Shown here: positions 1 to 37,419 of the stretch, piece after piece
Numbering within the stretch: the first letter of the stretch is position 1
How the letters are laid out: each line of letters opens with the position of its first letter
NCBI GenBank assembly: GCA_014191035.1
Contig: BJGX01000008.1
Span: 1-37,419, forward strand
DNA length: 37,419 nucleotides
From: Candidatus Saccharimonadota bacterium
GTDB taxonomy: Bacteria; Patescibacteriota; Saccharimonadia; CAILAD01; BJGX01
Direction: 5' to 3'
Program-made: the position numbers and the translations under genes
Notes under the pieces: generated by a model
What the model saw: only the letters and a program-made list of their open reading frames with translations
What the model was told of the DNA's origin: nothing
Database searches by the model: none

Positions 1-756
1 GATTCAGAGATAGTTTTGGCATCAGAACTAAAAAAAGACAAAGAGTGGCTCATAACGCACGATAATGACGAATTGAGCGCCAAACAGCAGTTGGTATTTA
101 ATAAATTTGTGGAGCGACGACTGGATCGTGAGCCGGTGTGATACATAACTAATAAATTAGATTTTTACGGAATTGATTTTTACGTCGATAATCGCGTTTT
201 ATCACCCCGTGTAGAGACGGAACTGATCGTCGAAGAAGCTATAAAAAATGCCCCTAAAAACTCAAAGCTAATAGACTTGGGGACCGGAAGTGGCGCGATT
301 GCGATTGCAATCGCCAAACATCGCCCAGACCTAGAAATCAATGCTACTGAAATTTCAGAAGAGGCAATGGAGGTTGCAAAGCTAAACGCCAAAAATATAC
401 TTGGTAAGGATAACAAAATAAAATATATAATGGCCGATGTTTGGGATGGTGTGGATGGTGCTTTTGATACAATCGTTACGAATTTGCCCTACGTTTCTGA
501 GGACTACAAGCCCAATATGAAGCCAGAGGTATTAAAGGAGCCAGCTGTGGCGCTTTTTGGCGGCAAAGGGGATGGGCTGGATCTGTATCGTAGGTTCTAT
601 TCAGATATCAAAAAGCATATTAAGCCAGACTCTAAGATTTATCACGAATCAGACCCATGGCAACACGAGGGCTTAAAGGTCTTGGCTAAAGCCGAAGGAC
701 TAAAGCCAATATTGGAAGAGTATTTGATTTTGGGCTTTCAAAATAAAACTAATTAG
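1..756 (+). CDS. prmC: Peptide chain release factor N5-glutamine methyltransferase (PrmC/HemK), 5'-truncated by the window edge and interrupted by an in-frame TGA at 139-141
   Basis: Frame 1 reads DSEIVLASELKKDKEWLITHDNDELSAKQQLVFNKFVERRLDREPV-*-YITNKLDFYGIDFYVDNRVLSPRVETELIVEEA...LIDLGTGSGAIAIAIA...TNLPYVSEDY: PrmC N-terminal domain, SAM motif I and an NPPY-type (NLPY) motif, all in one frame on both sides of the TGA. The ORF track's start at 277 is an internal TTG inside motif I. Confidence 0.9.
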
Positions 757-1885
757 TCGGTGCTTCGGCCAAGGTAAGATTTGCTTTAGCTTGTTTACCG
801 TCTCTTAAATATATAACCTCTACTTTGTCTCCAGGCTTCTTTTTGCCAATAACTGAACTTATGGAGTTAGTTTCATTAATTTCTTTTCCATCAATTTTCA
901 GAATGATATCACCCTCCTGCAAGCCTGCCTTATCGGCTGGTCCTCCGGGTATAATCGCTAGCTGACTTCCACTGCCATAAATTAGTGCTCCCGTATTTGA
1001 ACTTAAATTATTCGCTTTAGCTATTTCTTCATTTAATGAAATGTAACGAACCCCAATGTAAGGTCTAACAATCTTGCCGGTTTTCAATACAGAGCTTAAT
1101 ACATTTTTAGCATCATTTATCGGAATAGCAAAGCCAATTCCTTCAGCATTACCTGCCACTGCAGTATTAATACCAATTACTTTACCCTCTATATCAACGA
1201 GTGGCCCGCCAGAATTGCCAGGATTAATTGCTGCATCTGTTTGGAAGAGGTTAGTTAATGCCTCCGAAGATCCATTACTTCCACTTGCGGTTATTGGCCG
1301 AGATTTTCCAGATATAACTCCGGTTGTAACTGTGTTTTGAAACTGCCCCAATGCATTCCCTATAGCCACCACGCTTTGCCCGACTTCGACTTTGTCGGAA
1401 TCCCCAAGCTCTGCTGGAGTTAGGTTCTTTGCTTCGATCTTCAAAAAAGCAATGTCATTATTCGGATCGGTAGCTATAACTTTTGCATTTTTATATTCAG
1501 TGTTGTCAGACATAATCACATTAAAGCTTTGGCCGCCCTCTACAACGTGTTTGTTGGTCATTATAAGTCCTTCTTTGGTCATAACTATACCTGTTCCTGC
1601 TCCGTCCTTCATCATTGAGGCCTGGCCAGTAAAAGGGTCGACTGTACTAGAGCTGGAGATAATACTAACTACAGAGGGGCTGACCTTCTTTGCAACATTA
1701 GCAACGGCGGTCTGTTGATCTATTACAACCTGTTTGCTTTGCTGAATAGTAGTTATGGGTATTTTGCGAAGCAAAAAAGTCGACAATAAAGCTCCTAGCA
1801 ATCCAAAAACAAAAGACAAAACTACAGTTAATAATAACTGATTGCGCGAATTAGATACCTTAGTGTTTGTATTATTATTTTTCAA
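749..1885 (-). CDS. htrA: HtrA/DegP-like membrane-anchored serine protease with PDZ domain
   Basis: N-terminal TM helix, triad motifs NKHVVEGG / DIAFLKIE / GNSGGPLVD, C-terminal PDZ (GPADKAGLQEGDIILKIDG). TTG start preceded by AGGAG. Confidence 0.93.
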   Translation of the reverse strand: MKNNNTNTKVSNSRNQLLLTVVLSFVFGLLGALLSTFLLRKIPITTIQQSKQVVIDQQTAVANVAKKVSPSVVSIISSSSTVDPFTGQASMMKDGAGTGIVMTKEGLIMTNKHVVEGGQSFNVIMSDNTEYKNAKVIATDPNNDIAFLKIEAKNLTPAELGDSDKVEVGQSVVAIGNALGQFQNTVTTGVISGKSRPITASGSNGSSEALTNLFQTDAAINPGNSGGPLVDIEGKVIGINTAVAGNAEGIGFAIPINDAKNVLSSVLKTGKIVRPYIGVRYISLNEEIAKANNLSSNTGALIYGSGSQLAIIPGGPADKAGLQEGDIILKIDGKEINETNSISSVIGKKKPGDKVEVIYLRDGKQAKANLTLAEAPTN

Positions 1886-1899
1886 CTAAATCTCCTGTT

Positions 1900-2709
1900 T
1901 TAACCCGTACTTGTCCAGCGGTTCAAAACAATTAACGCTACAAATACAACGATTGTGACGGCCAAATACTCGGCCACAATCGCTTTTTTTAGGTTCTTGT
2001 GTTTGTAGTGGTAATATATACCGCCCCAGCCATATGCCAAAGCTGTAATTATTGCGCTATATTGAGAGATAATAAAAGGTATGGCGGGTACCTGGTAAAG
2101 CACAGCCCAGCGTGAAGCCAACCAGAATATTTCCAAAGTAACAAATCCCCAGAGAGCCGCTAGTATTTGTGGTTTATTAGTAAAGTCCAGAAGCCACCAA
2201 AGAGCAATTAAAAAGTTTACAATCCATAGAATCAGCATTACTAATGCTATTGGCCATTTCCAGAATGCAACCGAAAGACTAGCCAATGAAGTTACAATGA
2301 GTATAAAAAATATCGTTATAACATTATCTAAAATTATATTTGGCTCCGGCTGAATCTCTAAATAGCACAGCAAGCCATAAATTAAGGAGGTTAAAGCTAT
2401 ACATAAAGCAAAAATTACAATCGGGGTTTGGCTAATGACATATACGCTATAAAAATAGAAAAAGCCAGTTAGTACCCATATCATGGGCTTAAGTGATTTT
2501 GTAAAAATAGTTTTCATTTTCTTGGTTACTAAAATTCTTCTAAATAAAATGTAATTCAACAAAATTACTACCGGAAAAACAACAATCGGAAATGGTGTGT
2601 AATACAAAATAGCCATTGCTAGAAGTGCAATCGCTGAACTAATTATTACAATTAGCCTTTGACCTTGGCTGAATAAATTTACTCTTTTAATTGTTGTCTT
2701 TAAACTCAT
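1900..2709 (-). CDS. Multi-pass membrane protein of unknown function
   Basis: 269 aa, many hydrophobic segments; start overlaps the end of the upstream LCP gene by 23 bp. Confidence 0.7.
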   Translation of the reverse strand: MSLKTTIKRVNLFSQGQRLIVIISSAIALLAMAILYYTPFPIVVFPVVILLNYILFRRILVTKKMKTIFTKSLKPMIWVLTGFFYFYSVYVISQTPIVIFALCIALTSLIYGLLCYLEIQPEPNIILDNVITIFFILIVTSLASLSVAFWKWPIALVMLILWIVNFLIALWWLLDFTNKPQILAALWGFVTLEIFWLASRWAVLYQVPAIPFIISQYSAIITALAYGWGGIYYHYKHKNLKKAIVAEYLAVTIVVFVALIVLNRWTSTG

Positions 2710-4069
2710 AATTTGCCCCCAATACTATTTCTATTTCAGCACCAGATTGGCTACTGTCTGCTTTTTCTGATTTAACATTGAACCTGTTCTCGAGATACTT
2801 TAGTGTATACGGCTTTTTACCATTTGTGTAGTCCTTGATTACAGTTTTGCCATCTCCAGAAGTTTTCAAAGACGATGTTGTTATAACATTATAACCTAGT
2901 GATTTCAACACTCCAGACACCGCATAGACCTCCGAAACTGGTGCGTCTGAATTTAAAATAGAAACCTTAGCTGACTCACTCTTTAAATACCCATCGATTA
3001 ACAAGCTTTTTACGTAGGCCTGGATGGCTTTATAGTTTCCTACGCCAGCAGAAGGCACTACAACACTGGCATCACCAACAAAGCTATTTTTGACCAAGCC
3101 TTCGTTTTCGTTTTCTAAGACTTTATTTACAATCGAATTGGAGTCTATCTTTCTGGAAACATCAACCAAGCGCTTTAATTCTTCGACGCTCAAGTCCGTT
3201 TTAAGATGATCTCCTACAACCGAGATAAGCTCGCTCACCTTTGCTGGGTTCAATATATTACCTATTTGCAGCGCCTGATCGCGCATCCCCACAACGACAC
3301 CTTGCTGTCTTTTAGCCCTACCATAGTCGTCCCCACATGTTCCTTTTCTGCATCTAGCATATTTAAGAGCTAATGCGCCATCCATTTTATAGTAGCCTGA
3401 TTTAAGTTTGAATCCACAAGAGAAATTACTGTTCTTATCGCATGGATATTCTGGGTCGTTTAAATCGTCTGAGTTGTAGACATTTATTCCGCCAATTTTA
3501 TCGACAGCTACCTTGAGGCCTGTAAAATCAACTCTAGTAAAATAATGTATCGGCTGATTAATTATTTCACTTATTGTTTGCTTGATAAGTTCTGGGCCCG
3601 AACCAGGCTTGCTTTGTTCGGCCAAGGCGTGAGCGGCATTTATTTTATTCCATCCATAGCCCGGAACTCTCACATATAAGTCTCTGGGTATACCTATCAT
3701 TACAACATCGTTGGTTTTTGGATCCAAACTAGCGACTATCATTGTATCGGTTAAGTTTTCGCCGGCATGGCCATCATCACCAGTGCCAAGCAAGAGTATG
3801 TTGACCCTACCATCACCTTCACCCTTTAAGGCACTTAAATCAATTTCACCCCTTAATCCATCGGCGGTAATTGTTTTTTTAGTACTTACAACTTTGTTCA
3901 AATTTATATAGACGTTAGCCGCAAATGCACCTCCGGCAACAACAAAAAGTGCTACTACGACTAAAAATATCTTTAAGGCTAAGTGCCTTTTCTTTTTTTT
4001 AATATTTTTTGTTGCACCCTCCGTTTGAATATCGGCCTGCAAAGTATTTTTCTTTTTGGCGAATTTCAT
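2687..4069 (-). CDS. LytR-CpsA-Psr (LCP) family cell-wall glycopolymer ligase
   Basis: N-terminal TM, LCP core (NILLLGTGDDGHAGENLTDTMIVASLDPKTNDVVMIGIPRDLYVRVPGYGWNKINAAHA; ALKYARCRKGTCGDDYGRAKRQQ) and LytR C-terminal-like region. Confidence 0.92.
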   Translation of the reverse strand: MKFAKKKNTLQADIQTEGATKNIKKKKRHLALKIFLVVVALFVVAGGAFAANVYINLNKVVSTKKTITADGLRGEIDLSALKGEGDGRVNILLLGTGDDGHAGENLTDTMIVASLDPKTNDVVMIGIPRDLYVRVPGYGWNKINAAHALAEQSKPGSGPELIKQTISEIINQPIHYFTRVDFTGLKVAVDKIGGINVYNSDDLNDPEYPCDKNSNFSCGFKLKSGYYKMDGALALKYARCRKGTCGDDYGRAKRQQGVVVGMRDQALQIGNILNPAKVSELISVVGDHLKTDLSVEELKRLVDVSRKIDSNSIVNKVLENENEGLVKNSFVGDASVVVPSAGVGNYKAIQAYVKSLLIDGYLKSESAKVSILNSDAPVSEVYAVSGVLKSLGYNVITTSSLKTSGDGKTVIKDYTNGKKPYTLKYLENRFNVKSEKADSSQSGAEIEIVLGANYEFKDNN

Positions 4070-4149
4070 ATCTTTTCATTATAAATGATTCGTCGTGAGC
4101 ATTAAATACTTATGTATAGCAAATAAAAAATAGTGCTATAATTAAATCA

Positions 4150-5010
4150 ATGGACAACAAAGAAAAAGAACCGGCAGACTTGTCGGCAAGATTAGATGAG
4201 TCTGAACTACTCAAGCCTGGTACTGCTATAAACCCGGGCCAAAGTCACGTTGAAAAACCCGAAATCAAGCAAAGCCAAGAGCCCAATCACGAAACTGCAA
4301 ATCAGGCAGGGCTCGAGCAACACCCACAGGCAGACATGAAGGAGGATGTAGTTGAGTTTAATAAATTTGTAGCTGCCCAAGAAGAGGCCGGCAAAGAGAT
4401 TGAGCAACCCAAAAGTGGAGCCCTTCATGTAATATGGGAAATTTCTAAGACTATACTAATTGCTGCAGCAGTAGTTATATTTATAAACACTTTTGTGTTT
4501 CAAGCCTATTATGTTAGTGGTTCTAGCATGACACCAACATACCAAGATAAAGACTACCTACTTGTAAACAAGTTTCCAACCTCGGTCCGAAACATCTTAA
4601 AAATATTTGGAAATAAGGGAGATTTGAATATAGCCAGGGGTGAGGTTTTGATATTTAGACCACCCGAAAATCCGGAGATATTCTATGTAAAAAGAGCTAT
4701 TGGGCTTCCTGGCGACAGAGTGGTTCTCAAAGATGGTGTTTTTACAATTTACAACAAAGAAAACCCCAATGGCTTAAGGCTTGATGAGAAATATATTGAT
4801 CCAGCCTTCAAAACTGAAGGTGAAATCGACGAAGTAGTTACTCCGGGCAATGTGTTTGTAGTAGGCGATAATCGAGCCCCAGGAGGTAGTTACGACTCAA
4901 GGGCCTGGGGACAGTTACCTCAAGACAAAATAATTGGCGATGCGTTTTTTAGATTAATACCCCTAAATAGTATCGGGTTTATATCGGATCCAAAATACAA
5001 TAGTAATTAA
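4150..5010 (+). CDS. lepB: Signal peptidase I with long hydrophilic N-terminal extension
   Basis: SGSSMTPTYQDKDYLLVNKF, YVKRAIGLPGDRV, VGDNRAPGGSYDSRAWGQLP: type I signal peptidase boxes with Ser/Lys dyad. Confidence 0.94.
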   Translation: MDNKEKEPADLSARLDESELLKPGTAINPGQSHVEKPEIKQSQEPNHETANQAGLEQHPQADMKEDVVEFNKFVAAQEEAGKEIEQPKSGALHVIWEISKTILIAAAVVIFINTFVFQAYYVSGSSMTPTYQDKDYLLVNKFPTSVRNILKIFGNKGDLNIARGEVLIFRPPENPEIFYVKRAIGLPGDRVVLKDGVFTIYNKENPNGLRLDEKYIDPAFKTEGEIDEVVTPGNVFVVGDNRAPGGSYDSRAWGQLPQDKIIGDAFFRLIPLNSIGFISDPKYNSN

Positions 5011-5891
5011 TTTTTGATTTGCTCAATTATTCTGCCTAGTTCTTCATCAGAATAATACTCAATTACTAGCCTTCCGCCCTTTGCGGTACTCTGAATTCCC
5101 ACTTTGGTGCCTAAAAATTTACCCAGAGAATTGGTTAAGGCCATATGTTCTTTGCGAATTTCTTTAGCTTTTACGGGCTTTTTATTGATTTCACCCTTTT
5201 TAAGCCTTCGAGCAGCTTCTTCTGCCTCTCTTACAGTTAGCTTAGATTTTAATATTTCTTCCAATAGAAATGTTTGGCTGGCGTTGTCTTCTATGGAAAG
5301 AATTGCCCTGGCATGACCCTCTGTTATGCTTCCCTTCTGGAGGGCTATCTTTGCAGCATGGGGCAAATTAAGAAGTCGGATCGAATTAGATACTGTAGAG
5401 GATCCTTTGCCTACCCTTTCAGCTATTTGATCGTGGGTTAGGTTAAATTGTTCAATCAGCTTAGTGTAAGCAACCGATACCTCTAGAGGCTTGAGTTCGG
5501 CTCTTTGGATATTTTCAATAACCGCTAGTTCCAACTGCTCTTGCTCGGAAAAAGTTCTTACTATGGCAGGTACTTTCTGAAGTCCAATTAGCTTTGAGGC
5601 TCTTAGTCTTCGCTCGCCTGCAACTAACTGATACTTGCCACCAGTGATTTTGATTACAACTAATGGCTGAATAATGCCATGGACTTTAATGCTATCAGAT
5701 AAGTCCTTCAGGTCGCTTTCAGAAAATTCAGTTCTAGGTTGGTGTGGATTTGGCACCACTTTGGATATATCAACCTGGGCAATATTTTGGGAGTCTTCTT
5801 TCAGTTCCTCTGGCAAGGAATCTGATACAAAGTCATCTATATCTGTTGGAATTAGGGCATCCAGCCCTCTACCCAATCTGTTTACACTCAT
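5007..5891 (-). CDS. parB: Chromosome partitioning protein ParB
   Basis: NPHQPRTEFSESDLKDLSDSIKVHGIIQPLVV..YQLVAGERRLRASK..HTH; start overlaps the parA stop (ATGA). Confidence 0.95.
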   Translation of the reverse strand: MSVNRLGRGLDALIPTDIDDFVSDSLPEELKEDSQNIAQVDISKVVPNPHQPRTEFSESDLKDLSDSIKVHGIIQPLVVIKITGGKYQLVAGERRLRASKLIGLQKVPAIVRTFSEQEQLELAVIENIQRAELKPLEVSVAYTKLIEQFNLTHDQIAERVGKGSSTVSNSIRLLNLPHAAKIALQKGSITEGHARAILSIEDNASQTFLLEEILKSKLTVREAEEAARRLKKGEINKKPVKAKEIRKEHMALTNSLGKFLGTKVGIQSTAKGGRLVIEYYSDEELGRIIEQIKN

Positions 5892-6658
5892 TTGTTCAAC
5901 CTCTTTTCTATTTCACGAGCCAGTTTTTTGTATGCCTGAGATCCTTTAGAATATTTATCATATTCAGAAATAGGCTTTCCATGGCTCGGTGCTTCTGCTA
6001 ATCGTATATTGCGTGGCACAATCGTGTCAAACATTTTAGCCGGGAAGTGCTTCTTCAATTCTGCAACCACCTGTTCACCTAAGCTCGTTCGTTTATTGTG
6101 CATTGTTACAACAACACCCAAAAGTTCCAACTTAGTATTGAGTGCCACCCTAACTCTTTTTATTGTATTTAAAAGCTCAGAAAGACCTTCCAGGGCATAA
6201 TATTCACTCTGCACTGGTATCATTACAAAATTACTTGCGCTAAAACTATTGATTGTAAGTAGACCAAGAGAGGGTGGGCAGTCGATTATCACAATTTCAT
6301 AATCTAAGTCTTTAAGGGCATGTTTAAGTATCTTTTCTCTTCTATCGAAATTGCTCATTTCTATTTCAGCAGCAGCCAAAGTACTGTTTGCGGGGAGAAT
6401 GTCGAGATTTTTAATTTTAGTGCTAATAATCACATCCTTAGAATCGGCATTGTTAACAAGAACATCGTAAATCGTGGTTTTTAGTGCATGCTTGTTTACC
6501 GAAAGGCCGCTTGTTGAGTTGCCCTGGGGGTCTAAATCAACAAGCAGGACCTTGCGACCATTCTTAGCCAAATAAGCTGCAGAATTAATAGCAGTAGTTG
6601 TCTTACCAACTCCTCCTTTTTGGTTCGCTATAGAAATAATTTTACTCACCCTGTTCAT
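5888..6658 (-). CDS. parA: Chromosome partitioning ATPase ParA
   Basis: KGGVGKTTTAIN deviant Walker A, IIDCPPSLGLLTINS. Stop codon is TGA. Confidence 0.96.
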   Translation of the reverse strand: MNRVSKIISIANQKGGVGKTTTAINSAAYLAKNGRKVLLVDLDPQGNSTSGLSVNKHALKTTIYDVLVNNADSKDVIISTKIKNLDILPANSTLAAAEIEMSNFDRREKILKHALKDLDYEIVIIDCPPSLGLLTINSFSASNFVMIPVQSEYYALEGLSELLNTIKRVRVALNTKLELLGVVVTMHNKRTSLGEQVVAELKKHFPAKMFDTIVPRNIRLAEAPSHGKPISEYDKYSKGSQAYKKLAREIEKRLNK

Positions 6659-6694
6659 ACCTAAATTATAACAGCTTTTAACCTTAACTTGGAC

Positions 6695-6724
6695 TTTACA
6701 AGAGTGGTATAGATATGGTACAAT
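6695..6724 (+). promoter_or_regulatory. Candidate sigma70-type promoter of rplU (TTTACA-18-TACAAT)
   Basis: TTTACA 6695-6700, 18-nt spacer, TACAAT 6719-6724; predicted leader carries a purine-rich SD before the ATG at 6765. Confidence 0.5.
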
Positions 6725-6764
6725 TCTTAATTGTCTTTAGAGGGCAAGGAAAGGAAATCAGTAA

Positions 6765-7076
6765 ATGATTGCAGTAATCGAAACAGGTTCAAAACAATAT
6801 ATGGTTGAAAAAGGTCACAAAATAGAGACCGAACTATTGCATGCCGACAAGGATGTTATTGAATTTCAGCCCCTATTAGTTATTGATGGAGATAAAATAC
6901 AGGTTGGTAAGCCTACAATTGAAAACGCCACCGTTAAGGCTAAAATAGTCGAAGCAGACGTCAAAGGCGATAAAGTAAAGATACTAAAGTACAAAGCCAA
7001 AAAACGCCAAAAAACCCTAACTGGGCATAGGCAACGTAAAACCATCCTAGAAATTACCGAAATCAAAACTAAATAA
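6765..7076 (+). CDS. rplU: 50S ribosomal protein L21
   Basis: MIAVIETGSKQYMVEKGHKIETELL...KILKYKAKKRQKTLTGHRQRKTILEI. Confidence 0.96.
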   Translation: MIAVIETGSKQYMVEKGHKIETELLHADKDVIEFQPLLVIDGDKIQVGKPTIENATVKAKIVEADVKGDKVKILKYKAKKRQKTLTGHRQRKTILEITEIKTK

Positions 7077-7090
7077 ATCTAATTTATATT

Positions 7091-7118
7091 AAAAAAGCGC
7101 TTAAGGGCGCTTTTTTTA
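7091..7118. terminator. Rho-independent terminator between convergent rplU and lipase-like gene
   Basis: AAAAAAGCGC-TTAAGG-GCGCTTTTTT perfect inverted repeat with T-run on + and A-run complement, compatible with both directions. Confidence 0.85.
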
Positions 7119-8528
7119 TTTACAGTTATTTGGGGCTTTTTGGCCAGAAATAATATTTTTCATCCAGGCTATAGTATCTTTAAAGCTGGCGTTCATGGTT
7201 TGATAATGATCCACCAAGCCGGCAGGATTATAACCCTGAATTGCATTAGGACTGGTGTCGTATTTATTAAACTTTACAACATTTCCTTTTACGCACATTC
7301 TCTCAAATCCATGTTGGCTTTGGCTAATTAGCACAACATCATCATGGACCCCGTGGTTTATTAGTTTAGGACGATCAGTTTTTACATTACCAACAATATT
7401 TTTTGCTAAATCATTCGAAAATGATTGATATATAGGATTGGCGGCAATATTTAAATTTTTGGCGACCGAACTAAACTCTGGAGTATAAACTTCGGAGGAT
7501 CTATTCTGACCCTTATTGCTAGGCCAAACTCTCGTAAATGCGTCAATACATACAGATTGAGCATCTGTCTTAAAGTTTTTGGCATACTTTGGTTGTAATA
7601 TTTTATCAACCGGATAAGTTGCCTTGTACCAATCACTATAGCTGGTCAAAACTAGAGATCCGAACCAATTAATATTTGCGCCATTGACCGCGTCATCTAG
7701 GGTTTCTTCTACACTAGTTACTGGACCAAATCCAACAGCACCCAAGAGCTTCATTTCAGGAGCGTAATCATTTTTAAGCTGATCTGCCCAATATGCTGCA
7801 TGTCCTCCTTGTGAATATCCAGCTGTAAACTGCTGCTCTTCGTTTATCTGGTCTTTGGTTAGTGCCAAATTTTTCAGGGATCTAATACTATCTAGCATTG
7901 CTTTGCCCTCGAGTTCACCCACCATATAGTGATGAAGCCTTGCAGCATCTCTCATGCCTTCATAATCTATTGTAACCACTACATAACCCTGGCTAGCGTA
8001 AGCCATCAAAAGACTATCATAATTAGACCAATCCGCTTTAGCGGGGTTCTCGAGAGATGCAGCGCAACTATCTGCTATACCGGTTGTTCCAGGCGCAAAT
8101 GCAAAAACTGGTTTCTTTTCGGCACCAGAGGGCACATAGGCTCTAGCATAAATTGGAACATCATCTACTTTGCCATCTGAGCTGTTAAATACAAAGGTCT
8201 GCTTCGTAACTTCTAAACTAACTGGGCTATCAAACTTTTTATTAGTCTGAGCAATAAGCCCCTGAACTTCAGCAGCCGTAAATTTTTTGGCGGGTTCTTC
8301 TTTTATTATTTTACCTGTTTTAACAATTGGTGCTTGTTTTATTTCCTGCTTAACTACGCCCGTGTCCGCTGGCTTCTTAGGTCTTGGAAGGACATAGTAA
8401 AAATAGAATATTAATAGACCCACCAAGACAACCTCAACAAAAAGAATGGTCCAAAGAGCTCTACTAATATTTCTTTGTTTGCGCTCTTTATTGCTTAATA
8501 TTCTAGATGGCTTGTGCTTGCGTCTCAT
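7116..8528 (-). CDS. Membrane-anchored/secreted alpha/beta hydrolase, secretory-lipase-like
   Basis: N-terminal TM; FAFAPGTTGIADSCAAS and nucleophile elbow GYSQGGHAA resemble the fungal/actinobacterial secretory lipase (LIP) family. Confidence 0.75.
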   Translation of the reverse strand: MRRKHKPSRILSNKERKQRNISRALWTILFVEVVLVGLLIFYFYYVLPRPKKPADTGVVKQEIKQAPIVKTGKIIKEEPAKKFTAAEVQGLIAQTNKKFDSPVSLEVTKQTFVFNSSDGKVDDVPIYARAYVPSGAEKKPVFAFAPGTTGIADSCAASLENPAKADWSNYDSLLMAYASQGYVVVTIDYEGMRDAARLHHYMVGELEGKAMLDSIRSLKNLALTKDQINEEQQFTAGYSQGGHAAYWADQLKNDYAPEMKLLGAVGFGPVTSVEETLDDAVNGANINWFGSLVLTSYSDWYKATYPVDKILQPKYAKNFKTDAQSVCIDAFTRVWPSNKGQNRSSEVYTPEFSSVAKNLNIAANPIYQSFSNDLAKNIVGNVKTDRPKLINHGVHDDVVLISQSQHGFERMCVKGNVVKFNKYDTSPNAIQGYNPAGLVDHYQTMNASFKDTIAWMKNIISGQKAPNNCK

Positions 8529-9006
8529 TTTTTACTTCTATTCCCATTTCATACATTATAATATCGTCAAACAGAACATCATTACTATAAATAGTATCAA
8601 ATCCTAAGGTTTTATAGAAATCTTCTAGCTGGTGCGTCATAAGGTATATATTTTTTGCACCACTTTCCTTCATAACATTTAAAGCTGAATTCATTAATTT
8701 TTTACCAAATCCCTGGCCTCTCAGCTCATGTTTTACATATAGCCAAAAAATGAAATTTTCTCTTGGGTCTTTTGTGCTAGCTATGACATAGCCAACCAAG
8801 CTTGAACCATCGAATAAGCCCATAACTAATCGTTGCTTTGAAAATAGCGCTTTCATAAGCTTGAGAGCCGTGTTCTGCTGATTAACTTGATCTAGATACT
8901 CTCCAGGAAAGTATGAAAAATCTTCGTACAAAGCTTTTTTAAATAGCTTCCTAAGCTTTATGAATTCGGTTTTTTTAATTTTTCTAATTCGAAACTTGTC
9001 CGGCAT
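8503..9006 (-). CDS. GNAT family N-acetyltransferase
   Basis: IFWLYVKHELRGQGFGKKLMNSALNVMKESGAKNIYLMT... FYKTLGFD: GNAT acetyl-CoA loop (RGQGFGKKL). Confidence 0.88.
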   Translation of the reverse strand: MPDKFRIRKIKKTEFIKLRKLFKKALYEDFSYFPGEYLDQVNQQNTALKLMKALFSKQRLVMGLFDGSSLVGYVIASTKDPRENFIFWLYVKHELRGQGFGKKLMNSALNVMKESGAKNIYLMTHQLEDFYKTLGFDTIYSNDVLFDDIIMYEMGIEVKNETQAQAI

Positions 9007-9923
9007 TAGATTCCCTGAATGTATCTTTCCGCCTCAAGAGCAGCCCTACAGCCATCCCCTGCTGCCGTAATGGCCTGACGGTAATGTGGGTCGGCAACGT
9101 CTCCGGCGGCATAAACCCCCTCTAAAACAGTCTTGACTCCCTCCTTAGTAATTAGATATCCCTTGGAATCAACCTCTAAAAATGATTTAAACAAATCGGT
9201 TGCAGGCGTATGTCCTATTGCCACAAAAAATCCCTTGGCACTGAGTTCGCGAGTTTTTCCGGTCTTATTGTTTTTAAGCTTAGCGCCTTCGACCATATCT
9301 TTGCCGAGCACATCAATAACTTCAGAGTTCCACTCAACTGAGATTTTTTTATTTTTCAAAACCCTATCTTGCATTATCTTACTTGCTCTGAATTCTTCAC
9401 GTCGATGCACAATCGTTACATGGCTACAAATCTTAGCAAGCGTTAAGGCCTCTTCCATAGCGCTATCGCCTCCTCCTACAACAATAACTTTTTGGTCCTT
9501 AAAAAAGAACCCGTCACAAGTAGCGCAAGATGATATCCCTTTGCCCATCAGTCTTGTTTCATTTTTTAGACCTAACCAATTTGCGCTAGCGCCAGTAGCG
9601 ATAATTACCGTCTTGGTTTCATACTCATCCTTGTTGATACTAACTTTTTTAGGCTGCCCACCCAAATCAACCTTGGTAACAAATTCTTGAATCATATCTA
9701 CGCCAAATCGCTTAGCCTGTGCTTTCATTTCATCCATTAATTCTGGACCCATTATTCCATCTTTAAAACCTGGAAAGTTTTCTACTTCACTAGTAAGCAA
9801 AAGTTGTCCACCTGGAGTTGTTCCGGTAATCATGAGTGTTTTTAAGTTAGCCCTTGCAGTATAGATGGCGGCCGTGTATCCGGCTGGACCTGCGCCAATA
9901 ATTATTACGTCATATTTTTTCAT
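9006..9923 (-). CDS. trxB: Thioredoxin-disulfide reductase
   Basis: IIGAGPAGYTAAIYTARA, SSCATCDGFFF redox CxxC, VVGGGDSAMEEALTL, GVYAAGDVADPHYRQAITAAGDGCRAA. Confidence 0.96.
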   Translation of the reverse strand: MKKYDVIIIGAGPAGYTAAIYTARANLKTLMITGTTPGGQLLLTSEVENFPGFKDGIMGPELMDEMKAQAKRFGVDMIQEFVTKVDLGGQPKKVSINKDEYETKTVIIATGASANWLGLKNETRLMGKGISSCATCDGFFFKDQKVIVVGGGDSAMEEALTLAKICSHVTIVHRREEFRASKIMQDRVLKNKKISVEWNSEVIDVLGKDMVEGAKLKNNKTGKTRELSAKGFFVAIGHTPATDLFKSFLEVDSKGYLITKEGVKTVLEGVYAAGDVADPHYRQAITAAGDGCRAALEAERYIQGI

Positions 9924-9957
9924 ACATTAATTATAACAGAACAAAAATAGCATTTTA

Positions 9958-11202
9958 TTAAAACAGCCTGCGTAGTAGATTTATTGATTCGCTAGTCAAT
10001 AAAACAAGGCTAAATAACAGCCCTAGAGTAGGAATAATGATAGAAACTTTAAAAATATTTTTATCTTGGGTAGGTTTATTTTTGTTCTTTTTATTGAGCT
10101 TAATGATAATCAAAGATAAGTTAACTAATGAAAATATAAATAATATTAGATAGCTAGTAGTTGCCGCCAAAAAGGTCAGATCTAAAAATATCGCCAAAAG
10201 AGATGCAATAACTACCACAAATATTATCGCTAGAGCTGGGGTTTTTCTTTTTTCATGAACCACGGCTAAGCGCTTATTTATCCATCCAGCCTCAGCCATG
10301 CCATACAAAAGTCTAGATCCACTTAAGACATGTGCTAGCACTCCACCCGCGGTAGCTGTTAACGCAACGATGGTGATAATCCAGGCTGGGGAATTGGCAA
10401 CTTTTGAAAATACTAAACTTAGCGGAGCATTAGAGCTACTTAGTTGATCAATTGGAATTGAAAATACAGCCACCACCGAAATTAAAATATAAAGTACTGT
10501 TGAAATAACTATCGATAATACTATTGCTCGGGGCATAGTTACTCTGGTTTTTTTAGTTTCCTCAGACAGGTGAACCGCGTCTTCGATGCCGATATATGCG
10601 TAAAAAGCCAAAAAAGCCCCTGTCATAACTCCACCGATTCCAACAGAAGACAAATCAAATATTTGACCTAACTTTGTTGGTAGATCACTAAATACTGCCC
10701 TGCCAAACCACACAATAGCCAAAAGACCAATTATCTCAATTATGGTATGGCCAGCCGAAAATTTTAACGACTCTTCAATTCCTATAAAAGCTAAGATACC
10801 AAAGGCTGCAATTACCAATGTCGAGGCAATTGGTATAGCAAGCCCTGTAGCCGAGTTTAAGTAGCCCCCAAAAGCTCTTGCTAAAGTTGCGGCCGATACG
10901 ATTGTCGCAGCCGACATTAATAATCCTACAATTAATGAAGCCCACTTTCTTTTAAAAGCAGAGTGCACATATGCTGAAACGCCCTCACTATAGGGCCTGC
11001 GGCTGGTTAGCTCGGCAAATGAAAGGGCGCTAAATGATGCAATAAACATGGCTATTATAAAGGCCAGTGGGGTGCTGAGTCCGGATTCGCCCGCCACCTT
11101 GCCGATTAACGAATAAATTCCAGCACCAACTATGTTTCCTAGCGCAAAAAGAGTTATTAAAAATAATCCTAAATTTCTTTTTAGTTTGTGGGTTCTAGCC
11201 AT
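9958..11202 (-). CDS. APC superfamily amino acid permease
   Basis: GNIVGAGIYSLIGKVAGESG near TM1 and GIEDAVHLSEETK near TM6; about 12 TM segments. Confidence 0.9.
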   Translation of the reverse strand: MARTHKLKRNLGLFLITLFALGNIVGAGIYSLIGKVAGESGLSTPLAFIIAMFIASFSALSFAELTSRRPYSEGVSAYVHSAFKRKWASLIVGLLMSAATIVSAATLARAFGGYLNSATGLAIPIASTLVIAAFGILAFIGIEESLKFSAGHTIIEIIGLLAIVWFGRAVFSDLPTKLGQIFDLSSVGIGGVMTGAFLAFYAYIGIEDAVHLSEETKKTRVTMPRAIVLSIVISTVLYILISVVAVFSIPIDQLSSSNAPLSLVFSKVANSPAWIITIVALTATAGGVLAHVLSGSRLLYGMAEAGWINKRLAVVHEKRKTPALAIIFVVVIASLLAIFLDLTFLAATTSYLILFIFSLVNLSLIIIKLNKKNKNKPTQDKNIFKVSIIIPTLGLLFSLVLLTSESINLLRRLF

Positions 11203-11238
11203 AAGTATTATTTTAACACGACTAGCTAACTCTTATGT

Positions 11239-11267
11239 TTGCAAAAATGCTAATAAACAGGTTTAAT
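11239..11267 (+). promoter_or_regulatory. Candidate leaderless promoter of the RND gene (TTGCAA-17-TTTAAT, 7 nt to ATG)
   Basis: TTGCAA 11239-11244, 17-nt spacer, TTTAAT 11262-11267, ATG at 11275; no SD fits. Confidence 0.55.
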
Positions 11268-11274
11268 TACACCA

Positions 11275-13923
11275 ATGAATAAGCAAAAATCTAGTTGGCT
11301 CAGTAAAATTTCAGTGCTATCCGCAAAGCATATTAATGCCGGATTTATTATATGGACAATTATTATTGCACTTGGACTTATTTGCTACTTGCAAGTAATG
11401 AAGCGTGAAGGGTTTCCAAATGTACAAAGCCCAATAGGCTCTGCAGTTATAGACTATCCTGTTAACAATAAGAATATTGTTGATGAAAAAATAACCAAGC
11501 CAGTTGTTGAGGAGACATTAAAAAATAGCAATGTCAAAAAAGTAACCGGTATCTCTAATGGTAACGGCTCAAACATAATTATTGAGTACAAAGAAAGTGC
11601 CGATGCCGAAGCTGAAAATAACAAAATATACAACTCTATAAAGGATAAAAACTTAATCCCTGAAGAAGTAGAGCCAATGTTTTCTAAGATTTCAGCTGGA
11701 AAATACAGAAGTAAATATGATGTTTTGTTGGCAATTCATTCGGAAAGTATAAATAATGAAGAATTATTCGATTATTCCCAAAAAATAAAAGATCAATTTA
11801 AAGATGAACTTAAAGACTCTCAAGTAGAGGTGGTCGATCAACTCTCGAGTGTAAAATTACCAAACGGCACGGAACAATCGGTTGTTCAGGGCTTTGACTG
11901 GTATGGATATAAAGACGGAAATGAAATTAAACTAGATCAGTCATTTATTCTAGGCATTCAAAAACCAGACGTTAAAGATCTGATTAGCTACAACGAAGAA
12001 ATAAACAGTCTTGTAAATAGATTCAACTCAAGCAATTCCAACATTCAAGCTTCGGTCGCAGCAGCCGAAGCGCCAGTGGTAGAATCGCAAATAGAAATGC
12101 TCCAAAAAAACCTGCTCGAAGGAATACTTATAGTCAGTTTGGTTTGTTTAGCCTTCATAAGTGTTCGAGCTGGCATAGTGGCTAGCATTTCTATGTTAGC
12201 TACCCTAACCCTCTCTATGATAATTCTTTATCTGTCGGGCATAACCTTAAATACCATTACGCTATTTTCTTTAATACTTTGTATCGGCTTAATTGTAGAC
12301 GACACAGTAATAATGATTGAAGCTATTGAAAAATATGAGGGCAAGTTTAACAACTTCATTGAAGTAGTGAGGTTCTCTGCAAACCGCGTGGCCGTAGCGA
12401 GTTTAGCCGGCACCCTAACAACCATGCTAGGTTTTGCGCCATTACTGTTTATTACTGGGGTACTCGGGAAATTTATTCGGATACTTCCTATTACTGTAAT
12501 GGTGAGCTTGGCCGTGAGCCTCCTTGTATCGGTTACATTTGTCCCATTCTTTGCGAGAGTTACCAAGCCCAAAAACCGTAAGAAAAAATCCAACTGTAAC
12601 CCCTTTGTTTGTTTAGAAAAAAATATTGGCAGATTTTTGCACGACACAATATTAAAAATAAATACTTCCAAGAAGAAATTATTGGCGATGCTTTCAAGCG
12701 TATCTCTAGGCCTAGTTATCATCGCATTTGGGGTCGTTAAATTATCGGCTCTAAAATTTGATATTTTCCCGCAAACTAAAAATACCAATAATTTAAAAGT
12801 AGTATATAGTGTCGAGCCATCGCAGGGTATAACAAACTCAAAGGAAAAATCAGCGACTATAAATAATGCCATCAACGAAAGTGTTGGTGAGTATGTAGAC
12901 AGCATAAGCTACTATTCAAGCGGAACCCCGCTCGGAGGTACTATCCAAATTAAACTAACACCATATGAAAAACGCGATCTCACCTCTTTAAAAGTTCTTG
13001 ATAAGCTAAAAACAAAGCTTGAAAAGATTGAGGGTGCTGACATTTATGCTTCGCAAGTCGATGTTGGTCCACCAAAAGATGAGTTCCCGTTTAAGGTGCA
13101 AATAAATAATGAAAATTCTCAGGCAGCTATTAGCGCCACTAATAAACTAAATGAGTATTTGAGTGGCCTAAGCCTAAAGCGACCGAACTCTTCAACAGCG
13201 AAAATAAATAAAACGGAATTTAAGATTGAATCTCCAATAGTTACAAGGGTAGATAATAATAAGGTTATAGAATTGAAAGCAGGGTTCGATTCTAATGACA
13301 CATCTACGCTTGTTAATCTTGCAAAAGCCGAAGTTGAAAAATATTTAGATAATTCAGATAACAGATTTGGGCTAGATAAATCAGACTTTAAATTTGATTT
13401 TGGGTCAGAATCTAGCAACCAGGAATCATTCAAAGGCGTGATTTATGCCCTACCTATACTCTTAATCGCGATGTATATACTTCTAGCAATTCAATTTAAG
13501 GGATTTATCCAGCCGCTGTTGATATTTATGGCTGTACCTTTTAGTTTGCCGGGAGTAGCAATTGGATTGACACTTACTAACAATCCAATTAGCTTCTTTG
13601 CTGTGGTCGGGTTCTTTGCTCTCATTGGTATAAGCGTTAACAACACAATTATGCTAGTTGATTTTGCCAATCAAAAACGCAGAGAAGGTTTTGGTCCTCG
13701 CGAGTCTATGGCTAAGGCTATAGAGGCTCGAATTCGACCATTGCTTGTAACAAGCATCACCGCCGTAGTGGCGCTTTTACCTCTAGTACTAACCGACCCG
13801 TTCTGGGAAAGCCTTGCTGTAACTCTAATGTTTGGTCTGATTAGTTCTACAATACTGGTGACAACGATATTTCCTTATTACTACTTAGCAATAGAAAAGT
13901 TGAGATCTAAGAAATACAATTAG
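11275..13923 (+). CDS. RND superfamily transporter (AcrB/CzcA/HAE-like)
   Basis: 882 aa with two hydrophobic halves and large soluble loops; GLIVDDTVIMIEAIEKYEG (TM4 Asp pair), GISVNNTIMLVDFANQKRREG..ARIRPLLVTSITAVVALLPL. Confidence 0.9.
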   Translation: MNKQKSSWLSKISVLSAKHINAGFIIWTIIIALGLICYLQVMKREGFPNVQSPIGSAVIDYPVNNKNIVDEKITKPVVEETLKNSNVKKVTGISNGNGSNIIIEYKESADAEAENNKIYNSIKDKNLIPEEVEPMFSKISAGKYRSKYDVLLAIHSESINNEELFDYSQKIKDQFKDELKDSQVEVVDQLSSVKLPNGTEQSVVQGFDWYGYKDGNEIKLDQSFILGIQKPDVKDLISYNEEINSLVNRFNSSNSNIQASVAAAEAPVVESQIEMLQKNLLEGILIVSLVCLAFISVRAGIVASISMLATLTLSMIILYLSGITLNTITLFSLILCIGLIVDDTVIMIEAIEKYEGKFNNFIEVVRFSANRVAVASLAGTLTTMLGFAPLLFITGVLGKFIRILPITVMVSLAVSLLVSVTFVPFFARVTKPKNRKKKSNCNPFVCLEKNIGRFLHDTILKINTSKKKLLAMLSSVSLGLVIIAFGVVKLSALKFDIFPQTKNTNNLKVVYSVEPSQGITNSKEKSATINNAINESVGEYVDSISYYSSGTPLGGTIQIKLTPYEKRDLTSLKVLDKLKTKLEKIEGADIYASQVDVGPPKDEFPFKVQINNENSQAAISATNKLNEYLSGLSLKRPNSSTAKINKTEFKIESPIVTRVDNNKVIELKAGFDSNDTSTLVNLAKAEVEKYLDNSDNRFGLDKSDFKFDFGSESSNQESFKGVIYALPILLIAMYILLAIQFKGFIQPLLIFMAVPFSLPGVAIGLTLTNNPISFFAVVGFFALIGISVNNTIMLVDFANQKRREGFGPRESMAKAIEARIRPLLVTSITAVVALLPLVLTDPFWESLAVTLMFGLISSTILVTTIFPYYYLAIEKLRSKKYN

Positions 13924-14699
13924 GGTCTAAGTGTGCCTGCAAAAATTTGCCAAGCTAGAGCAGATTTAGCGGTTAGGCTCAATATAATATAAACTCTTTC
14001 ACCATAAAGGTAATTTTTCCACGGCCCAATCTTTTTGTATTGCAAGAACATATTAAGAGCAAAACAGTTGAAGAAGAGGAATATAGTAATATAAATCCAG
14101 TATACAAATGCTGGAATAGGAGTATCTCCTGGCGCATTTGATGCACTAGCAAAGAAGTAAATTGCTATTACCACCCAAGGAACAATACCTGCAATCCAAC
14201 CAACATTGTAGCTAAGCCAGTTGGTCTTTTCGGTGGTCTGATTATGTATTTCCATAATCATTCCCAGTAGATTCATAACAAGTATCAATGTGAATAGCAT
14301 TATCAAGCTCGCAAGGTCGTAAATACCAGATAGCAATGCAATAGCAACAATCATAGTTGAAGCAGAAAAGCTGTATTCAATCCATCTGGCTCGATTCATA
14401 CCTTTTTGCAAATCTTTTTTGTAGCCCCTATACCAAATAGTCGAGATAATAAGATGGGCCGTCAAACTTAATCCTAAAAAGATCAAAATTGGCCACACTA
14501 GAGGCAATTGATATATATTTTCTGCAGCCGAATCTAATGATCGTGTATTTGTGTTGAAGGTTAAATAATTTAAATTTATTGGGAATTTAACATCAAACTT
14601 AGCAATTAAAGCCATTAGCCCTAGCTGCACTGCGAAAACTGCAACCATTATTAGATTGAACTTTCTCAATCCTTCAATTGTGATTTTTTTATTGGCCAT
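13920..14699 (-). CDS. Heliorhodopsin
   Basis: Seven TM segments; RWIEYSFSASTMIV (TM3 with counterion Glu108) and NYLYGERVYIILSLTAKSALAWQIFAGTLRP (TM7 retinal Schiff-base Lys245, codon 13965-13967) match the heliorhodopsin signatures. Confidence 0.96.
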   Translation of the reverse strand: MANKKITIEGLRKFNLIMVAVFAVQLGLMALIAKFDVKFPINLNYLTFNTNTRSLDSAAENIYQLPLVWPILIFLGLSLTAHLIISTIWYRGYKKDLQKGMNRARWIEYSFSASTMIVAIALLSGIYDLASLIMLFTLILVMNLLGMIMEIHNQTTEKTNWLSYNVGWIAGIVPWVVIAIYFFASASNAPGDTPIPAFVYWIYITIFLFFNCFALNMFLQYKKIGPWKNYLYGERVYIILSLTAKSALAWQIFAGTLRP

Positions 14700-14747
14700 T
14701 TTTTTCCTTTTTTAATTAATACTTATGCTTAATTATATACCAACTTG

Positions 14748-15230
14748 TCAAGATGAGGCAATTTTAACGTAATCTGTTTCAGTGCATATGTAGTAGGCCA
14801 AAATATTATGCTCCTCAAGTTTTGGTAAACTAAATTTTTTAGCAATCGCTACTATGTCTTCTAGGCTAGTGCTTTGCGTATCAACAATACTAAAAACCAA
14901 AACGGTTGGTAGGCTATAATGCCTTAGGTGAGTAAAAAGCTTGTTGGCAAAGAAAACTTCAATCTTATTAAGTCTTTGGTCGCGCGGTAATTTAGCCGGC
15001 AAGGATATTTGGCAAAGGTCTGGGCTATACACACATTGCACCGATGCTTGATCGTCTGAAATTATAATACTATCAAAACCAAGAAGTTCGTCGCCTTTTT
15101 TATAAACTGCATCAGGGTTTTCCATGAACTTGTCAAATTCCCATCCATTAAAATCAGGGCATATCGCAATAAACTTATCTAGGAGTTCACGCTCTCGCAT
15201 TTTCTTTTGAACATCAAGTTTACTAATCAT
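14748..15230 (-). CDS. Hypothetical soluble protein directly upstream of the heliorhodopsin gene
   Basis: 160-aa ORF, codirectional, 48 bp before the heliorhodopsin ORF; promoter-like TGTTATAAT 6 nt before its ATG. No family recognised. Confidence 0.75.
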   Translation of the reverse strand: MISKLDVQKKMRERELLDKFIAICPDFNGWEFDKFMENPDAVYKKGDELLGFDSIIISDDQASVQCVYSPDLCQISLPAKLPRDQRLNKIEVFFANKLFTHLRHYSLPTVLVFSIVDTQSTSLEDIVAIAKKFSLPKLEEHNILAYYICTETDYVKIASS

Positions 15231-15236
15231 AAAAAA

Positions 15237-15245
15237 ATTATAACA
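15237..15245 (-). promoter_or_regulatory. Extended -10 (TGTTATAAT) 6 nt upstream of the 160-aa hypothetical ORF
   Basis: Plus strand attataaca, reverse complement TGTTATAAT; then TTTTTT then ATG. Confidence 0.6.
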
Positions 15246-15283
15246 GCATTCTTTAATTCGCTCTAAGCTAGTAGAATATAAAT

Positions 15284-17629
15284 ATGAGAAGCAAACTCTT
15301 TAAATCATTACTTAAAGATTTAGGACCAATTGTCTTTAGAAATATCTTTTCTTTAGTAGTCATCATTATTGGTGGGCTATCTTTGGTATTAATAGTTCTG
15401 GGCGATTTAAGAGATGGTATATTTCTTGGCTCCGTAATTACTGTAAACATCATCATTGGAATTATTCAGGAGCTTCGGGCCAAATATAAGCTAGAAAAAC
15501 TTCAACTTAGTACAAAACAAAAATATGAAGTTCTCAGGCACGATAAGCCAAGGCCTGTTTTTGCCGAAGATATTGCAGTTGGCGATTTAATAAATCTGAA
15601 GCTAGGCGACCAGATACCGGTCGATTCTAAAATTATCGAAGCTGATAGTTTTGAATGTAATTTTGCATTACTCACTGGGGAATCTGAAAATGTAACCAAA
15701 AAACCAACCGACAAACTTATATCTGGCGGAATAGTAGTTGCTGGTAATGCCTTAATTAAAGCTACCGCAAAAGAAAAAGATAGCTACTTATATAAAATGA
15801 ATTTGAATTTGAAAAAATATGAGACATCTTATTCACCAATCCAGAAAGATATTTTAAGATTCATAAAATTAATGGCTTTTATTCTTTTGATATTAGGTTT
15901 AATAATAATTACAAGATCGGTAATATTGGAAGGCTCAATCTTAAGGGGCTTTGTTCAAGTAGCGGCCTTAGCATCAACGATAATCGCCGAAGGACTTCTA
16001 TTAGCAAGCACACTTTTATTTGCTTATGGAGCCATCAAGATGGCCGGTCAAAAAGTTTTGCTTCAACAAATTAACGCTATAGAAAATTTAGGTAGGGTTT
16101 CGGTGGTCTGCGTAGATAAGACTGGCACGATTACTGAAAGCAATCCAATTTATGAAAATTCAATTCTATACAGTCCTAAAGATAAATCTTACTTTGAAAA
16201 AATTATATCTAGCTATGTTTCTGCGGAAACATCCAAAACAACCACAATCGCAGCACTTGAGAAGCATTTTAAATTAAAAACTAAACTTAATATCGAGAAA
16301 GTACTAGCTTTCTCTTCATCCCGAAAATATTCAGCACTGAAACTAACTAGTGACAACAAAACTATCATAATAGGTGCTGGCGATAAGTTTATTAAATATT
16401 TAAATAAAGACGAGCAGGAATGGGCTAACGAAAATATAGCCAGATATTCTAGTCTTGCAAAAAGAATAATATTTATTGGTGAGGCCGATATGGGCAACAT
16501 AGAAAAGCCCGTGACAATAAAAAAATTGCGAGCTATTGGTTTAATTATTTTTTCAAATCCACTTAAACAAGGCTCAAAAGACACCATTAAAATGCTTCAG
16601 GCCAGAGGAATTCAGGTAATTGTAATTTCTGGCGATAACCCAGAAACAGTTAGGGCCATCGCCAATCGGGCTGGCGTGACTCACGGAGAAATTATCGTAA
16701 CTGGCGACAAGCTTGCTAAAATGCAAGAAAACGAATTGATAGCTGCTATAAATTCTAAAGCCCTTTTTGCCAGAGTTCTGCCCGAGCAAAAACAAAAAAT
16801 TATTGAAGCCATTAAAGCTTCGAATAAAAGCGTTGCCATGATTGGAGATGGCGCAAATGATGCGATGGCAATTAAGACATCGGATCTGGGAATCGCTATG
16901 TTTGACGGTGCTCCAGCAACCAGACAGATTGCCGACGCAGTACTTATTAACAATTCTTTTTCGGCAATCCCAAAAGGGATTAAGCTTTCTGACACCATTA
17001 TCACAACCCTAGAAATGATTGGCTGTCTGTTCTTTACTAGAGTTTGGTCTGGAGTGTTTTTACTTTTAATCACTTTGATAATTAATATCCAATACCCTCT
17101 TTACCCCAGAAACATAACCTTACTTAATTTGTTTATCGTAACTATACCAATCATTTTTTGGCTAGCTTATCCTAGACACAGAAAAAGAAGTCTTAACGAC
17201 CCAAGCTATCTCTCAAGGACACTGCCCTTTTCAATTTTAAACTCGCTTACGATAGCATTAGCGAGCTTAGGTGCGATTTTGATTTCCGGCTACTTTGGAA
17301 TAAGTACTAATCAAATTCCCATGATGGTGTTTATTATATTTTTTATTATGAGCATATATTCAATTGGCTTGATACCTACAGCAATAGGTGCACAAAAAGA
17401 CAAGGCTCAGCAAAGAATTATATATTCGGGGTATGTTATCGCTGCCGGGGTTTTAATTATTGTTTATTTAATAGAACCACTTGCGAGCTTCTTTAGCCTT
17501 AATCGGATAGATTTGGTCTCAATACTGATTGCAGTTGGCTTGGGTTATGTTGGCACAGCATTTCAATATTTGTTTGCGCGTTTCAAAATTGCAAATAAAC
17601 TATGGAAATCTGTCAAAAAAAATAGCTAA
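15284..17629 (+). CDS. P-type cation-transporting ATPase (CtpE-like subfamily)
   Basis: TGES, DKTGTITES phosphorylation motif, VISGDNPETVRAIA, MIGDGANDAMAIKTSDLGIAM hinge. Confidence 0.93.
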   Translation: MRSKLFKSLLKDLGPIVFRNIFSLVVIIIGGLSLVLIVLGDLRDGIFLGSVITVNIIIGIIQELRAKYKLEKLQLSTKQKYEVLRHDKPRPVFAEDIAVGDLINLKLGDQIPVDSKIIEADSFECNFALLTGESENVTKKPTDKLISGGIVVAGNALIKATAKEKDSYLYKMNLNLKKYETSYSPIQKDILRFIKLMAFILLILGLIIITRSVILEGSILRGFVQVAALASTIIAEGLLLASTLLFAYGAIKMAGQKVLLQQINAIENLGRVSVVCVDKTGTITESNPIYENSILYSPKDKSYFEKIISSYVSAETSKTTTIAALEKHFKLKTKLNIEKVLAFSSSRKYSALKLTSDNKTIIIGAGDKFIKYLNKDEQEWANENIARYSSLAKRIIFIGEADMGNIEKPVTIKKLRAIGLIIFSNPLKQGSKDTIKMLQARGIQVIVISGDNPETVRAIANRAGVTHGEIIVTGDKLAKMQENELIAAINSKALFARVLPEQKQKIIEAIKASNKSVAMIGDGANDAMAIKTSDLGIAMFDGAPATRQIADAVLINNSFSAIPKGIKLSDTIITTLEMIGCLFFTRVWSGVFLLLITLIINIQYPLYPRNITLLNLFIVTIPIIFWLAYPRHRKRSLNDPSYLSRTLPFSILNSLTIALASLGAILISGYFGISTNQIPMMVFIIFFIMSIYSIGLIPTAIGAQKDKAQQRIIYSGYVIAAGVLIIVYLIEPLASFFSLNRIDLVSILIAVGLGYVGTAFQYLFARFKIANKLWKSVKKNS

Positions 17630-18273
17630 CAAATATTTGGTCTTGGTTCGTCTTTGATATTTTTAGGCGCAGTCGCCGATTCATCTCTTGTGCGCTTAAG
17701 CTCAAAAAAATGATTGTAACTAGCCAGCTTAGAAACTCCCTCCCAAACATTTATTGCGTCTTTGCCGATTGGAACTTGACTTAGTACTGGACCAAAGTAG
17801 CCAAGCTTTTTATTGCCGTCCTCAAAAACAATTATTGGTATTCCAACATCTTTTCCTACCACATCAAAAGCTGACGACATTGAGTGCCTAATTCTTTTAT
17901 CTAGCTCATCATTATTTTTAGCTTCAAGCAACTCATCATAATCTATGGAGCAAACATTCTTTAGCACCTCGCTTATTGCTGCATCTGAAAAATCTTTATC
18001 ATTATGAATTTTTATTCCAAATTCGGTATAGAGAGCATCGGTCAATTTTCCGTTGTACTTCTCTTTTGCCGCCTCGATTATCCGCAGCATCTCCTGAGAC
18101 TTTTTGAATTTCTCCAAATAATCCTTGTTCATTCTGTCACCATTTTTCATAGAAAGACTAAAGCTCATCCATTCTACATCTACTTTTTGAGTCTTCTGAA
18201 CTTCTTTTATCCAACGCGATGCGTTCCAGCACCATGGACAGCCGGGGTCAAAATAAAACTGTATTTTTGTCAT
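17626..18273 (-). CDS. DsbA-family thioredoxin-fold oxidoreductase, similar to mycothiol-dependent nitroreductase Rv2466c
   Basis: FYFDPGCPWCWNASRWIKEV (CPWC) and C-terminal FFELKRTR, the pattern I associate with the Rv2466c group. Confidence 0.82.
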   Translation of the reverse strand: MTKIQFYFDPGCPWCWNASRWIKEVQKTQKVDVEWMSFSLSMKNGDRMNKDYLEKFKKSQEMLRIIEAAKEKYNGKLTDALYTEFGIKIHNDKDFSDAAISEVLKNVCSIDYDELLEAKNNDELDKRIRHSMSSAFDVVGKDVGIPIIVFEDGNKKLGYFGPVLSQVPIGKDAINVWEGVSKLASYNHFFELKRTRDESATAPKNIKDEPRPNIC

Positions 18274-18279
18274 AATAAA

Positions 18280-18288
18280 ATTATAGCA
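18280..18288 (-). promoter_or_regulatory. Extended -10 (TGCTATAAT) 6 nt upstream of the DsbA-like ORF
   Basis: Plus strand attatagca, reverse complement TGCTATAAT; ATG follows after TTTATT. Confidence 0.6.
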
Positions 18289-18289
18289 C

Positions 18290-18811
18290 TTACTTTGTCT
18301 TGCCGTTGCAAGTTTGTGGCGACCACAACCCTATAGAACTTTCTTTTGCCGCCGTCTGGGCATTTTTAAATTCATTTTGATACTTATAACTTTGACTTCT
18401 ATAGGTATATTCGTTGGCATAACCTTCTTTAATAAGCTTTAAGTTAACTAGTTCATTATTGCTCCACACATATGCAAGTAAGCGGTTATACTTGTCCTTT
18501 TCGCCAACAATCGGATCAAACTCTAATCTCACTCGCCCGCCAGATAATAAATCTTTACTTCTATCAGATGCTTCCTTTCCAAAGCACTGCACAGGTTTTC
18601 TTGGATCGAGAGTCTCTGGAGTATCAATACCAATCATTCTTACCTTTTCAGCTTTACCATACCTCTCAATTTCAATAGTATCTCCGTCTATTACTTTTTT
18701 GACACTATAGGTGTCTTTTGGCTGATTGTTTTGAGTTTCTCGAATAGACACAAGGGCTGCTACAAAAAATAGTAAAAGGCCTATAATAATCAGCTTAATT
18801 GGCTTGCTCAT
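18290..18811 (-). CDS. Staphylococcal-nuclease-like (thermonuclease) protein with N-terminal membrane anchor/signal
   Basis: VIDGDTIEIERYGKAEKVRMIGIDTPET...CFGKEASDRSKDLL...DKYNRLLAYVWSNNELVNLKLIKEGYA: SNase fold with catalytic Arg/Glu/Arg positions. Confidence 0.93.
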   Translation of the reverse strand: MSKPIKLIIIGLLLFFVAALVSIRETQNNQPKDTYSVKKVIDGDTIEIERYGKAEKVRMIGIDTPETLDPRKPVQCFGKEASDRSKDLLSGGRVRLEFDPIVGEKDKYNRLLAYVWSNNELVNLKLIKEGYANEYTYRSQSYKYQNEFKNAQTAAKESSIGLWSPQTCNGKTK

Positions 18812-19935
18812 ACTAGCTCAGTATCTTTTAGCTCTCTACCCCTTCGTCTAGAATATACGCTTTCCACTATTCCAACCGCAAACAAACTTACCATTAAGCT
18901 GGTTCCGCCTGCAGAAATAAAAGGCAAAGGTATGCCAGTAACGGGCATAATTCCCAAATTCATTCCGATATTTACAAATACATGCACCACAAACATCGTA
19001 GCGATTCCAACACACAACAAACTTCCAAATCTATCTTGAGCCATACTTGCGTCAATTATCATTCTAATAATTACTGTTACAAAAAGTAGTATTACAATTA
19101 ATGCGCCTACGAAGCCAAGCTTTTCAGCTAAAACCGCAAAAATAAAGTCTGTTGGTGAACTTGGCAAAAAATTACCTTGACTCTGAGCGCCTCCGCCCAA
19201 GCCTTGGCCCGATACACCACCAGAACCAACTGCTATAATTGCCTGCTTTACATTATATCCAGTCCCGGATGGATCGGCTGTGGGTTGCAGAAAAGTACTT
19301 ACCCTTTGCTTCTGATAGTCTTTTAGGAATGGATAAGTTAATGGCATCGTAACTAGTAAGAGCAAGATTAATCCAATCATATATTTTTTATCAACCCTTG
19401 TAGCCAAGGTCATAACAAACCAAATTGAGCCGAGCACAATTGCCGTTCCCAGATCGGGCTGAACCAAAACCAAAAATATTGCCGGCAATGAGTAAGCTAA
19501 AGATTTAACAAGAACTCTAAACTGATTTGAGAAATCATAGTTTTGCGAATAAAATTTCGCAAGCACAATAATTAAGATAAGCTTGGAAACCTCCGATGGC
19601 TGAAACTGAAATGGACCAATAGCTATCCAGCGAGTAGCTCCAAGCCTTGTAACACCTAAAAATTCTACAGCCAGTAGAAGAACAATCATTATTACGTACA
19701 GTGCCCCACTGTATGATTTGAGAATCTTATAGTCATTTCTGGCAGCCACAACCATCAGAACAAGGCCTATCAAGGCGTAAACGATCTGTCTGGTTGTGTC
19801 CAGCTGGTTTGAAACTGCCTTTGCCTTTATTCCAAGGGAGTAGAGAACAATTAAGCCAAGAACTACCAGCAAAGTGGAGGCTGCTAGTAGCAAGTTATCT
19901 AAATTACCAAATTGCCAAAATGACTTACGTCTCAT
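18808..19935 (-). CDS. FtsW/RodA/SpoVE family peptidoglycan glycosyltransferase (RodA-like)
   Basis: GATRWIAIGPFQFQPSEVSKLILIIVLAKF, QPDLGTAIVLG, TGIPLPFISAGGTSL. Confidence 0.93.
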   Translation of the reverse strand: MRRKSFWQFGNLDNLLLAASTLLVVLGLIVLYSLGIKAKAVSNQLDTTRQIVYALIGLVLMVVAARNDYKILKSYSGALYVIMIVLLLAVEFLGVTRLGATRWIAIGPFQFQPSEVSKLILIIVLAKFYSQNYDFSNQFRVLVKSLAYSLPAIFLVLVQPDLGTAIVLGSIWFVMTLATRVDKKYMIGLILLLLVTMPLTYPFLKDYQKQRVSTFLQPTADPSGTGYNVKQAIIAVGSGGVSGQGLGGGAQSQGNFLPSSPTDFIFAVLAEKLGFVGALIVILLFVTVIIRMIIDASMAQDRFGSLLCVGIATMFVVHVFVNIGMNLGIMPVTGIPLPFISAGGTSLMVSLFAVGIVESVYSRRRGRELKDTELV

Positions 19936-22826
19936 TTTTTCTCAAGTTCAATAGTCAAATGAGCGCCATCGACAGAAACTTGCTTAGTAAAATCTAAGCC
20001 CTTTTCGGACCGCATAAATTGCTCAGTAAGTGTCTCTTGAATAATCATGTTTTTAAACTCATCTACTGCAGTATTGAGCACTTCTGATTCACTATAAAGA
20101 CACAGTTTTATCCTATTCTCAACCTGTAGACCTGCCTCCTTGCGAGCTGACTGGATATTTCTTACTATATCTCTAGCGATGCCCTCGTTATGCAGTGATT
20201 GAGTAATTTCTGTATTCAATTCAACAGATAATTTGTCGTCTTGTTTGTAAGTTAACTCTTTTACATTTAGCTCTTCTGCGATGATTTCTTTGAGCCCTTT
20301 TTGAAGATCATTGGGGCCTCCAAGCTCTGCAGAAGCCAATGGTTGGCGTACTTTAATTTTAGCTTCGGCCCGTATAGACAAGCCATCATTAACATATTGC
20401 CTTACCATTTCCATATCTGAGAGTATACCACTATTCAACTCGGATGCTTCAGGCCAATCACAAAGGTGGACTGATTTAGGTGCGCTCATGATATCGGTAG
20501 TTATATTTCTGTATAGCCAGTCACTCATAAATGGCGACCAAGGAGCCAATAGTTTGCATGTAGTAACTAATGACCAGTGAAGCGTCTTATAAGCCTCTAG
20601 CTTATCGCTGTCATCCTCTGATTTCCAAAATCTACGTCGGCTTCTGCGCACATACCAGTTAGACATGTCGTCCACTAGTTTATATATTGGCCAAGTAGCC
20701 TTGCTTAGCTCAAAATTATCTGCTGCTTTAGTTACTTCATCTATGGTTTCATTTACTCTAGCTAACAGCCAATTGTCTAATGGGTTAGAAACATCTATTG
20801 GCATATCCATGCTATCTGGCGCCCAATCATCAATTTCGGTATACATAGTTAAGAAAGATGCGGTGTTATAAAGCGTCATAAATAGATTACGATTAATATC
20901 CTTCATAGCATCTCTATCAAAATTCATATAATCAGCCGTGACCGCAGGTGCACTAGATAAAAGATAATATCTCAGTGTATCGGCACCCTCATTTTCGAAA
21001 ACGTCCTCTATAGGTGGGTAGTTTTTTAATCTTTTACTGAGTTTTTGACCATCAGCAGCCATAATCATGCCGTTTACCAATACATTTTTATAGGCAGGCT
21101 TATCAAACACAATCGTTGATATTATATGCAAGACATAAAACCATAATCTAGTCTGATCAAGTCCTTCGCCAATATAGTCGGCCGGAAAACTGGCATCAAA
21201 TTGAGTTTTATTATCGTAAGGAAAATGCTGCTGGGCAATAGGCATTGAGCCAGACTCGAACCAACAATCGATTACTTCCTCTACCCTTCTGTAGGTTTTG
21301 CCTTCTCTTTCAATAACAACTTCGTCGATAAAAGGGCGGTGTAAATCATTTAGATCTTTGGCATTTGGACTTAACTTTTTAAGCTCTTCGATACTCTCAA
21401 CAACTATATAATCGCTGTCGTCTTTTTCATTAACCCAGATTGGAATTGGCGCTCCCCAGTAGCGGTTGCGCGATATAGCCCAGTCTCGAGCCCCTTCCAG
21501 CCATTTACCGAAGCGGCCAGTTTTAATATGTGATGGGTTCCAATTAATTTCAGAGGCTGTTGATAGCAACTGCTTTTTTATTTTTGAAACCGCCACAAAC
21601 CAAGTGTCAATTGAATAATATAGCAGCGGAGTGTCACATCGATAGCAGAATGGGTAAGTATGTCTAAAGGTTTCAGCTGAGAAAATTTTATTTTGCTCGG
21701 TCAGCTGCTCAATTATTAATTTATCGGCAGATTTGAAAAACTTACCCTCAAAGCTATCAAGACCAAAGCCCTGCTTAACCTTACCATCTGTGTCGATGGT
21801 GTTTATTACGGGGATATCGTTATCTTGCCCAAGTTTAAGATCGTCTTCGCCAAATGCTGGAGCGACATGCAAAACACCAGTACCGTCTTCGGTGCTCACA
21901 AAATCTGCTGACCATACTTTGTAAAGGTTTTCATGCTCTACGCCCACTTTAAAAATTGGCTCATATGAAAGCCCGACCAAATCTGTGCCCTTAATTTCTT
22001 CAATTATTTTGTAGTCGTCAGTCTTTAGTACCTCAAGTCTTTCTTTTGCTAAAACCAGAACCTCTTCATTATCCAGTTCGTCTTTTAATGCAATCTTCAA
22101 ATAGACTGCGTCCTGCTTTACTGCCAATGCAGCATTGCCCGGCAAACTCCACGGAGTAGTTGTCCAGGCCAGCATAAATGATTCTTCATCTTTAAGTTTA
22201 AACTTAACATAAACGCTTGGGTCTGGAGTGTCGTCCTTATAGCCCTCATTTACTTCAAAGTTACTTAGGGGAGTTGCACAACGTGGACAATACGGCATGC
22301 ATTTGAATCCTTTATAGATTAGGCCTTTGTCATGAATCTGCTTAAAAGTCCACCACACAGACTCTGTATACTCGCTATCTATTGTTGCATAAGAGTTCTC
22401 TTTGTCAGTCCAGCGTCCAATTCTATCAAAATAACCCTCCCACTCATTTTTGTAGGAAAATACCGAATCTCGACAGGCCTGATTAAATTTTTCCAAGCCA
22501 AGTTCCATAATTTGTTTTTTACCCGAAACATTAAATTCCTTTTCAATAGCAAACTCAACAGGCAAGCCATGACAATCCCATCCATTACGACGCTCAACAT
22601 AACGGCCCTTCATGGTTTGGTAACGGCCAATTGAATCCTTAATACTCTGAACTAAGCTGTGACCAAAATGTGGCAATCCATTTGCAAATGGTGGCCCGTC
22701 ATAAAAACTAAATGGCTCTCCATTCTTAGTTTTTTCTAAACTGGCCCTGAAAGTGTCTTCTTTTTCCCAGATAGATAAAATTTCTTCTTCGACTTGGTTT
22801 GGTTTGTACTGAGGTATTTTTTTCAT
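19932..22826 (-). CDS. ileS: Isoleucyl-tRNA synthetase
   Basis: GPPFANGLPHFGH (HIGH-like), WDCHGLPVE, DGQKLSKRLKNYP (KMSKS-like). True start is MKKIPQYKPNQ at 22826 after AGGAG; the ORF track extends 24 codons into the T-box leader. Stop is TGA. Confidence 0.96.
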   Translation of the reverse strand: MKKIPQYKPNQVEEEILSIWEKEDTFRASLEKTKNGEPFSFYDGPPFANGLPHFGHSLVQSIKDSIGRYQTMKGRYVERRNGWDCHGLPVEFAIEKEFNVSGKKQIMELGLEKFNQACRDSVFSYKNEWEGYFDRIGRWTDKENSYATIDSEYTESVWWTFKQIHDKGLIYKGFKCMPYCPRCATPLSNFEVNEGYKDDTPDPSVYVKFKLKDEESFMLAWTTTPWSLPGNAALAVKQDAVYLKIALKDELDNEEVLVLAKERLEVLKTDDYKIIEEIKGTDLVGLSYEPIFKVGVEHENLYKVWSADFVSTEDGTGVLHVAPAFGEDDLKLGQDNDIPVINTIDTDGKVKQGFGLDSFEGKFFKSADKLIIEQLTEQNKIFSAETFRHTYPFCYRCDTPLLYYSIDTWFVAVSKIKKQLLSTASEINWNPSHIKTGRFGKWLEGARDWAISRNRYWGAPIPIWVNEKDDSDYIVVESIEELKKLSPNAKDLNDLHRPFIDEVVIEREGKTYRRVEEVIDCWFESGSMPIAQQHFPYDNKTQFDASFPADYIGEGLDQTRLWFYVLHIISTIVFDKPAYKNVLVNGMIMAADGQKLSKRLKNYPPIEDVFENEGADTLRYYLLSSAPAVTADYMNFDRDAMKDINRNLFMTLYNTASFLTMYTEIDDWAPDSMDMPIDVSNPLDNWLLARVNETIDEVTKAADNFELSKATWPIYKLVDDMSNWYVRRSRRRFWKSEDDSDKLEAYKTLHWSLVTTCKLLAPWSPFMSDWLYRNITTDIMSAPKSVHLCDWPEASELNSGILSDMEMVRQYVNDGLSIRAEAKIKVRQPLASAELGGPNDLQKGLKEIIAEELNVKELTYKQDDKLSVELNTEITQSLHNEGIARDIVRNIQSARKEAGLQVENRIKLCLYSESEVLNTAVDEFKNMIIQETLTEQFMRSEKGLDFTKQVSVDGAHLTIELEKK

Positions 22827-22840
22827 AAATCTCCTAATAT

Positions 22841-22872
22841 AACAAAAGACACCGCAAAAAATATGCGGTGTC
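22841..22872 (-). terminator. Attenuator terminator of the ileS T-box leader
   Basis: RNA GACACCGCA-UAUUUUU-UGCGGUGUC followed by UUUUGUU; 9-bp perfect stem. Confidence 0.9.
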
Positions 22873-23042
22873 AGGGTCCAAATTATGGACGGTACCACCT
22901 GACTTTCCTAATGGACACTTAATTTTGGCTCTTACATGGCCCTACGACGGGTTCTACTTTCAATACATTAGATTTCTTCCCGTGACGCTGCTTTGAACAC
23001 TTTCGGTTGATAGCCGATCGCTAAATTTATAGACGCCTTAAT
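22841..23042 (-). promoter_or_regulatory. T-box riboswitch leader of ileS
   Basis: T-box core UGGUACC (22891-22897) forms the bulge of a perfect antiterminator GUCAGG-[UGGUACC]-GUCCA-UAAUU-UGGAC-CCUGAC (22870-22903), sharing GAC with the terminator. Upstream GAAAGUAGAACCCGUCGUAGGGCC..AAGAGCC is T-box-like. AUC (Ile) lies in a hairpin loop at 23003-23017. Confidence 0.93.
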
Positions 23043-23074
23043 AAACTAATTATACATTGTAAGTGTATTTTTTT

Positions 23075-23341
23075 CTAGATATGTCCAACAGACTGGCTAA
23101 TAAATGAGTAATCAGGGAGCTCACCCTGCCAAATATTTACTACCGCGCCATCTTCTCTAATAAGAGCCAAGGATGGAAAGCTTACCACATCATAGCTTTC
23201 TGCCCTCTCTGCACCCCTTGCCGAATCAATATCAACTTTTTCTAGCTGAATATTATTTATTTTCAAATTTTTTATTAAATCATCAACAGAGCTTCTTCTG
23301 GAGTTGGTGCTTTTTTCAGACAAAAATAGTAATGCTTTCAT
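23075..23341 (-). CDS. Small thioredoxin-fold-like protein lacking CxxC
   Basis: 88 aa; VDIDSARGAERAESYDVVSFPSLALIREDGAVVNIWQG resembles the thioredoxin V-SFPT / G-x-W-x-G part; no cysteines. Confidence 0.65.
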   Translation of the reverse strand: MKALLFLSEKSTNSRRSSVDDLIKNLKINNIQLEKVDIDSARGAERAESYDVVSFPSLALIREDGAVVNIWQGELPDYSFISQSVGHI

Positions 23342-23347
23342 ATTTAT

Positions 23348-23356
23348 ATTTTAGCA
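23348..23356 (-). promoter_or_regulatory. Extended -10 (TGCTAAAAT) 6 nt upstream of the thioredoxin-like ORF
   Basis: Plus strand attttagca; ATG follows after ATAAAT. Confidence 0.55.
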
Positions 23357-23360
23357 TAAG

Positions 23361-23819
23361 CTAATTATGTAATTTTTTTATCTTCTTAAGTTCTTTTTCA
23401 AACCTGTCTAGAGTTGCGAAGCTCCTATAGACACTGGCGAATCTTACATAAGCTACATCATCAACCGATAATAATTCTTCCATAACCAAACTACCTATTT
23501 TACGAGAATTTAGTTCGGCCTGGTCATAACCGCGAGCCTTTCTCTCTACCTCAGATATAATTAATTCAATTTTATCTGCTGAAACGGGACGTTTTTCGAA
23601 AGCACGATATATTCCGCGAGATAGCTTTTCTCTATCAAATAGCTCTCGCTCACCACTCTTTTTAATTATCATTAAGTTTGGTACCTCGAGCCGTTCATAA
23701 GTAGTAAAACGGTGGCTGCACTTGATACACTCGCGTCTTCTGCGAATTGAAACTCCATCCTCTACTTCCCTAGATTCGAGAACCCGACTAACCTGAGCGT
23801 TACAAACCGGGCAGCGCAT
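23361..23819 (-). CDS. nrdR: Transcriptional repressor NrdR
   Basis: MRCPVCNAQVSRVLESREVEDGVSIRRRRECIKCSHRFTTYER zinc ribbon plus ATP-cone. Confidence 0.96.
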   Translation of the reverse strand: MRCPVCNAQVSRVLESREVEDGVSIRRRRECIKCSHRFTTYERLEVPNLMIIKKSGERELFDREKLSRGIYRAFEKRPVSADKIELIISEVERKARGYDQAELNSRKIGSLVMEELLSVDDVAYVRFASVYRSFATLDRFEKELKKIKKLHN

Positions 23820-23822
23820 GAC

Positions 23823-25226
23823 TTATAACTTCTTTTTTACAAAGCTAGGGATATCATCATCGTCTTCATTATCATCCCCCAGCTTAAGACCTTCCCTGAG
23901 AAAAGCTGGCTTATCGTAATCATCATCGTCCTCAAAATCAGAGGAGATTGTTTCAACAATTGGCTCGTCAGGTATTTTTTTATCTTTAGCTTCTTTATCT
24001 AAATCTTCATCAAAATCAAACTCAACAATTTCCTCATCTAAAGGTGCCGTAATAGGCTCAAAATCATATTCATTTTTTGGCTTAGCTGTAACCATAGGCT
24101 CAGGATCTTCATCAAAAACTGGTCTTGAACCATTGGCGTCCAAAAACGGTATTGTAGGTTCAGCTTCGCGCTCAGCTTCATCGTCTTCCAGGCTGGTAAG
24201 GTCAGTCTCTGGCTTAGTAAATAAGTCGCTGGACTTTGAGGCAGGATTCATAAAATGATTTCTTTGCATTCTTTCGGCATCAAAACCAGTAGCTACCAAG
24301 GTCACTCTTATCTCTCCAGTCATGTTTTCGTCCAAGACAGTACCCCAAATAATATTAGCTTCTGGATCAACGGAATCATGAATAAGCTTGGCGGCTTCTT
24401 CTATTTCGTGCATACCCATATCTCTACCACCCGTAAAGTTTATAAGCACACCTTTTGCTCCCTGAATAGAAACTTCTAGCAGTGGTGAATCCATCGCATA
24501 CTTGACTGCATCGATTGCACGAGTATCGCCACCACCCTGACCAATACCCATTAGGGCTGAGCCAGCATTGCTCATAATCGATTTAACATCTGCAAAGTCT
24601 AGGTTAACCAGGCCATTAACGGTAATTAAGTCAGCAATACCCTGAACGCCCTGCTTTAATACATCATCTACAGTACCAAATGCATCTAGTAGGCTTGTTT
24701 TCCTATCTACCAGCTGTAAAATTCGATCATTTGGAATTGTAATTAAAGTATCAACCTTGTCTTTAAGCTCTTCTATACCAGCTTCAGCAATTTTTCTTCG
24801 TCTATCACCCTCAAAGGTAAAAGGCTTAGTCACTATAGCTACAGTAAGAGCTCCTATTTCTTTTGCTATTCTTGCTACCACCGGAGCAGCACCCGAACCT
24901 GTGCCACCACCATAACCAGCAGTTATAAATACCATTTCGGAGTGCTTTAGAGCATTATATATGTCTTCTTCGCTCTCTTCAGCAGCCTGACGGCCCACAT
25001 CAGGATTAGCACCAGCACCAAGGCCACGAGTAGCTTCTTTGCCGATATGAACCTTGTTATTGGCCTGAGAGTAATGCAGGGCTTGGGCGTCAGTATTTAT
25101 CGCAACAAAATCAATACCACGAAGTTTCGATTGAACCATTCTATTTAAAGCATTACCCCCACCACCGCCGATACCAACGACTTTGATGCGCGCGAATGTT
25201 TCAATTTCAGGTAAGATTTCTGCCAT
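23823..25226 (-). CDS. ftsZ: Cell division protein FtsZ
   Basis: [13 protein letters not shown] tubulin signature, [16 protein letters not shown], long acidic linker and C-terminal [20 protein letters not shown]. Confidence 0.97.
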
Positions 25227-25261
25227 ATTTTTTGTTCACCTCATAATTTGATAATTGCTTG

Positions 25262-25278
25262 GGGAGGGTGTCCCTCCC
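25262..25278. repeat. GC-rich perfect inverted repeat in the ftsA-ftsZ intergenic region
   Basis: GGGAGGG-TGT-CCCTCCC, 7-bp stem in AT-rich DNA; no T-run downstream on the ftsZ-sense strand. Confidence 0.85.
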
Positions 25279-25445
25279 AGATATAAAATCCCTTACCACA
25301 TACCCTCTTTAATATAAAAGGATAATCTAAGTATATATAAATCACCCAGCATATGCAATATATTTATTCAACTATTTTAGCTAATTTATAGATATAAAAA
25401 ATGTGTTCAAGCGATTTATAAAAGTATTCAGTTGCGAGTATTTAT

Positions 25446-26681
25446 CTATGGAAGTATTTTTTTGAATACTGACTTAAATTTAGTTCCTACTTCGCCAAAT
25501 AAAGATTCAAAACGACTAGTCTTGTTTTCTCTAGGAATTTCCATATCCTCGAGCATCAAACCTATTGCCGATGTGTAGCTTGGGTCAGAAATCTTATCTG
25601 ATACACCAGTGTATTTCTGAGAAGAGCCTATGCTGGCGGGTAATTTTAATGTTTCGGATACAAAATCCGTGACCCCCTTAAGATTTGCTCCTCCTCCGGT
25701 CAAAACTATACCTGCTGCCAGTTGTCTACTAGGATCCGCTTTGTCTATTTCTTTTGAAATTATATTAAATATTTCATTGCATCTTGCAAAAACTATCTTA
25801 TCTATATCATTTTTAGAAAAGGAGCCTTTTCCACCCAGGTTTTCTAGATCTATCTTTTTTGTATCTCTTGGGTTTGGCCTTTTTGCTTCGGCATATTTGA
25901 TTTTTACCTTTTCGGCTATTTCAATATTTGTTTTAAGACCATAAACAAGGTCTTTTGTAATGTTGTTTGATCCTAGTGGCAATATACTGCTATAAATTAA
26001 CTTACCCTCTCTATATATAACAATCCCTGTCGTTTCTGATCCGAAATTAATTAGCACCGCACCAAGCTCCATCTGCTTTTTTGTGAGTACAGTTTTTGCT
26101 GCCGCGACTGGCACAATAAGTTGGCTATTGATTTGAATGCCTGATCTAAAAACAGCATTATCTAGGTTTTTTACTGCTGGTGTGGAGGCCGAAATTATAT
26201 GTGTCTCCGCCTCAAGTTTTATCCCATTCATACCAACAGGATCAGCAATTCCATTTTGGCCATCAACGGAGTATGAGTTTGTTAGTACCTGGATAATTTG
26301 TCGATTTGAATCCAGCTGAACAGAAGTCGCAGCCTTCTCAACCCTAATTAGTTCTTCTTTGGTAATTTCTCTATCAGCCCTTGATACCGCTATTACACCT
26401 CTAGAGTTCATACTTCTAATATGGCTTCCATCAATAGAAATAGTAGCGCGTTCAATAGCAATTCCACTCATTCTTTCAGCATCTTCAAGTGCAGCAGTTA
26501 TTGAGCTGACAGTTTCTTCAACGTCCACAACCACACCGCGCCTTAAGCCAGATGTCGGAGAAACGCCTAAGCCAATAATACTGGGGGTAGGAGAATCCTG
26601 TTGGTGCAAACCAACCACACAAACTACCTTACTGGTGCCGATGTCTAAACCGACGTATGTTTCTTCATTTTTTGGCGCCAT
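25446..26681 (-). CDS. ftsA: Cell division protein FtsA
   Basis: VGLDIGTSKVVCVVG, SHIRSMNSRGVIAVS, GIVLTGGGANLKGV. Confidence 0.95.
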   Translation of the reverse strand: MAPKNEETYVGLDIGTSKVVCVVGLHQQDSPTPSIIGLGVSPTSGLRRGVVVDVEETVSSITAALEDAERMSGIAIERATISIDGSHIRSMNSRGVIAVSRADREITKEELIRVEKAATSVQLDSNRQIIQVLTNSYSVDGQNGIADPVGMNGIKLEAETHIISASTPAVKNLDNAVFRSGIQINSQLIVPVAAAKTVLTKKQMELGAVLINFGSETTGIVIYREGKLIYSSILPLGSNNITKDLVYGLKTNIEIAEKVKIKYAEAKRPNPRDTKKIDLENLGGKGSFSKNDIDKIVFARCNEIFNIISKEIDKADPSRQLAAGIVLTGGGANLKGVTDFVSETLKLPASIGSSQKYTGVSDKISDPSYTSAIGLMLEDMEIPRENKTSRFESLFGEVGTKFKSVFKKILP

Positions 26682-26724
26682 AACTAAATGACATTATCGC
26701 ACCCATAGGTGTAAGTTGCAAATA

Positions 26725-27474
26725 CTAGCCTGCAATTACTTCGCAGCCTTCTTTTGTTACCAAAATGGTGTTTTCAAATTGGGCACTTAATGATCCGTCT
26801 CTGGTCATATAAGTCCAGCCATCTTCTGCTAAATACAAATCATTGGTGCTTACAGACGCAATTGGCTCAACAGCAATTGTCATTCCGGCCTTCAGCTCCT
26901 GACCAACTCCAGCCCTGCCATAGTTTGGTATCACTGGATCTTCGTGCAATTCATGCCCAACACCATGGCCAGTAAGGCTATAAATCGGCTTAAGATCGAA
27001 TTTGCGAAGAGTTTTTTCGATTGCTTCACTTACATCACCAACCCTTACGCCATCTTTGATTATTGCTATTGCTTCCTGTAAAGCCTCATAGCAGCCTTCC
27101 AGTAGCTTCTCTCCATCACGAGTGGGTTTGCCAAGGCTAATCGTTCTGGCTGCATCTGTGATCATGCCGCCATAGCTAACCCCATAGTCAATGCCGACCA
27201 AATCACCTTTTTGTAGCTTTTTAGATGAAGGAATAGCATGAACTATCTCGTTATTGACCGAAACGCAAACCCGTCCTGGAAAACCTTGGTAGCCCAAGAA
27301 AGCTGGCTCGCCTCCTAGCTTTCTTGTTTCTTCATCTGCAATTTTATCTAATTCCAAACTAGTGACGCCAGGCTTGGCTTTTTCTACCAAAATATCTAAA
27401 ACGCTACTTAAAATTTCTCCGCTCTTTTTTATATTTTCTATTTCCTCAGGAGTTTTGATGCGAGTATTTACCAT
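26725..27474 (-). CDS. map: Methionine aminopeptidase type I
   Basis: GIDYGVSYGGMITDAARTISLG, GHGVGHELHEDPVIPNYG, AVEPIAS. Confidence 0.96.
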   Translation of the reverse strand: MVNTRIKTPEEIENIKKSGEILSSVLDILVEKAKPGVTSLELDKIADEETRKLGGEPAFLGYQGFPGRVCVSVNNEIVHAIPSSKKLQKGDLVGIDYGVSYGGMITDAARTISLGKPTRDGEKLLEGCYEALQEAIAIIKDGVRVGDVSEAIEKTLRKFDLKPIYSLTGHGVGHELHEDPVIPNYGRAGVGQELKAGMTIAVEPIASVSTNDLYLAEDGWTYMTRDGSLSAQFENTILVTKEGCEVIAG

Positions 27475-28013
27475 TTTAAGGCCTCCTTCATTCTTTCATG
27501 GATATCTTCCACACTTCCCATGCCATCGACAATACTGAGCAAGCCCTTGTCTTTATAGTAATCAATAACATCTTTAGTATCATCATGAAAAATAGCTATT
27601 CTATGCTCAATAACCTCTTTTTTATCGTCAGCTCTACCTCTTTTTAAAAGTCTTTTCATAGACTCTTCGTCTGTAATATTAAGAAGAATGTATCTAGAAA
27701 TTTCAATATCATTACTTTTTGCAAAATCATCAAGCCATTTTGCCTGAGATAGTCTTCTTGGAAAACCATCTGAAATTATCACACTTTCGCTACTGAAACT
27801 CTTCAACTTTTCACTCACCAAGGAATTAACCATGTCATTATCTACCAGGTCCCCCTGTTCAACTTCAGCCTTTATCTCTGGATCAGATTCAGCCTTTTTT
27901 CGTATCAAGTCCCCAGCCTCTATAACATTTACTTTTCGAATTTTTGAAAGTAATTCTATTTGAGTGTCTTTTCCAGAACCAGGCAAACCGATTACCACAA
28001 TTAATTTGTTCAT
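27468..28013 (-). CDS. adk: Adenylate kinase / related nucleoside monophosphate kinase
   Basis: GLPGSGKDTQIELLS P-loop, DGFPRRLSQAKWLD, LLKRGRADDKKEVIEHRI, short LID. Confidence 0.87.
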   Translation of the reverse strand: MNKLIVVIGLPGSGKDTQIELLSKIRKVNVIEAGDLIRKKAESDPEIKAEVEQGDLVDNDMVNSLVSEKLKSFSSESVIISDGFPRRLSQAKWLDDFAKSNDIEISRYILLNITDEESMKRLLKRGRADDKKEVIEHRIAIFHDDTKDVIDYYKDKGLLSIVDGMGSVEDIHERMKEALKW

Positions 28014-28378
28014 TTAACAAATGGCCTAATTATTTCGATTATTCTAGGTATAAATACGATTCCTGCAACGACTATCGCACCTATCGCCGTTAAAAGTACC
28101 GCTGCAGCCATCATGTCTTTAGTAATTTGGATGGCATGATTGTTTTCTTGACTTATCAAATCTAGAGTTTTTTCAATTGCAGTATTGACTATCTCTGCAA
28201 AAATAACCAAAACTATCGACAGAAAAACAAAAAGAAATTCTAGTACACCGACCCTAAGAATGATTGAAGATACTATCGCTAAAAAAGCCAAAAATAGATG
28301 AATTTTTGCATTTCTTTCAGATTTAATAACCTCTTTTAAACCTCTAATTGCGTACTTAAAACTGCTTAGTGCGACCAT
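28010..28378 (-). CDS. dgkA: Diacylglycerol kinase / undecaprenol kinase family
   Basis: FKYAIRGLKEVIKSERNAKIH, EIVNTAIEKTLDLI, KDMMAAAVLLTAIGAIVVA. Confidence 0.93.
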   Translation of the reverse strand: MVALSSFKYAIRGLKEVIKSERNAKIHLFLAFLAIVSSIILRVGVLEFLFVFLSIVLVIFAEIVNTAIEKTLDLISQENNHAIQITKDMMAAAVLLTAIGAIVVAGIVFIPRIIEIIRPFVK

Positions 28379-28809
28379 TTGAAATCCCTATATTCATAAT
28401 TTAACTTTTTCATAATATCACTTTGAATAGCATCTAAGCTAGCTGCTTGTTTATGATCTTGATGGTCATAACCCAATATATGCAATATTCCATGGGCAAC
28501 TAATAGACTCAACTCGGCTTCAAGACTAATTTTATTTTCTTTAGCCTGAGACTCGGCTATTTTTGTACAGACTACAATATCGCCATCGCTATCTTGGGCA
28601 GAATCGTTGTATTCAAAGCTTAAAACATCGGTTGGGTAATTATTACCCGCATATTTTTCATTAAGCTCCTGAATAGTTTTGGGGTCAACAAAAGAAAGCC
28701 CTATATTATAAGCCTTGCTTGATACCACCGAATCATTAACACATTCTGCAATTGATTGAAGCTGAGTCGATGTTAGTGGACTTTTGCCTTCAAGATATAA
28801 ATTAATCAT
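28366..28809 (-). CDS. ybeY: Endoribonuclease YbeY (rRNA maturation)
   Basis: NYPTDVLSFEYN and HGILHILGYDHQDH metal motif. Confidence 0.95.
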   Translation of the reverse strand: MINLYLEGKSPLTSTQLQSIAECVNDSVVSSKAYNIGLSFVDPKTIQELNEKYAGNNYPTDVLSFEYNDSAQDSDGDIVVCTKIAESQAKENKISLEAELSLLVAHGILHILGYDHQDHKQAASLDAIQSDIMKKLNYEYRDFKWSH

Positions 28810-28813
28810 TGAC

Positions 28814-29260
28814 TTACTTGGATAATTTTTGCTTTGCTAATTCCGCAATCATTGAGCCGTCGGCTTGGCCTTCAGTCTTCTGTCGTACTAGCCCAATCAC
28901 CTTGCCCATGTCGGCCGGTCCTGAAGCTCCTAGTTCAGCGATAGCAGAATCAACGGCCTTTTCAACTTCGTCTTGGCTCATTTGCTCTGGAAGATACTTT
29001 TCGATTACATCTAGCTCGGCTTTTTCTTCATTAGCCAAATCTTCTCTTTTTGCGTCTTCGTACTGCTTAATTGAGTCCTGGTGTTTTTTAGCTTCCTTTT
29101 GAAGCACAGACAAAGCTTCTTGCATAGTCAAATCATGCCCAAGCTCTATCTGGTAATTTTTTAAAGCACTTTTTAACAATCTTAAAGTTGTGGTGCGAAC
29201 TTCGTCGCGCAATTTCATTGCTTCAGCTAGATCACTCTCTAGTTGATCAATCAAATCCAT
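28814..29260 (-). CDS. GatB/YqeY domain protein
   Basis: AMKLRDEVRTTTLRLLKSALKN...YLPEQMSQDEVEKAVD..GASGPADMGKVIG. Confidence 0.93.
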   Translation of the reverse strand: MDLIDQLESDLAEAMKLRDEVRTTTLRLLKSALKNYQIELGHDLTMQEALSVLQKEAKKHQDSIKQYEDAKREDLANEEKAELDVIEKYLPEQMSQDEVEKAVDSAIAELGASGPADMGKVIGLVRQKTEGQADGSMIAELAKQKLSK

Positions 29261-29469
29261 TATCTTGATCCGAGCATTTCGCGCATCTTTTGCTCTTTGC
29301 GAACACGCTTGCGAATTGCAACTTCCCTTGCTTCAGTTTTAGATATAGGCTTTTGGAAGTATTTCTTCTGACGAGCAGTAGTCAAAATTCCTGACTGGAT
29401 AACTTTCTTATTAAAGCGTCTAATCATATTTTCTACTGATTCATCTTCTTTTCTGGTAACCTGTAACAA
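29260..29469 (-). CDS. rpsU: 30S ribosomal protein S21
   Basis: ESVENMIRRFNKKVIQSGILTTARQKKYFQKPISKTEAREVAIRKRVRK; TTG start with AAAGGAG SD. Confidence 0.9.
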   Translation of the reverse strand: MLQVTRKEDESVENMIRRFNKKVIQSGILTTARQKKYFQKPISKTEAREVAIRKRVRKEQKMREMLGSR

Positions 29470-29538
29470 ATTATTCTCCTTTTTTACGATTGTTGAATTA
29501 TAAAATCTGAATAATTATACCTGAAAACAACAAAAAAC

Positions 29539-30804
29539 TCAATAGCCTAGGCTTTTTTTGATATTTTCAATTAACTTGTTTTGCTTATCAACTTGCTGAT
29601 TTCCCGAAGCCATATCCTTTATTATCGCTTCTTTTTGTTGAGCTTCTCTGTCGCCTATAATTACGGCATGCTTTACTCCCAATTTGGCCGCAATAGATAA
29701 TTGATCGCCCATTGATTTTTTCGAAAAATTCGATTGGGCCGAAATACCCTCATTAAGCAGTCTCTCAAGCACTACTTCGGCGTCTAGGGCGGCATCCTTT
29801 CCTATTGCAACCACGAATACATCTGGGTTTTTAAGCTCTGGGCTAAAATTCATTTCTTCTAATTCGATTTTTATTCTATCTACACCCAAGCCAAAGCCAA
29901 CTGCAGGAGTCTTTGGGCCACCCATCAACTCAACTAGTCCATCATATCTTCCGCCTCCCCCAACACTAAAGCTCGCGCCTTCTCTTGAAGCAACATATTC
30001 AAAAACAATATCATTATAGTAATCTAATCCCCTTACAAGCCGAGTATTTAGTTCGTACTCAATTCCACAGCCCTCTAACATTTCTAGAATTGCCTGGAAT
30101 CTTTCAGAAGATTCTTTTCCTAAATAATCAATAATATGAGGCGCCTCTTCTACCAATTGTTTTACACTATCATCTTTAGTATCGAGTATCCTTAAGGGAT
30201 TTTTGTCTAACTGAAGCTGGTTTATCTCTGGAAGCTTATCCTTGTGTCTTTCAAAATATTCTCGCAAGACCTCTATATACTTTTGACGATCTTCGGGTGT
30301 ACCAATACTGTTTATTAAAACCTTATGTTTTAAACCAAGCTTATTTAATAATCTCGAACCTAGCGCGATGACATGCACGTCCGATGTAACCGTAGAGTCT
30401 CCAAATACCTCAAAGCCTAGCTGTGTATGCTGTCTATATCTCCCTAGCTGGGGCCTTTCATACCTAAAATGAGACTCAATATAATAGAGGCTAATAGGCT
30501 TAGGGAGGCTTGCCATTCCGTTCTCGATGTAGGCACGAACCACACCAGCAGTACTTTCTGGTTTCAAAGTAAGGCTATTTCCGGAACGATCCTCAAAACT
30601 ATACATTTCCTTACTTACCACTTCTGTGCCCTCGCCGACCGCTCTAGTGAACAGCTCTGTACTTTCAAGAGCTGGAGTCGATATGCGCTCACCTCCTGCT
30701 TGTTTGCAAATATCCACAAATGATTCAGTAATAAAGCTCCAGATTTTCTGATCCTCTGGTAGTAAATCCTGCATGCCTCTAGGTCTTTGATATTTAATTG
30801 CCAT
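29539..30804 (-). CDS. hisS: Histidyl-tRNA synthetase
   Basis: RPRGMQDLLPEDQKIW, TLKPESTAGVVRAYIENGM, RYERPQLGRYRQHTQLGFEVFG, LVRGLDYYNDIVFEY. Confidence 0.96.
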   Translation of the reverse strand: MAIKYQRPRGMQDLLPEDQKIWSFITESFVDICKQAGGERISTPALESTELFTRAVGEGTEVVSKEMYSFEDRSGNSLTLKPESTAGVVRAYIENGMASLPKPISLYYIESHFRYERPQLGRYRQHTQLGFEVFGDSTVTSDVHVIALGSRLLNKLGLKHKVLINSIGTPEDRQKYIEVLREYFERHKDKLPEINQLQLDKNPLRILDTKDDSVKQLVEEAPHIIDYLGKESSERFQAILEMLEGCGIEYELNTRLVRGLDYYNDIVFEYVASREGASFSVGGGGRYDGLVELMGGPKTPAVGFGLGVDRIKIELEEMNFSPELKNPDVFVVAIGKDAALDAEVVLERLLNEGISAQSNFSKKSMGDQLSIAAKLGVKHAVIIGDREAQQKEAIIKDMASGNQQVDKQNKLIENIKKSLGY

Positions 30805-31006
30805 AAAGCAATTTTAACTCTTAATACCTATCTCCACAAATATGAACAATGGTAATGAGTAATTATTTTAAAGAGTTTTCATTAATATAGTTTTGATCAA
30901 AAAATATGCATGATATTTCGGATACATTTTTTTATGCATATAATCATTATCATATCTGTAAATATAATTTATACTTAAAATAATATTAATTAATTGTATA
31001 AATAAT

Positions 31007-32680
31007 TTATTCTTTTGTTACTATATCTACAATCTCTATTTGATGAGTTCTTTTGTCCATCCAAATATTTTCGCCAAGTTCAAATGCAATTTCAATTTCT
31101 TGGCCAACTTCTAATTCACTAAATTCATCTGCCTTACCAAAACCAATAGCCACATGCTCCGCACCATCATTGGACTTAAGCTTAAGTCTTAAATGAGAAG
31201 CATCACTTCCTACAAGCCTAATTTCGGAAACTTTATAGGAGCCCCTCATATACGGCTTTCTGTTGCTATTACCAAAAGGCGCTAATTGTGCGACATCATC
31301 ATATATTGAAAGACTAGGTGAGTTTGTGCCCAAATCCAGCCCAATATCAATTATTTTAAAGTTGTTTTTAGCGTCCATGTTCTCAATAGTGTAGCGATTA
31401 ATTCTGTACCTGAATTCATCCAATCTATCGGTCCTAAGTTTTAGTCCCGCTGCAAAATTATGTCCACCAAAAGTATCAATTAAATCTGATGAGTCCCTTA
31501 TAGCATCTATAATGCTAAATGAGCCATAACTTCTGGCAGATCCCTTGGAATACTCACCAAGCTCTTGTAATAGTATTACTGGCTTGTGCCATTTCTCAGA
31601 TATTCTACTGGCAACTATCCCAATGACTCCATGCGACCAGTCGGCACTACTTAGTACCAAAATAGGATCCTTTTTGTATTTTTTTGCAATTTTGTTGGCT
31701 TCAACAAAAATATCCTTAGTGCTTTCTTGTCTTTTAGTATTTAGCTCATTCAGGACCTGACTATGTTCATCGGCCTGAGCCCTTGATCTTGCGATAAGCA
31801 CATCTAGTGCATTCTGTGCATGTGTCAACCTGCCGGCTGCATTTAATCTTGGTCCTATCTTAAATCCTAAATCATCTTCAGATATTTTAGCGATATCTAC
31901 AGATGACTTTTCGGCCAAAGAAACTAGACCAGCTCGCTTAGTTTTCTTCATGACCTTCAAACCAAAAGATGTCAAAATTCGATTGTCCCCCGTAAGCGGT
32001 ACTACGTCGCATACAGTTCCAAGTGCCACCAAATCTAGCAGCCATTTTTCTTGCCCGGGCTTTATTAGCTCGTATTTCTGCTGAAGGGCCCGAATCAAAT
32101 AAAACGCCACGCCAACGCCCGCTAAATCATTAAGCTGATTATCAATCTCTAGTTTTGGGTTGACGCATGCGACTGCGCCAGCAGGTGCATTACCATCTGG
32201 TTCGTGATGATCCGTCACTACTATATCTAGGCCGATATTGCGAGCCAAATCTAATTGCTCGTGAGCAGTTGTTCCGCAATCAACCGTAATAACTAAATCG
32301 TAGCCGTCTTTTTTTAACTTCTTAATAGCCTGAGAGTTCAGTCCATAGCCCTCTTCGAATCTATCGGGAATGTATAGATCAACCTCTGTTCCCATCATAA
32401 TGAATGCGTCCTTCATCAGCGCCGAAGAGCTGAGCCCATCTATATCATAATCACCATAGATCACAATTTTCTCGTTTTTATTAATGGCCTTTTTTATTCT
32501 CTCAACAGCAATTTTCATATTAGGAATAATGAATGGGTCATTGAGGGAATCGTAGTTGGGATTTAAAAAACTTTCCAGCTCCTTAGGGCTAAGGCCTCTT
32601 TTTTGCAAAATCAAAGAAGACACATTGTCATTCAATGAATAATTAACTGCGTTTGAATCTTCCCAAATAATTTTAGGCAT
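31007..32680 (-). CDS. recJ: Single-stranded-DNA-specific exonuclease RecJ
   Basis: IYGDYDIDGLSSSALM, VTVDCGTTA, VTDHHEPDG, GPRLNAAGRL, GGHNFAAGLKL. Confidence 0.96.
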   Translation of the reverse strand: MPKIIWEDSNAVNYSLNDNVSSLILQKRGLSPKELESFLNPNYDSLNDPFIIPNMKIAVERIKKAINKNEKIVIYGDYDIDGLSSSALMKDAFIMMGTEVDLYIPDRFEEGYGLNSQAIKKLKKDGYDLVITVDCGTTAHEQLDLARNIGLDIVVTDHHEPDGNAPAGAVACVNPKLEIDNQLNDLAGVGVAFYLIRALQQKYELIKPGQEKWLLDLVALGTVCDVVPLTGDNRILTSFGLKVMKKTKRAGLVSLAEKSSVDIAKISEDDLGFKIGPRLNAAGRLTHAQNALDVLIARSRAQADEHSQVLNELNTKRQESTKDIFVEANKIAKKYKKDPILVLSSADWSHGVIGIVASRISEKWHKPVILLQELGEYSKGSARSYGSFSIIDAIRDSSDLIDTFGGHNFAAGLKLRTDRLDEFRYRINRYTIENMDAKNNFKIIDIGLDLGTNSPSLSIYDDVAQLAPFGNSNRKPYMRGSYKVSEIRLVGSDASHLRLKLKSNDGAEHVAIGFGKADEFSELEVGQEIEIAFELGENIWMDKRTHQIEIVDIVTKE

Positions 32681-32717
32681 ACTAATAGTGTAGCCGATAA
32701 TTTACTAGTTTTGATGA

Positions 32718-32891
32718 TTACTGCAGAAAAAAGTCTGAACCGGATCTAGATTTAAAACCAACTGGAGCAGAAGCCACATATTGCCTTCTGTTATTTTCTA
32801 AGTATTTACGTGTTTTATCGATGTTATTTTTTTTATTTACTACACCTTCTGAATATCGTAAAGTCTTTATTATTTTTTGTATTTGTTTCAT
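32718..32891 (-). CDS. Small basic protein (57 aa) absent from the ORF track
   Basis: MKQIQKIIKTLRYSEGVVNKKNNIDKTRKYLENNRRQYVASAPVGFKSRSGSDFFLQ*, preceded by AGTGAGGTGAA (SD); codirectional and downstream of the wHTH gene. Confidence 0.55.
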   Translation of the reverse strand: MKQIQKIIKTLRYSEGVVNKKNNIDKTRKYLENNRRQYVASAPVGFKSRSGSDFFLQ

Positions 32892-32927
32892 TTCACCTCA
32901 CTTTTTATTTTTTAATTAATACTCACA

Positions 32928-33200
32928 TCATTTCCTCTTATGGCTTGTTTTGAGAACCATGTTTTGGAGCTCCTTAAATATTATAAAGTTCTGATTAACC
33001 CCATAAACTTTAGTGTTAGCTTCCTTGAAGGCTTTTACGTAGCCAATTTTTTCTAAACGAACTAGTTCACGGCTCACATTGCCAGGATCTTCTTTGGTGA
33101 TTTTAGCAAGGCCACGGATATGCACCCTATAGTCAGGATATTTACTAAACATAGTAATAATCTTTCTTCGGGTTTTGGAAGTTATGAAATACTGTAACAT
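32928..33200 (-). CDS. Winged helix-turn-helix (ArsR/MarR-like) DNA-binding protein
   Basis: SKTRRKIITMFSKYPDYRVHIRGLAKITKEDPGNVSRELVRLEKIGYVKAFKEANTKVYGVN: wHTH pattern; SD GAGGT upstream. Confidence 0.8.
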   Translation of the reverse strand: MLQYFITSKTRRKIITMFSKYPDYRVHIRGLAKITKEDPGNVSRELVRLEKIGYVKAFKEANTKVYGVNQNFIIFKELQNMVLKTSHKRK

Positions 33201-33308
33201 TTGTTTTATACCTCGTTTTTTATAGTATAACCAACAACAGTCAAAATAACAACACCTTTTTAATGCTTATGTTCTGTGTTAGAATAGCTTTAGATAAGCA
33301 AAACAAAT

Positions 33309-33911
33309 ATGGATAGATACTGCCCAGAATGCAATTCAAATATGACGCCAAGCTTGGTGGGCTATTTATGTCCAGATTGCGGAAATGTTCAACGCTTCTA
33401 CACAATGACAGGAACGCAGCTTAAGTCAACTGCCATACCCGCTACTAAGTCATCTCTTGATTCAGACGAGACCTCAGAGAAGACCGTAACTGCAGAAAAT
33501 TCAATCAATACCCAAGAATTTGATGATGAATCCGGAAATAAGGTACGCTCTACATTGAAGCGTCTAATGATACCAGAGCTTGCTCCGCCCCACGATCATG
33601 GTGAGCCAGCAAAAATAGCTAGTGCTGGTATCAACAAAAATTATTCAGTAAAGAGCTCAAATATTTTTGAAAACTATGACGACCTTTTGGACACAACTGT
33701 AAATAAAAGTGACGCTGAATCCGCGCCCGTTCATCCAGAAGTAGATCTGGCTTTAGCTCCAAATCTTGAAGAAAAAATACAAAAAGCTGAAATTCAAACT
33801 AAAGAAAATACCGAAACGCCGAAAAAGTTACCGATTTGGGTTTGGCTAGTGTCGGCTCTAGTAATATTCTTATCTACAGCCGTAGTTCTACTTCTTATTA
33901 TTGTTCTTTAG
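33309..33911 (+). CDS. Zinc-ribbon protein with C-terminal TM helix, unknown function
   Basis: YCPECNSNMTPSLVGYLCPDCGNVQRF (two CPxC knuckles), long hydrophilic middle, C-terminal LPIWVWLVSALVIFLSTAVVLLLIIVL. Confidence 0.75.
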   Translation: MDRYCPECNSNMTPSLVGYLCPDCGNVQRFYTMTGTQLKSTAIPATKSSLDSDETSEKTVTAENSINTQEFDDESGNKVRSTLKRLMIPELAPPHDHGEPAKIASAGINKNYSVKSSNIFENYDDLLDTTVNKSDAESAPVHPEVDLALAPNLEEKIQKAEIQTKENTETPKKLPIWVWLVSALVIFLSTAVVLLLIIVL

Positions 33912-34820
33912 TTTCAAGGGCTTCTTAGGTTGTTTAGACTTTTTAATTTTCCAATTATTGTAAACTACCAAGAGTGGCGAGGCATTAAATATCGATGAAT
34001 ATGTTCCCGATATTATTCCAATAAGAAGTGCTAAAACAAAATACTTAATCGACTCTCCGCCAAACATATAAAATGCCGATAGTACGAGCACGACAGTTAC
34101 AGATGTATTTAGTGATCTAGCCAGTGTTTCATTAATAGAAATATTCACTACTTCTTCAAAAGGCTTATTGAGTTTTCGTAGATTTTCGCGAATTCTGTCA
34201 TACACAACAATCGTGTCATGCACCGAAAAACCAATCACGGTTAAAATTGCGGTAACGAACAATGCATCCACTTGTACCCCAAAGAAATGACCAAGTATTG
34301 CAAAAATTCCCAGTAGAAAGAGAGCGTCATGCAAAAGAGCGATAATTGCTGTAGCACCAAAACTCCATGGGCTTACAGGCGGGGGTGTATTGCGAAATGC
34401 GAAAGCAATATATAAAAGAATTGCTATCGAAGCCAAGCCAACGCCAAAAAGAGCATTCCTGGTGATATCCCTGCTGACAGATGGTCCTACAGAGCTGTAA
34501 GCAGTTTCTGTTAAGTTCTTTTCGGCAAGAAGCGTTTTTATGTTTTGTCTGACATTTTCAGGGTTCTCGACTTCTTTATCGCTAAACCTGGCAACGAGCC
34601 TATCGCTACCGCTAGTTGTAACAGTAATTTCTTTGACTCCTGTTTTAGAAATAATATCGCTCAGCTCCGACTGGCTAACCTCACCCGCCACTTCAATCTC
34701 CTGACCACCCGTAAAGTCTATTCCGGGCTTCAAACCCCACAAAATAAGTGCAATTGTTCCTGGAAGAATCAAAAAAATCGATATAACAAACCAAATCTTA
34801 CGTTTTCCTACTATGTTCAC
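33888..34820 (-). CDS. secF: Protein translocase subunit SecF
   Basis: GLKPGIDFTGGQEIEV, GFSVHDTIVVYDRIRENLR, NETLARSLNTSVTVVLVLSAFYMFGG. Confidence 0.95.
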   Translation of the reverse strand: MNIVGKRKIWFVISIFLILPGTIALILWGLKPGIDFTGGQEIEVAGEVSQSELSDIISKTGVKEITVTTSGSDRLVARFSDKEVENPENVRQNIKTLLAEKNLTETAYSSVGPSVSRDITRNALFGVGLASIAILLYIAFAFRNTPPPVSPWSFGATAIIALLHDALFLLGIFAILGHFFGVQVDALFVTAILTVIGFSVHDTIVVYDRIRENLRKLNKPFEEVVNISINETLARSLNTSVTVVLVLSAFYMFGGESIKYFVLALLIGIISGTYSSIFNASPLLVVYNNWKIKKSKQPKKPLKLKNNNKK

Positions 34821-36115
34821 TTTTCTACCTCCTGATCTTTGATTCGATATGAACTAGGCCTTGAACCAATCTTTGTCTGAACAATTGCCTGCATGAATGT
34901 TTTTGAAATGGTTATTGCAGTAAACATACTAACAACCACACCAATCGCCAAAGTCACGGCAAAGCCCTTAATGATAGGAATGCCCGATATATATAAGATC
35001 AAGCAGGTAATAAGAGTTGAGACATTAGAATCGCGTATGCTCGACCAAGCTCTTTTAAAGCCAGAGTCAACAGCTGCAGAAACCGAACTTCCTTCACGCA
35101 CTTCTTCTTTCATTCTTTCAAAAATAAGAATATTGGCATCTACAGCCATACCTATGCTTAATACAAAACCAGCAATTCCGGCTAGAGTTAGAACTATTGG
35201 AGACTGAGTTATGCCTGATATTTTGAATATATCAAGAATCAAAAGGGTGTATATCAAAAGCGCAGCCCCAGCAACTAATCCAGCCAACCTATAATAAACA
35301 ATCATAAATACCAATACGGCTATCAGGCCAATTGCACCAGCAACTAAACTTTTTTCGATAGACTCTTGACCCAATGTTGCACCAACGGTTCTTTGCTCGA
35401 CCAATTCTATCGGGACAGGCAAAGCCCCAGCATTCAAAAGCACTGCTGTTTGTTGAGCATCCTTTATATCCTTAAAGCCCTGCATCTGCCCTTTGCCATC
35501 TGTAATAGGCGTTGACACCGTTCCGTTAAATAGAGGTTCATTATCTAAAATTATTAGCAGTCGCCCATTTTCTTGATTAATCTTTTTAGTTAAATCTGCA
35601 AATTTCTGAACTGCCCCACCCTTCATTTGAAACGATACTATTGGCTGACCGGTCTGAGTGTCTATATCGGCATTGGCACTTTCAAGATCATTACCACCCA
35701 AATCAGTAGTCTGAGGTATATTATCAGGGCCTACCGATAAAAAGGTTAACTGTGCGGTCTTTCCAATAGTGCCGATGGCCTGATCGATATCCTTAACTCC
35801 TGGCAGCTGAACCGTTACCCTATCAGAACCCGAAGTCTGAACCACCACTTCAGAAGTACCGCTCGGATTTACACGTTTATTAATAACATTAATCACTCCG
35901 TCCAAAGCCTTTGCTTTGTCTTCTTGTGGAATTTTCGACAAATCAGCCTGATAAGTTAAGCTTGCACCCCCCTGTAAATCCAAGCCTAACCTTACCTTCA
36001 AAGCGGAATTATTAATACCTAGAGCAGATAATATCTTATCTTCTCTTGGTAAAGCAATCAAAATCAAGACCACTACCAATGCAAGTATTAAATACAGCTT
36101 TGTTTTTAGCTTCAT
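34817..36115 (-). CDS. secD: Protein translocase subunit SecD
   Basis: GLDLQGGASLTYQAD, GMAVDANILIFERMKEEVREG, FKRAWSSIRDSNVSTLITCLILY. Confidence 0.95.
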   Translation of the reverse strand: MKLKTKLYLILALVVVLILIALPREDKILSALGINNSALKVRLGLDLQGGASLTYQADLSKIPQEDKAKALDGVINVINKRVNPSGTSEVVVQTSGSDRVTVQLPGVKDIDQAIGTIGKTAQLTFLSVGPDNIPQTTDLGGNDLESANADIDTQTGQPIVSFQMKGGAVQKFADLTKKINQENGRLLIILDNEPLFNGTVSTPITDGKGQMQGFKDIKDAQQTAVLLNAGALPVPIELVEQRTVGATLGQESIEKSLVAGAIGLIAVLVFMIVYYRLAGLVAGAALLIYTLLILDIFKISGITQSPIVLTLAGIAGFVLSIGMAVDANILIFERMKEEVREGSSVSAAVDSGFKRAWSSIRDSNVSTLITCLILYISGIPIIKGFAVTLAIGVVVSMFTAITISKTFMQAIVQTKIGSRPSSYRIKDQEVEK

Positions 36116-36180
36116 ATAATTATTATAAACTAATCTATAGGTTTAGCGTCAATATAATTTAACTAATGTACAATATCTAT

Positions 36181-37419
36181 ATGTTTGCAGACATTAACGT
36201 GAGTGGTTTTAACGGTAAAGATGCCAGGTCTTTTAGCTATAAATACGAAGGCCTTGATTTAAGCGTTGGCAATTTAGTTAAGTTAAAGTTTGCGGGGCGA
36301 AACAGCACAGGAATAGTTGTAAACCCAGATGCCAAAAGGCCCTCAAAAGACATAAAACTTCAGACCATACAAGAAAAACTACCTATTGATCCTGTGCCAC
36401 AACATCTTCTATTTTTAGGTAATTGGATGATTGATTATTACTCAGCCAGCGCTGCTAGTGTCTGGCAACTATTTTTACCGAAGAATTTGACGACCAAAAA
36501 ACCCCGAAACAATTTCTCAAAAATCGAAAGCAAAACATTGCCTCTTGCTAAATTAACTTCAGCGCAGTCTAGGGCTTTAAAAGACATAACAAACTCGAAC
36601 AAGCCAGTTTTATTAGAGGGTGCAATGGGATCAGGAAAAACTGAAATTTATTTCCATTTAATAAATGAGGCTATCAAAAAAAATAAATCATCAATACTTA
36701 TGATGCCAGAAATTTTTCTAACTAAGCAGATGATTTTGCGAGCTCAAAAACACTTTGGGAATAAATTAATAATTACACACTCTTCTATGACCCCCGCAGA
36801 AAGAAGATCGGTCTGGGAGCAATGCAATAGCAGATCAAAATCAGAGGGCTTAATTGTATTGGGCCCTAGATCTTCGATGTTTTCTCCACTACACAATCTT
36901 GGGCTTATACTAATCGATGAGTTTCATGAACAAAGCTACAAACAAGATTCATCACCACGCTATCAGACCGAGATTGTTGCAGCCAAGCTCGCAAGCCTAA
37001 CCAATTCCAAACTAGTTATTGGTAGTGCAACACCATCAATTACGGCTCGGTTTTTGGCGGATAATAAAAAGCTCGAGCATGTTGTCTTAAAAGAGCGGGC
37101 TCTAAATTCGGTTCACCCCAAAATTCAGCTAGTCAAAATAAGTTCAGGCGAAATTATTTCAAAAGAGCTAAAGGATAAAATTGATGCAGCATTAAATAAT
37201 AAAAAGATGTCTTTAATTTATATTAATCGCCGAGGCACGGCTCCAGTTTATAAATGCAACGACTGTGGACACGGCTTCGAATGCCCTAACTGCGGTATAA
37301 ATCTACATTTTCATGCCGACAGCATGAAGCTAGTGTGCCATGTTTGCGATTATAAAATTCAGCCTCCAGCCAAGTGCCCTCCATGTAAGGGTAGTAATTT
37401 ACGCGGTGTAGGCGTTGGT
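36181..37419 (+). CDS. priA: Primosomal protein N' (PriA helicase), 3'-truncated by the window edge
   Basis: Open frame of 413 codons to the window end (missing from the ORF track): MFADINVSGFNGKDARSFSYKYEGL...LLEGAMGSGKTEIYFHLI...LILIDEFHEQSYKQDSSPRYQTEIVAAKLA...GSATPS...NRRGTAPVYKCNDCGHGFECPNCGINLHFH...CHVCDYKIQPPAKCPPC. Confidence 0.94.
   Translation, partial: MFADINVSGFNGKDARSFSYKYEGLDLSVGNLVKLKFAGRNSTGIVVNPDAKRPSKDIKLQTIQEKLPIDPVPQHLLFLGNWMIDYYSASAASVWQLFLPKNLTTKKPRNNFSKIESKTLPLAKLTSAQSRALKDITNSNKPVLLEGAMGSGKTEIYFHLINEAIKKNKSSILMMPEIFLTKQMILRAQKHFGNKLIITHSSMTPAERRSVWEQCNSRSKSEGLIVLGPRSSMFSPLHNLGLILIDEFHEQSYKQDSSPRYQTEIVAAKLASLTNSKLVIGSATPSITARFLADNKKLEHVVLKERALNSVHPKIQLVKISSGEIISKELKDKIDAALNNKKMSLIYINRRGTAPVYKCNDCGHGFECPNCGINLHFHADSMKLVCHVCDYKIQPPAKCPPCKGSNLRGVGVG

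Follow-up and report, generated by a model that had tools for sequence, protein, structure and literature searches.

The minus-strand gene at 13920-14699 of the window, the whole 37,419-nucleotide stretch of DNA analysed here, is confirmed by profile and sequence comparisons as a genuine heliorhodopsin, which we call HeR-A. It belongs to a clade in which phenylalanine stands at the position of His23 of the heliorhodopsin 48C12, and its gene has a permease as neighbour. The clade-wide residue change (H23F) and the new neighbour are among the less ordinary features of this gene. The occurrence of heliorhodopsins (HeRs) in the class Saccharimonadia is already known, since 80 of them were counted by Chiriac et al. 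2022 (PMC9166423). The features of the locus are as follows:

9958-11202, minus strand: APC-family amino-acid permease (PF13520), which in four relatives starts 2-3 bp past the HeR stop
11275-13923, plus strand: AcrB-like RND permease, convergent with HeR-A (4-bp overlap) and lying between HeR-A and the amino-acid permease
13920-14699, minus strand: heliorhodopsin (HeR-A), 259 aa, with the E108 counterion, S241xxxK245, H82 and F22 at the 48C12 His23 position
14732-14737, minus strand: TATAAT, a promoter-like -10 box some 33 bp ahead of the HeR-A start, a consensus match only
14748-15230, minus strand: hyp160, an orphan protein of 160 aa encoded 48 bp upstream of HeR-A

The window encodes a heliorhodopsin

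The HeR-A open reading frame has exactly the bounds 13920-14699 on the minus strand, with an ATG start and a product of 259 aa; the plus-strand reading of the same interval contains many stops. The protein matches Pfam PF18761 (294.6 bits; cut-off 26.7) and the NCBIfam heliorhodopsin equivalog NF038020 (313.8 bits, 7.5e-94; cut-off 100) over its full length, and the type-1 rhodopsin profile Bac_rhodopsin PF01036 gives no match. Solved heliorhodopsins rank first among PDB chains (TaHeR 6is6, E = 9e-76), and the AlphaFold model (pLDDT 83.7) has its best PDB matches in the heliorhodopsins 7u55 and 6is6 (TM-score 0.86-0.87). The family assignment made in a preliminary description of this DNA is thus upheld far above profile cut-offs, and both residues named there are found at the claimed positions. 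RWIEYSFSAS carries the TM3 glutamate counterion, E108, which aligns with E107 of 48C12, and NYLYGERVYIILSLTAKSALAWQIFAGTL carries the TM7 SxxxK motif (S241-L-T-A-K245). By homology, HeR-A probably binds retinal through a Schiff base on K245 with E108 as counterion. Hydrophobicity and loop-charge analysis shows seven hydrophobic segments, with 12 K/R in the loops on the N-terminal side versus 4 on the opposite side; the predicted orientation is N-in, in line with the inverted topology already proposed. The HeR domain spans residues 11-257 of the 259, and a fused signal-transducing domain (MORN, zinc ribbon) is absent. Values of dN/dS among close relatives lie between 0.027 and 0.056; this strong purifying selection argues that HeR-A is maintained. 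The promoter-like box before the gene, with TATAAT...TAAGCATAAG similar in most HeR-A relatives, suggests that HeR-A can be transcribed alone; promoter-like sites number 5, against 6.9 expected in shuffles.

The host genome (G000), that of a very small freshwater bacterium dependent on a host, belongs to the Saccharimonadia (CPR) and comprises 685 kb in 18 contigs at 93.6% completeness. Its nearest relatives are Patescibacteria/Saccharibacteria, among which are several UBA4664 genomes and several recovered from lakes, so that the CPR-type genome surmised earlier from the window is borne out. HeR genes are present in 101 of 393 Saccharimonadia genomes, and one class member has a HeR identical to one recorded from Candidatus Saccharibacteria. 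A quick tree, in which long branches are flagged, places HeR-A in a well-supported clade of the family, and a search of viral contigs found no relative. A type-1 rhodopsin (PF01036) was not found in G000, while seven class genomes match this profile over its cut-off; all seven (G022, G069, G111, G174, G228, G335 and G343) also carry a HeR.

Phenylalanine replaces His23 throughout the HeR-A clade

In 48C12, a hydrogen-bond network leads from the Schiff base to Glu107 and His80 and on to His23, Gln26 and Trp246, and also reaches Asn16, Tyr92, Glu230, Arg104 and Glu149 (PMC9726877). The window protein retains this entire network except His23, which is Phe22. The His23/His80 pair, typical of heliorhodopsins without strictly defining them, is consequently incomplete, H80 being kept as H82. 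Phenylalanine occupies the His23 position in all 10 testable HeR-A proteins and in none of 70 further canonical HeRs of the class in which a residue can be read at that site (69 His, 1 Leu), a count from which eight proteins of the second HeR type described below (HeR-B; 7 His, 1 Gln) were kept out. A set of 57 HeRs taken from other genomes also lacks it throughout (54 His, 3 Leu). The laboratory mutants H23F and H80F significantly slow the 48C12 photocycle (PMC9726877). Because the lineage has phenylalanine for His23 and keeps the rest of the network, an unusually slow photocycle is predicted for HeR-A by analogy, so that a natural, clade-wide substitution leads from sequence to a photocycle prediction.

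The same substitution bears on whether HeR-A could transport protons, as a viral HeR does (PMC9448325). CPR cells have few routes to a proton gradient, which speaks for such an activity. However, bacterial HeRs are described as being without ion pumping activity (PMC11109279), and loss of His23 takes away part of the proton-transfer network, so that we regard proton transport by HeR-A as highly improbable.

Gene neighbourhood of HeR-A

The gene order SNase - hyp160 - HeR - APC permease is found in four genomes of two genera (G007, G009, G011 and G012), all with the narrow HeR-to-permease gap given above. In the window, the permease is the next same-strand gene after HeR-A, with the RND gene interposed; insertion of the RND gene between the two is the simplest reading. 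The adjacency of HeR and permease is confined to one family and is absent there in G002 and G010. Permeases are not among the ten groups into which Cho et al. (PMC11109279) sorted the neighbours of bacterial HeRs. The linkage is broken or missing in several genomes, which counts against the permease as partner; the permease is the best partner candidate for HeR-A, with weak support. The HeR-permease order points to a candidate partner in a bacterium that is likely to rely on other organisms for amino acids; more generally, each HeR clade with a fixed neighbour supplies a testable partner for HeR function.

Saccharibacteria are regarded as monoderm bacteria. The interposed RND permease (11275-13923) has 882 aa, below the usual length, and lies in a presumably monoderm CPR genome.

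The upstream neighbour, hyp160, is encoded by 12 of the 393 genomes of the class, every one of them HeR-positive. Within the family it is present in 11/11 HeR-positive and 0/2 HeR-negative genomes, a contrast for which the Fisher test ignores phylogeny, and the co-occurrence may stem from shared ancestry. The gene adjoins HeR-A in seven genomes and lies away from HeR in four family genomes. No Pfam or NCBIfam family matches hyp160, whose predicted fold is alpha-beta. A structure search for its function returned SfsA as best match (E = 0.063), which is not significant, and below it, among others, Holliday-junction resolvases and other PD-(D/E)XK nucleases, none of them significant. We infer that the permease and hyp160 are the best candidates for the output of HeR-A.

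Other arrangements occur among related genomes. In G013, of the same order, a response regulator, a histidine kinase and a HeR gene are co-directional (L023:6992-9520), with 55 bp between kinase and HeR, and G014 has a similar arrangement (L037). In two relatives (L021:5873-7741 and L022:6992-8856), a Nudix gene, IPP-isomerase-like by eye, is followed co-directionally by a gene for an unknown protein of 166/168 aa and by HeR.

These surroundings raise the alternative that HeR-A is an oxidative-stress-type sensor, a type proposed for the HeRs of monoderms, in which light would trigger redox defence by way of genes nearby or farther off rather than transport. Published work connects HeRs with redox genes and with two-component systems (PMC8612252), and a same-order relative has the kinase arrangement just described, but neither a histidine kinase nor a response regulator could be recognised beside HeR in the window. 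In most of the family, TrxB follows HeR at a distance of one to three genes on the downstream side, although it is a conserved housekeeping gene; many other Saccharimonadia HeRs adjoin msrA, although that linkage is a property of another HeR clade. On balance, a sensor of this type appears unlikely.

Carotenoid genes and the source of retinal

A search for blh/BCD found nothing in G000, whereas the identical search detected the gene in Aquiluna IMCC13023, and an RPE65-type cleavage oxygenase was likewise not found, with positive controls detected. Both results accord with the preliminary suggestion that retinal is imported or made elsewhere. That suggestion came with the statement that the window holds no carotenoid or retinal genes, which stands for the window; the genome has a complete carotenoid cluster on another contig (C6, L253:8171-14230). 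It contains CrtI (1.3e-154), a polyprenyl/GGPP synthase (crtE-like), CrtB, the lycopene-cyclase subunits crtYc and crtYd, and a fusion of a UbiA prenyltransferase with a glycosyltransferase. Contamination is argued against by the position of the cluster, which adjoins nusG-rplK-rplA in four family genomes. Genome-wide, the proposed check for blh and crt genes thus turns up the latter alone. Since the full cluster is accompanied by no recognised blh or RPE65-type gene, only the cleavage step is missing, and the earlier picture of an organism with little metabolism fails to describe its carotenoid genes. The product may be either beta-carotene or a C50 carotenoid; C50 carotenoid genes were reported earlier for Baikal-deep-G192 (PMC9948471). 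A pathway that makes carotenoids but stops short of cleavage gives added point to the question of how rhodopsins in CPR bacteria come by their retinal.

Across the class, 46 of 393 genomes carry crtB, and 23 of these 46 also have a HeR (p = 2e-4, Fisher, phylogeny ignored). Within the family it occurs in 4/4 genomes with a second HeR versus 3/9 others (p = 0.07, Fisher, phylogeny ignored). It was rejected as an exact marker of second-HeR genomes, as G001, G006 and G008 carry it too. In several genomes with HeR-A, crtB was not detected; these would need retinal from outside, unless gaps in the assembly hide the gene.

A second heliorhodopsin and homologues lacking the retinal lysine

G000 encodes a second heliorhodopsin, HeR-B, on another contig (C2, L032:6124-8419). 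HeR-A and HeR-B share about 43% identity and belong to clades far apart in the tree. The closest grouping of HeR-B is with HeRs from aquatic Actinobacteria, Aquiluna among them (SH-aLRT 100; quick tree with long branches flagged), a clustering that suggests that genes have passed between Saccharibacteria and their possible hosts. A TspO/MBR gene (PF03073, 2e-27) lies 57 bp upstream of HeR-B, and 6 bp downstream is a gene for a multi-helix protein of 222 aa. TspO is preceded by a divergent gene for a small ion channel, which is also met near HeR in five other genera. The literature search found no paper linking heliorhodopsin with TspO. A 267-aa protein adjoining HeR in Aquiluna looked TspO-like by eye, a likeness unsupported by Pfam, NCBIfam or hhalign.

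Outside the window, the most surprising observation is a set of Saccharimonadia HeR homologues in which A, S, V, R, E, L or Q takes the place of the retinal lysine and the Glu counterion is missing as well (loci L135, L136, L140, L141, L143, L144, L146, L148, L149, L150, L152, L153, L155, L160 and L161). Their locus has msrA upstream and RNA methyltransferase genes, serS and secA downstream, and in related genomes complete HeRs occupy it. The lysine is missing at 15/41 msrA loci, and the lysine or the glutamate at 25/41; Arg104 is retained in 15/15 of the lysine-less homologues. They seem to represent a rhodopsin fold that has lost its chromophore while its locus was retained. No paper joining heliorhodopsin and methionine sulfoxide reductase was found in the literature search.

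The existence of such proteins lends some weight to the view that the HeR-A gene is itself vestigial or light-independent, encoding for example a structural membrane protein. Two HeR-A relatives come from Baikal deep-water samples, where light is absent, which also speaks against a role in light perception. The window protein, however, keeps Lys245, Glu108 and every tested network residue but His23, and with dN/dS near 0.04 among close relatives we consider a vestigial or light-independent gene very unlikely.

Proposed function and comparison with known systems

The reading towards which we lean, if only slightly, is that HeR-A is a slow photoreceptor that uses scavenged retinal and acts on a membrane partner or neighbour. 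Light would isomerise the retinal of HeR-A and produce a long-lived state with an altered cytoplasmic face, so that the protein would serve as a light integrator and not as a pump. Retinal would enter from outside, from the host or the water, as G000 has no recognisable enzyme for the cleavage step. The output, modelled on OcHeR and AbHeR, would be a protein-protein effect on the neighbour. A more specific version, in which this slow, His23-less HeR gates amino-acid uptake through the neighbouring permease using environmental retinal, as a light-timed scavenging switch, is speculative and rather improbable.

Among characterized heliorhodopsins, 48C12 (PDB 6su3, 6uh3) is about 40% identical to HeR-A and shares with it the intracellular network N16-H80-Y92-E230-R104-E149 and the E107/K241 pair (48C12 numbering); H23F is known in 48C12 only as a laboratory mutant, whereas in HeR-A it is natural and clade-wide. 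TaHeR of a Thermoplasmatales archaeon (PDB 6is6, 7u55) is closer, with about 50% full-length identity in the fold match (TM-score 0.87), and has Glu108 and SxxxK in common with HeR-A, but it carries His23 where HeR-A has phenylalanine, and its organism and gene neighbours differ. The HeRs of Chiriac et al. (PMC9166423) agree with HeR-A in family and host class; the passages of that paper that were consulted are silent on an H23F clade, hyp160 and the permease order. The SacR type-1 rhodopsins (PMC9296517) are, like HeR-A, retinal proteins of Saccharibacteria without blh; they differ in being outward proton pumps of another family, of which G000 has none. Two cases serve as a model of a HeR that influences a protein encoded next to it: OcHeR, which acts on the ABC exporter OmrDE (PMC11109279), and AbHeR, which acts on glutamine synthetase (PMC9529153); the neighbour of HeR-A, unlike either, is an APC amino-acid permease.
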